DNA from: Arthrobacter beigongshangensis
Lineage (GTDB): Bacteria; Bacillota; Bacilli; Bacillales_A; Planococcaceae
DNA: 64,000 bases
Assembly: GCF_016820585.1 (NCBI RefSeq)
Contig: NZ_JADHDX010000009.1
Span: 1 to 64,000, forward strand
Reading direction: 5' to 3'
The notes beneath the pieces are model-generated. The model was not told the DNA's origin and ran no database searches. It worked only from the letters and a program-made list of their open reading frames with translations. How positions within the stretch are numbered: position 1 is the first letter of the stretch; the number at the start of each line of letters is the position of its first letter. Below, in pieces: positions 1 through 64,000 of the stretch. The position numbers and the translations under genes are program-made.

Positions 1-50
1 ACCTTCGCTGTATTTCGTTGACGTTTTGCTGTTCAGTTTTCAAGGTTCAT
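1..50 (-). other. Leader of an rRNA operon (16S lies beyond the left edge)
   Basis: Read on the minus strand, this stretch contains CTTGAAAACTGAACAGC followed by AAAACGTCAACG. As I recall, this is the conserved leader found just upstream of 16S rRNA in Bacillales. A sigma-A-type promoter sits about 45 nt upstream at 93-121. In B. subtilis rrnO also follows gyrA. No mature rRNA sequence is visible. The same motif can occur in 16S-23S spacers, but the nearby promoter favours a leader. Confidence 0.55.
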
Positions 51-92
51 GTTGATATTGTTTGTCACTGCTTTTCCGCAAGCAACTTTTAT

Positions 93-121
93 ATCATACC
101 AAGTTGCAACCCTCATGTCAA
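93..121 (-). promoter_or_regulatory. Candidate rRNA operon promoter
   Basis: On the minus strand a perfect TTGACA (116-121) is followed by 17 nt and then TATGAT (93-98). It points left toward the rRNA leader. No gene starts between it and the window edge. Confidence 0.6.
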
Positions 122-254
122 CAACTAATTTCAATTTCTTTGTCGTTGTTTTCTTTATGTCGGATGCGCAACGTTTATTACTATATCACCCTACCATTTC
201 AAATGCAACACTTATTTCAAAATGTTTTTCAATACCTACAACAGTACTTAAACA

Positions 255-294
255 ATCACCCCGCAAAGCTTTAATAGCTACTCTGCGAGGTGAT
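255..294 (-). terminator. Possible terminator downstream of the HD-GYP gene
   Basis: The arms ATCACCCCGCA (255-265) and TGCGAGGTGAT (284-294) form an 11-bp stem with one wobble pair. The U-tract on the minus strand is poor (UGUUUAAG). It lies between the HD-GYP gene and the rRNA promoter, where a transcription boundary would be expected. Confidence 0.4.
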
Positions 295-324
295 GATTTT
301 TGTCAAATTTAATTTAAACACATC

Positions 325-1431
325 CTAAATCAATACCTTCCCTACAGCAATATGACGATTAGTCGTAAGGTCTAGGATAGTCCCGTCTACACTTTTCTTT
401 ATCATTGGGCGTAATCTTGCATCTCGGTGAACAAATACAACTTCTCCGACATCACCATTTGTCAGTTGAACTTTTGTGCCGATTGATAGATTGCCTACTA
501 AATCGAGTAATGCTTGAACAACCTTAATATCGAACTTCCCAAACTCTTCTTCTTTTATCATCTCAATCACTTTAAATGGAGATTCCTTAGCACGGTGAAT
601 CCGTTCAGATGTCATCGCATGGAAAACGTCCGATACTGCGAGGATCTGTGAAAACACAGACACTTGCCCCATTTTGTCGCCGCGCGGATAACCACTTCCA
701 TCAAGACGCTCATGATGCTGCAAAATAGCCAACTTCATCTCCTGACGTAGCAAAGGCGTCTCCTGAATCATCTGATAGCTATATATTGTATGTTTTTTCA
801 CTTCATTAAATTCAACTTTTGTCAGAAACGCGGCTTTTTCTGTAATGGATGTATCGATTTTGGCCATTCCGCAGTCTGCAAGAACACCCGCGAGACCAAG
901 TTGCAACACCTGTCCTTTTGGAAATCCCATCTGTCCACAAATGGCAGATGCTAATATTCCAACAGCAATGGAATGGTGATACAAATAATCATTTGGTTCC
1001 GAAAGGTCGTTTAAAATGGTTAACATTTTCTTTTGTTCGATAAAAGTCTCTAGCAAAGGGATTGCGATTGAACGAACTTTTGCAACATCAGGACGTTGAC
1101 CTGCCCGCCATCCGATAAACTCTTTTTTATAATTTTGAACCGATTCACTGTACTGTGTTTGTAAGTCTTGGCGTTTCATAGGGATTTGAGTAAGAATATC
1201 ATCTGGATCCACTGGATTTTCATGATCAATTTCAGGAACTTTTTCTCTCTTCACAACAGGGCGTTCATGAATTTTAACTTGTTTCACAGCAAAGATTTGT
1301 AAGATTTCTAAATGATCGGAAGAAACGACTGTGTCTTTTCTAACAATTGGGTAGATGGTGTTTGCGAATATGTCCTCACTTATTACAAGGCCAGGACGTA
1401 AATCATCTATCTTAATATATGTTTCGGCCAT
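325..1431 (-). CDS. HD-GYP-type protein with degenerate HD doublet
   Basis: A 368-residue protein with the HD-GYP phosphohydrolase fold at about residues 120-330. Active relatives hydrolyse cyclic di-GMP. The second metal-binding segment is intact (HHERLDGSGYP, about 239-249). The segment that normally reads HDIGK instead reads ADCGMAK, with Ala185-Asp186 in place of the His-Asp pair. The N-terminal ~60 residues look like a separate small domain and there is no membrane segment. The ATG is preceded by AGGGGAA. It sits between gyrA and the rRNA operon and has its own intergenic space, with a gyrA terminator upstream. The missing histidine suggests a sensor or binding role rather than full catalysis; this is inference. 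Confidence 0.85.
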   Translation of the reverse strand: MAETYIKIDDLRPGLVISEDIFANTIYPIVRKDTVVSSDHLEILQIFAVKQVKIHERPVVKREKVPEIDHENPVDPDDILTQIPMKRQDLQTQYSESVQNYKKEFIGWRAGQRPDVAKVRSIAIPLLETFIEQKKMLTILNDLSEPNDYLYHHSIAVGILASAICGQMGFPKGQVLQLGLAGVLADCGMAKIDTSITEKAAFLTKVEFNEVKKHTIYSYQMIQETPLLRQEMKLAILQHHERLDGSGYPRGDKMGQVSVFSQILAVSDVFHAMTSERIHRAKESPFKVIEMIKEEEFGKFDIKVVQALLDLVGNLSIGTKVQLTNGDVGEVVFVHRDARLRPMIKKSVDGTILDLTTNRHIAVGKVLI

Positions 1432-1493
1432 CCAGGTTCCCCTACTTTCACCTCATAGTACCTTTTATCATACTCTAAAAATTGCAAATAGAC

Positions 1494-1542
1494 GATAAAA
1501 AAAGTTATTGAAATGACTGATGCGGTCATCTCAATAACTTTT
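1494..1542 (-). terminator. gyrA terminator
   Basis: A near-perfect 18-bp stem (1500-1517 with 1525-1542) is followed on the minus strand by a run of seven U residues. It lies directly after the gyrA stop codon and would end the rlbA-recF-gyrB-gyrA transcript. Confidence 0.85.
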
Positions 1543-1549
1543 CTCATGC

Positions 1550-4048
1550 TTAAGACTCGTTATCTGCTTCGCTTTCTTCGACTGGGTTGTCGTTCTGCTC
1601 GGCCTCTTCTTCTATTTCCTCTTCTTTTTCAACTTTGGCAACAGTCGCAACAAGCTCGTCTTCTCCAAGTCGAATGAGACGCACTCCTTGTGTACTTCGC
1701 CCAATAACAGAAATATCTTCAATATCCATACGGATCAAAATACCATGGATTGTAATTAACATCAGATCTTCTGTACCATCTACCGTCTTCATTGCGACAA
1801 GTTTACCATTACGCTCCGTGACGTTTAATGTTTTTAATCCATAACCGCCTCGTGATTGGATACGATATTCATCTTCTGGCGTTCGTTTTCCGAAGCCTTT
1901 TTCTGTTACCACTAGGATTTCATCACCTTCGTGCACGATATCCATGCCGATTGTAATGTCGCCCTCACGTAGACGAATACCGCGGACACCTCCGGCTACC
2001 CGGCCCATAGAACGGATGTCTAGCTCATTGAATTTAATCAACATACCATCCTTTGTTCCAATAGCGATATTGTCATCGCCACCAGTCATTTTGACGCCAA
2101 TTAATTCATCATCGCCACGTAACGTTAGTGCAATCAATCCATTTGATCGGATATTTGCAAACTCCGTAATAGGGGTACGTTTGACAATACCATTGCGAGT
2201 TGCAAAGAATAGGTATTCCTCTTCCTTAAACTCTGCTACTGGGATCATAGCCGTTACTTTCTCATCTTTATCTACACCTAACAAGTTGATGATTGGTAAC
2301 CCTTTAGCAGTCCGGCTAAATTCAGGCACTTGGTAGCCTTTCGTACGGAACACACGGCCTCTACTTGTAAAGAACAGGATAGTGTCATGCGTTGATGTAT
2401 TCAAAAGATGCTCAACGAAGTCATCATCATTCGTTCCCATCCCTTGTATACCGCGACCACCACGACGTTGACTTCGATAAGTATTGGCTGGTAAACGTTT
2501 AATATAACCGTTATGTGTGAGTGTCAACACTGAATTCTCAACTGGAATTAAATCCTCGTCCTCAATCATTTCAGCGCCGCCTAATGTAATTTCCGTTCTA
2601 CGTTTATCCTCAAAACGGGTTTTTACTTCGAGCAGTTCCTCACGTATAATTTCGAGTAATTTCATTTCATCAGAAAGAATCGCACGAAGCTCTGCCATTA
2701 AGAGCTGCAGTGCTTCATATTCACTTTCAATTTTGTCCCGCTCAAGTCCTGTTAAACGCTGGAGACGCATATCAAGAATAGCTTGTGCTTGACGTTCGGA
2801 TAAATCAAATTGTTCCATTAACCCTGATTTCGCTTCATCCGTTGTTTTAGATCCGCGAATTAAGGCGATGATTCTATCAATATTATCGAGTGCGATGCGC
2901 AATCCTTCTAAAATATGTGCGCGATCTTCTGCTTTTTTCAAATCATACTGTGTTCGTCTACGAATCACTACTTTTTGGTGTTCTAAATAATGATATAAAA
3001 TTTCTTTTAATGCCAGTACTTTTGGTTGACCATCGACAAGTGCCAGCATGTTAATACCAAAACTAGATTGTAATGCAGTTTGCTTGTATAAATTATTCAA
3101 TAATACATTGGCATTTGCATCACGGCGTACTTCAATAACGATACGCATACCTGTACGGTCTGATTCATCTGCTAAATACGTAATACCATCGATTTTTTTA
3201 TCTCGTACTAATTCTGCAATTTTTTCAATTAATCGCGCCTTATTTACTTGGAACGGTAGCTCACTGACAATAATCGTTTCTCTACCATTCGACTTCTGTT
3301 CAATTTCAACTTTACCGCGAATAATGACAGAGCCTTTTCCAGTTTCATAAGCCCTTCTAATTCCACTACGACCAAGTATAATCCCACCTGTTGGGAAGTC
3401 AGGACCCGGTATAATTTCCATTAATTCTTCTGTCGTAATAGCCGAATTATCCGCCAATGCTATAACAGCATCAATCGTTTCCCCAAGATGGTGCGGTGGA
3501 ATATTCGTTGCCATTCCGACTGCAATTCCAGTTGTTCCGTTGACAAGCAGGTTTGGGTAGCGGCTCGGTAAAACAACCGGTTCTCTTTCCTGCCCATCGT
3601 AGTTATCTTGATAATCAATTGTATCTTTATTGATATCGCGAAGTAGTTCCATTGCGATACGGGACATACGTGATTCCGTATATCGCATCGCCGCTGCCCC
3701 ATCACCGTCAACTGAACCGAAGTTCCCGTGACCATCGACAAGCATATAGCGATAGTTGAAATCTTGCGCCATCCGTACCATTGTCTCGTAAACAGCACTA
3801 TCACCATGTGGGTGGTACTTACCAATAACGTCCCCGACGATACGTGCGGACTTCTTATGTGGTTTATCGGCGGTATTCCCTAAATCCTGCATTGCATACA
3901 AAATACGGCGGTGGACTGGTTTCAAACCATCCCTTACATCAGGGAGGGCACGTGAAACGATGACACTCATTGCATAGTCAAGGAATGAAGTCTTCATTTC
4001 CTTACTAATGTTGATGCCTTGGACACCACGTTTCGGCATATCTGCCAT
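1550..4048 (-). CDS. gyrA: DNA gyrase subunit A
   Basis: An 832-residue GyrA, full length for Bacillales. It forms the A2B2 gyrase that introduces negative supercoils. The breakage-reunion domain carries the catalytic tyrosine at residue 123 in AAMRYTE. The quinolone-region residues Ser84 and Glu88 are the wild-type, susceptible forms ([10 protein letters not shown]). The C-terminal beta-pinwheel contains the GyrA box QRRGGRG, needed for DNA wrapping. The tail is strongly acidic ([12 protein letters not shown]...). It follows gyrB by 30 nt in the same transcript. Confidence 0.98.
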
Positions 4049-4078
4049 GTTGTTAGACTCCTTTCAGCTCAACGTTCC

Positions 4079-6040
<1,962 letters not shown>

Positions 6041-6071
6041 CTATCACTTTTCATACTTTGTAAAAAATTGA

Positions 6072-7196
6072 TTACTTTTCTTCTTTTCTAGCTACTGTAC
6101 CTGCCGTTACTTCAAAAATATCTGCCTGGCGAATCGTCTCATGGTCAATCCCCGCAACGTTTGTCGTTGTAACAATCGTTTGAACTTGTCCTTGAATTGT
6201 ATTCAAAAGATGCGATTGCCTATAATCGTCAAGCTCAGACAACACATCATCCAGAAGAAGTACAGGCGTTTCCCCGACTTCTTGCTTGACAAGCTCAATT
6301 TCAGCAAGTTTAAGGGACAGTGCCGTCGTCCGCTGCTGCCCCTGTGAACCATAAGTCTGAATATCATATCCGTTTACAAAAAAGTGAAGATCATCTCGAT
6401 GTGGTCCGACCAATGTCATCCCACGTTCTAACTCGCGACGCCTTACTTCCAGCAACTTCTGACCTAATATAGACTCCATTTGTTCTACAGTCTGTCCCGA
6501 ATCAAACTCTTTTAGTGTTGCATAAGTAATTTCAAGTGATTCAATCCCACGGGAAATTCCATTATGGATAGGTTCTGCCCATCGCTGTAAAAGCTCCATA
6601 AAATAAAAACGTTTACGAATAATTTGTACAGCTACTTGAATATACTGCTCTGTATAAACATCAAACATGACATCTTTCAAATCCAATTTGCCCCGGTTAT
6701 CTTTTAAGATAGCATTTCGTTGCTTCAGAATTTTTTGGAATGTTAAAAGGTCATGCAAATAAGTTGGTGAAATCTGACCAATCTCCATATCTAGAAATCG
6801 TCTACGTACTTGGGGACTTCCTTTGACAAGATTTAAATCCTCTGGTGCAAACATGACTACATTCAATTGCCCAACGTATAGGCTCAAGCGATTTTGTTCA
6901 AGATGATTGACACGCGCCTTTTTACCTTTTTTTGATAAAATCAACTCTAATGGCAGTTTGCCATATTTTCGTTGGATGTCCCCTTCTATTTTACCATATT
7001 CTTGGTCCCAGCGTATTAATTCTCGATCATTAGAGGTTCGATGAGATTTTGCCATAGAAAGTACATAGATTGCTTCCATCACATTTGTCTTGCCTTGTGC
7101 GTTTTCACCAATCAACACATTGATATGTGGAGAAAACGTTAAGTCAAGTGCTTCGTAATTGCGGTAATCGGTTAATGCAAGCCGTTCAATGTACAT
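6072..7196 (-). CDS. recF: DNA replication and repair protein RecF
   Basis: A 374-residue SMC/ABC-like ATPase that loads RecA at gapped DNA together with RecO and RecR. The Walker A motif GENAQGKT is at residues 30-37. The ABC signature SQGQQRT and the Walker B segment [11 protein letters not shown] are in the C-terminal third. It overlaps rlbA by 11 nt and precedes gyrB by about 70 nt, so it belongs to the rlbA-recF-gyrB-gyrA operon. Length and order match the family. Confidence 0.97.
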
Positions 7197-7425
7197 CCGG
7201 TTGCTCAGTTAAGATGTCATGTATTTTAAATTTGCCAACACCAGGAACATTAATTACGTCTCCATGGCGTAATTTTTTACCTCGGCGTTGCTCTGCTTCA
7301 CCATTGACATAAACAGTATGTTCTTCCAAAAACCATTTAGCCATACCACCAGAACTGATTGCATCTGTCATTTTTAATAATTGACCTAATGTTATGTACT
7401 CTGTATCAATTGTCAGGTTTTCCAT
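7186..7425 (-). CDS. rlbA: S4-domain RNA-binding protein RlbA (YaaA)
   Basis: A 79-residue protein made almost entirely of one S4 RNA-binding fold ([24 protein letters not shown]...[16 protein letters not shown]). In Bacillus this small gene always sits between dnaN and recF; a role in ribosome assembly has been suggested. It is the first gene after the promoter at 7462-7490. The ATG is preceded by GGGATAGGG-type purines. Its stop overlaps the start of recF. Confidence 0.93.
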
Positions 7426-7461
7426 CAGACCCTATCCCTTCGCAAATTAGTCTATCCCTCT

Positions 7462-7490
7462 ATTTTAGCTGATTTTCGATTGTATATCAA
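7462..7490 (-). promoter_or_regulatory. Promoter of rlbA-recF-gyrB-gyrA
   Basis: On the minus strand TTGATA (7485-7490), a 17-nt spacer and TAAAAT (7462-7467) form a good sigma-A promoter 37 nt upstream of the rlbA start. It lies after the dnaN terminator, implying separate transcription from dnaA-dnaN. Confidence 0.65.
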
Positions 7491-7550
7491 TTACAGCCGA
7501 GATGTTATTGCGTCCAGTTTTCGAATTAGACGTAAACCTGTAATGAAAAA

Positions 7551-7585
7551 GATAAAAAAGGATAGTCAAATATTTGACTATCCTT
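7551..7585 (-). terminator. dnaN terminator
   Basis: A perfect 28-nt palindrome, AAGGATAGTCAAAT and its complement (7558-7585), is followed on the minus strand by six U residues. It lies 6 nt after the dnaN stop. Confidence 0.85.
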
Positions 7586-7591
7586 CAATAT

Positions 7592-8728
7592 TTAATATGT
7601 CCGAACGGGAAGAATTAACTGCAAAATCGATTCATCATCCACCGATTTTAAGATGAAAGGTCGCATAGCTCCTGTAAATTGAATGGCCACATCTTGACCA
7701 TCAATTGCCTTCAATGCATCCATCATATATTTAGCACTAAAAGAAATTTTTAGTGCTTCTCCAGTAATATTAATTACCTCTACTAGTTCTTCAACCTTTC
7801 CAACTTCAGGTGAGTTGGATGAGATTTCAATAACTTTTCCTTCATCTGCTGAAAATCGGACAATATTATTTCGTTCCTCACGTGCTAAAAGGGAGGCTCT
7901 GTCAATCGCTTGAAGCAGAAGACGTCCGTTTATTGTTACTGTCGTTTTATATTCAGAAGGGATTAGTCGAGAAGTATCTGGATAATTCCCTTCCAGTAAG
8001 CGTGAATAAAATAAAACATTACGTGTTTTAAATAATACTTGTTGATCTGCAATAACAATATCCACAAGTTCGCCAGTATCAGGCAAAATTTTATTTAATT
8101 CCTGCAAGCTTTTTCCTGGTATGACGACACTAAAAGGAACTTCTGGCATTTCTTCAGGTACAGTTAGCCTTCTTGCCAATCTGTGGCTATCTGTGGCAAC
8201 GCAAGACAATCCCCCGTCTTTTGCTTCCCAAAGAACGCCTGTTAATATCGGTCTTGTTTCTTGTTGTGATACCGCAAAGACAGTTTCACGGATGATAGAT
8301 TTCATCAAATCTGCTGGTAATGAAAATAGATATTCATCTTTTACTTCAGGCAATACTGGATATTCATCTGCATCTGATCCAATGAGATGAAATTCTGTTT
8401 TACCAGATTGAATATGTGTTTGAAGTCCATTAACAGCTTCAATAGTGACATCATTTGTTGGTAGTTTACGTACAATTTCGCTGAAAACTTTTGCTTGTAA
8501 TACAATACTTCCTTTTTCGATGACGCGAATGATTTGTTCACCATTTTCTTCAGCAGCAATGAATGTACAAATTGTAATATCAGAATCACTACCTGTCATT
8601 GTAATTCCTTTATCATCCACATCGATTTTTACACCTGTCAAAATAGGATTGGTTACTTTGTGACTGATCGCTTTCATCACATCACTTAAACCATCAATCA
8701 GTCGATCTCTCATGATTTCAAATTTCAT
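7592..8728 (-). CDS. dnaN: DNA polymerase III sliding clamp (beta)
   Basis: A 378-residue beta clamp, the usual length, which dimerises into the ring that tethers PolC and DnaE and recruits MutS and ligase. Three clamp domains of about 125 residues can be traced (ends LPVRTY). The ATG is preceded by GAGGG (minus strand) at normal spacing. It is the second gene of the dnaA-dnaN pair, with 165 nt between them that hold the unwinding half of oriC. A strong terminator follows. Confidence 0.98.
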   Translation of the reverse strand: MKFEIMRDRLIDGLSDVMKAISHKVTNPILTGVKIDVDDKGITMTGSDSDITICTFIAAEENGEQIIRVIEKGSIVLQAKVFSEIVRKLPTNDVTIEAVNGLQTHIQSGKTEFHLIGSDADEYPVLPEVKDEYLFSLPADLMKSIIRETVFAVSQQETRPILTGVLWEAKDGGLSCVATDSHRLARRLTVPEEMPEVPFSVVIPGKSLQELNKILPDTGELVDIVIADQQVLFKTRNVLFYSRLLEGNYPDTSRLIPSEYKTTVTINGRLLLQAIDRASLLAREERNNIVRFSADEGKVIEISSNSPEVGKVEELVEVINITGEALKISFSAKYMMDALKAIDGQDVAIQFTGAMRPFILKSVDDESILQLILPVRTY

Positions 8729-8736
8729 TCTATACC

Positions 8737-8891
8737 CTCGCTTATATAATATTAATGTTTAATAAATTAGTAGTAATAGTAGTAGGGGCTGTGGAAATGT
8801 GTATAAGTCCAATATTCTTCGTCCTATAAAGGTTTTCCACATGTGTATAAACTGTTCATGACTATGCACACCTTATTCTACGTTATACACA
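8737..8891. other. oriC, dnaA-dnaN half: DnaA boxes, DnaA-trio and AT-rich unwinding region
   Basis: DnaA boxes of type TTATNCACA lie at 8798-8806 (minus), 8842-8850 (minus) and 8883-8891 (plus). Weaker boxes TTTTCCACA (8833-8841) and ATTTCCACA (8790-8798, minus) are also present. Reading the minus strand from the last of these, there is a GC patch AGCCCC, then repeated TAC/TAT triplets (8767-8786), then AT-rich DNA (8737-8770). This order matches the basal unwinding system described for B. subtilis oriC: two boxes, a GC-rich cluster, DnaA-trio repeats and the duplex-unwinding element. Confidence 0.8.
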
Positions 8892-8893
8892 GG

Positions 8894-10243
8894 TCATCCT
8901 CTTCCAAGTACATTGCGTATATCTTGTACATCCTGTTGAAGAGCTTGATCGTCTTTCAACATTTTCGATATTTTTTCATGGGCATGAATCACAGTTGAGT
9001 GATCTCGTCCACCAAATTCAGATCCGATTTTAGGCAAAGAGGAGTCCGTCAATTCTCTAGACAAATACATAGCGACTTGTCGTGGGAATGCAATGGATCT
9101 TGTTCTTTTCTTAGCGGTGAAATCCTCGAGACGAATATTGAAGTGTTCTCCAACTGCTTTCTGGATGTCTAAGATGGTCACAGTACGAGGCCTTGAATTA
9201 GGTATGATATCTTTTAATGCTTCGGCAGCTAATTCTGTAGTAATATCCGTATTCACTAAAGATGAAAAGGCAACAACACGTATTAGTGCTCCTTCGAGTT
9301 CACGTATATTGGAATCGATTTGGTTTGCAATGTATAGCATGACTTCATTCGGGATATCAATGAGTCCATCTGCCTTGGCCTTTTTACGCAAGATCGCTAT
9401 CCGCGTTTCAAGATCCGGGGGAGCTATATCTGTAATAAGACCCCATTCAAAGCGTGATCTAAGCCGATCTTCCAATGTTGGAATTTCTTTCGGTGGTCGA
9501 TCACTTGAAATAACAATTTGTTTTGACTCTTCATGTAACGTATTGAATGTGTGGAAGAATTCTTCCTGGGTTTGTTCTTTTCCTGCAAGGAACTGAATAT
9601 CATCTATTAAAAGTACGTCTACATTCCGATAACGATTGCGGAATTCGACAGCTTTGTTATCCCGGATTGAGTTGATGAATTCATTTGTAAATTTTTCAGA
9701 TGAAAGATAAACAACCTTAGCTGCCGGGTTTTGTTCGAGGACATAATGTCCAATAGCATGCATTAAGTGAGTTTTGCCAAGTCCGACGCCACCGTAGATG
9801 AACAATGGGTTGTAGGCTTTTGCGGGCGCTTCAGCTACTGCTAGTGATGCGGCATGAGCAAAGCGGTTACCTGAACCAATAACGAATGTATCGAATGTGT
9901 ATTTAGGATTGAGCATACCAGGTGCCGTTACTGCTGGAACTGTTTCAATCGGTTTCACAGTTGGTTTAGGGACCATAAAATCATTTTCTACCATATCTTC
10001 TGGAACGACAAACTGAATGATACGATCTTCACCAGTCAGTTCAGATAAGATGCCGGTAATTAGATGTACATAATGAGTTTCAAGCCATTCTTTTGCAAAA
10101 GAATTTGGTACGGCTATAGTGACGTTTTCTTCGCCATACGACATGAGTTTTGTCGATTTGAGCCAGGTTTCAAAACTGGGCCTTGAAATTTTCTGCTCAA
10201 CTTTCGACAATACTTCGCTCCATAATTCTTCTAAATGTTCCAA
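8894..10243 (-). CDS. dnaA: Chromosomal replication initiator DnaA
   Basis: A 449-residue AAA+ initiator. Domain I (DnaB/SirA contact) spans about 1-85, a proline-rich linker about 90-110, and the AAA+ domain has Walker A GGVGLGKT at 151-158 and Walker [10 protein letters not shown]. The C-terminal box-binding domain has the signature [15 protein letters not shown]. The start is TTG at 10243 behind AAAGGAGG. It is flanked on both sides by DnaA boxes. A -10-like TATAAT (10287-10292, minus) overlaps the box at 10288-10296, which suggests autorepression. Confidence 0.98.
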
Positions 10244-10287
10244 TCTCTTGCCTCCTTTACAAAGAAAATAAACACTGAAGATATGTA

Positions 10288-10603
10288 TTATACACAGTTT
10301 TCACGGTTGTGGATAACAATTATACAAAAATGTTGAAAAAATTATCCACAACCTATCAACAATTGTGGATAACGGAAATATTATAAAATTATGTGCACAA
10401 CAAAATCCATCTCATTGTAACAGGAAATGAGATGGATTACAAGGTTCTTTCTGACTTATCCACAATACTAGCAAACGTGGAGGAAACCTTTATCCACAGG
10501 CTTTAATATGTGAAAAACATGTCGATAAGCGATGTGGATAAAAAAATATAAAAAAATAGTATACACATTATCGTCGCCAATTATTTGAAGAAGATGTGGA
10601 TAA
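10288..10603. other. oriC, dnaA-upstream half: DnaA-box cluster
   Basis: Eight exact TTATNCACA boxes: plus strand at 10288-10296, 10342-10350, 10456-10464 and 10490-10498; minus strand at 10308-10316, 10364-10372, 10533-10541 and 10595-10603. One-mismatch copies also occur, for example 10559-10567. Together with the dnaA-dnaN region this forms a bipartite Bacillus-type origin. The rest of the 10244-10745 gap holds a 13-bp hairpin and the rpmH promoter. Confidence 0.85.
10404..10438. repeat. Perfect 13-bp hairpin inside the dnaA-upstream origin region
   Basis: The arms AATCCATCTCATT (10404-10416) and AATGAGATGGATT (10426-10438) pair perfectly around a 9-nt loop. There is no good U-tract on either strand, so it is a weak candidate for a terminator. 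It lies between DnaA boxes and about 160 nt upstream of the dnaA start. Confidence 0.7.
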
Positions 10604-10662
10604 CCTATTATATAAATGTAGCGCTAAATTTAGATATGAATGCAGTGTCTGATAAAAAAAGG

Positions 10663-10692
10663 TTGACTTTTACCGTGAAATACGGATATAAT
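10663..10692 (+). promoter_or_regulatory. rpmH promoter
   Basis: TTGACT (10663-10668), an 18-nt spacer and a perfect TATAAT (10687-10692), about 54 nt before the rpmH start codon. A strong AGGAGGTG ribosome binding site follows. Confidence 0.75.
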
Positions 10693-10745
10693 GTTCAAGA
10701 CTGTCACGTAGTAAACAGACAATCACGCAGGAGGTGTCTTAAAAA

Positions 10746-10880
10746 ATGAAACGTACATTCCAACCAAATAAACGTAAACGTAGTAAAGTTCACGGCTTCC
10801 GTGAGAGAATGAGCACGAAAAGCGGACGTAGAATCCTTGCAGCCCGTCGACGCAAAGGAAGAAAAGTACTTTCAGCATAA
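10746..10880 (+). CDS. rpmH: 50S ribosomal protein L34
   Basis: A 44-codon gene, the standard length for L34. It encodes a very basic peptide beginning [19 protein letters not shown] and ending [10 protein letters not shown]. The ATG follows AGGAGGTG with good spacing. The rpmH-rnpA-yidC order is universal in Bacillales. A hairpin with a U-run follows at once. Confidence 0.97.
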
Positions 10881-10907
10881 GGCCACTGCCTCAGTGGTCT
10901 TTTTTTC
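10881..10907 (+). terminator. Terminator or attenuator after rpmH
   Basis: GGCCACTG (10881-10888) pairs with CAGTGGTC (10892-10899) through one wobble, followed by seven U residues. It lies immediately after the rpmH stop and would limit read-through into rnpA. Confidence 0.75.
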
Positions 10908-10990
10908 TATTGAAAATCAATTACCCTACTTATCAAAGTAGGGACTTTAGCTGAAGCAGTTAAATTTAAGTGGCGAAGCAGGTGCACTTT

Positions 10991-11335
10991 GTGAATAAAC
11001 GTCAACGAATAAAGAAGAATGAAGAATTTCAACAAGTATTTAAAAAAGGGAAATCTGTCGCCAATCGACAATTCGTTGTGTATTCCTATAAGAAGGAAGA
11101 GCAGCAACAATTCCGGATTGGTCTTTCCGTTAGTAAAAAAGTTGGAAACGCAGTGACACGAAACCGTATTAAACGATATATCAGGCAGTCTTTCTTGGAA
11201 ATGAAGGACGAGCTACGAAACGATATGGACTATGTTATCATCGCCAGACATCAGGCGGCCACACTCGATTTTCATGAAACAAAAAAGAGCCTACAGCATG
11301 TTTTTCGGATAGCACGTGTGCTAAGGAAGAAGTAG
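10991..11335 (+). CDS. rnpA: Ribonuclease P protein component
   Basis: The small basic protein that binds RNase P RNA and helps mature tRNA 5' ends. The RNR signature is visible ([16 protein letters not shown]). I chose the GTG at 10991 (114 residues, [13 protein letters not shown]). It has AGGTG six nt upstream and aligns with the B. subtilis N terminus. An in-frame GTG at 10970 has no ribosome binding site. It lies between rpmH and yidC, as in all relatives. Confidence 0.95.
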
Positions 11336-11460
11336 AAGGATATAACTGAACATGATAAACTGAAATTATTGGCTGTAATTGCAATGGCTTGGCTAACAAG
11401 ACAGCTAGAATTCGATTAGTCTTCTATATAAAAGAAAAGATATGATTTGGGGGAACCAAT

Positions 11461-12225
11461 TTGAAAAAGAAGGTAGCATTACTTTTGATGCTGACGGCAT
11501 TATCGGTATTCCTTGCGGGATGTTCTGACTTCAATCAACCGATTTATGCAGACAGTGAAGGATTTTGGAACAAATATATTGTTTGGCCACTTGTTTCGTT
11601 AATAACACTATTCAAAGATATTTTGGGGACTTACGGATGGGGAATTGTTTCAGTTACAATTATCATTCGCCTTGTTTTACTTCCATTAATGATTAAACAG
11701 ACGCAAAGTTCTAAACGAATGCAAGAAGTACAACCTGAATTAAATGCATTAAAAGAAAAATATAAATCAAAAGATGCTGTGACGCAACAGAAGTATCGTG
11801 AGGAAATGCAAAAAATAATGTCGGAACGAAAAATCAACCCGGCAGCAGGTTGTTTACCGGTTATTATCCAAATGCCAATCCTTTTTGGTTTCTACCATGC
11901 AATCAGTCGTATGAATGTTACTTATGATATCGGTAAATTCCTCTGGTTTGAGCTGGCAGCACCAAGTATTACACTAGCTGTAATTGCCGGACTTATGCAG
12001 TTCGTTGTATTACGGACAGGCCCAGCGATGGGGAACCCTCAAATGAAGGTAATGATGTATATCATGCCATTCATGATCATGATTTTCGGTTCATTCCTGC
12101 CCGCTGCACTTGCACTTTATTGGGTAATCGGGAACATCATTTCAGTAATCCAAAATATCTTCATTTACAAACCATTTAAGAAAGAAGAAGTGGTACCTGT
12201 AAAAGTAGGAGGGAAACGAAAATGA
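11461..12225 (+). CDS. yidC: Membrane protein insertase YidC (SpoIIIJ type)
   Basis: A 254-residue YidC/Oxa1/SpoIIIJ insertase that places proteins in the membrane. In Bacillus the copy at this locus is also needed for sporulation. A lipoprotein signal ends in the lipobox LAGC (about residue 21). The conserved hydrophilic groove arginine lies in the IIIRLVLLP segment, and five membrane segments can be traced. The start is TTG with GGGGGAA six nt upstream. It overlaps jag by 4 nt, so the two are translationally coupled. Confidence 0.96.
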   Translation: MKKKVALLLMLTALSVFLAGCSDFNQPIYADSEGFWNKYIVWPLVSLITLFKDILGTYGWGIVSVTIIIRLVLLPLMIKQTQSSKRMQEVQPELNALKEKYKSKDAVTQQKYREEMQKIMSERKINPAAGCLPVIIQMPILFGFYHAISRMNVTYDIGKFLWFELAAPSITLAVIAGLMQFVVLRTGPAMGNPQMKVMMYIMPFMIMIFGSFLPAALALYWVIGNIISVIQNIFIYKPFKKEEVVPVKVGGKRK

Positions 12226-12968
12226 CAAGGATGACGCGAAGGGGAGCCACAGTTGAATTGGCGATCTCGTCAGCATTAGCAGCACTCGGTGTTACACGAA
12301 ACGAAGTTGAGGTTCAAGTAATCGATCAAGGGAGAAAAGGATTTCTTGGTTTTGGTGCAAAAGAAGCTGAAGTGAACGTAACAATGATACATGTGGACGA
12401 ACCTTCCGTCCCTGAAACACCCGAAACGACATTAAGTGACTTGAAACAAGAAGTTATTGTCGACTCTATTCCTGCTAACGTGGAACAACAAGCTCCTGTT
12501 GAAAAATTATCTGATGAAGTAGCGATAGAAGAGACAGAACGCTATTTACAGCAAGTTGCCGTGGGAATGGGAATTACAGATATTCAAGTGCGTCATGAAG
12601 TTGATGGAAAATATGTTAACTTTCAATTGGAAAGTGCCAAAGCAGCCTTACTAATTGGTAAACGAGGACAAACTTTGAATGCACTTCAACAATTATCCCA
12701 ACTTGTAACAAATAAGTCGGCAAACCAATTCAAAGTTGTTCGGGTAGATGTCGGAGATTACCGTGAACGTCGTGAACAATCACTTGAACAGCTTGCTGAT
12801 CGTATGGCTGACAAAGCAGTGCGTACGGGTCGTAAAGTACAGCTGGAGCCAATGCCATCTTATGAAAGAAAAGTGATTCATAATGCTTTGTCGAATCGCT
12901 TAGATATTGAGACGTATTCAGAAGGTAGCGACCCATTTAGGTATCTTGTCATCGAAGCTATTCGCTAA
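12222..12968 (+). CDS. khpB: RNA-binding protein KhpB (Jag)
   Basis: A 248-residue Jag/KhpB protein. It has an N-terminal Jag domain (ATVELAISSALAALGV...GRKGFLGFGAKEAEV), a variable acidic linker, a type-II KH domain with the loop IGKRGQTL, and a C-terminal R3H domain (RREQSLEQLADRMADKAVRTGR...YERKVIHNAL). The linker is longer than in B. subtilis (about 208 residues in total there). Family members bind small RNAs and mRNAs and affect cell elongation. It overlaps yidC by an ATGA junction. Confidence 0.94.
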   Translation: MTRMTRRGATVELAISSALAALGVTRNEVEVQVIDQGRKGFLGFGAKEAEVNVTMIHVDEPSVPETPETTLSDLKQEVIVDSIPANVEQQAPVEKLSDEVAIEETERYLQQVAVGMGITDIQVRHEVDGKYVNFQLESAKAALLIGKRGQTLNALQQLSQLVTNKSANQFKVVRVDVGDYRERREQSLEQLADRMADKAVRTGRKVQLEPMPSYERKVIHNALSNRLDIETYSEGSDPFRYLVIEAIR

Positions 12969-12979
12969 ATAAATCATTT

Positions 12980-13017
12980 CTCGCAAGGACGCATTTGTCT
13001 TTGCGAGTTTTTTATTT
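12980..13017 (+). terminator. Terminator after yidC-khpB
   Basis: CTCGCAA (12980-12986) pairs with TTGCGAG (13001-13007), extended by an internal GAC/GTC pairing, and is followed by TTTTTTATTT. Confidence 0.85.
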
Positions 13018-13072
13018 CGCCAAAATCTAGGTTGTCGTGACTTTTGTCGAATGAAGATAAACTTATCCACAT

Positions 13073-13167
13073 ATTTTCGATTCTCATGCTAGAAGGATAG
13101 GTCATTTTGTGATACTATATTATGTTAGATAGTCATGTCCGGAAATGGTTTATCCACATGTGAATAA
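13073..13167. other. DnaA-box cluster upstream of mnmE
   Basis: Three exact boxes: TTATCCACA at 13073-13081 and 13150-13158, and the minus-strand box TGTGAATAA at 13159-13167, which directly abuts the second. They occupy the jag-mnmE intergenic region next to the likely mnmE promoter. I recall DnaA binding being reported at the equivalent trmE (mnmE) locus in B. subtilis. Confidence 0.7.
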
Positions 13168-13189
13168 CTAAGCTAGGAAGGTGAAGAAT

Positions 13190-14575
13190 GTGCATTTTGA
13201 TACAATAGCCGCCGTTTCAACTCCGATGGGAGAAGGTGCGATCGCCATCGTCAGACTCAGCGGAGACGAAGCTATTCAAATAGCAGATCGCATTTTTCGT
13301 TCTCCGTCGGGAAAGAAGTTAAATGAAGAACAATCACATACTATCCATTACGGCCATTTGGCAAACCCTGCTACAGGTGAGGTTGTTGAAGAAGTAATGG
13401 TTTCTCTTATGAAGGCACCGAAAACATTTACGAGGGAAGACGTTGTAGAAGTGAATTGTCATGGAGGACTTGTAGCAGTCCAACGGGTGCTCCAACTTGT
13501 TTTGAAAGAGGGTGCTAGGCTTGCTGAGCCTGGTGAATTTACAAAACGTGCATTCCTCAATGGAAGAATTGACTTGTCACAAGCTGAGGCAGTCATGGAT
13601 TTGATCCGTGCGAAAACGGACCGAGCGATGAATGTCGCGTTAAATCAGATGGAAGGAAAGCTGTCGCGGTTGATTGGCGATTTAAGACAAGCACTTCTTG
13701 AAACGTTGGCACAGGTAGAAGTGAATATCGACTATCCTGAATATGATGACGTCGAAGAAGTAACAATTCCTCTGATGATTGAAAAAGGAACATGGGTGAA
13801 AAATGAAATAGATCAATTATTGCGCACCTCATCTCAAGGGAAAATCCTTCGAGAGGGGCTGTCTACTGTTATTGTAGGTAGACCGAATGTTGGTAAATCC
13901 TCATTATTAAATAGCCTCGTACAAGAAAATAAAGCAATTGTAACTGACATAGCAGGGACGACGCGTGATATTATTGAAGAGTACGTCAATGTGCGAGGTG
14001 TTCCACTGCGTCTTGTCGATACGGCTGGAATCCGTGAAACAGAAGATATCGTGGAACGGATTGGTGTTGAAAGATCGAGACAAGTACTCAAGGAAGCGGA
14101 TTTAATTTTACTTGTCCTTAATAGTTCAGAAGAGCTTTCCGTTGAAGATGAGCGCCTTTTTGAAGCGATTTCGGGGATGGATGCCATTATTGTCATTAAC
14201 AAAACCGATCTTCCGCCAAAAATTGATTTGGCGAAAGTTAAGGAGCTCTCGGGCAATGGAAAACTTGTGACTACTTCCCTTTTGAAAGATGAAGGGATCG
14301 ATGAGTTAGAAGAAGCAATTGCCGGACTCTTTTTCGAAGGAAACTTAGAGTCAGGCGATTTCACATATGTATCCAACGCAAGACATATCTCTTTGCTACA
14401 CAATGCAAAGGCTACTATAGAGGATGCTATAAGCGCAGCAGAAGCTGGTGTCCCAGTTGACATGATACAAATTGACGTCACACGGACATGGGAAATTCTC
14501 GGTGAGATTATTGGAGATACTGTCCAAGAAAGTTTAATTAACCAGTTGTTCGCACAATTTTGCCTCGGAAAATAA
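13190..14575 (+). CDS. mnmE: tRNA-modifying GTPase MnmE
   Basis: With MnmG it installs the 5-carboxymethylaminomethyl group on wobble U34. An N-terminal folate-binding domain is followed by a helical domain with an inserted G domain ([21 protein letters not shown]). The C terminus FCLGK carries the catalytic cysteine. I chose the GTG at 13190 (461 residues, [16 protein letters not shown]), 6 nt after GGAAGGTG. An in-frame GTG at 13181 lies almost on top of that ribosome binding site. mnmG follows 145 nt later. Confidence 0.96.
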
Positions 14576-14590
14576 CAAATTAAATGAGGG

Positions 14591-14695
14591 TTCAAAAAGG
14601 AAGATGAAAAGGGCCGAGGAGGGAAGGTGGTCTAAGGCCGCGACGACTGCATGACTTACTTCCTGTAGGCTCAATTTTCACGGGATCTTTTGAAC
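14591..14695. repeat. Intergenic element with short inverted ends between mnmE and mnmG
   Basis: GTTCAAAA at the left end and TTTTGAAC at the right end enclose about 90 nt of unusually GC-rich, non-coding sequence (GGGCCGAGGAGGG, CCGCGACGACTGC). The base composition differs from the flanking genes and resembles a dispersed intergenic repeat. I cannot confirm other genomic copies. Confidence 0.35.
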
Positions 14696-14720
14696 AATCT
14701 AAAGAAAGAAGGAAAAGAAC

Positions 14721-16610
14721 ATGCCACAATTTGAAGCAGGCACGTTCGATGTTATTGTCATTGGGGCCGGTCATGCCGGTGTTGAGGCGGCATTATCCGC
14801 TGCCAAAATGGGTGCATCGACGCTTGTACTAACTATGAACCTTGATATGATTGCTTTTATGCCTTGTAATCCGTCACTCGGGGGTCCTGCAAAAGGGATC
14901 GTCGTACGCGAAATCGACGCACTTGGCGGTGCGATGGGGAAAGTAATCGACAAAACACATATCCAAATGCGGATGTTGAATACAGGAAAAGGACCTGCTG
15001 TTCGTGCGCTTCGAGCACAAGCTGATAAAGTTCTTTACCAACAAGAAATGAAGCGCCTTCTCGAAGAACAAGACAACTTAACGCTCCATCAAGGGGTTGT
15101 AGAAGAACTGATTGTCGAGGATAATGAAGTAAAAGGCCTAATTACTCAAGTAGGGGCAGTGTATCGTGCGAAAACAGTAATTGTTACAACGGGTACGTTC
15201 CTACGAGGGGAAATCATCATTGGGGACTTGAAATATTCAAGTGGACCAAATAACCAAATGCCTTCGATAGGACTAGCAGATAACATCCGAGAGCTTGGAT
15301 TCGATATGGTCAGATTCAAAACAGGTACACCACCACGCGTCAATAGTCGAACAATTGACTATAGCAAAACGGAAATTCAACCAGGTGACGATGTACCGCG
15401 TGCTTTCAGCTTTGAAACGACTGAATTCATCATGGATCAGTTGCCATGCTGGCTGACGTATACATCACCAAGAACACATGAAATTATCAATGAAAACTTG
15501 CACTTATCACCAATGTATTCAGGTGTAATTAAAGGAAAAGGGCCGCGTTATTGCCCGTCTATTGAAGATAAAATTGTGCGCTTTGCTGATAAATCACGTC
15601 ATCAGATTTTCTTAGAACCCGAAGGTCGAAATACAAAAGAAGTATATGTCCAAGGATTATCAACAAGCTTACCTGAACATGTTCAAAGACAGCTCATTGA
15701 AAGTGTTCCAGGGCTAGAAAAAGCTGAAATGATGCGTGCTGGCTATGCAATTGAGTATGACGCAATCGTTCCAACACAACTATGGCCGACCCTTGAAACG
15801 AAAAAAATACGTAATTTGTATACAGCAGGGCAATTGAATGGGACGTCTGGTTACGAAGAAGCAGCTGCACAAGGAATTATGGCAGGGATTAACGCAGCTT
15901 CACGTGCTCTTGGGAAAGCGGAGTGCGTTCTAGGACGTGCCGATGCTTATATAGGTGTTCTGATTGACGATCTCGTTACAAAAGGAACAAGCGAGCCCTA
16001 CAGGCTTCTGACATCACGTGCTGAGTACCGACTATTATTGCGTCATGACAATGCGGATCTACGTTTAACGGAAATCGGTTATGGGCTTGGAATGATTAGC
16101 GAGGAAAGATATGCAGCGTATCTTGCGAAGAAACAGCATATCGAAGAAGAAATTACTAGGTTGCGAAAAGTATCGATTAAACCGGATGAACATGTGCAAG
16201 AAATCATTCGTGAAACAGGCGGAACAGAGCTAAGAGAACCGATGAAAGCGGCGGACCTTTTGAAACGTCCAGAGATCAATTATAACCAAATTGAGCGAAT
16301 GATACCTTCAAGTGAAAAGAAATCTGAAGAAGTTGAAGAGCAAGTGGAAATTTTTATTAAATACGAAGGATATATTGAAAAATCAATGCAACAAGTTGAT
16401 AAAATGAAAAAAATGGAAAACAAGAAAATACCAGAGAACATTGATTACAATGCAATAGCGGGTATCGCGACAGAAGCCAAAGCTCAGTTGAGTGAAGTCA
16501 GACCTTTATCCATCGCGCAAGCATCTCGTATATCCGGCGTTAACCCAGCTGATATTTCAATACTTCTCGTTTATATTGAACAAGGGAAAATTGCCAAAGT
16601 ATCTAGCTAA
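14721..16610 (+). CDS. mnmG: tRNA U34 modification enzyme MnmG (GidA)
   Basis: A 629-residue FAD-dependent partner of MnmE. The dinucleotide fold is at the N terminus ([19 protein letters not shown]), followed by the MnmG signature regions [11 protein letters not shown] and [14 protein letters not shown]. The helical C-terminal domain binds MnmE and tRNA. The ATG has AGAAGGA upstream. Length and position are typical. Confidence 0.98.
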
Positions 16611-16651
16611 ACTATAGTTTTACGCTTTTCTTTAAAAGGGGGAGTTATTAA

Positions 16652-17368
16652 TTGAATGAAGAGCAGTTTGTACAAGCATTGAAGGAACAAGGAATTGAAT
16701 TGAATGAAACACAAAAAACTCAATTTGCTAGGTATTTTGAACTTCTAGTTGAGTGGAATGAAAAAATGAACTTAACAGCTATAACAGACGCTCCATCAGT
16801 TTATTTGAAGCACTTCTATGATTCAATTTCTGCTGCTTTTTACGTTGATTTAAGTGGACGAAGCACAATTTGTGATGTAGGTGCAGGGGCTGGTTTTCCA
16901 AGTATTCCTTTGAAAATTTGTTTCCCAGACCTTGAGGTGACAATTGTAGATTCTTTGAACAAACGGATTGGATTTTTAGGGGCTTTAGCAGAGGAACTTC
17001 AACTGACCAATGTCCATTTTGTTCATGCGAGAGCAGAGGATTTTGGACAAAACCCTTTATATCGTGAAAAGTTTGATATTGTTACTGCGCGTGCAGTCGC
17101 TCGATTGTCTGTGCTTGCTGAATTATGTGTGCCTCTCGTCTCGGTTGGTGGAATTTTCATTTCTATGAAAGGTGCGGCTGCGGACGACGAGCTTGCAGAT
17201 GCGAAAAAATCACTTGCCATTCTCGGTGCTACCATCAAAGAAGAACACTCATTCAAACTACCAGTTGAAGATAGTGAACGGAATATCTTTGTTTTTGATA
17301 AAGAAAAGAGAACGCCTAAAAAATATCCACGTAAACCAGGTGTGCCAAACAAGACGCCTATTCAATAA
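16652..17368 (+). CDS. rsmG: 16S rRNA (guanine527-N7)-methyltransferase RsmG
   Basis: A 238-residue SAM-dependent methyltransferase (GidB) that modifies G527 of 16S rRNA; loss causes low-level streptomycin resistance in many bacteria. Motif I is [14 protein letters not shown], and the segment TARAVARLS is characteristic of the family. The TTG start has AAAGGGGGAG about 7 nt upstream. The C terminus is short and basic (KKYPRKPG). It lies 42 nt after mnmG. Confidence 0.97.
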
Positions 17369-17393
17369 ATTACACCTCGGCGTAATTTAGTCC

Positions 17394-17423
17394 GGAGCTT
17401 TTTGAGCTTGCTCAAAAGGCTCC
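17394..17423. repeat. 14-bp hairpin after rsmG
   Basis: GGAGCTTTTTGAGC (17394-17407) pairs with GCTCAAAAGGCTCC (17410-17423) through one wobble and a 2-nt spacer. No U-run follows on the plus strand, so simple intrinsic termination is doubtful. It opens the 312-nt rsmG-noc gap, which otherwise holds the inverted-end element and parS. Confidence 0.6.
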
Positions 17424-17452
17424 ACTAAAAAAACATGACATCTGCTGAAGGC

Positions 17453-17587
17453 TTTATCTTCGTTCAGCAGGAGCTTGAACACCTACCGAACAGGAAAATA
17501 GGATGCATTTCGCTACCTATAGGGTGGGGCCATTCTGCAGCTGACGCTTCGCTTTCAGTACAAACCTATTGGCTGAATGAAGATAAA
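17453..17587. repeat. Inverted-end intergenic element abutting parS
   Basis: TTTATCTTCGTTCAGC (17453-17468) is repeated inverted as GCTGAATGAAGATAAA (17572-17587), with one mismatch in 16 bp. The 103 nt between them hold no open frame of note. Its right end is 1 nt from parS. It looks like a small non-autonomous repeat; other copies would need a genome search. Confidence 0.5.
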
Positions 17588-17588
17588 C

Positions 17589-17604
17589 TGTTTCACGTGG
17601 AACA
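17589..17604. other. parS centromere site
   Basis: TGTTTCACGTGGAACA. Read on the minus strand it is TGTTCCACGTGAAACA, an exact match to the Bacillus consensus TGTTNCACGTGAAACA. It is the loading site for ParB (Spo0J). It lies 76 nt upstream of noc and within 2 kb of parA and parB, the expected origin-proximal position. No second match was found in the window. Confidence 0.9.
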
Positions 17605-17680
17605 TATTTAAAGAGGATAAATTTTCCCTGTGACGAACTAAGTTAATATAGGGAGTAGTCTTGAAAAGGTGGTGCCGGGA

Positions 17681-18562
17681 ATGAAAAGTCCTTTTTCACG
17701 TTTTTTTGGAACTGGTGATAAGGAAATGGAGATGGAAATAGAAGTAGGAATGGATTCATTAGAAGTCAGTAATAATCATCAAGAGCAGATCGAGCAAGTA
17801 AAGATTGAGTCTATCAAACCGAATAAATATCAGCCGCGTACAGTTTTTTCAGAAGAAAAAATTGAAGAACTGGCGCGGACGATTCACATCCATGGTGTCA
17901 TTCAACCAATCGTTGTTAGACGGGTTGACGATGCATATGAAATTATAGCTGGAGAACGAAGATATCGTGCAATGAAAAAACTTGGGTGGTTAGAAGTTCC
18001 AGCAATCATTCGAGAGCTCGATGATAAAGAAACGGCATCAATTGCATTAATTGAAAACTTGCAGCGTGAAGAGTTGACAGCTATTGAAGAAGCATTTGCT
18101 TATGAAAAGCTTATTGAACTCCATTCGTTAACACAGGAAGCATTGGCACAAAGGCTTGGAAAAGGGCAATCAACGGTTGCAAATAAACTTCGACTTTTAA
18201 AATTACCCGAAGAAATTAAAAATGGGATATTAACAAAAGAGCTTTCTGAAAGACATGCAAGGGCGTTAATACCTTTGAAAGATAACGAATTGCAGTTACA
18301 ACTTTTCAATGAAATTATCGAACAGCAGTTAAATGTCAAACAGCTTGAAACGAGAATCGAACAGTTACTAAATCCTGAAGAGCCAAAAGAAAAGAGAAAA
18401 GCTCCTAGAAGGAAATCGGTCAGTAAAGACGTGCGAATTGCAGTTAATACGATCAGACAATCTTTGGTGCTCGTAACGAAAAGTGGTATTGATGTGAAAA
18501 CCGAAGAAGAGGATTCTGAGGATTTTTATACAATTACGGTACGAATTCCAAAGAAAAAGTGA
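17681..18562 (+). CDS. noc: Nucleoid occlusion protein Noc
   Basis: A 293-residue ParB-family CTPase that binds Noc sites, spreads, and tethers DNA to the membrane to block division over the nucleoid. The N terminus [10 protein letters not shown] is the amphipathic membrane-targeting helix. The CTP-binding patch is [10 protein letters not shown], followed by a helix-turn-helix ([22 protein letters not shown]) and a C-terminal dimerisation domain. I chose the ATG at 17681, with AAAGGTGG 8 nt upstream, over the in-frame GTGs at 17669 and 17672. It is distinguished from ParB by the N terminus and position. Confidence 0.95.
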
Positions 18563-18567
18563 CAAAG

Positions 18568-18601
18568 AACTCTTGCTTAGCAAAAAGCAGGAGTTTTTTT
18601 A
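18568..18601 (+). terminator. noc terminator
   Basis: AACTCTTGCTT (18568-18578) pairs with AAGCAGGAGTT (18585-18595) through one wobble, followed by a run of U residues, 5 nt after the noc stop. Confidence 0.85.
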
Positions 18602-18682
18602 CTACACTTATCCCCACTTACAATGGTTTTTTTGATAGACTAGAAGTTAGAATAAATTGAAACTTAATGAGCAGGAAAGCGG

Positions 18683-19453
18683 GTGCAGGCTTTGGGTAGA
18701 ATTATAGCGATTGCCAATCAAAAAGGAGGCGTCGGAAAAACAACAACATCCGTAAATTTAAGTGCTTGTCTTGCACATATAGGAAAGAAAGTTCTCTTGA
18801 TTGATACTGATCCACAAGGAAATGCAACAAGTGGTGTAGGTGTGAATAAAGGGGAAGTTCAAAAATGCATTTATGACATTTTAATTGATGATGTTGCGAT
18901 TAAAGAGGTTATTCGGCCAACAAAAGTGGATAATCTAGATATTATACCGGCTACTATTTCGTTAGCTGGAGCAGAAATTGAATTGGTGTCAACGATTTCA
19001 AGAGAAGTGCGGATGAAGCACGCAATACAGGAAACAAAGGAATTGTATGATTATATCATCATTGATTGTCCACCATCGCTTGGACTATTAACAATCAATG
19101 CGTTAACAGCATCGGATTCAATTATTATTCCGGTCCAATGTGAATACTATGCGTTAGAAGGTTTGAGTCAGCTTTTAAGTACCATTCGACTCGTTCAAAA
19201 GCATTTAAATGACGGATTAATGATTGATGGTGTCTTATTAACAATGTTTGATGCACGAACAAATTTAGGTATTCAGGTAATAGATGAAGTGAAAAAATAT
19301 TTTCAAGATAAAGTGTACAAAACAATCATTCCACGAAATGTACGATTAAGTGAGGCACCGAGTCATGGAGAACCGATTATTACTTACGATCCAAGATCTC
19401 GAGGAGCCGAAGTATATTTAGATCTGGCAAAGGAAGTGGTACACAATGGCTAA
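18683..19453 (+). CDS. parA: Chromosome partitioning ATPase ParA (Soj)
   Basis: A deviant Walker A ATPase (NQKGGVGKTTT) of the MinD/ParA family. It works with ParB on origin segregation and also regulates DnaA at oriC. Motif DCPPSLGLLT and the Bacillus-like C terminus SRGAEVYLDLAKEV are clear. The GTG at 18683 has AGGA 6 nt upstream. A TTG at 18692 would give the 253-residue B. subtilis-like form starting MGRIIAIANQKGG. Either is possible. It overlaps parB by 8 nt. Confidence 0.96.
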   Translation: MQALGRIIAIANQKGGVGKTTTSVNLSACLAHIGKKVLLIDTDPQGNATSGVGVNKGEVQKCIYDILIDDVAIKEVIRPTKVDNLDIIPATISLAGAEIELVSTISREVRMKHAIQETKELYDYIIIDCPPSLGLLTINALTASDSIIIPVQCEYYALEGLSQLLSTIRLVQKHLNDGLMIDGVLLTMFDARTNLGIQVIDEVKKYFQDKVYKTIIPRNVRLSEAPSHGEPIITYDPRSRGAEVYLDLAKEVVHNG

Positions 19454-20285
19454 AGGCCTTGGCAAAGGTTTGAATGCTTTATTTCCTGGGGAGTCACTGG
19501 AAAAGGCTGAGTCTGTTGAATTTATCCATGTGAAAAGTATAAAAGCTAATCCATATCAACCGAGGAAAGTATTTGACGAAAATGCAATCCAAGAATTGAG
19601 TGCATCAATTAAAGAACATGGTATACTTCAACCAATCATTTTGAGGAGAACGGGTACGACATATGAAATCGTTGTAGGAGAAAGACGTTTTCGGGCAGCA
19701 CAAATGGCTGGACTTGAAGAAGTACCTGCAGTTGTTCGTATATTAACCGATGAAGAAACAATGGAGTGGGCGATTCTTGAGAACTTACAAAGGGAAGATT
19801 TGACGCCTATTGAAGAAGCTGAAGCCTATTTTAATCTTATGGATGCGCTGAATCTTACACAAGAGCAGCTGGCTTTTAGATTAGGTAAAAGCAGACCCCA
19901 TATTGCAAACCATGTTCGTTTGCTCTCTTTACCTGAGAAAATCAGAAATTATATTTCTGAAAGTAAATTATCAATGGGGCACGGACGGACATTGCTTGGA
20001 CTTCGCAAGAAAGAACAAATTCTTTTAGTAGCAGAACAAATACTGAAAGAAGGACTTAATGTTCGGCAACTTGAAAAGCTTGTTCAAAAAATGAATGATG
20101 ATGTTCCACGTGAAACAAAAAAAGAGAAAAAACAAGATTTGTTTTTAGCTGAACGCGAATCAAATTTACGAGATTACTTCGGTACAAATGTAACGATTAA
20201 AAAGTCTAAAAATAAAGGTAAAATAGAAATTGAGTTTTTCTCAGAAGACGATCTGGAGCGCATTCTTGAATTATTGAATGAGTAA
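19446..20285 (+). CDS. parB: Chromosome partitioning protein ParB (Spo0J)
   Basis: A 279-residue CTP-dependent DNA clamp that loads at parS. An N-terminal ParA-stimulating basic stretch (MAKGLGKGLNALFP) precedes the CTPase patch GERRFRAAQ, the HTH (EQLAFRLGKSRPHIANHVRLL) and a C-terminal dimerisation domain. It is translationally coupled to parA. With parS and Noc it forms the complete origin-organising set. Confidence 0.97.
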   Translation: MAKGLGKGLNALFPGESLEKAESVEFIHVKSIKANPYQPRKVFDENAIQELSASIKEHGILQPIILRRTGTTYEIVVGERRFRAAQMAGLEEVPAVVRILTDEETMEWAILENLQREDLTPIEEAEAYFNLMDALNLTQEQLAFRLGKSRPHIANHVRLLSLPEKIRNYISESKLSMGHGRTLLGLRKKEQILLVAEQILKEGLNVRQLEKLVQKMNDDVPRETKKEKKQDLFLAERESNLRDYFGTNVTIKKSKNKGKIEIEFFSEDDLERILELLNE

Positions 20286-20289
20286 ATAC

Positions 20290-20330
20290 ATACCTATTTT
20301 GCGGAATGTGCAAAATAGGTATTATTTTTA
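20290..20330 (+). terminator. parA-parB terminator
   Basis: A perfect 13-bp stem, ATACCTATTTTGC (20290-20302) with its complement (20310-20322), followed by TATTTTTA. Its presence argues against an upstream ATG at 20306 as the start of the next gene. Confidence 0.9.
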
Positions 20331-20362
20331 CTGTATTTAGCTTAGCGAATGGAAGTGGGATT

Positions 20363-21070
20363 TTGGTTTTATTCGGAACGATTGTAAATGCATTACTAAT
20401 AGTTATAGGCGCTTTCATCGGTAGGTTTTTACACAACATACCCGAACGAATGAAAGAGACCGTCATGTATGGTATCGGGCTAGCAGTTGCAGTGATTGGT
20501 ATACAAATGACATTTGAAAGCACACAAATTTTGATTGTAATTATAAGTATTGTCATTGGAGCAGTTTTTGGTGAATGGATGGATCTGGATGCGAAAATAA
20601 ACGAGCTTGGGCAGTGGATGGAAAGTAAAATGCCAAAAAATAAAAAAGGCCCTGGAATTGCGCAGGGATTTGTCACTGCAACGCTTATTTTTGTAGTTGG
20701 TTCTATGGCGATCATCGGTGCAATAGACAGTGGGCTAAGAAATGATCATGATGTACTCCTTATGAAAGGAATTATTGATGGATTTACATCTATTATTTTA
20801 AGTTCAACATTGGGTATTGGTGTTGCCTTTGCTGCTGTTCCAGTATTTTTGTATCAAGGCATTATCACGTTATTTTCAACACAAATAAGCCGTTTCGTAC
20901 CGGATGAATTACTTAGTTTCTTCATTTCAGAAATGACGGCAACAGGTGGCTTAATGATTTTAGCGATAGGATTAAATTTAATAGGCCTAACCAAAATAAG
21001 AGTCGCCAATCTTATTCCAGGTATTGTTGTAGTGGGAGTTATAGTGACAATTGTGCATATATTTTTATGA
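20363..21070 (+). CDS. DUF554 membrane protein
   Basis: A 235-residue polytopic membrane protein of the DUF554 family (YqgA/YdfK-like) of unknown function. About six to seven hydrophobic segments and glycine-rich turns are visible (VLFGTIVNALLIVIGAFIG, GSMAIIGAIDSGL, GGLMILAIGLNLIG). I chose the TTG at 20363, with GGAAGTGGGA upstream, because homologues begin at this point and the longer frame from 20306 overlaps the parB terminator. It converges with yyaC and overlaps it by 6 nt. Confidence 0.8.
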   Translation: MVLFGTIVNALLIVIGAFIGRFLHNIPERMKETVMYGIGLAVAVIGIQMTFESTQILIVIISIVIGAVFGEWMDLDAKINELGQWMESKMPKNKKGPGIAQGFVTATLIFVVGSMAIIGAIDSGLRNDHDVLLMKGIIDGFTSIILSSTLGIGVAFAAVPVFLYQGIITLFSTQISRFVPDELLSFFISEMTATGGLMILAIGLNLIGLTKIRVANLIPGIVVVGVIVTIVHIFL

Positions 21071-21622
21071 TTTATAACGGTTGTATGCGAGCTGTAAGGC
21101 TTTAGCAATAATACGACTCATTTCGAATGGTAGATGCAGTCTCGTACTTTGTAAAACAGCATGTTCCATGAAGCCGGCAATATTGACGATGCCTTTTACT
21201 GACAAGTCACCGACAGGAGGTAATTCTTTACCGACAGCTTTACCTGGATGGATAGGACCGCTATGAAGAAGCAATTGTCCAACGGAACTACCTTGTCCGA
21301 GGCAAGCGTCAATGGCAACGATGAAAGCAGAAGGGTTATCCAATTGTGTTTGGTGAATATGGTGCTGAAGATTGAGAGCGTGTAATGGATTCTCTAGCGT
21401 ACCAATAATGGAGAAAGGGAATATTACTGACTCGGAAAGAGCAGAGCCTGTTAGCGGCCCTAGTGCATCTCCTGTAGAGCGATCTGTTCCGATACAGAAA
21501 AAAATGATCTCATGTGAATCAAAGGGGATATGTTGTAGGAATAATGAGCTTAGTTTCCACACCACATTCTTTTCCTTATAATGGATTCTGAAATCCGTTG
21601 TTGAAGAAAGAGTAGCTTTCAT
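21065..21622 (-). CDS. yyaC: Sporulation protein YyaC (GPR-like fold, DUF1256)
   Basis: A 185-residue member of the DUF1256/YyaC family, related to the germination protease fold. In B. subtilis it is expressed in sporulation and lies in the same noc-parAB neighbourhood. Conserved segments include CIGTDRSTGDALGPLTG, VAIDACLGQ and GIVNIAGFMEHAVLQ. The ATG has GGAG 8 nt upstream. Its presence supports a spore-forming host. The biochemical activity is unknown. Confidence 0.88.
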   Translation of the reverse strand: MKATLSSTTDFRIHYKEKNVVWKLSSLFLQHIPFDSHEIIFFCIGTDRSTGDALGPLTGSALSESVIFPFSIIGTLENPLHALNLQHHIHQTQLDNPSAFIVAIDACLGQGSSVGQLLLHSGPIHPGKAVGKELPPVGDLSVKGIVNIAGFMEHAVLQSTRLHLPFEMSRIIAKALQLAYNRYKS

Positions 21623-21701
21623 GAAAAAACTCCATTTCTTTTTTTATAAGCTAGTCTACGCTTGAGAACGTTTAATTATACGGACGGAGGGGATTTTTGA
21701 A

Positions 21702-22556
21702 TTGGAACAAGTTTTAGAAAAGGTAGGGAAGTTATTATTCAGTGAAAAGACATGGAGTGATCTTGGTGAGATTTCGCTGAAGATATTATTAATCGTTATT
21801 CTTTCAGTTGTCGTTATTAAAATAGGGAAAATGATTATTCGCCGCGCTTTTCAAGTTAAATTGAAAAGTCCTTTACGTCGCTCAGAAAGACGAGAAGAAA
21901 CGCTCCTTAAGTTATTGGAAAATACGCTAACCTATGTTATTTATTTCTCAGCAATTCTTGCTATTTTAGGCGAATTTAAAATTGACGTAAAAGGGTTACT
22001 TGCAGGCGCCGGTGTACTCGGCTTAGCGGTAGGTTTCGGTGCACAAAGCCTTGTCAAAGATGTGATTACCGGATTTTTTATTATATTTGAAGATCAGTTT
22101 TCAGTAGGCGATTATGTGAAAATCGGCTTGGCAGAGGGCATTGTTGAAGAGATTGGGTTACGTACAACGAAAATTAAAAGCTTCACCGGAGAAGTTCATA
22201 TATTGCCGAATGGAATAATCAGTCAGGTAGTCAATTATTCAATGAAAAATTCGCTTGCTATCGTAGACGTGACAATACCTTTCGATGTCGGCGTAGAAAA
22301 AGTTGAAAGTTTAATAAGACAATATTTAGTACAACTACCGAAGGAGAATAATGATTTCATTCAGGCTCCGAAATTATTGGGGGCACAGGACTATACGGAG
22401 ACTGCAGTAATTGTACGTATTATTGCGGAAACAAAACCAATGTTACATTATGATTGTGCAAGGGCGATTAGTACAGGACTTAAAAGTTATTTCGAGCAGC
22501 AAGGCATTGATATTCCTTACCCAGCATTAGTAACGAAATCATTTGCGAATCTGTAG
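21702..22556 (+). CDS. Small-conductance mechanosensitive channel (MscS family)
   Basis: A 284-residue MscS-type channel that releases solutes on hypo-osmotic shock. Membrane helices lie at about 25-43, 70-88 and a pore helix 98-120 rich in Gly/Ala (GLLAGAGVLGLAVGFGAQSLV). The family beta domain follows (QFSVGDYVKI...EEIGLRTTKI...PNG), then a C-terminal alpha/beta domain. The TTG start has GGAGGGG 9 nt upstream. Bacillales often carry this paralogue near yyaC. Confidence 0.9.
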   Translation: MEQVLEKVGKLLFSEKTWSDLGEISLKILLIVILSVVVIKIGKMIIRRAFQVKLKSPLRRSERREETLLKLLENTLTYVIYFSAILAILGEFKIDVKGLLAGAGVLGLAVGFGAQSLVKDVITGFFIIFEDQFSVGDYVKIGLAEGIVEEIGLRTTKIKSFTGEVHILPNGIISQVVNYSMKNSLAIVDVTIPFDVGVEKVESLIRQYLVQLPKENNDFIQAPKLLGAQDYTETAVIVRIIAETKPMLHYDCARAISTGLKSYFEQQGIDIPYPALVTKSFANL

Positions 22557-22579
22557 AGTAGAAAGGGTGGGTGTTTGTT

Positions 22580-22780
22580 ATGGAACGTAAGGAGTACGGT
22601 CTGAACGATGTTGTGGAAATGAAGAAGCAACATCCATGTGGAACGAACGCATGGAAGATTATTAGAATGGGCGCAGATATTCGTATTAAATGTGAGGGCT
22701 GTGGGCACAGTGTCATGATTCCACGTAATGAATTTTCAAAAAAGATGAAAAAGATTCTGGTAAAAGCGGAATTAGAATAA
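22580..22780 (+). CDS. yyzM: DUF951 small protein (YyzM-like)
   Basis: A 66-residue protein of the DUF951 family, between the MscS gene and ychF as in many Firmicutes. It has four key cysteines/histidines (KKQHPCGTNAW, IRIKCEGCGHSVMIPR), a pattern suggesting a small zinc ribbon or RNA/DNA contact. I chose the ATG at 22580, with AAAGGGTGG 9 nt upstream, over the in-frame GTG at 22571. Function unknown. Confidence 0.85.
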   Translation: MERKEYGLNDVVEMKKQHPCGTNAWKIIRMGADIRIKCEGCGHSVMIPRNEFSKKMKKILVKAELE

Positions 22781-22927
22781 TAAGCTACCTAGACTCCGAG
22801 TATCCAACGCTTTTCTTCGCCTTAATGGACAACTGGGCCTACTGTCCTTATAATGGAAGAGTTGCATATAAGAAAGTATGACTGAATGAATGGATAGATA
22901 ACATACAAAGGAAAGGTTGTGGAACGA

Positions 22928-24028
22928 ATGGCGTTAACAGCTGGAATTGTCGGTCTTCCGAACGTAGGGAAGTCGACGCTATTCAATGCGATTACTAAGG
23001 CAGGGGCAGAGGCGGCGAACTATCCGTTCTGTACGATAGACCCAAACGTGGGAATTGTTGAAGTACCTGATGAAAGACTTAAAAAGTTGACGGAGCTTGT
23101 CACACCGAAAAAAACAGTACCAACTGCATTTGAATTTACAGATATTGCAGGGATTGTTGAAGGAGCAAGTAAAGGTGAAGGGCTAGGGAATAAATTCCTT
23201 ATGCATATTCGCGAAGTAGATGCCATTTGCCAAGTAGTTCGTTGTTTCGTCGACGAGAATATCACGCATGTATCTGGTAAAGTCGATCCAATCGATGATA
23301 TTGAAATCATCAATCTTGAATTGATTCTTGCTGATATGGAAGCTGTAGAAAAGCGATTGGCTCGCGTTTCTAAAATGGTGAAGCAGAAAGACAAAGTTGC
23401 GATGGCAGAAGAACCGATTTTGATTAAACTAAAAGAGGCATTTGAAAATGAAAAGCCTGCTCGCTCGGTAGACTTCACGGATGAGGAATTTGTCCTTGCA
23501 AAAGGGATGAACCTGCTGACGATTAAACCGATGCTCTATGTCGCTAACGTTTCTGAGGACGAAATTGCAGATGCTGACAATAACGAGAATGTTAAAATTG
23601 TTCGTGAGTTTGCAGAAAAAGACAATGCACAAGTTATCGTTGTTTGTGCAAAGATTGAAGAAGAGATGGCTGAGCTTGAGGATGAGGAGAAAGAAATGTT
23701 CCTTGAAGAGCTTGGTATTAAGGAATCAGGTCTTGATCAACTGATTAAGGCGTCTTATGACTTGTTAGGCTTTGCAACGTATTTCACAGCGGGTGTACAA
23801 GAGGTACGTGCGTGGACGTTCCGTAAAGGGATGAAAGCACCACAATGTGCAGGCATCATCCATACGGACTTTGAACGTGGTTTCATCCGTGCTGAAACGG
23901 TTGCTTATGATGATCTCGTTGCAACAGGTTCAATGGTTGCAGCAAAAGAGGCTGGAAAAGTACGTCTTGAAGGAAAAGAATATATCGTTAAAGATGGCGA
24001 TGTTATGTTATTCCGCTTTAACGTCTGA
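22928..24028 (+). CDS. ychF: Ribosome-associated ATPase YchF/OLA1
   Basis: A 366-residue Obg-family P-loop protein that prefers ATP over GTP and binds ribosomes. G1 is GLPNVGKST. The switch segment NYPFCTIDPNVGIVEVPD, an altered G4 (ANVSED rather than NKxD), and a C-terminal TGS domain (AWTFRKGMKAPQCAGIIH...GDVMLFRFNV) are diagnostic. I chose ATG 22928 because the product then begins MALTAGIVG like its homologues; a GTG at 22919 is also possible. Confidence 0.96.
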   Translation: MALTAGIVGLPNVGKSTLFNAITKAGAEAANYPFCTIDPNVGIVEVPDERLKKLTELVTPKKTVPTAFEFTDIAGIVEGASKGEGLGNKFLMHIREVDAICQVVRCFVDENITHVSGKVDPIDDIEIINLELILADMEAVEKRLARVSKMVKQKDKVAMAEEPILIKLKEAFENEKPARSVDFTDEEFVLAKGMNLLTIKPMLYVANVSEDEIADADNNENVKIVREFAEKDNAQVIVVCAKIEEEMAELEDEEKEMFLEELGIKESGLDQLIKASYDLLGFATYFTAGVQEVRAWTFRKGMKAPQCAGIIHTDFERGFIRAETVAYDDLVATGSMVAAKEAGKVRLEGKEYIVKDGDVMLFRFNV

Positions 24029-24045
24029 TCATTCGATCATAATTG

Positions 24046-24086
24046 CAAAAGCCACACTAGGATAACCAATCCGAGTGTGGCTTTTG
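24046..24086. terminator. Bidirectional terminator between ychF and DUF3267
   Basis: CAAAAGCCACACT (24046-24058) and AGTGTGGCTTTTG (24074-24086) form a perfect 13-bp stem with an A-run before it and a U-run after it. It can serve both converging genes. Confidence 0.85.
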
Positions 24087-24093
24087 TGTCTAG

Positions 24094-24654
24094 TTATTTA
24101 TCGAATGTATCAGCTGCATAGACATAGAGTTGCGGAAGTTCGGGGTCGTCTTTGACTAGCCAATCATCGGGGAGTTTTCGCAACTCCTTATACATAGCGA
24201 AATCACCAGCAGCCCCGCCGATTAACAGAGCAGCTAAGTTTAGGAGTAGTCCGTTTCCAGTGGCTAACCCAATAATGGCGGGGACGATACCAGTTGTCCA
24301 GAAGGGGAGCATTAACGCTTTTTGAATCGCACGATTGGTCATCAGCTTATCGGTTGTCGCATAGGCGACACCTAACTTTAAATTGACGCCGACAATCATT
24401 CTTTTCCACGGTACACCTCCAAAAAGGCGAAAACCGAGTAGATGAAACAACTCATGCAATACAATAAGGGCGATATAGCCAATGATAAGTAAAGCGGCGG
24501 ACCATAATGTAATGGTAATCGAAAATTCTTGCTCAATCGCAATATGCAAAGCCCATAATCCCACAAAGGATGCGGCGGTAATGAATAAGCTTTGCTTGGC
24601 AACCTTCGGTAAGTCAATGGTAATTATTTCATCAGGTTCAGGAACTTCATTCAA
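24094..24654 (-). CDS. DUF3267 membrane metalloprotease-like protein
   Basis: A membrane protein of the DUF3267 family, 186 residues from the TTG at 24654. It has four hydrophobic segments, and a zinc-protease-like HExxH motif (VLHELFHLLGF) sits in the second. This resembles site-2-protease-like families, but activity is unproven. I chose TTG 24654 because GAGGTG lies 6 nt upstream; the ATG at 24672 has no ribosome binding site. It converges with ychF and shares a terminator. Confidence 0.75.
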   Translation of the reverse strand: MNEVPEPDEIITIDLPKVAKQSLFITAASFVGLWALHIAIEQEFSITITLWSAALLIIGYIALIVLHELFHLLGFRLFGGVPWKRMIVGVNLKLGVAYATTDKLMTNRAIQKALMLPFWTTGIVPAIIGLATGNGLLLNLAALLIGGAAGDFAMYKELRKLPDDWLVKDDPELPQLYVYAADTFDK

Positions 24655-24691
24655 GAAAATCACCTCTTCCATAAAGTATACAAGAAAATAG

Positions 24692-24720
24692 TTGAAATAA
24701 TAATGGAATCATGCTAATAT
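24692..24720 (+). promoter_or_regulatory. rpsF-ssb-rpsR promoter
   Basis: TTGAAA (24692-24697), a 17-nt spacer and TAATAT (24715-24720), about 80 nt upstream of rpsF. Confidence 0.65.
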
Positions 24721-24750
24721 ATACTGATGTGAGTAATAGTATTACTTACT

Positions 24751-24789
24751 CCTTGCCCGCTGCAATCAGCAGGGCCAATGTCCATAAGG
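24751..24789 (+). promoter_or_regulatory. Possible S6:S18-binding leader of rpsF
   Basis: The leader folds as an outer CCTT/AAGG pairing and an inner GCCC/GGGC with a CTG/CAG hairpin, ending in the ribosome binding site AAGGAGG. Many bacteria autoregulate the rpsF operon through such a structure, which binds the S6:S18 complex. Position and the CCG-containing bulge fit, but this is pattern matching by eye. Confidence 0.4.
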
Positions 24790-24801
24790 AGGTGACTGAA
24801 G

Positions 24802-25089
24802 ATGAGAAAGTACGAAATCATGTATATCATCCGCCCAACGGTAGAAGATGAAGCGAAAAAAGCGTTGATTGAACGTTTTGACGGTGTCCTAACTTCTAAT
24901 GGTGCGGAAATCATCGAGTCGAAAGAGTGGGGCAAGCGTCGTCTTGCTTACGAAATCGACGACTTGCGTGAAGGTTTCTATCAGCTTGTAAAAGCAAATG
25001 CTGATACCCTAGCAATCGATGAATTTACACGTCTTGCAAACATCAACGAAGATATCCTTCGTCATATGACTGTGCGCATCGACGGCTAA
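24802..25089 (+). CDS. rpsF: 30S ribosomal protein S6
   Basis: A 95-residue S6 of the standard Bacillus length ([17 protein letters not shown]...[17 protein letters not shown]). It binds S18 in the 30S platform. Strong AAGGAGGTG ribosome binding site. First gene of rpsF-ssb-rpsR. Confidence 0.97.
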
Positions 25090-25146
25090 TCTATATATAT
25101 CCGTTACTGGTGAAACTTACAAAATGATGAGGGAGGTTGAATTCTG

Positions 25147-25680
25147 ATGATTAACCGTGTCGTTTTAGTTGGCCGACTAACGAAAGACCCTGAACTCAAG
25201 TATACACAAACTGGTATAGCGGTTACACGTTTTACTCTTGCGGTGAACAGAACATTCTCGAGCCAATCGGGCGAACGTGAAGCTGATTTCATCAACTGTG
25301 TAACGTGGAGAAAGCAGGCGGAGAACACAGCGAACTTTTTAAGGAAAGGCAGCCTAGCCGGAATTGAAGGTCGTATTCAGACAAGCAGTTTTGATGGTCA
25401 GGATGGAAAACGTGTCTTCATGACGGAAGTTGTGGCAGACAGCGTCCAGTTCCTAGAGCCTCGCAATGCATCCACTGCCGATAGGTCCGGAGCTGGTTAT
25501 GGAGCACCAACCCAAAACCAAGGCGCTCAGCAGAACGAGCAACCGTACTATCAGAATCAGCAGCCGACTCAACAATATCAGCAACAACCAAATCAACAAA
25601 ACTATACACGTACTGATAATGATCCGTTTTCGACAGGCGGAGGTCCGATTGAAGTATCGGATGACGACCTGCCATTCTAA
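25147..25680 (+). CDS. ssb: Single-stranded DNA-binding protein
   Basis: A 177-residue essential SSB. The OB-fold occupies about residues 1-108, followed by a glutamine/asparagine-rich linker and the conserved acidic tip DDDLPF that recruits repair and replication proteins. GGGAGG ribosome binding site. It lies between rpsF and rpsR as expected. Confidence 0.97.
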
Positions 25681-25720
25681 GATCGACTGTGCATAGTTAC
25701 AAAACAAGGTTTTCGGTAAA

Positions 25721-25873
25721 CACCGCAATGCGCCGCTTATCGGAAGCCAAAAACGAGGGTTTCAAGAAGCAAGCAGTGCTAGGAAGCAAGTAAGTGAAGA
25801 CCGGAGCGTGCTTAGGCACGTGAGGATCTGAACGAGCGAAGCTGACACCGCAATGCGCTGCTTATTGGAAGCC
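25721..25873. repeat. Imperfect direct repeats in the ssb-rpsR spacer
   Basis: A 28-nt unit beginning CACCGCAATGCG and ending GGAAGCC occurs at 25721-25748 and again at 25846-25873 with two differences. The 97 nt between carry a short hairpin (GTGCTTAGGCAC) and sequence of the kind I recall from dispersed Planococcaceae intergenic repeats. The second copy ends 7 nt before the rpsR ribosome binding site. The spacer between ssb and rpsR is unusually long (214 nt). Confidence 0.6.
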
Positions 25874-25894
25874 GAGAAGAAGGAGGGAAAGCAT

Positions 25895-26131
25895 ATGGCA
25901 CCACGTCGTGGAGGTAAAAGACGCCGTAAGGTATGTTATTTTACATCAAACAACATTACACACATCGACTATAAAGATACTGATCTGCTTAAGAAATTCA
26001 TTTCTGAGCGTGGGAAAATCTTGCCTCGTCGTGTAACAGGTACAAGCGCGAAGTATCAGCGTAAACTGACACTTGCAATTAAACGCTCACGTATTATGGC
26101 ACTTCTTCCATTCAGTTCGGAAGAAAGATAA
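25895..26131 (+). CDS. rpsR: 30S ribosomal protein S18
   Basis: A 78-residue S18 ([16 protein letters not shown]...[13 protein letters not shown]). I chose ATG 25895, with AGGAGGG about 7 nt upstream. An in-frame ATG at 25853 lies inside the repeat and would add 14 non-homologous residues. It partners S6 in the 30S subunit. Confidence 0.97.
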
Positions 26132-26143
26132 TTTCATTCATAT

Positions 26144-26190
26144 AGACCGCCTTGTCAGACCGGAACACCGGTACCAGGGCGGTCTTTTTA
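26144..26190 (+). terminator. rpsF operon terminator
   Basis: AGACCGCC (26144-26151) pairs with GGCGGTCT (26178-26185), with an internal ACCGG/CCGGT helix, followed by a U-run. Confidence 0.85.
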
Positions 26191-26335
26191 TTAAAATATG
26201 GAAAGTACATACGTTCCGTTTTGGTTTAAATCGAATAATCATGATACAATTAAACGGACTATCTAACGATAGAAAGTAGGAGAAAATAGGTAGATCAAAC
26301 AAGTCGTCCAACGAAAGACCGGAGGAATCTATATT

Positions 26336-27274
26336 ATGCAAGACAACGCTAGAAAAATTACGTATGGAGCTATGATGATTGCGCTATTTGCAGTCCTGCT
26401 GGCGGTTACACTTTATACGCCTATTCTTGGGAATGTTACAATGTTTTTTATACCATTACCGATTATTTTGTACAGACTACGTTATGATCGTGCTCCATCG
26501 CTACTCGTCACTGCGACAGGTATTATGCTATCGCTGCTCGTTGGGGGAATTGTACTTGTCCCATTTGCCTTTATCCACGGATTACTTGGCTTTGTTGTAG
26601 GGGATACGGTCCGAACGGGTAAGACTAAATTGTATACACTGATGGCAACTGGACTTACTTTGCTCGTAACAGGTATTTTGATGTACGTAGCCGCTGTATT
26701 TGTTTTCAGCTTTAATGCAATCGATGAATTATTTAAAATGATACATGAAGCACGTGAGCAAGTGACATCATTTATGGGAACACTTGGTGGGCTTCCTGAT
26801 AATTACGATAAGCTGATGGATGCACAAATCGAATTTTATCAAACAGCTATCCCATCTATGTTCATCATTACTATTTTTATACTCGCGTTCGTCTATATTA
26901 CCTTAAACCTTGAAGTTGCGAGCCGCTTAGGTAACAAAATTCAAAAGTTCCCACCATTTCGGGAGATGAAATTGCCGGTGATGACGGTAATTATCTACGG
27001 AATTATCCTTCTGCTATCACTATTCGTACCAGCAGAGCCGGGGACCAATTTTTATCTCATTACCATCAATGCAACAATGATTTTAAGATTTTTATTTTTA
27101 CTACAAGGGATTTCATTTGTTCATCATTTTATTTACGTGATGAAGGCACCGAAAGTAATGATAGGGATTGCAACTATCTTTGCATTGCTATTAAGCCCGA
27201 TTACGACAATGCTAGGGATTTTGGATGCAGGAATGAATATACGCGCCTGGATTAGGAAAGACAAGCTGAAATAA
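26336..27274 (+). CDS. yybS: DUF2232 membrane protein YybS
   Basis: A 312-residue integral membrane protein with about eight hydrophobic helices, family DUF2232, always beside gdpP and rplI in Bacillales. The fold resembles ECF-transporter S-components, but no substrate is known. GGAGG ribosome binding site. 12 nt separate it from gdpP, so they are probably co-transcribed. Confidence 0.9.
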   Translation: MQDNARKITYGAMMIALFAVLLAVTLYTPILGNVTMFFIPLPIILYRLRYDRAPSLLVTATGIMLSLLVGGIVLVPFAFIHGLLGFVVGDTVRTGKTKLYTLMATGLTLLVTGILMYVAAVFVFSFNAIDELFKMIHEAREQVTSFMGTLGGLPDNYDKLMDAQIEFYQTAIPSMFIITIFILAFVYITLNLEVASRLGNKIQKFPPFREMKLPVMTVIIYGIILLLSLFVPAEPGTNFYLITINATMILRFLFLLQGISFVHHFIYVMKAPKVMIGIATIFALLLSPITTMLGILDAGMNIRAWIRKDKLK

Positions 27275-27286
27275 GGGGATGGGGCA

Positions 27287-29263
27287 ATGACGTCATTTTT
27301 TAGAAAAAGGGCAATCCGTTATCCGTTGACGGCTTTGTCGGTCCTAGGTGCAGTGGCAGTGATAGTTCTTCTCATATTTCAGTTTTGGTTAGGAATTCTT
27401 TTTGCCGTTCTATTTGGATTAACAGCTGGAGTGGCCTGGAAAATAGAGAGACAAACGTATATTGAAACGGAAAAACATATCGAAACATTGTCGTATAGGA
27501 TGAAGAAGGTTGGGGAGGAGGCACTCCTTGAATTACCGATTGGTATTCTCCTGATTAATGAAAAAAATGTGATTGAATGGGCAAATCCTTATGTATTAAA
27601 GATATTTGAGACTGAATCTCCTATTGGAAAAGATCTAGTTGATTTATCCAAGCAGTTTAACGCTATTGTGAAAAGTGACGGTCTAGAGCACTCTATCTTG
27701 ACGGTCGGAGCACAGTCATATAGTGTCTTTTACAAAGTAGAAGAGCGACTCATCTATTTGTTTGATATTACGGCACAATTAGAGATGGAATCCCTTTACT
27801 ATGCAGATCGTACAGTGCTCGCTAATATTCTTGTCGATAATTATGACGAACTTGCACAGACAATGGATGACCAGACGAGAAGTCAGCTCAATTCACTTGT
27901 AACGTCACTTGTTAATGGGTGGGGAACTGAAAATGGAATTTTTGTAAAACGGATATCATCAGATCGTTTTCTTGCCGTTTTCAATGAAGAAATATTGGGC
28001 ACTCTTGAAAAAACAAAGTTCTCAATCTTAGATAGTATTCGCGAAGCAACTGCCAAACAAAGTATTGCACTTACTCTAAGTATCGGTGTAGGGATGGGTT
28101 CTCCATCACTCATTGAATTAGGAGAGCTTGCACAATCAAGTTTAGATCTTGTTCTTGGACGTGGCGGGGACCAAGTAGCCATAAAGCGAACGGATGGTAA
28201 GTTAAAGTTTTATGGTGGCAAAACGAATCCGGTTGAAAAAAGGACACGTGTGCGGGCAAGGGTTATCTCCCATGCTTTGCGTGACCTCATTCAAGGCAGT
28301 GATAAGGTATTTATCATGGGTCATAAAATGCCGGATATGGATGCCATCGGTGCAGCTATCGGTGTTCGGAAAATGGCACGCATGAATAATATTGAAGGCT
28401 TTATCATCGTTAATTTCAATGAATTAGATGGTAGTGTAACACGACTGATGGATGAGATTGAGCATGAAACTGATCTTTTTAATCAATTCATAACTCCTGA
28501 AGACGCGCTTACAATGCTTACTGAGAAGTCACTTGTCATTATCGTTGATACACATAGACCGAGTATGGTTATTGATGAACGTATTCTGGATAAGGCAGAA
28601 AAGGTTGTTGTGATTGACCACCATAGACGTGGAGAGGAATTCATCAATAACACGATGCTGGTTTATATGGAACCTTACGCGTCTTCGACCGCGGAGCTTA
28701 TTACAGAGTTGATTGAATATCAGCCAAAGCATGAAAAGCTGACAATGCTGGAGTCGACAGCATTACTTGCAGGGATTATCGTAGATACGAAAAGTTTCAC
28801 GCTACGTACTGGAGCACGAACATTCGAGGCGGCATCCTTTTTGAGGACGTATGGTGCGGATACAATTCTTGTTCAAAACTTGTTAAAAGAGGATATTAAC
28901 ACCTATATGGAACGAGCAAAACTGATTGAGACTGTTGAAGTGTTGGACAATGGAATTGCGATTGCGAAAGGGCAAGAGCAAGTAGACTATGGTACGGTTT
29001 TGATTGCACAGACGGCTGATATTTTACTTACGATGCAGGGGATTATAGCGTCATTTGTCATTGCAAAGCGTGCAGATGGTAAAATAGGGATTAGTGCACG
29101 TTCACTTGGTGAATGGAATGTCCAACTGATCATGGAGGAACTTGGAGGCGGTGGTCATTTGACGAATGCCGCTTGCCAGTTAGACGTTGAATCGGTCGGA
29201 GAGGCTGAGGAAATGCTGAAATCCATCATACAGATGAAAATGGAGAGGGGAAATTCAGAATGA
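27287..29263 (+). CDS. gdpP: Cyclic-di-AMP phosphodiesterase GdpP
   Basis: A 658-residue membrane enzyme that cleaves c-di-AMP to pApA. Two N-terminal membrane helices (about 14-54) precede a PAS-like haem-binding domain. A degenerate GGDEF domain follows (SDRF where GGDEF would be, consistent with weak ATPase rather than cyclase activity). The C-terminal DHH/DHHA1 domain has [20 protein letters not shown] and IDHHRR. In related species loss raises beta-lactam tolerance. It overlaps rplI by 4 nt. Confidence 0.96.
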
Positions 29264-29706
29264 AAGTAATCTTTTTGAAAGATGTTAAAGGGAAGGGCAA
29301 AAAAGGTGAAGTGAAGGAAGTATCTGTAGGCTACGCACAAAACTTTTTATTGAAAAATAATATGGCAATTGAAGCCACACCGGGCAATCTAAGTAAATTG
29401 GAAGGCCAGCAAAAACGAGTGGAAAAAGATGCGGCTGAAGAGTTAGCAGAAGCAAAAGTGCTAAAAGAACAAATTGAAAAAATTACTGTTGAAATGAAGG
29501 CTAAATCTGGTGAAGGAGGCCGACTATTCGGTTCCATCACGACAAAACAAATTGCAGATGCGCTACAAAAAAGTGAAGGCATTAAAGTGGATCGACGTAA
29601 AATGGAGTTGCCAGACGCAATACGTGCACTGGGCTTCACAAATGTTCCGATTCGCATTCACTTAGATGTCACTGCAACACTTAAAGTACATGTAACAGAA
29701 GAATGA
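29260..29706 (+). CDS. rplI: 50S ribosomal protein L9
   Basis: A 148-residue L9 with two globular domains joined by a long helix. N-terminal signature [20 protein letters not shown]. It overlaps the gdpP stop by 4 nt (ATGA). 19 nt before the helicase gene. Confidence 0.97.
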
Positions 29707-29725
29707 TAAAAAGGGAGATGGCAAG

Positions 29726-31081
29726 ATGGACCAGATGATCGATCGCATCCCACCCCATAATAATGAAGCGGAGCAATCGGTCATTGGTGCAATTTTCCTT
29801 GAACCGCAGGCGCTCATTACAGCGGCAGAGCTTTTAATTCCAGAAGATTTCTACCGGCTCGCACATACGAAAATCTTTGAAACGATGATTAAGCTAAGTG
29901 ATAGAGGGCAAGCGATTGATGTTGTCACAGTAACAGAAGAACTTTCTGCTAAAAAAGAGTTGGAGGACGTCGGTGGGATTTCATATTTGACGGAAATCGC
30001 CAACTCAGTGCCGACAGCGGCAAACATCGTGCATTATGCTCGCATCGTCGAGGAGAAAGCACTTTTACGTCGTCTCATTCGAGTCGCAACATCGATTGTT
30101 GAAGATGGCTATGCACGTGAAGACGAAGTGGAAGCCCTTCTATCTGAAGCAGAAAAAAAGATGATGGAAGTATCCAATCGGAAAAACGCAGGCGACTTTA
30201 AACATATTAAAGATGTGCTCGTTGAAACATACGACAACATTGAGCTTCTTCATACGCGCAAGGGAGATGTTACGGGGATTCCAACGGGCTTCACTGATTT
30301 AGATAAAATGACGGCTGGTTTTCAGCGCAATGATTTGATCATTCTCGCGGCCCGTCCTTCTGTTGGTAAGACAGCATTTGCTTTGAATGTGGCACAGAAC
30401 GTAGCCACAAAAACTGATGAAAATGTAGCTATCTTCAGTTTGGAGATGGGAGCAGAACAGTTGGTCATGCGGATGCTTTGTGCAGAGGGGAATATCGATG
30501 CGCAAGTGATGCGGACAGGAGCGCTTGAAGCCGAGGATTGGCGTAAATTGACGATGGCAATGGGGAGTTTGTCAAATGCAGGTATTTTTATCGACGATTC
30601 CTCGGGTATCCGAGTCAATGAAATTCGCTCAAAATGTCGTCGTTTGCAGCAAGAACATGGGCTGGGTATGATTATTATTGATTACTTACAGCTCATTTCA
30701 GGTAATGGACGTGCTGGTGAAAACAGGCAACAGGAAGTATCGGAAATCTCTCGCTCATTAAAGGGACTGGCTAGGGAATTGAAGGTTCCTGTTATCGCAT
30801 TATCACAGCTTTCTCGTGGAGTTGAGCAACGTCAAGACAAGCGTCCGATGATGTCCGATCTCAGGGAGTCAGGGAGTATTGAGCAAGACGCGGATATTGT
30901 TTCGTTCCTTTATCGTGAAGATTACTATGATAAGGAAACAGAAAATCAAAATATCATTGAAATTATCATCGCAAAGCAGCGAAACGGTCCAACCGGTACG
31001 GTCTCGCTTGCTTTTGCTAAGGAATATAATAAATTCGTTAACATCGACTGGAGTCAGCACGAATCAGCTGCTGCATATTAA
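29726..31081 (+). CDS. dnaB: Replicative DNA helicase (DnaB family; DnaC in B. subtilis)
   Basis: A 451-residue hexameric helicase. The N-terminal DnaG-interaction domain (HNNEAEQSVIGAIFLEP) is followed by a RecA-like motor with Walker A ARPSVGKTA, SLEMGAEQLVMRM, Walker B IIIDYLQLI and an arginine finger region. No intein. The same gdpP-rplI-helicase order is seen in B. subtilis. A strong terminator follows. Bacillus purA, usually next, is absent here. Confidence 0.97.
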   Translation: MDQMIDRIPPHNNEAEQSVIGAIFLEPQALITAAELLIPEDFYRLAHTKIFETMIKLSDRGQAIDVVTVTEELSAKKELEDVGGISYLTEIANSVPTAANIVHYARIVEEKALLRRLIRVATSIVEDGYAREDEVEALLSEAEKKMMEVSNRKNAGDFKHIKDVLVETYDNIELLHTRKGDVTGIPTGFTDLDKMTAGFQRNDLIILAARPSVGKTAFALNVAQNVATKTDENVAIFSLEMGAEQLVMRMLCAEGNIDAQVMRTGALEAEDWRKLTMAMGSLSNAGIFIDDSSGIRVNEIRSKCRRLQQEHGLGMIIIDYLQLISGNGRAGENRQQEVSEISRSLKGLARELKVPVIALSQLSRGVEQRQDKRPMMSDLRESGSIEQDADIVSFLYREDYYDKETENQNIIEIIIAKQRNGPTGTVSLAFAKEYNKFVNIDWSQHESAAAY

Positions 31082-31139
31082 AAAGGACATCCTGTGAACC
31101 GATTAGTCCGGCGAACAGGATGTCTTTTTATTATTTAAG
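31082..31139 (+). terminator. Terminator after the helicase gene
   Basis: A perfect 10-bp stem GACATCCTGT/ACAGGATGTC (31086-31095 with 31125-31134), A-run before and U-run after. The rest of the gap to 31432 is AT-rich and shows no further gene. Confidence 0.85.
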
Positions 31140-31432
31140 AAGTGTGATAATGACAGAATAATTAGTATTATAATGAAAAAGAAAGAAAAATAGGTCGATA
31201 AATGTATAAACAAGGAAGTAATAGACGAATAATATGTTAGAAATGAAATATATAGGAAAAAAGATATAAAAATATAGGAAGAAATTGGATGCTATTATAC
31301 ATTCTTATTACAACGGGCTATAACACTACAAGTGTGGGAGAGAATATGTTAAATTAGAGGAGCGTGAAAATAATGCAACATAACTATTGACCTATATCGG
31401 TCTTCCAGCTGAATACGGAAGGAGTTTCATAC

Positions 31433-32905
31433 ATGTTATTCAAGAAAAATAATCAGGATAAAACAGAGCCAACATTATCTGTCACTAAACGTCCTTTTAA
31501 AGTAGTTTCTACCGTTTTGATAAGTACATTGATGTTAACAGGATTCGGAACGAATACAGGTTATGCTGATACGGGAGAAGATAAAGGTTTAGCTACGATA
31601 TTCCATATTTATTCGAATGGAGCATACATTGGCGTTCTATCAGATGAAGAAAAACTTGAACGATTAAAAGAAGAAGAACTACAAAAGGCGGCCTCCGAAT
31701 TTGAGAATCTCCCACTCACAATAGGAACAGATTTGTCGGTTATTCCGGAACGAGTGTTCACGGTTGGAGCAGACGATAACACTGTTCTTGAAAAACTCCA
31801 GGGTATGCTATCCGTAGAAGCGGAAGCAATCGCTATTACAATTGACGAAGAACTGGCATTCTACGTCAATGATATGGCGGCCTATGACGAAGTAATTCGT
31901 AAACTGAAGTTGCAATCAGTTACAGAGAAGGAGCTTAACGAATTCGAAGCCCGCACAAAGTCTTCTGAATCTATACCCGCCTTGCAGGAAAATGAAACAC
32001 GTATTGCTAATATCCTGATGAGTGGTGAGATTCGAGCGGAAGCCAGTAAAACGGCGCCGAGTGAAGTAAGAAATATTGAAGAAGCTGTTACCTTGCTTAA
32101 TAAAGGGACACTAGAACAGAAGAAGTATAGTGTTAAATCAGGAGATGTCCTTGGTACGATTGCTGTTGCTCATCAGATGACAACGGCAAAATTATTGGAA
32201 CTTAATCCAAGCTTTACGGTAGATACAGTCCTTCAACTAGAGGACGAACTCAATGTTACTGTGACTGAGCCATATGTCGAGGTCGAAGTTCATTACGAAA
32301 CGAGACAACAAGAAGTTATTCCTCATAAGGTAGTAACTCAAGAAGATAATAGTATTTTTAAAGGTGAAAAGAAAATTACACAAGAGGGTACAGACGGTGA
32401 GAAGGATGTTACAAAGCTCATTCGTAAAAGAAATGGTGTAGTTATCGGTAGCTCTGTCGTAGATGAACAAATTCTTGTTGAAGCGAAAGATCAGGTAACA
32501 GTCGTTGGGACGAAGGTAATGCCTTCGAGGGGAACGGGATCGTTCATCTGGCCAACTGTTGGTGGCTACGTCTCTAGCCAGATGGGGTCACGTTGGGGAA
32601 GAACGCATCAAGGAATAGACATCGCAAGACCATCTTCACGCACGATCAAGGCAGCCGACAATGGTGTCGTGACGGCGGCAGGATGGCAAGGAGCTTACGG
32701 GAATAGAATTATCATTACGCATAATAATGGCTATGAAACATTATATGCACATCTGTCATCTATTGACGTGAGTGTAGGTCAAACTGTCCCACAAGGTACT
32801 GCAATCGGTATTATGGGATCCACAGGGCGCTCTACAGGTATCCATCTACATTTTGAAGTATTGAAGAATGGTGCAAACGTCAATCCTATGGGTGTTTTAA
32901 GGTAA
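31433..32905 (+). CDS. Secreted LysM/G5/M23 cell-wall endopeptidase
   Basis: A 490-residue secreted peptidoglycan hydrolase. A long basic signal segment has its hydrophobic core at about 25-45. A LysM wall-binding domain follows (YSVKSGDVLGTIAVAHQMTTAKLLELNP), then a G5 domain (VEVEVHYETRQQEVIPHKVV...GEKKITQEGTDGEKDV) and a lysostaphin-like M23 domain with zinc ligands in HQGIDIA and HLHFEV. The GGAAGGAG ribosome binding site is strong. Its place just before walRK suggests WalR control, but I found no WalR double TGTAA box by eye. Confidence 0.92.
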   Translation: MLFKKNNQDKTEPTLSVTKRPFKVVSTVLISTLMLTGFGTNTGYADTGEDKGLATIFHIYSNGAYIGVLSDEEKLERLKEEELQKAASEFENLPLTIGTDLSVIPERVFTVGADDNTVLEKLQGMLSVEAEAIAITIDEELAFYVNDMAAYDEVIRKLKLQSVTEKELNEFEARTKSSESIPALQENETRIANILMSGEIRAEASKTAPSEVRNIEEAVTLLNKGTLEQKKYSVKSGDVLGTIAVAHQMTTAKLLELNPSFTVDTVLQLEDELNVTVTEPYVEVEVHYETRQQEVIPHKVVTQEDNSIFKGEKKITQEGTDGEKDVTKLIRKRNGVVIGSSVVDEQILVEAKDQVTVVGTKVMPSRGTGSFIWPTVGGYVSSQMGSRWGRTHQGIDIARPSSRTIKAADNGVVTAAGWQGAYGNRIIITHNNGYETLYAHLSSIDVSVGQTVPQGTAIGIMGSTGRSTGIHLHFEVLKNGANVNPMGVLR

Positions 32906-32918
32906 ATATGAAATGTGG

Positions 32919-32950
32919 GACGGTACACAATGTTGTACCGTCTCTTTTTA
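32919..32950 (+). terminator. Terminator after the M23 gene
   Basis: GACGGTACA (32919-32927) pairs with TGTACCGTC (32934-32942), followed by TCTTTTTA. Confidence 0.85.
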
Positions 32951-32968
32951 TTCTGAACTACCTACGAG

Positions 32969-32986
32969 ATATTTCCTGGGAAATAT
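32969..32986. promoter_or_regulatory. Candidate Noc-binding site
   Basis: ATATTTCCTGGGAAATAT. The inner 14 bp differ by one base from the Noc site ATTTCCCGGGAAAT, and the arms are perfect 8-bp inverted repeats. It lies between the M23 terminator and walR. Noc is encoded in this window. The other possibility is an operator for an unknown dimeric repressor. Confidence 0.55.
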
Positions 32987-33083
32987 ATTGCGTGTAAGCT
33001 AAAGTAGGGCGTGCGAATCAAAAGGAATAATGATAGAGTAAAAGGACATGAACGGCGAACCTAAAAGGGTGAGGAGAGATAAT

Positions 33084-33794
33084 ATGCAAGACAAAACAAT
33101 TCTAATCGTTGACGATGAAAAACCAATTGCAGATATTTTAGAATTTAATTTAAAAAAAGAGGGATTTACAGTTTTCTGTGCTTATGATGGTGAAGAAGCA
33201 CTTGAAAAGGCAGAGGAAGTGAAGCCTGACCTCATGCTTCTTGATATCATGCTACCCAAAAGGGATGGAATGGAAGTGTGTCGGGAAATACGGAAAAAAT
33301 ACGACTTCCCGATTATCATGCTAACGGCTAAGGATTCCGAAATTGACAAGGTACTTGGTTTGGAACTTGGTGCCGATGATTATGTGACAAAGCCTTTTGG
33401 TACTCGTGAACTTATAGCGCGTGTTAAAGCTAATTTGCGTCGACATATGAAATCAGTTTCTGAGGACCAAGAAGAGACAACGAATAATATTACAGTCGGT
33501 CATTTAATCATTCAACCTGATGCCTATCTTGTGCAAAAAAGAGATGAGACGATTGAGCTGACGCATCGGGAATTTGAATTGCTCCATTATCTTGCCAAGC
33601 ATATTGGACAAGTGATGACGCGTGAGCACCTCTTGCAGACGGTATGGGGCTATGATTATTTTGGAGATGTTCGAACAGTCGATGTGACGATTCGACGTTT
33701 ACGTGAAAAGATAGAAGATACACCAAGTCATCCGACATGGATTGTGACTAGACGTGGTGTAGGTTATTATTTACGGGATCCGGAACAGGAGTAA
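33084..33794 (+). CDS. walR: Response regulator WalR (YycF)
   Basis: The essential OmpR-family regulator of cell-wall metabolism. The receiver domain has its phospho-acceptor Asp54 in LLDIMLP, and the winged-helix domain ([27 protein letters not shown] split by eye) is almost identical to the Bacillus protein. I chose ATG 33084 (236 residues), with GAGGAG upstream; the longer frame from 33048 has no homologous N terminus. First gene of walRKHIJ. Confidence 0.97.
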
Positions 33795-33799
33795 TCGTG

Positions 33800-35623
33800 A
33801 TGCAGAAGGTTAGTTTTTTTCGTTCCATTCACGTTAAATTTGTACTGATCTATGTCATGCTTATTTTACTTGCGATGCAAATCATCGGGATTTACTTCGC
33901 AAGTAAACTTGAACAGACGTTAAAAACAAATTTTACAACTTCGATTGAAGATCGGATGAATTTAATTGAATTCAGCGTGCGTGAGGAAATGGTGAAAGAA
34001 CGATCCGCGGACGATCCGACGCCTGAACAAAGTCTCCGTACCGTCCTTTTGGGCTTTACATCAGATGATATTATTGAAATCAGGGTCATTAATTCGCGTT
34101 ATCGAATTTTGGCAAGCTCAGTCTTCGACAATCAGGCAATGGTAGGACAGCGCTCGGTGGATAATCTTGTGAAAAAATCCATCACCTCTGAATTAGCTGA
34201 TGAAAGTATTCGTCTGGATGAGAAAACAAGAGAGCGCAAATTAGTTCATGCCAAACCGATAATGGTTGGGAGTGAAGTGATTGGGACTCTCTATGTCGAA
34301 TCGAATATTGAAAAAGTGTTTAAACAAATTGATGAGATTAACGAAATTCTTGCAGTCGGTACGGCAGTATCCTTGTCGATTACAATTGTCATCGGGATTT
34401 TCATCGCACAGACGATGACGAGACCGATATCTGATATGCGACGACAGGCACAGGCGATGGCGAAAGGGAATTTTTCAAGAAAAGTACATGTATATGGGAA
34501 CGATGAGCTGGGTCAACTAGCAATCGCCTTTAACCATCTGACCAATCAGCTTCAGGAGTCCCAGTCAACGACGGAAAGTGAACGTCGAAAGCTGGCCTCT
34601 GTTCTCGAAAACATGACAGATGGTGTCATTGCAACGGATCGAAAAGGGCGGGTCAGTCTTATTAATGATGCGGCTCTTGTCATGCTCAAGATAACGCGTG
34701 ATAGTGTGTTAAATCGACCGATATCTAGCATACTTGGACTAGAACAGGAGTATGCATTTGAAGATTTGATTCAAATAAAGGATTCCATTGCACTTGATTT
34801 TAGTACAGAGCAGCAGCCGTATATTTTGCGGGCTAACTTTTCTATCACGCAAAGGGAAACAGGCTTTGTGAATGGCCTTATCGTTGTTTTACACGACAAT
34901 ACAGAGCAAGAGAAAATTGATATGGAAAGACGAGAATTTGTTTCGAATGTCTCTCATGAATTGCGCACACCACTTACAACGATGCGTAGCTATTTGGAGG
35001 CGTTAGCTGATGGTGCGTGGAAAAATGAGGAGATTGCGCCATCCTTCCTCCATGTTACGCAAACGGAAACAGAGCGCATGATTCGACTTGTCAATGACTT
35101 GTTAAAGCTATCACGGATGGATAGTCGGAATTATGATTTAAACAGTGAGTGGGTAGAATTTAATCATTTCTTTAACTCAATTATTGATCGCTTTGAATTT
35201 TCGAAAACACATGTAGGTGATTTCAAGCGACTATTTCCGACATCGGATTTATTTGTTGAAATTGACACAGATAAGATGACGCAGGTAATTGATAATATTA
35301 TTTCGAATGCGTTGAAATATTCGCCAGATGGCGGTGATATTCGTTTTGGTGTTACGATGGCGGATCACTTTATCAAGGTGATGATTTCGGATGACGGAAT
35401 GGGTATCCCACAAGCGAATGTTAAGCGGATTTTTGACCGGTTTTATCGAGCAGATCGTGCGAGATCACGTGCGATGGGTGGTACAGGTTTAGGCCTGGCG
35501 ATTGCACGCGAGATGGTAATTGCGCACGGAGGGGATATATGGGCCGAAAGTGAGGAAGGCAAAGGGACAACGGTTTTCTTTACGCTGCCTTTCGAACTTC
35601 AAGAGGATGGTGAGTGGGATTGA
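33800..35623 (+). CDS. walK: Sensor histidine kinase WalK (YycG)
   Basis: A 607-residue sensor. TM1 is near residues 12-32, followed by an extracellular PAS/Cache domain, TM2 at about 183-203, HAMP, a cytoplasmic PAS domain (residues about 265-370), HisKA with the phospho-histidine in VSHELRTPL, and HATPase (DDGMGIP, GGTGLGLAIA). It senses wall status and lipid II. I prefer ATG 33800 over the adjacent GTG 33797 because of spacing to AGGAG. It follows walR by 5 nt and overlaps walH by 10 nt. Confidence 0.96.
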   Translation: MQKVSFFRSIHVKFVLIYVMLILLAMQIIGIYFASKLEQTLKTNFTTSIEDRMNLIEFSVREEMVKERSADDPTPEQSLRTVLLGFTSDDIIEIRVINSRYRILASSVFDNQAMVGQRSVDNLVKKSITSELADESIRLDEKTRERKLVHAKPIMVGSEVIGTLYVESNIEKVFKQIDEINEILAVGTAVSLSITIVIGIFIAQTMTRPISDMRRQAQAMAKGNFSRKVHVYGNDELGQLAIAFNHLTNQLQESQSTTESERRKLASVLENMTDGVIATDRKGRVSLINDAALVMLKITRDSVLNRPISSILGLEQEYAFEDLIQIKDSIALDFSTEQQPYILRANFSITQRETGFVNGLIVVLHDNTEQEKIDMERREFVSNVSHELRTPLTTMRSYLEALADGAWKNEEIAPSFLHVTQTETERMIRLVNDLLKLSRMDSRNYDLNSEWVEFNHFFNSIIDRFEFSKTHVGDFKRLFPTSDLFVEIDTDKMTQVIDNIISNALKYSPDGGDIRFGVTMADHFIKVMISDDGMGIPQANVKRIFDRFYRADRARSRAMGGTGLGLAIAREMVIAHGGDIWAESEEGKGTTVFFTLPFELQEDGEWD

Positions 35624-36939
35624 AATATATTGAATTAATTAAATCAATCATCCTACTCTTACTTGTCACGTTAAGTATTGTATTTACGTTTGCCATTTGG
35701 ACGTATACTCCAAGTTACGAAACATCGGACGAATTACCAACTGTCGATATTTCCATTGCGAAAAGAATGTCTATAGATGAGATTATTAAACCGTATAAAG
35801 TCATTTTCAATTTTGAAGAAAAACTGACTGGAACACTTAGTCCGACGGATATCGACTATATTGTGAATGAATTAAAAAGATGGAGAATCTCTGACCTCAA
35901 GCTCGTCGATGATCATTTTGATGTAGGTAAGTTGGATACTCTTATGAGGAAGCATAATCAATTTACATTGTATTTTCATGGTGAAGTTCCACTGCCTATT
36001 TATAATAATGTGTTGGCTATGGAGGGGCTAAAAATGGGGGTGCCGGAAATGTCCTTCGATCGGCTTGTGGTCGATTGGAATCCGTCTGGTGCGCCCATGA
36101 ATATTAGCTTCGTGAGCAGAGCAAATAAAGTGCTGTATAGTGCCGAAATCGATGACTATCATGGATTTCAGCGTTTAATTTTGACATGGGGGAAAGAGCT
36201 TGGTCTGTATGCAGATGTTAACGCAGACGATTCACCGTTCATTGGTGTATCCGCAGAGCCTGTTGAAACAATTCGGAATATGTACTATCAACGGGAGATT
36301 AACCCATCTCGTTTTCGCGATGCACTTTTTAGCGACCCAAATGCTGTTCGTCGCAGTCAGTCGGGATTGAACAAAGAGGAATTCCAAGATGATCATGCGC
36401 TGATGAATATTGACACTGAGAAGAAAATGTTGAAATACGTTGTGCCAGCTACTGAAAGCCATGAGCTTGCGATTCCTTCGGAACTATTGACCAACACAAT
36501 TGACTTTGTGAATGAACACGGCGGTTGGACAGACGAATATAGGTATATGTCGATGAATCCGATATCCCGTTACGTTAAGTTTCAATTGTTTTTACATGGA
36601 CTACCCGTCTATGGAGATGTAACTTCTACAGAGATGACAGAAGTATGGGGAAATAATCGAATTTTAAGCTATAGTAGACCGTATTATACATTGGATTTGC
36701 CGTTCCCTGAAATAGATGTCGAGTTTCTGCCTTCAGGTGTTGATATTGCAGAGATGCTGAAGCAATCAGATACGATTGATTTTAAAGCGATTGAAGAGCT
36801 CACGCTTGGTTATTTTATGCAACAAGATAGTGAGCGTCGTCTGTTAATCATGGAGCCAGCTTGGTTTTATTTATCAAAAGGGAATTGGATACGCGTTTCA
36901 CCTGAGCTATTAGGAGGTGAACTGATTGGATTGGAATAA
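35614..36939 (+). CDS. walH: WalK regulator WalH (YycH)
   Basis: A 441-residue protein with one N-terminal membrane helix (about 8-28) and a large extracellular YycH domain. With WalI it contacts WalK in the membrane and restrains it in B. subtilis (activating in S. aureus). The start may be GTG 35614 (GAGGA 6 nt upstream) or TTG 35620. Overlaps with walK and walI show a tightly coupled operon. Confidence 0.93.
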   Translation: MGLKYIELIKSIILLLLVTLSIVFTFAIWTYTPSYETSDELPTVDISIAKRMSIDEIIKPYKVIFNFEEKLTGTLSPTDIDYIVNELKRWRISDLKLVDDHFDVGKLDTLMRKHNQFTLYFHGEVPLPIYNNVLAMEGLKMGVPEMSFDRLVVDWNPSGAPMNISFVSRANKVLYSAEIDDYHGFQRLILTWGKELGLYADVNADDSPFIGVSAEPVETIRNMYYQREINPSRFRDALFSDPNAVRRSQSGLNKEEFQDDHALMNIDTEKKMLKYVVPATESHELAIPSELLTNTIDFVNEHGGWTDEYRYMSMNPISRYVKFQLFLHGLPVYGDVTSTEMTEVWGNNRILSYSRPYYTLDLPFPEIDVEFLPSGVDIAEMLKQSDTIDFKAIEELTLGYFMQQDSERRLLIMEPAWFYLSKGNWIRVSPELLGGELIGLE

Positions 36940-37735
36940 AACGAAAACAATTTTTATTATCGTTTTTTCGATTTTGAATATTTTTCTGTACTATCTTTAT
37001 TTGGATCGCGTAATGGAGACGGAAAGTGTACAGGTGTTAGGGAAAACATCGATTGAGGAATCACTTAGCGTCGATAATATAACGTTTACCGATCTGCCTT
37101 TAGTGACAAAGGATTCTTCCTATGTGTCTGCAAAAATTGTGACATTCACAAGCGAACAGACAAAGAAATTGGAGAATCAAACAGCCGAGGTTGTGAATAA
37201 CACCTATTTGCAATCTAAAATGGAAACACCGATCAGTGTACGGAGCAGCAAAGGAGATTATGCTTTTACTGAATTCCTGATGAAGTATGTGTTGAATGGA
37301 TTAGATTATGTACTTTGGGAGGTTAATGAGGAGGAAAGACATGCCTTGTTCTTTCAGAAGGTAGATAATCATCCGATCTATTTCAGTCCGGATGCTATGC
37401 TGGTGATTCATTGGGATGAAGAAGGTAGAGTAACGAATTACGACCAGCGTATGTTTGGTGAATTTGTTAGTTTTAACAACAAAAAAGACCTTCTTTCACC
37501 TATTGAAGCACTTGGATCATTGTCTTCACGTGGTCATTTGAACCAAGATTCAAAAGTGAAAAGTATGAAGCTCGGTTATTCAACACTTGTTCAATTGACG
37601 GAAACGCAAGTGTTTGCTCCGACATGGCATGTTCATGTAGAATTAAAGGATGGTACAATTGAAGATCACTTCATCCATGCAGTAGAAGGTAAGATTATAG
37701 AGTTCCAAGAAGTAGTGGACGATGAACATGAATGA
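36926..37735 (+). CDS. walI: WalK regulator WalI (YycI)
   Basis: A 269-residue partner of WalH with one N-terminal membrane helix (about 7-24) and an extracellular YycI domain. The TTG start follows TAGGAGGTG at ideal spacing and lies inside the last codons of walH. 12 nt before walJ. Confidence 0.93.
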   Translation: MDWNKTKTIFIIVFSILNIFLYYLYLDRVMETESVQVLGKTSIEESLSVDNITFTDLPLVTKDSSYVSAKIVTFTSEQTKKLENQTAEVVNNTYLQSKMETPISVRSSKGDYAFTEFLMKYVLNGLDYVLWEVNEEERHALFFQKVDNHPIYFSPDAMLVIHWDEEGRVTNYDQRMFGEFVSFNNKKDLLSPIEALGSLSSRGHLNQDSKVKSMKLGYSTLVQLTETQVFAPTWHVHVELKDGTIEDHFIHAVEGKIIEFQEVVDDEHE

Positions 37736-37747
37736 GAGGTTTTTGTA

Positions 37748-38536
37748 ATGCGTTTTAGTGTGCTCGCAAGCGGTAGTAGTGGCAATGCGATCTATATAGA
37801 GAATGATGAACATACTTTTCTTGTTGACGCGGGTTTTAGCGCGAAGAAAATGGATAGTTTAGTAGCCGGCATTGATCGCTCCATGAAGCAGGTGGATGGG
37901 ATTTTTGTTACGCATGAGCATAGTGATCATATTAAGGGTATTGGTGTTGTTGCCCGAAAGTATGGGATTCCGATTTATGCGAACGCTAAGACTTGGCAGG
38001 CGATGGATGGGCTTGTCGGGAATATTCCTTTGGACCAGCGTTTTCAATTCGATATGGAAACGGTAAAATCGTTTGGTTCACTTGACGTTCAATCATTTGG
38101 AGTGTCGCATGATGCAGCGGATCCAATGTTTTATATCTTTCATGAAAATGGCCGTAAGCTTGTAGTTATTACGGATACAGGTTATGTGAGTGATCGTATG
38201 AAGGGGCTTATCCGCGGGGCAGATTCTTTTGTGTTTGAAAGTAATCATGATGTCAGTATGTTGCAGATGGGACGTTATCCGTGGTCTGTTAAGCGAAGAA
38301 TCCTCAGCGATGTGGGGCATGTGTCCAATGAAGATGCAGCAGTCGCTATGAGTGAGGTTGTCGAACAGAAGGATACGCGTATTTACTTATCGCATTTAAG
38401 TAAGGATAATAATATGAAAGACCTTGCGAGAATGAGTGTGACGCAGACATTGGAAACATGTGGGATTCGAACAGGCGAATATGTTCATCTGTATGATACA
38501 GATGCTGATCAGCCAACGGAGCTTGTAACTGTTTAG
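37748..38536 (+). CDS. walJ: Metallo-beta-lactamase-fold exonuclease WalJ (YycJ)
   Basis: A 262-residue metallo-beta-lactamase fold protein (HEHSDH metal motif, residues 56-61). YycJ/WalJ has been described as a double-strand 5'-3' DNA exonuclease and tied to coordination of division and replication. The conserved [14 protein letters not shown] start and further ligands (HDA, DTGY, HLS) are present. GAGAGG ribosome binding site. Confidence 0.94.
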
Positions 38537-38543
38537 AACAAAG

Positions 38544-38567
38544 CCTTGCCCTCGGGTGAGGTTTTTT
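38544..38567 (+). terminator. Terminator after walRKHIJ
   Basis: CCTTGCCC pairs with GGGTGAGG through two wobbles around a 3-nt loop, followed by TTTTTT, 7 nt after the walJ stop. Confidence 0.7.
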
Positions 38568-38672
38568 CTTTAGGTGTAATGAAAGTATTTTGTTCATTTG
38601 CGGAATCATTATTTTTGAAATCGGAAAAATGGGGTAAGGTTAACTATAGAAGTGTGTGAAAGGGAGAGGTAA

Positions 38673-39908
38673 ATGAATGAATTTAATCGGCCTTCTAATC
38701 TGGAGGAGCCTACACCGCAATTTGAAATGAGGTCGGAATATAAGCCACCTACTCCACCACCGAAGCGAAAAGGAAGTTTTTTTCCGAGCTTGTTCGGAGC
38801 TGTCATCGGTGGTTTTGGCGTTTGGTTACTGATGACAAGCTTAACGGGTGAACCGAAGGAAGCCCCAATCAAACCGACTACGGACGTAAAGCAGACAGAA
38901 CAAATTTCTGTTGAAGTGACAACTGACTTAACCGAAATTATTGATGAGGTTATTGATTCGGTCGTGGGCGTTACAAATTTGCAAACTGTCCGTGACTTCT
39001 GGTCAACAACGGAAACGTCAAAAGAGGCGGGCACAGGATCAGGTGTCATTTATAAGAAACAAGATGGTAAAGCATATATTATTACCAATCATCATGTTGT
39101 AGAAGGCGCACAAGAGCTTGAAATTACATTTGATGATGGCACAAAGACAGCGGGAAAACTTGTTGGCAGTGATATGTGGACTGATTTAGCTGTTATCGAA
39201 ATTGATGCTATAAATGTTAAAACAGTAGCTACGTTTGGAAATTCGGACGTGTTAAAGCGTGGTGAAACAGTCATTGCTATTGGCAATCCACTAGGCCTTG
39301 GCTTCTCAGGATCAGTAACGGCTGGTGTAGTATCTGGTAAAGATCGTTCAATCCCAATTGATTTTGATGAAAACGGTGCGATTGATTGGTATGCAGATGT
39401 ACTTCAAACCGATGCGGCTATTAATCCAGGGAACTCCGGCGGGGCACTTATCAATATGACAGGCCAGCTGATTGGTATTAATTCAATGAAAATATCAGAA
39501 GCGACAGTTGAAGGAATTGGTTTGGCGATTCCCATTAACCTTGCGATTCCTATTATTGAGCACCTCGAAACAACGGGGACTGTGAATCGGCCGACAATGG
39601 GGGTTTCACTCATCGACCTTAGAAGTATTCCGGAACAGCAGCAGCGGGGTCTACTGGCAGTACCAGGTGACGTGACAGATGGGGTTGTCATTACGGATGT
39701 CATTGCCAATTCACCAGCGCAATATGCAGGCGTGCAGAAGTACGATGTCATTGTTGAAATGGATGGCGAAAAAATTGAAGATATGGTCAGCTTACGTAAA
39801 CATCTGTATAATGCGAAGCAAGTAGGCGATACAATGAAAATGAAAGTGTACAGGGAAGGCAAGTTACTTGAGCTTGAAATGGTCTTAAAAGATGGTAACT
39901 CATTTTAA
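38673..39908 (+). CDS. htrC: HtrA-like serine protease (YyxA/HtrC)
   Basis: A 411-residue membrane-anchored quality-control protease. A proline-rich cytoplasmic N terminus is followed by one membrane helix (about 36-54) and a trypsin-like domain with the triad His in TNHHVVEG, Asp in WTDLAV and Ser in NPGNSGGAL. One C-terminal PDZ domain (VITDVIANSPAQYAGVQKYD) follows. In B. subtilis the wal-linked HtrA is YyxA. Strong GGGAGAGG ribosome binding site. It ends in its own terminator. Confidence 0.94.
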   Translation: MNEFNRPSNLEEPTPQFEMRSEYKPPTPPPKRKGSFFPSLFGAVIGGFGVWLLMTSLTGEPKEAPIKPTTDVKQTEQISVEVTTDLTEIIDEVIDSVVGVTNLQTVRDFWSTTETSKEAGTGSGVIYKKQDGKAYIITNHHVVEGAQELEITFDDGTKTAGKLVGSDMWTDLAVIEIDAINVKTVATFGNSDVLKRGETVIAIGNPLGLGFSGSVTAGVVSGKDRSIPIDFDENGAIDWYADVLQTDAAINPGNSGGALINMTGQLIGINSMKISEATVEGIGLAIPINLAIPIIEHLETTGTVNRPTMGVSLIDLRSIPEQQQRGLLAVPGDVTDGVVITDVIANSPAQYAGVQKYDVIVEMDGEKIEDMVSLRKHLYNAKQVGDTMKMKVYREGKLLELEMVLKDGNSF

Positions 39909-39980
39909 GTATTAGCATAGTTCAAGTTAGACTTCTGACGAACATTTACACACAATTTACAAGAACTCTTATCCACAGTG

Positions 39981-40020
39981 GGTAGAATGGCTAGCTGACG
40001 GCTATTCTACCTTCTTTTTA
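39981..40020 (+). terminator. htrC terminator
   Basis: GGTAGAATGGC (39981-39991) pairs with GCTATTCTACC (40001-40011) through one wobble, followed by TTCTTTTT. Confidence 0.8.
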
Positions 40021-40101
40021 ATATATTTGCTCTTTGTGGATAAATCTAAATATTTGTGAATAACTTTGTGAACAATAAAAAAGAAGAAAGCAGGGATGAA
40101 A

Positions 40102-40266
40102 ATGACGATTTATAGCTGTGAAACCCATATAAATCACGCACTTGATGTTTTTGTAGCCCGGGAAGGAGAATTTCCGATTATGGAATTACTCTCTGATGAT
40201 AAAAAGTTATCCACAAGCTGTACCTACTGTGAAGAGGCAGCATTATATATTGTGGCGAACAAATAA
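40102..40266 (+). CDS. CxxH/CxxC small protein
   Basis: A 54-residue protein, MTIYSCETHINHALDVFVAR at the start, with CETH near the N terminus and CTYC near the C terminus. That is a four-ligand metal-site pattern matching the family called CxxH/CxxC protein in Bacillales. Its gene sits next to rlmH in relatives. I chose ATG 40102 (AGGG 6 nt upstream); ATG 40096 sits on the ribosome binding site. Codons 36-38 lie in a DnaA box. Function unknown. Confidence 0.8.
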   Translation: MTIYSCETHINHALDVFVAREGEFPIMELLSDDKKLSTSCTYCEEAALYIVANK

Positions 40267-40356
40267 TCGGACACAAGATGTAGATAACTGCTGTGGGTAT
40301 GTGCATAAGTTTTGTGGGTAGTTTGTTTGTAAATAGAATGTAAAGGTGGATAACCT

Positions 40357-40836
40357 GTGAATATTACAATTGTGACTGTAGGAAAACTAAAAGAAAAGTA
40401 TTTGAAAATGGGCATTGAGGAGTTTTCAAAACGACTCGGAGCCTATGCAAAAATTGATTTGGTCGAAGTAGCAGATGAAAAAGCACCGGAATCATTAAGC
40501 GATGCGGATATGGAAATCGTTAAGAAAAAGGAAGCCGAGCGCATTTTAGCGAAAGTTGGGGTGGATGCTTATGTCATAGCGCTAGCCATTGAAGGGAAAA
40601 TGAAAACATCAGAGGAGCTAGCAGCCGGCATAGAGTCGTTAATGACTTACGGGCGCAGTAAGGTAGTCTTTGTCATTGGCGGATCGCTTGGCCTGCACGA
40701 TAGTGTGCTGAAACGGGCAGATGAGTTATTGTCTTTTTCGAAAATGACATTCCCACATCAGATGATGAAATTGATTTTGCTGGAGCAGGTGTATCGGGCG
40801 TTTAGGATCATGAAGGGTGAACCTTATCATAAGTAA
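40357..40836 (+). CDS. rlmH: 23S rRNA (pseudouridine1915-N3)-methyltransferase RlmH
   Basis: A 159-residue SPOUT methyltransferase ([30 protein letters not shown]...[17 protein letters not shown]) acting on assembled 70S ribosomes. The GTG start has AAAGGTGG about 7 nt upstream. It marks the end of the conserved wal neighbourhood; beyond it the window is more variable. Confidence 0.97.
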
Positions 40837-40886
40837 TTAAAAAAGAAATAAAAAACGCTATATCTAAATACCAATTTAACCAAGCG

Positions 40887-40927
40887 AAAGCCATAACCCT
40901 ACTTGTCATAAGGGTTATGGCTTTTGT
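40887..40927 (+). terminator. rlmH terminator
   Basis: A perfect 14-bp stem, AAAGCCATAACCCT with its complement (40887-40900, 40911-40924), running into TTTTGTT. Confidence 0.9.
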
Positions 40928-40975
40928 TAGGCTGTCTGTGAAGTCTTGCGAGTGGGATTGCTTCCTTTTACCATC

Positions 40976-41023
40976 TTTCAAATAGATGAAAACTACTATA
41001 TAATAGGTATCATCTATTTGAAA
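40976..41023. repeat. 14-bp perfect inverted repeat around a TATAAT, upstream of mqo
   Basis: TTTCAAATAGATGA (40976-40989) and its exact complement (41010-41023) flank 20 nt that contain TATAAT (40999-41004). The right arm ends 1 nt before the -35 of the mqo promoter candidate. It could be an operator or a leftover of an insertion; the regulator is unknown. Confidence 0.6.
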
Positions 41024-41024
41024 A

Positions 41025-41052
41025 TTGTATTACGTTTTGTGATTGTTATAAT
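41025..41052 (+). promoter_or_regulatory. Candidate mqo promoter
   Basis: TTGTAT (41025-41030), a 16-nt spacer and a perfect TATAAT (41047-41052), about 78 nt before the mqo start. Confidence 0.5.
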
Positions 41053-41130
41053 TGAGACAGAAGGTTTGTGACGCCTAATCAGGAGCCCCTATATCCTTTC
41101 TGCAAATCTTAGAGTATAAGGATGATAAAA

Positions 41131-42675
41131 ATGAGTAACAGCAACAAGAAAACAGACGTTATCTTAATTGGTGCCGGAATCATGAGTGCGACTTTGGGGA
41201 CAATGCTGAAGGAATTAGTGCCAGAATGGGATATTAAAGTGTTTGAAAAACTCGCAAGTGCCGGAGAAGAAAGCTCTAACGAATGGAATAATGCGGGAAC
41301 AGGGCACGCTGCATTATGTGAGCTGAACTATACAAGTGAAAAACCGGACGGATCTGTAGATATAAGTAAAGCTATCAAAATTAATGAACAGTTTCAGGTT
41401 TCCATGCAGTTTTGGTCTTACCTTGTAAACCAAAAGCTAATTAGCAATCCTCAAGACTTTATTACGGCGCTGCCACATATGAGTATGGTGCAAGGAGAAC
41501 AAAATATAGCGTTTTTAAAGAAACGTTTTGAAGCGATGTCGAAAAATCCTCTGTTCGAAGGGATGGAGTTTTCCGATAACGAAGAAAAACTGAAGGAATG
41601 GATTCCACTTATTATGCAGGGACGTCCATCGAATGACGCTATTGCAGCAACCAAAATCGACGCTGGAACAGATGTTAATTTTGGTGCATTAACGCGTATG
41701 TTGTTTGATCACTTAAAAACTAAAGATGTTGGTATTCACTACAAACACAGCGTTGACGGTCTGAAACGCACGGATGATGGCTTATGGGAAGTAAAAGTGA
41801 AGAACATAGAGAGCGGTGCGTCTGAGCGTCATACGGCAAAATTTGTCTTTATTGGCGGAGGCGGTGGAAGCCTGCATCTATTGCAAAAATCCGGTATTCC
41901 TGAAGGGAAGCATATCGGTGGATTCCCGGTAAGTGGCATATTCATGGTGTGTAATAATCCTGAAGTTGTGGAACAGCACCATGCCAAAGTATACGGAAAA
42001 GCTGCAGTGGGTGCTCCACCTATGTCTGTTCCACATTTAGATACAAGATTTATCGACAATAAAAAATCATTGCTATTTGGACCATTTGCCGGTTTCTCAC
42101 CCAAGTTTTTAAAAACAGGCTCTATGCTTGATTTGGTCACTTCTGTCAAACCGAATAATGTGTTGACGATGTTGGCGGCTGGCGCAAAAGAAATGCCATT
42201 AACAAAGTATTTGATCCAGCAAGTATTGCTGTCGAAAGAGCAGCGTATGAAAGAGTTGCGAGATTTTATTCCGAATGCCAAAACAGATGAGTGGGATTTT
42301 GTAGTCGCAGGTCAACGTGTGCAAGTGATTAAGGACACAGAGGCTGGCGGTAAAGGTACGCTACAATTTGGTACAGAAGTAATTACTGCAGAAGACGGCT
42401 CGATTGCAGCGCTATTAGGTGCCTCTCCAGGTGCATCTACTGCCGTTCACGTGATGTTCGAAGTCATTAAAAAATGTTTCCCACAACATATGGCAGAATG
42501 GGAGCCTAAACTTAAGGAAATGGTTCCCTCTTATGGACTGTCGTTAGTGGACAACCGAGAGCTTCTGCATGAAGTTCATACTTCAACAGCGCAGGTGCTT
42601 GGGTTAAGCGACAGCTTACCGGAGCCTAGTAGTTCATTGGAGCTTGAAACAGAAGAGTTGAATGAGGAAGTTTAA
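41131..42675 (+). CDS. mqo: Malate:quinone oxidoreductase
   Basis: A 514-residue FAD-dependent membrane-associated enzyme oxidising malate to oxaloacetate with electrons to menaquinone. N-terminal FAD motif [14 protein letters not shown] and the Mqo signatures [20 protein letters not shown] and [13 protein letters not shown] are present. I chose ATG 41131 with AAGGAT 8 nt upstream; ATG 41122 adds MIK and sits on the Shine-Dalgarno. Length matches the family (about 500). Confidence 0.96.
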
Positions 42676-42687
42676 GTAAATAAAAGT

Positions 42688-42731
42688 AAGCATAGATAGC
42701 TGATACTCAGCTTTCCGTGCTTATTTTTTTA
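42688..42731 (+). terminator. mqo terminator
   Basis: A two-part hairpin, AAGCA/TGCTT and AGCTGA/TCAGCT, followed by ATTTTTTT. Confidence 0.75.
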
Positions 42732-42868
42732 TTGTGCTGATCAATCAATGGGGTGGGTACCTTAATGAGTTCAAGTCGCCGTCATTACGTATCTCAGGGT
42801 GATTTGTAGACACCAAAAAAGGAGTATCTCTTCGAATGTCGAAGTAGGTAAGTGATAAAAAAATCTAC

Positions 42869-42897
42869 TTGACAATGAAAGGCACGCTTTATATCTA
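42869..42897 (+). promoter_or_regulatory. Candidate promoter of the HipA-like/HIRAN pair
   Basis: A perfect TTGACA (42869-42874), 17 nt, then TATCTA (42892-42897); TATTAT lies 3 nt further. It is 48 nt before the TTG start. A short dyad CTTCGAATGTCGAAG lies about 30 nt upstream. Confidence 0.5.
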
Positions 42898-42944
42898 TTA
42901 TACAATAACAAGAATTATTGAATACTTAATGGAGGTATAACAAT

Positions 42945-43808
42945 TTGCGGGACATTAGTCATTGGGAAAGAATAGGGTTTGGTGGGAAGAGTACTCTGGA
43001 TAAGGAAGAACTCATAGACTCTGAAACAAGACAAAGGTACCTTATTAAGTATCCAAGACAATTTGCCGTAGGTACATCTTGGGAAGATATAACAGAGTTA
43101 ATAGCGGCCGATATTGGTAGATTGTTAGGACTTCAGATGATGGATGTAGAGATTGTCGTTCGAAATGGGCGTAGAGGCAGTTTACTAAGGAATATCATTC
43201 CGCTTGGTGTTGCGAATGAGGAAGGTGGAGTGCTTCTTAGTGGTGTAGTCAACTATGAAGAGTTCCTAGAAACGCGCTTAAAAGGTTTGGAATTGATTAG
43301 AGCAGGTATAGCATTGATGAAGCAATTAGATTTTTGGGAAGCTACTAAGTTAGACTTTATTGAAATGAATTACTTTGATATTCTAATTGGTAATCAAGAT
43401 AGACATCCCTACAATTGGATGATTTTATTCAAGTCACAAAATCAAAAGGAATTCTCTAAAATCTATGATAACGGTGCATCCTTAGGGTTTCGGTTTGATG
43501 ATAAGCAGTTAGCAGAGTACTTATCAAATGATATTAAATTAGCAAAATATATGCGTAATGCATCTGTAAAAGCAGGGTTATTTGAACACAAAAAGGTCAA
43601 AGCGAAAGATATGTTAACTTATTTGAAACAGAGTTACTTTGGGGAATCGCTGTCGATTATTAATAGAATTGAACGTTTTGATTTCAAGCGTTATTATGAA
43701 ATTATTGATGGATATGCGATTTTAAGTGATATTCAAAAAGAATGGCTAAAAGTAATTATTTCCTTTCGTCAGCAATCTATTCTACAATGGTTTAGAGAGG
43801 AGGAGTAA
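42945..43808 (+). CDS. HipA-like kinase-domain protein
   Basis: A 287-residue protein with only the kinase half of a HipA-like protein. A glycine-rich GFGGKS (11-16) and a likely ATP lysine in LIKYP (35) are followed by a catalytic loop IGNQDRHPYNW (148-158, Asp152 and Asn157) and a metal-binding DNG (175-177). The fold is PI3/4K-like, with the DRHxxN catalytic pattern. The usual HipA N-terminal subdomain is missing and appears in the next gene. The TTG start has GGAGG 9 nt upstream. Three nt separate it from the HIRAN gene. No HipB-like antitoxin is adjacent. Target unknown; a Ser/Thr kinase of a translation factor or defence signalling are both possible. Confidence 0.75.
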   Translation: MRDISHWERIGFGGKSTLDKEELIDSETRQRYLIKYPRQFAVGTSWEDITELIAADIGRLLGLQMMDVEIVVRNGRRGSLLRNIIPLGVANEEGGVLLSGVVNYEEFLETRLKGLELIRAGIALMKQLDFWEATKLDFIEMNYFDILIGNQDRHPYNWMILFKSQNQKEFSKIYDNGASLGFRFDDKQLAEYLSNDIKLAKYMRNASVKAGLFEHKKVKAKDMLTYLKQSYFGESLSIINRIERFDFKRYYEIIDGYAILSDIQKEWLKVIISFRQQSILQWFREEE

Positions 43809-43811
43809 TAT

Positions 43812-44567
43812 ATGGAAGAACATAAATCGCTTTGGGTTGTCTGGCAAAATTCAGAGTCGCGATTACATTACCATGTTGGTACATTATCCCACTATAATGG
43901 GCAATATGAATTCACGTATACATGGCAAAGTGAAGGTAATCAAAAGGTAAGGGATGCCCTGCAGAATGGTTATATGTTACACCCCTCATTTTCTCATTTA
44001 GAAAAAACATATACAGCTACTAAATTATTTCCTGCCTTCGATCGTCGGTTACCTTCGGACATTCGAGCAGACTTTAATCATATACTTGATGAATTCCATT
44101 TAGATAAAACTGCTTCAAAAATGGAGTTGTTAGAACAAACACGTGGGAAATCGGCTAATGATACCTATTCATTTGAAAAATCACTTAAAGTTGAGAGTGG
44201 AAAGTTGATTACCACTTTCTTTATCAATGGAATGCGTCATCAAAAAGATTTGCCTAACAATTGGCCAAGTATTTTACGTACTACAAATAAAATTGAGTTA
44301 AAATTAGAACCCGAAAATTTAATTGATGTAAATGCAGTTGCAGTTTATGGGGGATTAGGAACTAAATTAGGCTACGTTCCACGTTTTTATGCAGCTGGAA
44401 TTGGAGCATTGTTAGAACGAGGAATTAAACATAAAGTAATGATTAACTATATTAATGAAACGGCTACACCGGATTGGTGGGTTAAAATGGACTTCGAGTG
44501 CAACATGAGCGAGATTTCACCAGAAGAACTAAAAAGTTTGGATCCACTTTTTGAATATGCAATTTAA
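43812..44567 (+). CDS. HipA-N-like domain fused to HIRAN domain
   Basis: A 251-residue protein. The N-terminal ~100 residues (LHYHVGTLSHYNGQYEF..., GYMLHPSFSHLEKTY, LFPAFDRRLPSDIR) resemble the HipA N-terminal subdomain. The C-terminal half (about 134-225) is a HIRAN domain: KLEPENLIDVNAVAVYG, LGYVPRFYAAGIGALLERG. HIRAN domains bind DNA 3' ends or damaged DNA in HLTF-type proteins. GAGGAGG lies within the end of the preceding gene, so the pair is co-translated. The split recalls HipS/HipT, but with a DNA-binding domain added. Function not established. Confidence 0.75.
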   Translation: MEEHKSLWVVWQNSESRLHYHVGTLSHYNGQYEFTYTWQSEGNQKVRDALQNGYMLHPSFSHLEKTYTATKLFPAFDRRLPSDIRADFNHILDEFHLDKTASKMELLEQTRGKSANDTYSFEKSLKVESGKLITTFFINGMRHQKDLPNNWPSILRTTNKIELKLEPENLIDVNAVAVYGGLGTKLGYVPRFYAAGIGALLERGIKHKVMINYINETATPDWWVKMDFECNMSEISPEELKSLDPLFEYAI

Positions 44568-44578
44568 TGAAGATAAAA

Positions 44579-44620
44579 GAAGGGAAATGCTTGATACCCA
44601 AAGTATTCCCCTTCTTTTTT
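44579..44620 (+). terminator. Terminator after the HipA-like/HIRAN pair
   Basis: GAAGGGAAATGCTT pairs with AAGTATTCCCCTTC with one mismatch and one wobble, followed by six U residues. It separates the pair from the GIY-YIG gene. Confidence 0.75.
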
Positions 44621-44786
44621 ATAATTGTACACTTATTTGAAAAACGAAATCTTTTTCAGTACGAGACAAGCAGAAGTGGCTACGCAGATCCTGACAGTGC
44701 CAGCGATGACCCCTTTTTTAGGACTGGAAAAAATGGAGAAGGATAAATGATAAACGCTATAATTCGAGGGAAAGCTGTTAAAATAG

Positions 44787-45002
44787 AATAGACGTTTAAG
44801 CAAAAGTGGAATTTATTCCTTTAATTTGACGGCTACCGACAATAGCATATCGACAAGTACCGTTCGAAAGTTGTTTTACAGACGGCAAGCCTATAATCAG
44901 CTTGAAGCAATTGCGAAAGAGCAAGAGGAGATATCACTTAACGCTGCATTTGAATCCTTGGAATTGACCTTGTTCAACAATATGGTCATCGTGTTGGACT
45001 AG
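44787..45002 (+). pseudogene. Possible 3' remnant of an unidentified gene
   Basis: A 71-codon open stretch with no start codon near its left end and no ribosome binding site. It encodes RLSKSGIYSFNLTATDNSIS and ends NNMVIVLD before TAG. Composition and charge look protein-like, but I do not recognise a family. It ends 26 nt before the GIY-YIG start. The rest of the 44568-45028 gap shows only a terminator. Confidence 0.3.
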
Positions 45003-45028
45003 TTATAACGGGATTGGGGGGAGTGGTA

Positions 45029-45946
45029 ATGAATGTTTTAACGTTAAAGTTAAACAGTAAGGAAATGCCTTTCCAAAATGTTTATTTGGATTTTAAAGGT
45101 ATAATCGAATCAAATGTTTTTGCACAAAAAAATAATAAAACCTTGCGTGAGACACTGTTGCATCCTAAGTATAAATTTTTAGAGAATAGATGCGAACACG
45201 ACTTACGTGGTTTCTTAGATACTCCGTTAGGTGAAGCGCTATTAGTAAATAAGCAAAATAAAAAAGAAACGTATAAGCGTTTTTTAAATCCCTACGGAGA
45301 TCTATCGTATAGTCAATTTTCTATTCAAGATTCAAACGTTTTGAATCTAAAGGGTTTATATGCTTATGTTGTGAATCAAGAGCTTGTCTATATAGGACGG
45401 TGCCTGGATACTTTTAAGAAACGAATTAATTATGGGTATGGAAAAATCGCTCCGAAAAACTGTTACAGGGATGGTCAATCGACGAATTGTCACCTAAATG
45501 CCCTAATAACAGAAGAAAGAAAGACAAAAGATATTCGTTTCTATGTAATGCCATTAAATAATTTGGATGTCATTAAACATCTTGAGGTAAGCTTGATCCA
45601 AAAATATAATCCCCTTTGGAATAAACAATTGAAAACAAAAAACGAATTACCGTCTGCTTTCATTGTTACAAAAGAGTACCGGCCAACCCCGAAAAGAATA
45701 GACAGTAGCAAGGCTACTAAAACTAAAAGTGCGACATTTCAAAAGTATGTGATTAGCCAACTTGAAAGCGGTGCTATAGAGATTCGGGAAGAAGAGCAAA
45801 AATTATCGAAGGTATTGCCGACTCTTAGGGAAATAGCAGGGGAACTTACGATATCAATTAATAATTCGAATGGCAATCCTTATAACACAAGGCAGCTGGG
45901 GGCTATATTGATAGAGAAGTTAAGCACAACGGCAAACGGCTACTAA
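45029..45946 (+). CDS. GIY-YIG nuclease-domain protein
   Basis: A 305-residue protein. The N-terminal ~100 residues are unassigned. The central GIY-YIG domain has GLYAYVV, LVYIGR, the catalytic arginine in KRINYGYG, a glutamate in HLEVSLIQKY and NPLWN. All key positions of the nuclease core are present. The basic C-terminal third (TPKRIDSSKATKTKSATFQK, then TLREIAGELTI) could bind DNA. I chose ATG 45029 with GGGGGGAG upstream. Standalone GIY-YIG proteins of this size include restriction-like and homing-like enzymes; which applies here is unclear. Confidence 0.75.
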   Translation: MNVLTLKLNSKEMPFQNVYLDFKGIIESNVFAQKNNKTLRETLLHPKYKFLENRCEHDLRGFLDTPLGEALLVNKQNKKETYKRFLNPYGDLSYSQFSIQDSNVLNLKGLYAYVVNQELVYIGRCLDTFKKRINYGYGKIAPKNCYRDGQSTNCHLNALITEERKTKDIRFYVMPLNNLDVIKHLEVSLIQKYNPLWNKQLKTKNELPSAFIVTKEYRPTPKRIDSSKATKTKSATFQKYVISQLESGAIEIREEEQKLSKVLPTLREIAGELTISINNSNGNPYNTRQLGAILIEKLSTTANGY

Positions 45947-45988
45947 AATTGAAGATATGTTCAAAAAAATAACGGATAGGGAGAGAAT

Positions 45989-46372
45989 ATGATGATTTCA
46001 AAAATCGGTCAAATTATGCTATATGTCAATAACCAGGACGAGAATGTGAAATTTTGGACAGAAAAAGTAGGATTTAGCGTCATTTCAGAAGAGGATAATG
46101 GCCAAGGTATGAAATGGATTGAAATCGCGCCAACGAAGGACGCGGAAACGTCGATTGTTCTACACAATAAGGAGCTCATTGCTAAAATGCAGCCCGAGTT
46201 AAACCTTCAAGCACCTTCCTTACTACTGTTCTCGGATAATTTGGATGCATTGTACAAAGATCTATCGGACAAGCAAGTTACGGTCGGAGAGCTGGTCACA
46301 ATGCCTTCTGGTCGGGTATTTAACTTTGCTGATAATGAAGGAAATTATTTTGCGGTTTTGGAAAGAAAATAA
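45989..46372 (+). CDS. VOC (glyoxalase/bleomycin resistance) family protein
   Basis: A 127-residue VOC-fold protein with two beta-alpha-beta-beta-beta modules (IGQIMLYVNNQDENVKFWTEKVGF ... VFNFADNEGNYFAVLE). The family includes glyoxalases, dioxygenases and drug-binding proteins, and the sequence alone does not fix the substrate. The C-terminal glutamate ligand position is present (VLE). GGGAGAG ribosome binding site; own terminator downstream. Confidence 0.85.
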   Translation: MMISKIGQIMLYVNNQDENVKFWTEKVGFSVISEEDNGQGMKWIEIAPTKDAETSIVLHNKELIAKMQPELNLQAPSLLLFSDNLDALYKDLSDKQVTVGELVTMPSGRVFNFADNEGNYFAVLERK

Positions 46373-46384
46373 ATGTAACCAAAT

Positions 46385-46438
46385 AAAAGTGCTAGATACT
46401 CATTGGATTTTGAATGACTGAGTATCTTGCACTTTTTG
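46385..46438 (+). terminator. Terminator after the VOC gene
   Basis: AAAAGTGC-AGATACTCA and its complement pair over 17 of 18 positions (left arm from 46385, right arm to 46436) and run into UUUUUG. The rest of the gap to adaA is unremarkable. Confidence 0.85.
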
Positions 46439-46651
46439 TTTTGGAGACCATAAGTGCAAGAATGAGGACGAAATGGGTGCAGGATTCTTGTTAAAATGGA
46501 TGCAACACAGGAATTCAACAAATTACATTCATCAAAGGAAGTACAATATCTGATGAAATGATTTCCTTTTTAGCCAGCAATGCTTCACAATAAATAGAAT
46601 CACAAGATGCCTCATTGTCGTATAAGGGATGACTTAGGGAGGGGGAATTCA

Positions 46652-47227
46652 ATGGAGGATAGACTCAATCTTTCTTTTGATGAAATGTGGGATAAAATCA
46701 TGGCTTGCGATCAAAAGTATGATGGGTTATTTTTTACGGCAGTAAAAACAACAAAAATATACTGTCGGCCATCCTGTAAATCTAGGAAGCCTAAAAAAAT
46801 AAATGTAGATTTCTATTATGACATCAATACAGTTGAAAAAGCAGGTTTTCGTGCTTGTAAAAGATGTCAACCCGAAGTTGATCATTCCCCGCATGCGGAG
46901 CTAACTAGAATCGTAATTTCCTTTTTAATCAATCACTATAAACAAAAGTTGGTTTTGCAGGATATTGCGAATCATGTCGGGGTAAGCCCTTTTTATCTCG
47001 AAAGATTGTTCAAGCGGGAAACATCGGAAACGCCACGTACTTATTTGGAGAAAATAAGAATCGATAAAGCAGCGTATCTCCTTTCCAGCACAAATCAATC
47101 GAATCTAGAGATTTGTTATGAAGTTGGCTTTCAGAGTCCTTCAAACTTTTATAAAGTGTTTCGCCGTTTGAAGAATTGTACACCTAGTGAATATCGTATT
47201 CTTGCAAAAGGGGAGCCACGAAGATGA
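46652..47227 (+). CDS. adaA: Methylphosphotriester-DNA methyltransferase / AraC regulator AdaA
   Basis: A 191-residue AdaA-type sensor. The zinc-bound methyl-acceptor module has CRPSCKSR and ACKRC, followed by an AraC helix-turn-helix pair (VLQDIANHVGVSPFYLERLFKRE, LEICYEVGFQSPSNFYKVFRR). It takes a methyl group from DNA phosphotriesters and then activates the adaptive-response genes. I chose ATG 46652 behind GGGAGGGGG; the frame upstream adds no homologous residues. It overlaps alkA by 4 nt. Confidence 0.93.
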   Translation: MEDRLNLSFDEMWDKIMACDQKYDGLFFTAVKTTKIYCRPSCKSRKPKKINVDFYYDINTVEKAGFRACKRCQPEVDHSPHAELTRIVISFLINHYKQKLVLQDIANHVGVSPFYLERLFKRETSETPRTYLEKIRIDKAAYLLSSTNQSNLEICYEVGFQSPSNFYKVFRRLKNCTPSEYRILAKGEPRR

Positions 47228-48132
47228 AATGGATCAATCATGGGTCGTTTATTGAGCTATACCCACCAAAGGAGTTCAATTTTGAAGAATGCTTAGTATT
47301 CTTGGGCAGATCCAACGAAGAAGTGCTCCATCAAATTAAAGATGGTTTATTGTATAAATTAATTAAAGTCAATCAAGAACTAATTCTATGCAAAATAGGA
47401 TTCGCTCAACAAGTCATTCATGTAGAATTCCCAATTGCTCCATCATCTAAAAACGATTATGAACAAGTAGCGGCATATATATGGGAATGGTTTGATTTGG
47501 ATCAAGACTTGAGCTGTTTTTATAAAGTAGCCAACCAAGATAAGGTATTGCAGCAGCTTTACACGAAATATTATGGGTTACGGATGATGTGTATACCAGA
47601 TTTATTCGAAGCATTGACATGGGCAATCATGGGGCAGCAAATCAATTTAACATTTGCCTACAAATTAAAAAAACGCTTTGTCGAAAGCTTCGGAGAATGT
47701 CTCACTTTTGAAGGTGATACTTTTTGGCTATACCCAACTTATGAAAGAATAGCCATACTAGAGGTAGAGGAACTAAGAACGTTGCAATTTACTGTTAGAA
47801 AGGCTGAATATGTGATTGGAGTAGCTAAAATGATGGCGGCTGGTCAATTAACAAAAGAAATGTTGCTACAGGAGCAAACGAATCAGCAAGTGCAAAAATC
47901 TCTAATGGCAGTACGAGGAGTAGGTGCATGGACGGCAGATTATGTGATGATGAAATGCTTGCACGATCCGTCTGCCTTTCCAATAGCAGATGTCGGCCTT
48001 CAAAATGCGTTAAAGCTACAATTAGGACTTGAGCGTAAACCTACAATCGAAGAAATAAAAGAAGTTGCGATTAATTGGAAAGGTTGGCAGGCGTATGCTA
48101 CCTTTTATCTCTGGAGGTCTTTATATGCATAA
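47224..48132 (+). CDS. alkA: DNA-3-methyladenine glycosylase II
   Basis: A 302-residue HhH-GPD glycosylase. An AlkA N-terminal beta domain is followed by a helical domain with the hairpin (LMAVRGVGAWTADYVMM) and the catalytic aspartate in FPIADVGLQ. It removes N3-methylated purines. Coupled to adaA by an ATGA overlap and to ogt by an 8-nt overlap, so the repair set is made together. Confidence 0.92.
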   Translation: MKWINHGSFIELYPPKEFNFEECLVFLGRSNEEVLHQIKDGLLYKLIKVNQELILCKIGFAQQVIHVEFPIAPSSKNDYEQVAAYIWEWFDLDQDLSCFYKVANQDKVLQQLYTKYYGLRMMCIPDLFEALTWAIMGQQINLTFAYKLKKRFVESFGECLTFEGDTFWLYPTYERIAILEVEELRTLQFTVRKAEYVIGVAKMMAAGQLTKEMLLQEQTNQQVQKSLMAVRGVGAWTADYVMMKCLHDPSAFPIADVGLQNALKLQLGLERKPTIEEIKEVAINWKGWQAYATFYLWRSLYA

Positions 48133-48628
48133 ATTAGATTACAAATCACCAATTGGTGTACTAGAAATAGTGGGTTCACAGGAAGCAGTTAGTTCAATAT
48201 TGTTTGTTGATCGGGATGAAATCGTCAATGAGGTAGGTGATGTGACCGCCGACGCTGTAGTAGAATGCTTTAATCAACTGGATGAATATTTTAAAGGGAA
48301 GCGTCATGTATTTACATTCCCCTATCACTTCGAGGGTACTGAATTTCAAAAAACGGTGTGGAATGCTTTGACAACAATTCCTTATGCTCATACAGGGTCT
48401 TATAAGGATATCGCTGTTTCCATTAACAATGAAAAAGCCGTCAGAGCAGTAGGAACCGCTAATGGAAAAAATAAATTAAGTATCGTCATCCCTTGTCACC
48501 GTATTATAGGTGCAGACGGAAAGTTAACGGGTTATGCGGGTGGCTTGTGGAGGAAGGAATGGCTGCTTGAGCATGAGAGGTTGTTTAAAAAGAAACTTGG
48601 AGAAGCAGTAGTTATAAATGTTCAATAA
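48125..48628 (+). CDS. ogt: O6-methylguanine-DNA methyltransferase (AdaB/Ogt)
   Basis: A 167-residue suicide methyltransferase with the acceptor cysteine in VIPCHRIIG. It has the wing helix and the conserved GTANGKNKLSIVIPCHR region. I chose ATG 48125 because GGAGGTC lies 7 nt upstream within alkA; an earlier in-frame ATG (48065) lies deep in alkA. Third gene of the adaptive response operon; a terminator follows. Confidence 0.93.
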   Translation: MHKLDYKSPIGVLEIVGSQEAVSSILFVDRDEIVNEVGDVTADAVVECFNQLDEYFKGKRHVFTFPYHFEGTEFQKTVWNALTTIPYAHTGSYKDIAVSINNEKAVRAVGTANGKNKLSIVIPCHRIIGADGKLTGYAGGLWRKEWLLEHERLFKKKLGEAVVINVQ

Positions 48629-48641
48629 TGAACAACATATA

Positions 48642-48679
48642 AAAAATGGGGTACCCAAAAGACAAGGTACTCCGTTTTT
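48642..48679 (+). terminator. Ada operon terminator
   Basis: AAAAATGGGGTACC pairs with GGTACTCCGTTTTT (two wobble pairs), ending in five U residues. Confidence 0.8.
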
Positions 48680-48797
48680 GTATGCACATTAAGATTCGAT
48701 CGATGTACTTGTGCTAAAAGTAGGGGGGCGTGCGGATTCTCACTGAATGGTATCATAGTAGATACTATACAATGACAAATAGGATGGAGGTGTTTAT

Positions 48798-49913
48798 ATG
48801 CACCCAACAGAACTTTTGAACGTCAGACTATTAAAGGAAATTGCAGAGTTTATAAATGAAGAAACTGAAATAGAGGCGATGCTGTCCGGTGCCCTAAGTA
48901 AGTTTTTAAAAGGTACTAACTTTCAAACGGGTTGGATATTTTTTATTGATGACAAAGGTAAACAACAGCTGATTGTGAGTGAAAATCTCCCCGAAGCGCT
49001 AGCTCAAAACGGATGCAACCATTTGAAAAAGGGCGGCTGTTGGTGTGTGTCCAGATACCAAAATGGGGAATTAGAAAAGGCATCGAATATTATTGAATGT
49101 CAGCGGATTGAGAATGCGATTGCTACAAAGCTAGGCGACAATGGTGGAATTACGCATCATGCAACGGTACCACTGCAATCGGGGCAGGAACGGTTTGGGT
49201 TATTGAATGTCGCTTCCCCGAATACAGTCACTTATTCTGAGGGGGAACTCGCTTTACTCGAGTCACTTGCCTTCCAGATAGGCTCAGCGATTAAACGGAT
49301 TGTATTGACGAAACAGGAGCAGAAGCTCGCGCTTTTACAGGAGCGGAATCGCTTGGCAAGAGATCTGCACGATTCTGTGAACCAACTGTTATTTTCAGTA
49401 ACTTTGACTGCAAGGGGCGGGTCAGAGATGACAAATCAAATTGATATAAAAGAGACATTTAAGGAAATACAGTACTTGTCGCAGGAAGCGTTAAATGAGA
49501 TGAGGGCCTTAATTTGGCAGCTTCGTCCAAGTGGACTTGAAAGTGGGTTGCTTGAAGCGATAAAAGGCTATGCAGAAATGTTAGGACTGTCCGTGGGTTC
49601 GCGCGTATCTGGAGTCCTTAACGTACCTTCAGGTGTTGAAGAAACTTTATTTCGCATCTCACAAGAGGCATTAAATAATATTCGGAAGCATGCAGGGGTC
49701 AATGTCGTGGAAATATTTTTGAATGTAACGAAAACCGATGTTTTACTTGTCATTAAGGACGATGGTCAAGGATTTTTAATAGATCATGGAATTAGGCTTC
49801 CCTCAATGGGCTTACAAAGCATGAAGGATCGTGCAAAGACTGCAGGCGGTTCAGTTGAATGGGATAGTGAAATTGGACGAGGGACGGAGATATTAGTCCG
49901 TATACCCTATTAA
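48798..49913 (+). CDS. AirS/YhcY-like histidine kinase with cysteine-rich GAF domain
   Basis: A 371-residue soluble NarL-class kinase with no membrane segment. The GAF domain (about 20-165) has four cysteines, Cys73, Cys81, Cys83 and Cys101, arranged C-x7-C-x-C-x17-C. HisKA_3 carries His191 in RDLHDSVNQLL, and HATPase_c has FRISQEALNNIRKHA and DDGQGF. AirS of Staphylococcus and YhcY are relatives; AirS binds a 2Fe-2S cluster, so redox or oxygen sensing is plausible. The gene is followed at 13 nt by its regulator. Confidence 0.88.
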   Translation: MHPTELLNVRLLKEIAEFINEETEIEAMLSGALSKFLKGTNFQTGWIFFIDDKGKQQLIVSENLPEALAQNGCNHLKKGGCWCVSRYQNGELEKASNIIECQRIENAIATKLGDNGGITHHATVPLQSGQERFGLLNVASPNTVTYSEGELALLESLAFQIGSAIKRIVLTKQEQKLALLQERNRLARDLHDSVNQLLFSVTLTARGGSEMTNQIDIKETFKEIQYLSQEALNEMRALIWQLRPSGLESGLLEAIKGYAEMLGLSVGSRVSGVLNVPSGVEETLFRISQEALNNIRKHAGVNVVEIFLNVTKTDVLLVIKDDGQGFLIDHGIRLPSMGLQSMKDRAKTAGGSVEWDSEIGRGTEILVRIPY

Positions 49914-49925
49914 GAGGTGAACGGA

Positions 49926-50573
49926 ATGATAAAGGTACTCATTGTAGATGATCATCATGTCGTTAGAAGGGGCTTACTTTTTTTCTTGAAAACGCAGAAA
50001 GACATCCAGGTGATTGGTGAAGCCAAAAATGGGAAAGAAGCGATTGAATTAACGGGCGAACTGCAACCTGATATTGTGCTTATGGATTTGATGATGCCTG
50101 TCATGGACGGTATTCAAGCAACTAGGCACATCAAAAAGAATTACCCGCAAGTTGAGGTACTCATGTTAACCAGTTTTTCTGATCGAGATCACGTCATTCC
50201 GGCTATTGAAGCGGGAGCGGCTGGGTATCAGTTAAAGGATATTGAGCCAGACGAGCTCGTTTCATGTATACGAAAAATCATGCGGGGAGAAAATACACTT
50301 CATCCGCATGCAACAACGCATCTAATGAAGATGAGAGAACCAAAGGAAACGCTACCGCATATTTACAACCCATTGACACGGCGTGAAAAGGAAGTTTTAG
50401 CAGAGTTAACGAAAGGAAAAAGTAATCGTGAAATTGCATCGTCATTACTTGTCACGGAAAAAACCGTAAAAACGCATATTTCTAATATGTTCTCAAAATT
50501 ACTCGTTCAGGATCGAACACAAGCTGCGCTCTATGCAGTGAAATATGGTTTAACCGAATCGAGTGATGACTAA
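49926..50573 (+). CDS. NarL-family response regulator (YhcZ/AirR-like)
   Basis: A 215-residue regulator with a receiver domain (Asp in VLMDLMMPVMDG) and a LuxR/NarL helix-turn-helix (PLTRREKEVLAELTKGKSNREIA...VKTHISNMFSKL). I chose ATG 49926 with AGAGGTG upstream; GTG 49917 is part of that ribosome binding site. Partner of the preceding kinase; targets unknown. Confidence 0.92.
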   Translation: MIKVLIVDDHHVVRRGLLFFLKTQKDIQVIGEAKNGKEAIELTGELQPDIVLMDLMMPVMDGIQATRHIKKNYPQVEVLMLTSFSDRDHVIPAIEAGAAGYQLKDIEPDELVSCIRKIMRGENTLHPHATTHLMKMREPKETLPHIYNPLTRREKEVLAELTKGKSNREIASSLLVTEKTVKTHISNMFSKLLVQDRTQAALYAVKYGLTESSDD

Positions 50574-50591
50574 AGGAATAAAACAAGAGTT

Positions 50592-50629
50592 AGGGCTTTC
50601 AATGGATTGTATGATTGAAAGCTCTTTTT
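50592..50629 (+). terminator. Terminator after the two-component genes
   Basis: AGGGCTTTCAAT (from 50592) pairs with ATTGAAAGCTCT (one wobble) and runs into five U residues. Confidence 0.85.
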
Positions 50630-50760
50630 CTATTGGCTATTCCTAAACTCAGTCATTTTAATGAAATGAAACTAAGACTTTTGAATGAAAAGGGAATGCA
50701 GATTTTCGATTATAGTCAAAGTAGATAACGCGTTGTTCTTTCTGGAAGGGGTTTACTACT

Positions 50761-52005
50761 ATGACTAATTTATTTCAAGATTCACGTTTCCGTTTAATCA
50801 TCTTTGCCAACATTGCTTCTTCCATCGGTTCTGGAATAACAATGATTGCCGTTCCTTGGCTACTTGTCACCGGCAAAAATGGTGATGCGGTGTTTGGCTA
50901 CGTTACACTATGTATGACTATTCTGAGCTTTATCCTTACACCTTTTGTTGGCCATTTGGTTGATCAGATGTCCCGAAAAAAGATTTTATTAATCAGTCAA
51001 ACGGTGAGTCTGATTATGCTGCTCATCTTTTCAATAATGGGATTCGCAGGGGCATCTTATGAAGTTTGGCATTATATGATCATTTACATGATTGGGAGTT
51101 TGTATTATACCTTTTTTTATCCGACCATGTTTGCTTTAAATCAAGAGATTTTTAGTAAAGAGCAATACAGTTCTTTGAATGGAACAATGGAAATTCAAGG
51201 ACAGCTATCAAGCATGATTGCCGGTGGGGTAGCTAGCGTACTAATAACCAAGTGGGATCTACATTATATTTTGTTAGTCGATGCTTGCATGTATGCGGTA
51301 GCCATCTATTTTTACTTGAAGTTGCCTTATAAAAGACGTACAAATGGTGAAGAGAAACGAATAGCAAAGACCAAAGGAGCAGAAGGCATCAAGTATTTGT
51401 GGAGGAGACCCATTATATTTATCTTTTTACTTTTCTCTACGATGCCATTCATTGGGGTTATGCTAACAAATTATTTATTTCCCGTCTATTTGATGGATGT
51501 ATTGAAAGTCTCTGGAAGTATCTATGCGCTTGAAAGTATGATATATGCAATGGGCGCAATCGCCGCAGGAGCGATGATACCGATGATTGCAAGGAAAATA
51601 GGGAATGAAAAAACAATTATTCTAAGCGTTTTGTTGTATGCAATCGTCATATCGTTCATTATTTATGTCGATCTTCCTATCTATTTAACAATCATGTTTT
51701 TCATTGCGATAGGAAATAGCGGAGCAAGGGTTGCAAGAAATTCCTTTTTAATGGACCGGATTCCAAATCACATTATCGGAAGAGTAGATGGTGTATTTCG
51801 CTCTGTTGGCCTGCTAGTTCGAGTGGTCCTTCTGGCAATCTTCACGGGAATGGTATCATCAGGACTGATTTTCTATTGTTTCATCGTCCTTAGCGGCATC
51901 TTATATGTGGCTTTATTAGCAGTCTTCCTTACTTGGAAGAAAGGATTTGAAACTGATCCAAAGGAGGCGACAATAGATAATTTACTTACGAATAAATCGC
52001 TGTAA
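50761..52005 (+). CDS. MFS transporter
   Basis: A 414-residue membrane protein with about 12 helices and the conserved loop-2 motif region GHLVDQMSRKKI. It resembles the MFS_3 (enterobactin exporter-like) group of efflux permeases. GGAAGGGG ribosome binding site. No regulator adjoins it, and the substrate cannot be read from sequence. Confidence 0.85.
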   Translation: MTNLFQDSRFRLIIFANIASSIGSGITMIAVPWLLVTGKNGDAVFGYVTLCMTILSFILTPFVGHLVDQMSRKKILLISQTVSLIMLLIFSIMGFAGASYEVWHYMIIYMIGSLYYTFFYPTMFALNQEIFSKEQYSSLNGTMEIQGQLSSMIAGGVASVLITKWDLHYILLVDACMYAVAIYFYLKLPYKRRTNGEEKRIAKTKGAEGIKYLWRRPIIFIFLLFSTMPFIGVMLTNYLFPVYLMDVLKVSGSIYALESMIYAMGAIAAGAMIPMIARKIGNEKTIILSVLLYAIVISFIIYVDLPIYLTIMFFIAIGNSGARVARNSFLMDRIPNHIIGRVDGVFRSVGLLVRVVLLAIFTGMVSSGLIFYCFIVLSGILYVALLAVFLTWKKGFETDPKEATIDNLLTNKSL

Positions 52006-52160
52006 AAAAACACAAGTAGCGAAATGGCCTAATACTTGTGCTAGAAACAATCTTTTTCACATTGACTTTCAAGCTGCTAGAAGGTGTAACGGTATACTTT
52101 AGGGACATATTTCTTGTTGGGTCTGGGTCAGCTAAAGTTGACAGGAGGTGAGACACAGAT

Positions 52161-52177
52161 AAAAGGTGCTCACCTTT
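52161..52177 (-). terminator. Weak terminator candidate after the GNAT gene
   Basis: On the minus strand AAAGGTG/CACCTTT pair around 2 nt, followed by a short U-run. The stem is only 7 bp. The rest of 52006-52201 shows a CACAAGTA/TACTTGTG dyad after the MFS gene. Confidence 0.35.
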
Positions 52178-52201
52178 GTCGACAATCTAACGCGTACAAA
52201 T

Positions 52202-52789
52202 TTATTTCTTATACACCTCCATCAATCTCTCAATATGCTGCTTCACTTCCAACCATTCCTCTTGTACAACACTATACATAACCGTATGCCGCACTGTACC
52301 ATTCGGTCGAATCATATGATTGCGCAAAACTCCTTCTTTTGTAGCTCCAATACGTTCTATGGCTTTTTGTGATTGGGTATTTTCATGGCCTGTTTTAATT
52401 TGCACGCGCTGAAATTGTAGTTGCTCAAAGCAGTAAGTTAGCAGTAAATATTTGCATTCTGTATTGACGTTTGTACGCCAAACGGAAGGATGTAGCCAAG
52501 TATAACCGATCTCCAAACGTTTATGGGCAGTGGCAATATCTAAAAATCGCGTAGAGCCAATAATTTCATTTGTTTCTAGAAGAACGATGACAAAAGGGTA
52601 CTCGGCTCCTTGTTCTCGATCTACTAGTGCCTGTTCAATATGGGCTTGTACATCCTCTCGTGTTTGCAACGTTTGCGGCAGATGTGCCCAAATGCGCTCG
52701 TCCTGGCAACATCCGTATATGCCCTCTACATCGTCCTCTGTCATGGGCCGTAACAGTACAGTCTCTCCGATTAATTGAATAGCTTCCAT
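52202..52789 (-). CDS. GNAT acetyltransferase (RimJ/RimL type)
   Basis: A 195-residue GNAT-fold enzyme of the RimJ/RimL group (LLRPMTEDDVEGIYG, IGSTRFLDIATAHKRLEIGYTWLHP, AIERIGATKEGVLRNHMI). It transfers acetyl from acetyl-CoA to an amine, protein N-terminus or small molecule, not determinable here. AAAGGAGTG ribosome binding site. It is divergent from the MocR-type regulator 94 nt away, which suggests local control. Confidence 0.85.
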   Translation of the reverse strand: MEAIQLIGETVLLRPMTEDDVEGIYGCCQDERIWAHLPQTLQTREDVQAHIEQALVDREQGAEYPFVIVLLETNEIIGSTRFLDIATAHKRLEIGYTWLHPSVWRTNVNTECKYLLLTYCFEQLQFQRVQIKTGHENTQSQKAIERIGATKEGVLRNHMIRPNGTVRHTVMYSVVQEEWLEVKQHIERLMEVYKK

Positions 52790-52883
52790 GATAATTCACT
52801 CCTTTGTTTCATTACACATGAATTTTGATATGATTAGAAGTACCAAATTACATCAGAATAACCATACCAGAGGAGTGTTTTTT

Positions 52884-54278
52884 ATGGAGTTATCGTTCAA
52901 TGGAAATGGCCCGTATTATCTTCAAATATATGAACAAATTCGAGAGAAAATCATCCAGCATCAACTCCCCTTACAGACGAAGTTACCTTCAAAACGGCAG
53001 CTTGCTAGAGATTTAGGTGTCAGTGTTCACACGGTACAGGAAGCCTATGCTCAATTAGTAGCTGAAGGTTATATTGACAGTAAGGAGAGGTCAGGTTATT
53101 TTGTTGCAGCCTATGATTATAAACGTCTCGCTCAGAAAGTACAGCCCATACAAAGTGCTTCCTCTGAAGTGATTGAGATTGAAATTGACTTCCATTCAGG
53201 CCATGTAGCGAAGGATGCTTTTCCTTTTAAAACGTGGAAAAAGCTACTGAGTCGACATATTGGAGATGCCTCATTTACAACAAGTCCTTGGCAAGGGGAA
53301 TGGAGACTGCGTCAAGAAATCGCTACATATGTTCAGCAATCCCGTGGCGTATCCTGTGCACCGCATCAAGTTTTTATCAGTAGTGGCACACAAGCACAAT
53401 TGCAGATGATTTGCCAGTTCTTCCGCGAAGCACAGTCTGTCGCTATTGAGGATCCGGGGTTTATTCGCGCGAGGGCAGTTTTCGAACAGCACAATATACC
53501 CTATAAAGCGATTCCTGTTGATGAATTCGGTGTGACGGCTCCAAATGGACCACATCAGTTACTTTATACGACGCCTGCCCATCAATTTCCACTGGGGATG
53601 ATTTTAACGATTCAAAGGAGAATTGAGTTAATTCACTGGGCGCATCAAAACAGTGCGTACATCATTGAGGATGATTATGACGGTGAATTTCGCTATAAAG
53701 GAAAACCGATTCCGTCTCTTGCCGAGCTGGATCAAATGAAGCGCGTCATTTACTTTGGAACATTTTCAAAGACACTAATTCCCTCTCTTCGTATGAGTTA
53801 TTTTGTTTTACCTATGAAGCTCGTGGAGCCGTTTGAGCAGCTATTTGCGCTTCAAAAATCAACAGTTTCTCGAATGGACCAGCTCACCCTTGCTGATTTT
53901 ATAGAGCAAGGATATTGGAGGCGTCATCTTGATAAAATGCGTACGATTTACCGACAAAAACAGAAGGCGATTGTAAAGGCCATTCATCAGTATTTAACGC
54001 CTGACTTTGAAGTGATTGGGGAGAACTCAGGTCTACATATCGTGTTAAAGTTACCATCAAATTTAACCGAGAAAGACGCCATTGAGTTAGCAGAAGCTAT
54101 TCATATTCGTGTGTATCCTGTTTCAACTTCTTACGCCAATGCGAAGCCAGCTCATTTAGTGTTACTTGGATATGGTGGGCTTTCACATGAGGAAATTGAT
54201 CGTGGTATCCAATTACTTGCAAAGGTTTGGTGTGGAAAGAAGAGGGATTTCTTATGTAATGCATATACATCAGGGTAA
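52884..54278 (+). CDS. MocR/GabR-type transcription factor (GntR-HTH plus aminotransferase fold)
   Basis: A 464-residue regulator. The GntR winged helix is at about 1-75 (LPSKRQLARDLGVSVHTVQEAYAQL), followed by a class-I aminotransferase-like domain with VFISSGTQAQLQ, EDDYDGEFRYKG and the PLP-lysine region FGTFSKTL. Such proteins sense PLP or amino-compounds. I chose ATG 52884 with AGAGGAG upstream; the frame open from 52788 lacks homology there. Divergent from the GNAT gene. Confidence 0.88.
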   Translation: MELSFNGNGPYYLQIYEQIREKIIQHQLPLQTKLPSKRQLARDLGVSVHTVQEAYAQLVAEGYIDSKERSGYFVAAYDYKRLAQKVQPIQSASSEVIEIEIDFHSGHVAKDAFPFKTWKKLLSRHIGDASFTTSPWQGEWRLRQEIATYVQQSRGVSCAPHQVFISSGTQAQLQMICQFFREAQSVAIEDPGFIRARAVFEQHNIPYKAIPVDEFGVTAPNGPHQLLYTTPAHQFPLGMILTIQRRIELIHWAHQNSAYIIEDDYDGEFRYKGKPIPSLAELDQMKRVIYFGTFSKTLIPSLRMSYFVLPMKLVEPFEQLFALQKSTVSRMDQLTLADFIEQGYWRRHLDKMRTIYRQKQKAIVKAIHQYLTPDFEVIGENSGLHIVLKLPSNLTEKDAIELAEAIHIRVYPVSTSYANAKPAHLVLLGYGGLSHEEIDRGIQLLAKVWCGKKRDFLCNAYTSG

Positions 54279-54335
54279 ACGGCTAATCAGCTAACCGACT
54301 ATTATCATACACTATGGTTAGGGGGTGATAACACT

Positions 54336-54785
54336 ATGGAGAACTGTAAAAAGCAAAGAGATGTAGTGAAAATGAATGTGATTAAAAGCTGCGGAAATAG
54401 AACCGCATGCTGGCCAACAATAAAAGTTAGCTCTACTTGCATTGGATTTCCTCCGATACCTCAGCCCATAAATACCTCTGAAATTAGTATCATACCCACT
54501 GTAAAAAGATATTTTTATGTTGCAACGGCTAACATTAATTTGGCGAATGGAGCTACACTCCCTGCAACCCTATTTTATAACGATGATGGAAGCTCAACAA
54601 CAGAATTTATGAGCTTCAGTCCAAATGGGTACGCTGATCTATTCATCAACGCGGTTATCCAAGAGGGAGGAATGTATAGCGTGGACACGAACTCCTTAAC
54701 GATTAGCCCAGCAAATGCAACCATTTATAGAGGTACTCCTATTATTCTTGAATTGTTGACGTTCTTAGCTGAACGGAGTTTATAA
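54336..54785 (+). CDS. DUF4183 protein (first of pair)
   Basis: A 149-residue protein of the DUF4183 type. A cysteine-containing N terminus (KSCGNRTACWPTIKVSSTCIG) is followed by the DUF4183 repeat-like domain (YFYVATANINLANGATLPATL...FSPNGYADLFINAVIQEGGMY). AGGGGGTGA ribosome binding site. Relatives occur in spore-formers. No signal peptide or membrane helix is seen, and the function is unknown. Confidence 0.75.
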   Translation: MENCKKQRDVVKMNVIKSCGNRTACWPTIKVSSTCIGFPPIPQPINTSEISIIPTVKRYFYVATANINLANGATLPATLFYNDDGSSTTEFMSFSPNGYADLFINAVIQEGGMYSVDTNSLTISPANATIYRGTPIILELLTFLAERSL

Positions 54786-54872
54786 AGTGAATTGAGTTTT
54801 TGGCGTGGACAGCCCTGTCACTTCAGCGCAACTTTTCATTTACTACAGTGTAAATGAAAGGAGGTGAATCAA

Positions 54873-55193
54873 ATGGCGCTTTCCTTAATTAATATTCACG
54901 TGAATGTCTCAGGTACTTCGACAAGGTTTTTTAATGTGTTGGCAGCACCTTTAATTGTTGCCGATGCTACTACTATTGATGCAACAGCTTTTCTGGATGA
55001 CAGCGGGGTTGCTGCAACTGCTTTTCCAGTCGTAACGAATGGTTACTATAATTTCTATATTAACGGTGTGTTACAAGAGGGCGATTCGTATACAATTTCT
55101 GCTACAGAATTGACCTTTAACACTGTTACAGGCAACCTTTCTGCTGGAACTCCTTTGGTAGTAGAGGCTGTCGAACTAGTGACAGTAGTGTAA
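54873..55193 (+). CDS. DUF4183 protein (second of pair)
   Basis: A 106-residue DUF4183-like protein made only of the domain (TRFFNVLAAPLIVADATTIDATAFLDDSG...NGYYNFYINGVLQEGDSY). It shares the xNGYxxxxINxVxQEG pattern with its neighbour, implying a duplication. I chose ATG 54873, ideal behind AAAGGAGGTG; GTG 54864 overlaps that site. Separated from the first copy by 87 nt. Confidence 0.75.
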   Translation: MALSLINIHVNVSGTSTRFFNVLAAPLIVADATTIDATAFLDDSGVAATAFPVVTNGYYNFYINGVLQEGDSYTISATELTFNTVTGNLSAGTPLVVEAVELVTVV

Positions 55194-55228
55194 CTAAAGG
55201 TTTAGCACTATAGGACAAGATTGGTGAA

Positions 55229-55273
55229 AAATAGTGATGCCAGGTACTCCTCGAGTGCCTGGCATCACTATTT
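55229..55273. terminator. Bidirectional terminator
   Basis: AAATAGTGATGCCAGG.ACTC and its complement form a stem of about 20 bp between the DUF4183 gene and the convergent anti-sigma gene, with A/T runs on both sides. Confidence 0.85.
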
Positions 55274-56928
55274 CAATCATATCCAACAACAGTCCATATT
55301 CCGGTAGAATCGGGACGGATAAGTCGCTTTAGATAGATAGTCGTAATCGGTGTTTGATCGCTACTTACTTCTAAAACTACCTCTGCATCGCTTTGTGTCA
55401 GGACGTTAAAATCCTGTAAATCAATGGGGTAGTCGCCTACAATTCCATCGGGAGAAATTTGAAGACTGACAAAAACTTGCGCTACGGCAACAGGATCTAA
55501 TCTCCAAGGCGAACTTCCAGCATCGACGCTTTTTTGCGTATTTTCCTCTATGGTCATGTCATATGGAACGTCAAATTGTGGTGTAGTTCCTGAATCGGCA
55601 GTAGTTGATGGCATTTCAAATGCATCACTCGTTAGACTATTTACAAATGCCGCGTGTTCTTCCAAAGCAGCATTGCCAATGACAACGTATTCAAAGCCAT
55701 TCTGCTGCCAACGAATCGAACTGACATCTGTCATGCCTGCATACAGACCGCCGCCACCTAAAATCCCTACATCCTCATAAATAGGGGACTGTATTTCGGC
55801 TACCTTGCCATTTACCTTGCCAAGAGTAGCGGTTCGAACAGGTGTAAATGGACTGACAGCCTGACCTTGTATGAAGACAATCTTGTTGTCGTTGTGTTGT
55901 GAGGTGTAGTAAATCTTAACAAGACCTTGATTAGGGATAATCGTCATATAATTTTGGTCGTATCCTTCGGAAATCGTTTTTGGCATTTCTGGAATGTATC
56001 CAATAGCCGACGGGATTTCATTTAGGCTATTGACGATTTGTTCAGGTGATGTTTCCACCTCTTGGTAGCCTTTCGGAACTTGATAGGACAAAAGTTCTTC
56101 AGGAATCGTCTCATTGAAATCGATGTCTGTGAAAGTAATTGTGTATTGTAATGCGTTGTGCATGGCTGTTTGTTTTTGTAACGGAAGCTTTGTTTCCTTA
56201 TCAATCCATATTCGATAAGGCTGCCCACCTTGAGGTGTTACTTCTACAATTGAAGCTTTTCTACCTATGACGGTATCATCTCCAATCACTTTTGTAGATA
56301 AAGCATTTGTCACTGCTTTAACTTCATGGCCAAGTTCAAATGCAAAATGATAAGTGTCCGGGAACGCTGGGAATCGATGAACCTGTTTTTCATTTGGATT
56401 GACCTGCCACTTCGTTTTTCCGTTGTTACCGGTAACGATGTCTTGATTGATTCCTTCTAAACCTTTGACAACGTAATGTCCATCTCTATTCGCCCATACC
56501 TCCAACTTCGCTTGCATTGTAGACTCCTCGTTCGCATTCGTTGCGATAATTTCAAGAAATCCGTGGTAAGCTTTTACGTCATCGAAAGCTACTTCCATGG
56601 CATTCACAATATCACTGTTAGTAAAGGGAGAAAACATGTTAAATAGTATGGCTAAAATGGCAGCAATACTGGCAATACCAGTAAAGAGCATTCCTTTTTT
56701 CCGGGGTAACCGTTTCTGGCGTGATAATTCGTTCTCTACTTGTTGAACAAGCATTTTTTCATAATCAGAATTAGGTTCCGCGGGCTCTTTTAGACTTCGG
56801 ATGCGTTGGACTGTGGAGTACAGTTCCTCGATTTCAACAGATTCCGAAATGGTGTCATGGTCTATCGGTTTTTGTTCTGTATTCAAACGATCAATATACT
56901 CGGATAGTTGTTGTTCATGCTTAGACAT
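55273..56928 (-). CDS. Transmembrane anti-sigma factor with large RseB-like outer region
   Basis: A 551-residue protein. The cytoplasmic N terminus (~1-80, HEQQLSEYIDRLNTE...) would bind the sigma factor, and one membrane helix lies at about 79-101. A long extracytoplasmic part has a lipoprotein-sorting/RseB-like region (VAFDDVKAYHGFLEIIATN..., KTKWQVNPNEKQVHRF) and a DUF4367-type segment (GLYAGMTDVSSIRWQQNGFEYVVIG). It ends next to a shared terminator and starts 17 nt after the sigma gene. Strong GAAGGGGG ribosome binding site. Confidence 0.8.
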   Translation of the reverse strand: MSKHEQQLSEYIDRLNTEQKPIDHDTISESVEIEELYSTVQRIRSLKEPAEPNSDYEKMLVQQVENELSRQKRLPRKKGMLFTGIASIAAILAILFNMFSPFTNSDIVNAMEVAFDDVKAYHGFLEIIATNANEESTMQAKLEVWANRDGHYVVKGLEGINQDIVTGNNGKTKWQVNPNEKQVHRFPAFPDTYHFAFELGHEVKAVTNALSTKVIGDDTVIGRKASIVEVTPQGGQPYRIWIDKETKLPLQKQTAMHNALQYTITFTDIDFNETIPEELLSYQVPKGYQEVETSPEQIVNSLNEIPSAIGYIPEMPKTISEGYDQNYMTIIPNQGLVKIYYTSQHNDNKIVFIQGQAVSPFTPVRTATLGKVNGKVAEIQSPIYEDVGILGGGGLYAGMTDVSSIRWQQNGFEYVVIGNAALEEHAAFVNSLTSDAFEMPSTTADSGTTPQFDVPYDMTIEENTQKSVDAGSSPWRLDPVAVAQVFVSLQISPDGIVGDYPIDLQDFNVLTQSDAEVVLEVSSDQTPITTIYLKRLIRPDSTGIWTVVGYD

Positions 56929-56945
56929 AACTCGTACCCCCTTCT

Positions 56946-57467
56946 CTAGTTAACTGTTTTAAGAATCTTGGCAAGCGATTGCAATGCCCGGTGCTGCATC
57001 ACACGAATATTTACTTCTGTTTTATCCATAATTTTGGCGGTTTCTGCTACCGAATATCCCTTGATTATTCTCAATTCAATGACCGTCTGTTGTTCTTTTT
57101 GAAGTTGTGAGAGTGCTTTTTCGATGACAAGGCGTTCAACGCTCATTTCTGTAGCGTCACCTACAGCACTTTCCTCAGGATGAATGGTCTCAATATCGAC
57201 GCTTATCCCTCTGCGTTTTTTCTTTCGCCATCTATCGCGAAGAACATTTAATGCGACTGTTTTTAAAAATCCACTATATTTGTCAGGGTGAATCTTGCCC
57301 TTACGTAAATAAGGGATAGCTTTTACAAAGGTTTCCTGTGTGATTTCTTCTGCTTCCTCATGATTTTGTACTTTGTAATAAATGAAGCGGTATAAAGGCT
57401 TCCATGTTGCATGACATATTTCTTCTACAGACTTTGTAGGCATGTCTTTCCTATTCATTTGGGGCAT
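56946..57467 (-). CDS. ECF-type RNA polymerase sigma factor
   Basis: A 173-residue group-IV sigma factor with regions sigma-2 (WKPLYRFIYYKVQNHEEAEEITQETFVKAI) and sigma-4 (LSQLQKEQQTVIELRIIKGYSVAETAKIMDKTEVNIRVMQHRALQSL). It is followed by its membrane anti-sigma gene, the usual signalling pair. A likely autoregulated promoter lies at 57513-57538. Stimulus unknown. Confidence 0.92.
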   Translation of the reverse strand: MPQMNRKDMPTKSVEEICHATWKPLYRFIYYKVQNHEEAEEITQETFVKAIPYLRKGKIHPDKYSGFLKTVALNVLRDRWRKKKRRGISVDIETIHPEESAVGDATEMSVERLVIEKALSQLQKEQQTVIELRIIKGYSVAETAKIMDKTEVNIRVMQHRALQSLAKILKTVN

Positions 57468-57512
57468 TGGCTTTCACCTTCTCTCTTAACCAAGCTGCTT
57501 ATACTAATAAAA

Positions 57513-57538
57513 ACGTCCTGGGGTGTCATAGTGTTACA
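57513..57538 (-). promoter_or_regulatory. Candidate ECF-sigma autoregulated promoter
   Basis: On the minus strand TGTAAC (57533-57538), 16 nt, ACGT (57513-57516). This has the ECF -35 AAC and -10 CGT pattern, 46 nt before the sigma gene. Confidence 0.5.
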
Positions 57539-57566
57539 CGGAAAATAAAAAAGATGTTGGCCACTT

Positions 57567-57904
57567 GAGTCAATTTCATAATTCCTTGTTTCTGGTAAAA
57601 GATGAATAATTATTTGCTAATTCATTCTAGTGTTCGTCAATATGATATTGTACTCTCGTTGATTGTAGCGTAAGGCGGCGACTCCTGCGAAAGCCGTCAC
57701 GAAGAACGGCTTTTGCGAACAAAAGCGAAGCGTTGAGAGCAGGAGGGCAGATGCCTTAATTTCCGCAAAGAACGCAGAAATACGGCAAATCGAACCCTAC
57801 GCTGTTCGATTGGCTGAAGCCGTGCCCGCGGAAAGCGTCCGACTGAAGCGGAAATCAACCTTGTTCGGATTTTATTGTTGATTGTTCAATTATGAAATTG
57901 ATTC
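57567..57904. repeat. 17-bp inverted repeat bracketing a dispersed-type element
   Basis: GAGTCAATTTCATAATT (57567-57583) recurs inverted at 57888-57904 with one mismatch. Within it, 57658-57859 begins GTTGATTGTAGCG and ends AATCAAC. It carries the GGCGGCGACTCCTGCG and GCCCGCGGAAAGCG segments that I recall from a very common Bacillaceae intergenic repeat. No gene is seen; this fills most of the 57468-58120 gap. Confidence 0.5.
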
Positions 57905-58120
57905 ACTTATCAAAACTTCAATCATTTAAGTGTCTATCATCTGTTTTCTGTTGGATAGATTGTTCAAAAACAAAACACCTCAAAATGTTTTAGTCATTTA
58001 TTTATCAAATTCGACATATTTCTGATAAATTTACCGAATAAGCAGGAAAAAAGTAGATACAATGAGAATATATAATAGATAGGTCAAAAGAGATATTGGA
58101 AATAGGGTGGAGGAGAGTCT

Positions 58121-60478
58121 ATGAAATTGGGGATAAACGGTAAAGTTGTTATTGCGATGCTTGTCGTTGTGTTGTCAACGATGTTGACGATTGCTTTCTA
58201 TTCTCACTCTATGACGAAAGCTATTTTGATCGACCAAGTTGAACGGGAGCTCGCTATAAAAAATGATAATGTAAAAGATGCTGTTTCTTCTGTATTTGAA
58301 CAAAAAGGTGAAATTGTTCATCAACTTGCATCTATTCCAGTCATCGAAAGCTTTATGAGTACTAATGAAAAAAGAGAAAATGTTCGTTCCAATAAAGACT
58401 ATGATTGGATCCAAAAAGCATTAGTGCAAGCAAAAGAAAACAATGAAGATGTTAATATGGTTTGGCTTGCTCATACGAAGAATAGCTATTACGTTGCGAA
58501 TGATGATTATGTTACGGATGCATTATATTTTATCGAAGAGCGTCCTTGGTTTAAAAAAGCTTTGGAAAATGAAGGGCTCGCATTTTCTTCACCTTATATT
58601 GACTATACAACAAATCAATTAACGATCAGTATAACGTATCCAGTCATAGTAGAAAAAGAACAATTAGGTTATCTAGGTGTAGACATTCATCTGGATGGTC
58701 TAGCAGACTTATTAGAACCACTCGAGACGGATGGACAAAAAGTAGCCTTAGTTTCTGATCAAGGAGATATTTTATACGATCCAGGGGAAATCTGGAAAAC
58801 GATTCGGGATATACCTCTAAAAGAGGAAGAGATATTACGACTTCAAACAGATGAGGGCATCCATTTCGCTTCGGTTCGTCAACTGGATGAACTAGGATGG
58901 AAAATTGCTGTGTATATACCTGAAGAAGTGGTGTTAGCCCCCCTTACAAAATACGAAAGGTCGATATTTATTTCTTGGACTATTGCTATCCTTGTTTTGT
59001 TAACAACTTTATCATTTGTTTTGCATTACTTATTGAAAGACATTCCCTTCATTGTTCGCCAAATTAATAAAATAAAAGATGGAGATCTTAGCATAAAAAT
59101 GGGCATGAAGCGGAAAGATGAAGTCGGTGAAATTGCACATGCCGTCGAACAAATGGCGCAGCAAATTAAAAATCAAGTGGAAGAATTGGATTATCAAGCA
59201 AGCTATGATTCACTAACGAGTTTAGCCAATCGGAATTCAATTGAAAAAACAATGCAACAGTGGCTTGACGAAATGAATACCGATAAAGAAATGATGGCCG
59301 TCACTTTTCTCGACTTGGACCAATTCAAACATGTTAATGATTCAAAAGGGCATGTGTACGGAGATGAGTTGCTGATTGAGGTAGGAAAAAGAATAGGCGA
59401 AATGTTACCGAAGACTAGTTTTTTTGGACGCTTCGGTGGAGACGAATTTGTATTAATCATGCGGGCTGAAAAAGAGGATGTAGACTATTTTGATAATGTC
59501 TTACAAAGAATTCACGAATCATTCATGAATCCGTTCTTATTATTCGGGCAGCATGTCTACATTACAGCCTCTATGGGTGTGTCCTTGTACCCTACTGATG
59601 CAAAAACGATAGGGGAACTGCTCATAGATGCTGACACGGCTCTTTATCATGCAAAAGAACAAGGTCGTAACTGTATTTCTTTCTTTAATAATGATATGAA
59701 AGGCCAAATTGAAAAGGAGCTCAAGCTGAAAGATGGTTTGAGACAAGCGCTGTTGAACGAAGAGTTTTTCCTTCACTATCAACCGCAGCTCGATATTAGT
59801 AGTGGGGAGACGACTGGTGTTGAGGCGCTCATTCGATGGAAGCATCCAGAGCTAGGAATGGTTTCGCCTGCGGAATTTATTCCTTTAGCAGAAAGTACAG
59901 GTCAAATTATTACGATTGGTGATTGGGTATTAGATGCGAGTTTACAAATGATCAAACGGCTTGCCAAGGAGGATGTTACGATACAGCGTGTGGCGGTAAA
60001 TGTCAGTGCACTTCAATTGCGTGAAGCGGATTTTGTTCAAAAAGTACAAAAGAAGCTAGCCTATTATGATGTTGAACCGTCCTTCCTTGAAATTGAAATA
60101 ACAGAGTCCGTCATCATTAATTATCAAGAGGAAACAATCCAGAAGTTGGAAGAGTTAAAGCGATTGGGTATCCACATTGCCTTGGATGATTTTGGAACAG
60201 GCTATTCTTCCTTGAATTATTTGCGTCTGATGCCGATTGACTGCGTCAAAGTAGATCGTTCCTTCATCCATCAAATTGAAGAAGATCCGATTGTACAAGC
60301 CATCTTGCAAACAATTATTACGCTGGGACAAAGTTTGGGCTTTCATATTGTTGCAGAGGGTGTAGAAGAAGAGGCGCAGCTCCAGATTTTACGTAATATG
60401 AATGTCGACACCGTGCAAGGCTATTACTATAGCAGGCCATTGGACGAAGAAAAATTGTTGGATTTTTTACAAGAATAA
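58121..60478 (+). CDS. dCache-HAMP-GGDEF-EAL cyclic-di-GMP enzyme
   Basis: A 785-residue bifunctional-type protein. TM1 (about 9-29) is followed by an extracellular dCache sensor, TM2 (about 286-306), HAMP, a GGDEF domain with intact RFGGDEF, and an EAL domain with EALIRW, DDFGTGYSSL and KVDRSFI. Both catalytic motifs are canonical, so it could make or break c-di-GMP depending on signal. GGAGGAGAG ribosome binding site. Confidence 0.93.
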   Translation: MKLGINGKVVIAMLVVVLSTMLTIAFYSHSMTKAILIDQVERELAIKNDNVKDAVSSVFEQKGEIVHQLASIPVIESFMSTNEKRENVRSNKDYDWIQKALVQAKENNEDVNMVWLAHTKNSYYVANDDYVTDALYFIEERPWFKKALENEGLAFSSPYIDYTTNQLTISITYPVIVEKEQLGYLGVDIHLDGLADLLEPLETDGQKVALVSDQGDILYDPGEIWKTIRDIPLKEEEILRLQTDEGIHFASVRQLDELGWKIAVYIPEEVVLAPLTKYERSIFISWTIAILVLLTTLSFVLHYLLKDIPFIVRQINKIKDGDLSIKMGMKRKDEVGEIAHAVEQMAQQIKNQVEELDYQASYDSLTSLANRNSIEKTMQQWLDEMNTDKEMMAVTFLDLDQFKHVNDSKGHVYGDELLIEVGKRIGEMLPKTSFFGRFGGDEFVLIMRAEKEDVDYFDNVLQRIHESFMNPFLLFGQHVYITASMGVSLYPTDAKTIGELLIDADTALYHAKEQGRNCISFFNNDMKGQIEKELKLKDGLRQALLNEEFFLHYQPQLDISSGETTGVEALIRWKHPELGMVSPAEFIPLAESTGQIITIGDWVLDASLQMIKRLAKEDVTIQRVAVNVSALQLREADFVQKVQKKLAYYDVEPSFLEIEITESVIINYQEETIQKLEELKRLGIHIALDDFGTGYSSLNYLRLMPIDCVKVDRSFIHQIEEDPIVQAILQTIITLGQSLGFHIVAEGVEEEAQLQILRNMNVDTVQGYYYSRPLDEEKLLDFLQE

Positions 60479-60484
60479 TAAATC

Positions 60485-60540
60485 AAAATGCCAAGTACTC
60501 ATCGAATGTTGAATCATTCGGGTACTCGGCATTTTATTTA
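60485..60540. terminator. Bidirectional terminator between the GGDEF-EAL and permease genes
   Basis: AAAATGCC/GGCATTTT, AGTAC/GTACT and CGAATG/CATTCG stack into one long hairpin, with U-run to the right and A-run to the left; genes on both sides converge on it. Confidence 0.8.
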
Positions 60541-61224
60541 TACGCTTACTCTCCGCAGCAGTAGGAACGAAGCAAGTAGATAGAACAGTACAAAAGGCAA
60601 AAGCCAGAAGGAAATTTGTACAGCTGTTTTGTCTACAAACCAACTGAAGATATTACTCCAAAGTTCAAAAAAATGTATGAGGTAAACTACGATACTTCCA
60701 ATTAGCAGGAAAGCCATTAATGAAATGAACATCCCCTTGCGCCCAAAACGTTTCGCAAAGCTTGCTATTAAAAAGCCAAGGAAGAATAAATGAAGAAATA
60801 GGATCATGTACATACCAAACTGTTCTACTAACGTACCATCATTTAAATAGGGGAAATAGAAAAAGTGGAGCCTATTTCCCCAACCATTCAACTGGTTTTC
60901 TAACTGTCCCATTGAAAAAATCAGTAAGGTGAATACGAAGCTGGAAATTGTTCCAATCGCTACAGTCCCGATAAAATAGTCGACTCTTCTAATTGACATT
61001 CCGACTGCAAAAGGAAACGTTTTTGCCACTACGATAATTCCTGCTACAAAAAGATAAATAAAAATGGATGAGACTCCGCCTGTATAAATGGCTTCTGGAC
61101 TTGGTACTAGGAAACCAACAAGGAGATTCACAGCGAAACTAGAGAATAGAATTATAGCAGGAATATAAACCCAGGACCATTTATCCCGATAATGAAGGGT
61201 TAAGACACCGGAAATTCGATTCAT
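60538..61224 (-). CDS. ABC transporter permease (YhcI/YtrC-like)
   Basis: A 228-residue membrane protein with about six hydrophobic helices (YIPAIILFSSFAVNLLVGFLVP at the start). It is the last gene of a GntR-ATPase-permease operon and starts in the stop codon of the ATPase gene. Substrate unknown; YtrA-type operons respond to cell-wall antibiotics in Bacillus. Confidence 0.8.
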   Translation of the reverse strand: MNRISGVLTLHYRDKWSWVYIPAIILFSSFAVNLLVGFLVPSPEAIYTGGVSSIFIYLFVAGIIVVAKTFPFAVGMSIRRVDYFIGTVAIGTISSFVFTLLIFSMGQLENQLNGWGNRLHFFYFPYLNDGTLVEQFGMYMILFLHLFFLGFLIASFAKRFGRKGMFISLMAFLLIGSIVVYLIHFFELWSNIFSWFVDKTAVQISFWLLPFVLFYLLASFLLLRRVSV

Positions 61225-62108
61225 TATACAAACACTCCTTTTTTGCCATTTGTCAAATGAACGACGAGTTGCTGCAAAGATACAGGAGAAATTTCAAGTC
61301 CACTTGCTTCCGCCTGTTGTCGATCTGAACTATCCCCGCTATGAATGACAGTAGCTGAAAGCAAACCGCCGAATGGCTCACGATGCACAGTTTCTTTCCC
61401 TTGGAGGAATGCTTCCACCTTCAAAGCTTGCCCTGTGACTGTAAATGCTCTCCCACGCAGTTCCTCCGCATCTTTATCAATGATTAGCTTGCCATTGTCA
61501 ATAACTAAAACATGCTCCAGCAAGTTACTTACCTCGTCAATTAAATGGGTGGATAAGATGATGGTTCGAGGATGCTCTGAATAATCCTCCATTAATCGGT
61601 CGTAAAATAACCCTCTTGAAACTGCATCGAGCCCCAAATATGGTTCATCAAAAATAGTTAGTGGTGCCCGACTTGCGAGACCTACCACAATTCCGACTGC
61701 TGAAAGCATTCCACGCGACAGCTTTTTAATTCTTCGTTTCAAAGGTAAATTGAAATCATCGACTAGTGAGCTAGACAGGTCGGCATCCCAATTTGGAAAA
61801 ATGGATTTAGAGACTTCCAAAATATCAAGAATACTATAATAGTCAGGGTACTGTTGGCTTTCTTTAATAAAACATATTTGGCTAAGAACGTTGGCATTTT
61901 CATAGGGATCTTCTCCAAATACATTCAAATCACCACTAGTCGGAAAAATTTGAGCTGTAATCATTTTCATCATTGTTGTTTTTCCTGCACCGTTTCTACC
62001 AAGAAGTCCGTAGATTTTATTTGCATGGATGGAGAAACTGGTGTCCTGTAAAGCTTTAAACTGCCCATATGATTTTGTAAGCTGTTTAACTTCAATCACT
62101 TTGTTCAT
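61224..62108 (-). CDS. ABC transporter ATP-binding protein
   Basis: A 294-residue ATPase. Walker A LLGRNGAGKTTMMK, signature KLSRGMLSAV (an LSRGM variant of LSGGQ) and Walker B LTIFDEPYLGLD are visible. The C terminus has an extra domain typical of YtrB/YhcG-like exporters. Coupled to gntR by a 4-nt overlap. Confidence 0.92.
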   Translation of the reverse strand: MNKVIEVKQLTKSYGQFKALQDTSFSIHANKIYGLLGRNGAGKTTMMKMITAQIFPTSGDLNVFGEDPYENANVLSQICFIKESQQYPDYYSILDILEVSKSIFPNWDADLSSSLVDDFNLPLKRRIKKLSRGMLSAVGIVVGLASRAPLTIFDEPYLGLDAVSRGLFYDRLMEDYSEHPRTIILSTHLIDEVSNLLEHVLVIDNGKLIIDKDAEELRGRAFTVTGQALKVEAFLQGKETVHREPFGGLLSATVIHSGDSSDRQQAEASGLEISPVSLQQLVVHLTNGKKGVFV

Positions 62109-62476
62109 CGTTTGTTATCTCCTCTCCGGATCATATCCGTTAACTGGTCCGCTGTAATTCCAAGCTTCTCCGCTTCCTGAATCATCGTGACTACATACTG
62201 TTCGAAAAATTGCTCTTTACGCTTTTCTTTTACTTTTGCACGCGCCCCTTCTGCCACAAACATTCCAATCCCTCGCTTCTTATATAAAATTCCTTCATCT
62301 ACCAATAGATTTACACCTTTCGCAGCAGTAGCAGGATTGATTTTATAAAATGCAGCGAACTGATTGGTTGAGGGTACTTGCGATTCTTCCGGCAGGCTAT
62401 TTTCAATAATGTCATCCTCAATCCGTTCTGCAATTTGAATGAAAATAGGTCGACCATCATCAATCAAGTTTTTCAC
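62105..62476 (-). CDS. YtrA-subfamily GntR repressor
   Basis: A 123-residue repressor: a winged helix (QVPSTNQFAAFYKINPATAAKGVNLLVDEGIL) plus the short YtrA tail. GTG start with GGTGGTG upstream. It heads the ABC operon, and its likely operator overlaps the start of its own transcript. Confidence 0.9.
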   Translation of the reverse strand: MKNLIDDGRPIFIQIAERIEDDIIENSLPEESQVPSTNQFAAFYKINPATAAKGVNLLVDEGILYKKRGIGMFVAEGARAKVKEKRKEQFFEQYVVTMIQEAEKLGITADQLTDMIRRGDNKR

Positions 62477-62493
62477 TTCTTCACCACCATGTT

Positions 62494-62517
62494 GGTTAGT
62501 TACTTATGTAATTAACC
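62494..62517. promoter_or_regulatory. Likely GntR operator
   Basis: GGTTAGTTAC and GTAATTAACC form a 10-bp dyad (one mismatch) with a 4-nt centre, 17 nt upstream of the gntR start and immediately after the -10 region, as in other YtrA-type operators. Confidence 0.6.
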
Positions 62518-62543
62518 ATATAACTTAGAAAAAGAAATGTCAA
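62515..62543 (-). promoter_or_regulatory. gntR-ABC operon promoter
   Basis: On the minus strand TTGACA (62538-62543), 17 nt, TATGGT (62515-62520). The -35 is perfect; the -10 is weak and touches the operator. Confidence 0.6.
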
Positions 62544-62554
62544 TGCTCAATTGA

Positions 62555-62606
62555 AAAATAAAAAATACCAGGCAATCGAATTATGTAGATTTCGATTGCC
62601 TGGTAT
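62555..62606 (-). terminator. Terminator of the CofE-like gene
   Basis: A perfect 16-bp stem (62565-62580 with 62591-62606) followed on the minus strand by TTTTTATTTTT, after the CofE-like stop codon. Confidence 0.9.
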
Positions 62607-62620
62607 AGTTTTCATTTATT

Positions 62621-63811
62621 TTATTTCGTAAAGTTATCAAAATAACCTTGGATAAAGACAATCGGTGTACCTTTATCTCCACTACCTGACGTCAAGTCAG
62701 AAAGAGAACCGATAAGATCTGTTAATTTACGTGGCGTTGTCCCTTGTGCTTCCATTGAACCCGTAAGGTCCTCATCTTTGTTGTTGATGAATGCGGAGAT
62801 TGCTTTGTTTAACTCATCCCCACGTAAATCTGCAAAGTTGTTGTCTGCCAAATATTTTAATTTTACCTCGTTTGGCTTACCAGCAAGTCCAGGTGTATAA
62901 GCAGGAGAAACGACTGGATCAGCTAGCTCCCAAATCTTGCCGACAGGGTCTTTGAATGCGCCGTCTCCATAGACCATTACTTCGACTACTTTACCTGTTT
63001 TCTCAAGTAGCATGCGTTGAATATTGTCGACAACTGGTTGGCAGTCACGTGGGAAAAGCTTCACGCCGTCATCCGTTGATTTGTTTGAACCAAGTAGACC
63101 GTATTCTTCGTTATAGCCGCTACCGTCCACAGATTCAGCTAAAATATCATCTAGCGTGTACACTTTTTCAGCACCGTTTTCTTCCAGAATACGCTTTGTA
63201 CGGAAACGTGTGTGAATGTCACATGTTAAAACGTTCTTCGTATATTGTAAAATTGTTTTTGGTTTTTGAGAGAAGATAATCTCACATTCAACACCGAATT
63301 CTGCAGCTAATGATTTGTAGTAGTCAATATAATCGACGCCTGTGAACGTGTGCTTTTGGTAGCCAAAATGTTGGCGGAATTCTTGCTCTGTGAGCACATC
63401 CGTCCATGGGTTAATGCCTTTTTCGTCGAGAAGATCCAGGCTGATTAGATGGTTACCGACTTCGTCAGAAGGATAGCTCAGCATGATGACAATTTTCTTG
63501 GCACCTTTGGCAATACCGCGAAGACAGTTTGCAAAACGATTGCGGCTTAGAATTGGGAAAATGACACCGATTGTGTCGTCTCCAAATTTAGCGTGAATAT
63601 CTTTGGCAATATGATCGATGGTTGCATAGTTCCCTTGTGCGCGGGCAACGATAGATTCTGTAATCGAAACGATATCTTTATCATTAATTTGAAAGCCTTC
63701 AACTTCCGAAGCTTTTAATACGCTCTCTACAACGATATCCTCGATATTATCCCCTTGATTGATAATCGGGCAACGGAGACCTCTCGCAACTGTTCCAACT
63801 ACTCTTCCCAA
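62621..63811 (-). CDS. CofE-like protein (F420-0:glutamate ligase family)
   Basis: A 396-residue protein with the fold of coenzyme F420-0:gamma-glutamyl ligase. Conserved segments include QGDNIEDIVVESVLKASE, SITESIVARAQGNY and FPILSRNRF, with a metal-binding region near VYGDGAFKDP. Such genes occur in Firmicutes that lack F420, so the substrate here is unknown; another glutamate-ligase role is possible. TTG start with GAGGAG upstream. A LysR-like gene begins divergently to the right. Confidence 0.7.
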   Translation of the reverse strand: MGRVVGTVARGLRCPIINQGDNIEDIVVESVLKASEVEGFQINDKDIVSITESIVARAQGNYATIDHIAKDIHAKFGDDTIGVIFPILSRNRFANCLRGIAKGAKKIVIMLSYPSDEVGNHLISLDLLDEKGINPWTDVLTEQEFRQHFGYQKHTFTGVDYIDYYKSLAAEFGVECEIIFSQKPKTILQYTKNVLTCDIHTRFRTKRILEENGAEKVYTLDDILAESVDGSGYNEEYGLLGSNKSTDDGVKLFPRDCQPVVDNIQRMLLEKTGKVVEVMVYGDGAFKDPVGKIWELADPVVSPAYTPGLAGKPNEVKLKYLADNNFADLRGDELNKAISAFINNKDEDLTGSMEAQGTTPRKLTDLIGSLSDLTSGSGDKGTPIVFIQGYFDNFTK

Positions 63812-63961
63812 TAGAATCGCTCCTCATAATTATAAAGTCTATTTACCGAAGGCAAGCCCCGGCGGATATTATCATTATCTAACTATCTACTTGTAATATA
63901 CATCACACTAATGGTATAAGTAAAATTAATATATCGAATGATGGGTATAAGGGGTGCTTAT

Positions 63962-64000
63962 GTGGTAAGTAAACTAGATTTATATAAAGTTTTTTGTCAG
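63962..64000 (+). CDS. Start of a LysR-family regulator (truncated by window edge)
   Basis: Only 13 codons, MVSKLDLYKVFCQ, behind AAGGGGTG. This is the usual start of a LysR wing-helix regulator. It is divergent from the CofE-like gene and could control it. The rest lies outside the window. Confidence 0.45.
   Translation, partial: MVSKLDLYKVFCQ

Follow-up and report, generated by a model that had tools for sequence, protein, structure and literature searches.

A pair of adjacent genes in the 64,000-nucleotide stretch of DNA analysed here (the window) raised the question of whether a HipA-type kinase divided over two genes, with a HIRAN domain in the second, is a system of its own or a known one, and what such a pair might do.

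Architecture of the gene pair and its relation to known systems

The first gene (hipI-like; 42945..43808, + strand) encoded a kinase of 287 amino acids and had a TTG start downstream of GGAGGT (42931–42936). Its TAA stop codon (43806–43808) was followed after three nucleotides (43809–43811) by the second gene (hipN-like; 43812..44567, + strand), encoding 251 amino acids and predicted to be a probable antitoxin and regulator. Both open reading frames were found where the first-pass annotation had placed them, with the kinase core and the HipA-N-like partner in separate, adjacent genes. By eye, the ribosome-binding-site-like sequences were strong for both genes: GGAGGT for hipI and GAGGAGG, at the 3′ end of hipI, for hipN. 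No open reading frame of at least 60 amino acids was present on either strand of the 269-nt gap upstream of hipI (42676–42944), and hence no HipB regulator there, in agreement with the earlier description. The pair had also been credited with its own promoter and terminator. The intrinsic terminator downstream of hipN (44575..44620, + strand) was strong, a hairpin of −20.1 kcal/mol (z = −5.6) followed by a U-run. The putative promoter (42869..42897, + strand) was weak: a perfect TTGACA at 42869, a spacing of 17 nt and a weak TATCTA were noticed by eye, and a consensus promoter scan made no call at the TTGACA upstream of hipI.

The window kinase scored 27.4 bits against Pfam HipA_C, slightly below the cut-off of 30.5, and matched CtkA in the PDB with E = 8.4e-10. 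Since hipI and hipN share one frame, both were folded as a single chain with the intervening stop read as a residue (pLDDT 91.8, pTM 0.67), a folding device that has no interface score and makes no claim about the cell. Residues 1–293 of this model resembled CtkA most closely among solved kinases (Z 28.1), followed by Legionella HipT (Z 17.8) and HipA (Z about 15–17). The alignment with HipA started only at about HipA residue 120–150, and the 287-residue kinase had no N-subdomain-1. DRHPYN (D152–N157; 43398..43415, + strand) is taken by us to be the catalytic motif, and DNG (D175; 43467..43475, + strand) is presumably the Mg-binding motif. D152, R153, H154, N157 and D175 were invariant in 23/23 aligned kinases, and K35 was nearly invariant. 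The Gly-rich-loop region with its adjacent Ser/Thr (GFGGKSTLD; 42975..43001, + strand) was assigned by alignment position only, with its label following PMC8262856. In a kinase tree constructed without sequences from PMC8262856, the window kinase was placed inside a clade (100/100) of 12 HipN-paired kinases.

The first 125 residues of HipN (43812..44186, + strand), folded alone (pLDDT 89.4, pTM 0.81), matched three HipS entries with Z-scores of 12.6, 12.4 and 12.3 (99–101 residues, rmsd 1.9–2.2) and HipA N-domains with Z 8.0–10.1, while the first unrelated entry followed at Z 4.7. Likeness to the HipA N-domain is thus firm by fold; the sequence match to Pfam Couple_hipA had an E-value of only 0.12. 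The HIRAN domain, at about residues 128–249 (44193..44558, + strand), was identified by both fold and sequence. The corresponding residues 417–538 of the single-chain model matched the HIRAN structures of lp_0118 (3k2y, Z 12.6) and of HLTF bound to DNA (4s0n, Z 11.7), with sequence matches of E = 3.2e-11 and E = 1.3e-5, respectively. The Pfam HIRAN match (E = 1.3e-7; 31.8 bits, cut-off 24.7) bore out the presence of this domain as first annotated. Among Pfam matches up to E = 1, only HIRAN, a weak Couple_hipA and a weak PSD4 were found, and neither DUF3037 nor DUF1829 was among them. HIRAN was present in 24/24 aligned HipN sequences.

The HIRAN domain of HLTF binds 3′ DNA ends, which an R71E substitution prevents (PMC11366124), and its Y72 and Y93 stack on the bound dinucleotide (PMC4666394). 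By alignment, the equivalent of R71 in the window HipN was R142; arginine occupied this site in 20 of the 24 aligned HipN sequences and was missing in four, and N169 was invariant among all 24. The equivalents of Y72 and Y93 were H143 and I171, so the DNA-stacking tyrosine pair was not kept. DNA binding by HipN seems plausible but not secured, because R142 is retained but both HLTF tyrosines are replaced.

These features coincide with those of hipIN, described in 2021 (Gerdes, Baerentsen and Brodersen; PMC8262856) as a short, lid-less HipA-family kinase followed by HipN, a partner with a HipS-like and a HIRAN part. That paper distinguishes four short kinase families of 279–321 amino acids without N-subdomain-1, predicts that HipN neutralises HipI, and proposes that HipN is a HipS-like antitoxin whose HIRAN domain senses phage DNA ends and frees the kinase, leading to abortive infection. 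The window pair had the short lid-less kinase, the core kinase motifs, the downstream HipS-like partner and the C-terminal HIRAN, in the same gene order and with the same proposed model, and no separating feature was found. The window pair is a further hipIN module, real and well formed. The implication of the first-pass annotation that it is unlike known systems did not hold: the same gene arrangement, HipN as antitoxin and a trigger by DNA ends or phage had all been published in 2021 (PMC8262856). The two adjacent genes also matched PDC-M03A (E = 1.3e-49) and PDC-M03B (E = 1.3e-62), the components of the candidate defence system PDC-M03 in PADLOC-DB 2.0.0, as judged by E-value. No experiment on a hipIN or PDC-M03 pair was found in the literature searched, which included few subscription papers. 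What the present analysis adds to this class, predicted since 2021, is the HipS fold match of the HipN N-terminus, the placement in phages and the one-sided kinase loss.

Among related systems, HipBST likewise encodes the lid apart from the kinase, with the same folds as the window pair, and uses it as the antitoxin. It differs in that the window pair has no HipB, carries the partner downstream (HipS is upstream in HipBST) and has the added HIRAN domain. HipS neutralises HipT in both E. coli and Legionella (PMC10627512, PMC10653801); in E. coli HipS, a bulky Trp65 is wedged at the Gly-rich loop, and Legionella HipS is also without Trp there (PMC10653801). HipBA has a HipB gene and a lid fused to the kinase, whereas the window pair has neither. 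HipL joins these three domains, in matching order, in one polypeptide (PMC8262856) instead of two genes. DS-6/HipAD (PDC-M66) also combines a HipA-family kinase with a non-HipB partner, and there acts in phage defence (PMC13092281, PMC12548924), but its partner is DUF3037/DUF1829 rather than HipS–HIRAN. A catalytic kinase mutation abolishes defence by DS-6/HipAD (PMC13092281), and a similar HipA/DUF3037 pair stops protecting when its kinase is lost and becomes toxic when its partner is lost (PMC12548924). A 2025 paper reports HipA-domain and HIRAN-domain genes beside diDNase genes and leaves their function open (PMC11706625).

Linkage of HipI and HipN and loss of the kinase

Each family was searched separately in the same 261 genomes from the order and 398 from the class, and the kinase alone in 398 genomes from the phylum; these sets overlapped, and repeats were removed. 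Kinases were counted as HipI at ≥130 bits against PDC-M03A, a threshold set after the scores had been seen, and lower kinase matches were dropped. HIRAN-only matches were dropped before the counts (9/24 rows in one HipN survey and 14/28 in the other). At this threshold 23 distinct kinases were obtained, 21 of them intact (nine from the order, seven further ones from the class and five from the phylum), with G215 counted as intact although it was without about the last 12 kinase residues. An intact HipN was immediately downstream of, or fused to, each of the 21 intact HipI kinases. The profile search for the pair in other genomes, proposed earlier as a check, thus found the two genes conserved together. 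The remaining two kinases were broken, one by a one-base frameshift with an intact HipN (G220), the other with no HipN (G485). Just below the threshold were two more broken kinases, G293 (124 bits), which had an intact HipN and is counted below as locus L010, and G805 (103 bits), which like G485 was without a full-length HipN. A natural fusion of a HipI-like kinase and HipN, 515 amino acids long and HipL-like, was present in G989 (L125/L154) of the same class.

Three CtkA-like kinases with 95–106 bits (L034–L036) looked intact and had no adjacent HipN. They formed a clade of their own, whose place among the HipN-paired kinases the tree does not settle; counting them as HipI would raise the lone kinases from 0/21 to 3/24. 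Upstream of each, on the same strand and overlapping or adjacent, was an open reading frame of 157–175 amino acids that appeared HTH-like by eye, perhaps of the hipRG kind.

A different arrangement was seen at nine of 21 loci of related kinases that were checked (L073, L075–L079, L083, L084 and L162). Here a kinase of 268–292 amino acids (218 in L084, 265 in L162) was overlapped downstream by an open reading frame of 90–144 amino acids that resembled the HipS-like half without HIRAN. This arrangement looks like hipJS, and only the L075 frame matched the HipN profile.

The order and class surveys contained 22 full-length HipN loci, at 16 of which the kinase was intact or nearly so and at six of which it was broken or absent (L007, L010, L011, L014, L015 and L023). 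An exact sign test (6 v 0) gave p = 0.031 with the loci treated as independent; their independence is incomplete, as two lie in one genome (G104) and L014 and L015 share a genus. The loss in L011 was a single-base frameshift caused by one missing base, possibly a sequencing error, and without this locus (5 v 0) the two-sided p was 0.06. L011 alone among the frameshift and stop cases was checked base by base, and some of these may be sequencing errors.

A scan of genome contigs anchored on HipN returned 26 loci, five of which were already counted; a first scan anchored on the kinase had returned no match. HipN was intact at 18 of the other 21 loci and broken at three. The 18 were divided equally between loci with an intact kinase and loci without one (L098, L099, L103, L105, L106, L107, L111, L113 and L116). 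A HipN-anchored scan cannot find lone kinases, and its nine kinase-less loci therefore stay outside the sign test. Altogether, 15 loci on chromosomes and one on a plasmid had an intact HipN without an intact kinase. The last of these, on an Oscillatoria plasmid, retained only the 3′ tail of a kinase upstream of HipN, preceded by a gene that we take to encode a transposase.

At four of the 15 chromosomal loci the kinase was untraceable (L007, L014, L023 and L111), and at another four only its last 28–66 codons were kept (L098, L099, L103 and L106). The L107 kinase was without its first ~70 residues, the L015 kinase consisted of three fragments, and the other five loci had frameshifts or stops in the kinase (L010, also without its start, L011, L105, L113 and L116). 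Compared with L102, about 1.1 kb was missing from L106, including all of the kinase except the last 28 codons, while the adjoining HipN stretch was intact with 93.6% DNA identity. Elsewhere, a damaged HipN accompanied a kinase that was itself damaged or missing (L114, L117, L118, L126, L127, L131 and L093), and L155 had a broken kinase with a short, weak HipN-like frame.

In pairs with a kinase-less member, the dN/dS of HipN was 0.07 (L011/L012), 0.18 (L099 with L100 or L101) and 0.24 (L102/L106), and it was 0.11 for L014/L015, both kinase-less. Where both members had a kinase it was 0.08–0.13, apart from one uninformative pair with few changes (0.94 at dS 0.03); these ranges are for the pairs that gave a value, several others being saturated. 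Lone HipN therefore looks conserved (dN/dS 0.07–0.24), with no clear difference from kinase-paired HipN, and pairwise values over such short times are not in themselves proof that selection continued once the kinase was lost. The sequences upstream of HipN in L014 and L015 did not align, and their kinase losses may have come before or after their split.

A toxin–antitoxin pair predicts the loss of the kinase only, and the one-sided loss fits a dangerous kinase. We consider it an indirect sign that HipI may be the harmful partner and HipN the antidote. A positional effect may also account for this pattern: the kinase is the first gene, and deletions from upstream would reach it first, with no toxicity needed. 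The persistence of intact HipN without a kinase suggests that HipN may serve a separate function. No earlier report of one-sided kinase loss in hipIN was found in the literature searched (few subscription papers included). The kinase-less loci provide ready-made natural variants and lead to the prediction that lone HipN neutralises HipI.

As a separate observation, L011 had a run of 13 G (~597–609) shortly before the kinase start, where its sister L012 had a short mixed G tract. Slippage at this run might set the level of kinase expression, or the run might be an artefact of assembly.

Genomic context and carriage by phages and plasmids

The window pair was located between genes that we take, from their translations, to be mqo (upstream) and VOC, with presumed Ada/AlkA/Ogt-like genes also nearby. 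In the congeners G009 and G002 (L181 and L182), the VOC gene directly followed mqo; the window VOC gene, at 45989, had 85.7% identity. The 3.3-kb segment from mqo to VOC (42676..45988; ends approximate), which holds hipI, hipN and a 310-amino-acid open reading frame, was therefore either inserted here or lost there. These two were the only ones among 29 other mqo loci with VOC directly after mqo; at the other 27 no copy of this VOC gene lay within 1.5 kb of mqo, and hipI–hipN was absent from that range at all 29. The region is thus variable, as the first-pass annotation had suggested. A search for the window kinase in 100 other relatives returned a single match, with 31% identity and in a different clade of the tree.

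The 310-amino-acid frame (45014..45946, + strand) had been described as a nuclease gene beside the pair. It lay in the same segment as the pair, and its identity stayed weak, with best matches to UvrC (E = 0.006) and RE_Eco29kI (E = 0.018); we presume that it may be a GIY-YIG nuclease. It was rejected as a third component of the system, as it had no match at the other pair loci compared and partial matches in 5/100 relatives.

The pair was also carried by phages. An integrase gene adjoined it in the Clostridioides phage L057, in the two examined of four listed Vibrio records (Vinavirales; L058 and L094) and in the IMG/VR contigs L121, L173 and L174. In L175 the integrase was further from the pair, and in L176 the pair was located between terminase and portal genes. 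The integrase was thus the next gene in six of eight phage loci, and these eight represent about three lineages, as L121 was nearly identical to L057, and L058, L094 and L173–L175 were related. When viral contigs were scanned with the window HipN, the window kinase, the Bacillota HipN alignment or the L028 HipN, no relative was found; other HipN queries did find relatives there. L177 and L178 were excluded as phage loci of the pair, having a HIRAN-like stretch only. On a Rhodococcus plasmid (L059, 1–7272), hipI–hipN was located between specificity and methyltransferase genes in a cluster with annotated helicase, specificity-subunit and DNA methyltransferase genes, which looks like type I restriction-modification. 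The pair was also found on plasmids of Nocardiopsis, Mycolicibacterium and Nostoc.

Proposed function and alternatives

We propose that the pair is a two-gene hipIN toxin–antitoxin module, serving most likely as a switch in phage defence or stress, and assign this reading a rough probability of 0.6. In the proposed mechanism, HipI would be a Ser/Thr kinase with the HipA/CtkA fold that lacks the usual N-terminal lid. The first half of HipN would supply this lid and, with its HipS fold, may bind the kinase near the Gly-rich loop and hold HipI inactive. The HIRAN half would bind DNA ends or single-stranded DNA arising from phage replication or damage, and this binding would loosen the hold, so that HipI phosphorylates a host target, with something in translation as the likeliest guess, and growth stops. 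That HipI is a kinase toxin neutralised by HipN is the part we regard as probable. The folds, the linkage and the one-sided loss likewise supported the earlier interpretation of a split toxin of the HipA type whose partner has HipS-like and HIRAN parts; its separation from known systems fell away. A role in defence is favoured with some reserve. As HipA-family kinases with another partner act in defence (PMC13092281, PMC12548924), the toxin–antitoxin defence reading appears the likeliest for hipIN. A trigger by DNA ends is a tentative proposal, to which we give slightly less than even odds. If the whole model is true, hipIN would be a toxin whose antidote has its own DNA sensor, and a growth-stopping kinase would be tied directly to phage or broken DNA.

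The same domains could serve the host itself, with HIRAN sensing broken ends or stalled forks, and with growth slowed by the kinase during repair. The binding of 3′ DNA ends by HLTF, sensitive to R71E, would suit such a damage or replication-stress switch (PMC11366124). So would the closeness of the window locus to presumed repair genes (Ada-, AlkA- and Ogt-like), except that these lie outside the segment missing from two relatives. The patchy distribution (one match in 100 relatives, and that missing segment) and the carriage by phages and plasmids are more in keeping with defence or addiction, and we consider a host stress switch of this kind unlikely. Carriage by mobile DNA could equally mark a selfish addiction module of little benefit to the host, with lone HipN genes as antidotes retained by chromosomes. 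Kinase-less HipN genes that are intact and apparently under constraint would be expected of such antidotes, and the literature includes discussions of orphan antitoxins and of anti-addiction. Addiction would leave the HIRAN half, present in all aligned HipN, unexplained, and appears improbable as the main role.

The loci at which HipN is intact but the kinase broken or missing could also mean that HipN plays the leading part, as a regulator or repair factor that binds DNA ends, and that HipI is a dispensable modifier of it, the kinase losses being neutral drift of an upstream gene. Against this stand the catalytic residues kept in the 23 aligned kinases, the occurrence of the kinase fused to HipN and the lack of orphan HipI at ≥130 bits in the surveys; this reading is very unlikely in our estimation. 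More speculatively, hipIN might be a DNA-end-gated kinase weapon of temperate phages and plasmids against rivals, with lone HipN genes as chromosomal immunity genes, left after deletion of the kinase, that protect against incoming or activated HipI. We hold this to be rather doubtful. If it were true, HipN would have been selected alone, for its effect as an antidote and perhaps also for sensing DNA ends independently.

The neighbours of the window pair (mqo, VOC and the presumed Ada/AlkA/Ogt-like genes) are non-defence genes, which counts against the toxin–antitoxin defence reading. In the flanks of 16 pair loci, some of 123 open reading frames matched GmrSD, AbiD, DndB and other families; this survey, which left out 41 of 164 listed frames and had no control set, gave no more than two members for any PADLOC family shown, and no enrichment is claimed. 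In L113 (4533–6762), the pair, with its broken kinase, directly followed an rlmH homologue. The window pair was also downstream of rlmH, with mqo alone between them (40357–44567). In staphylococci, rlmH is the insertion site of SCC.
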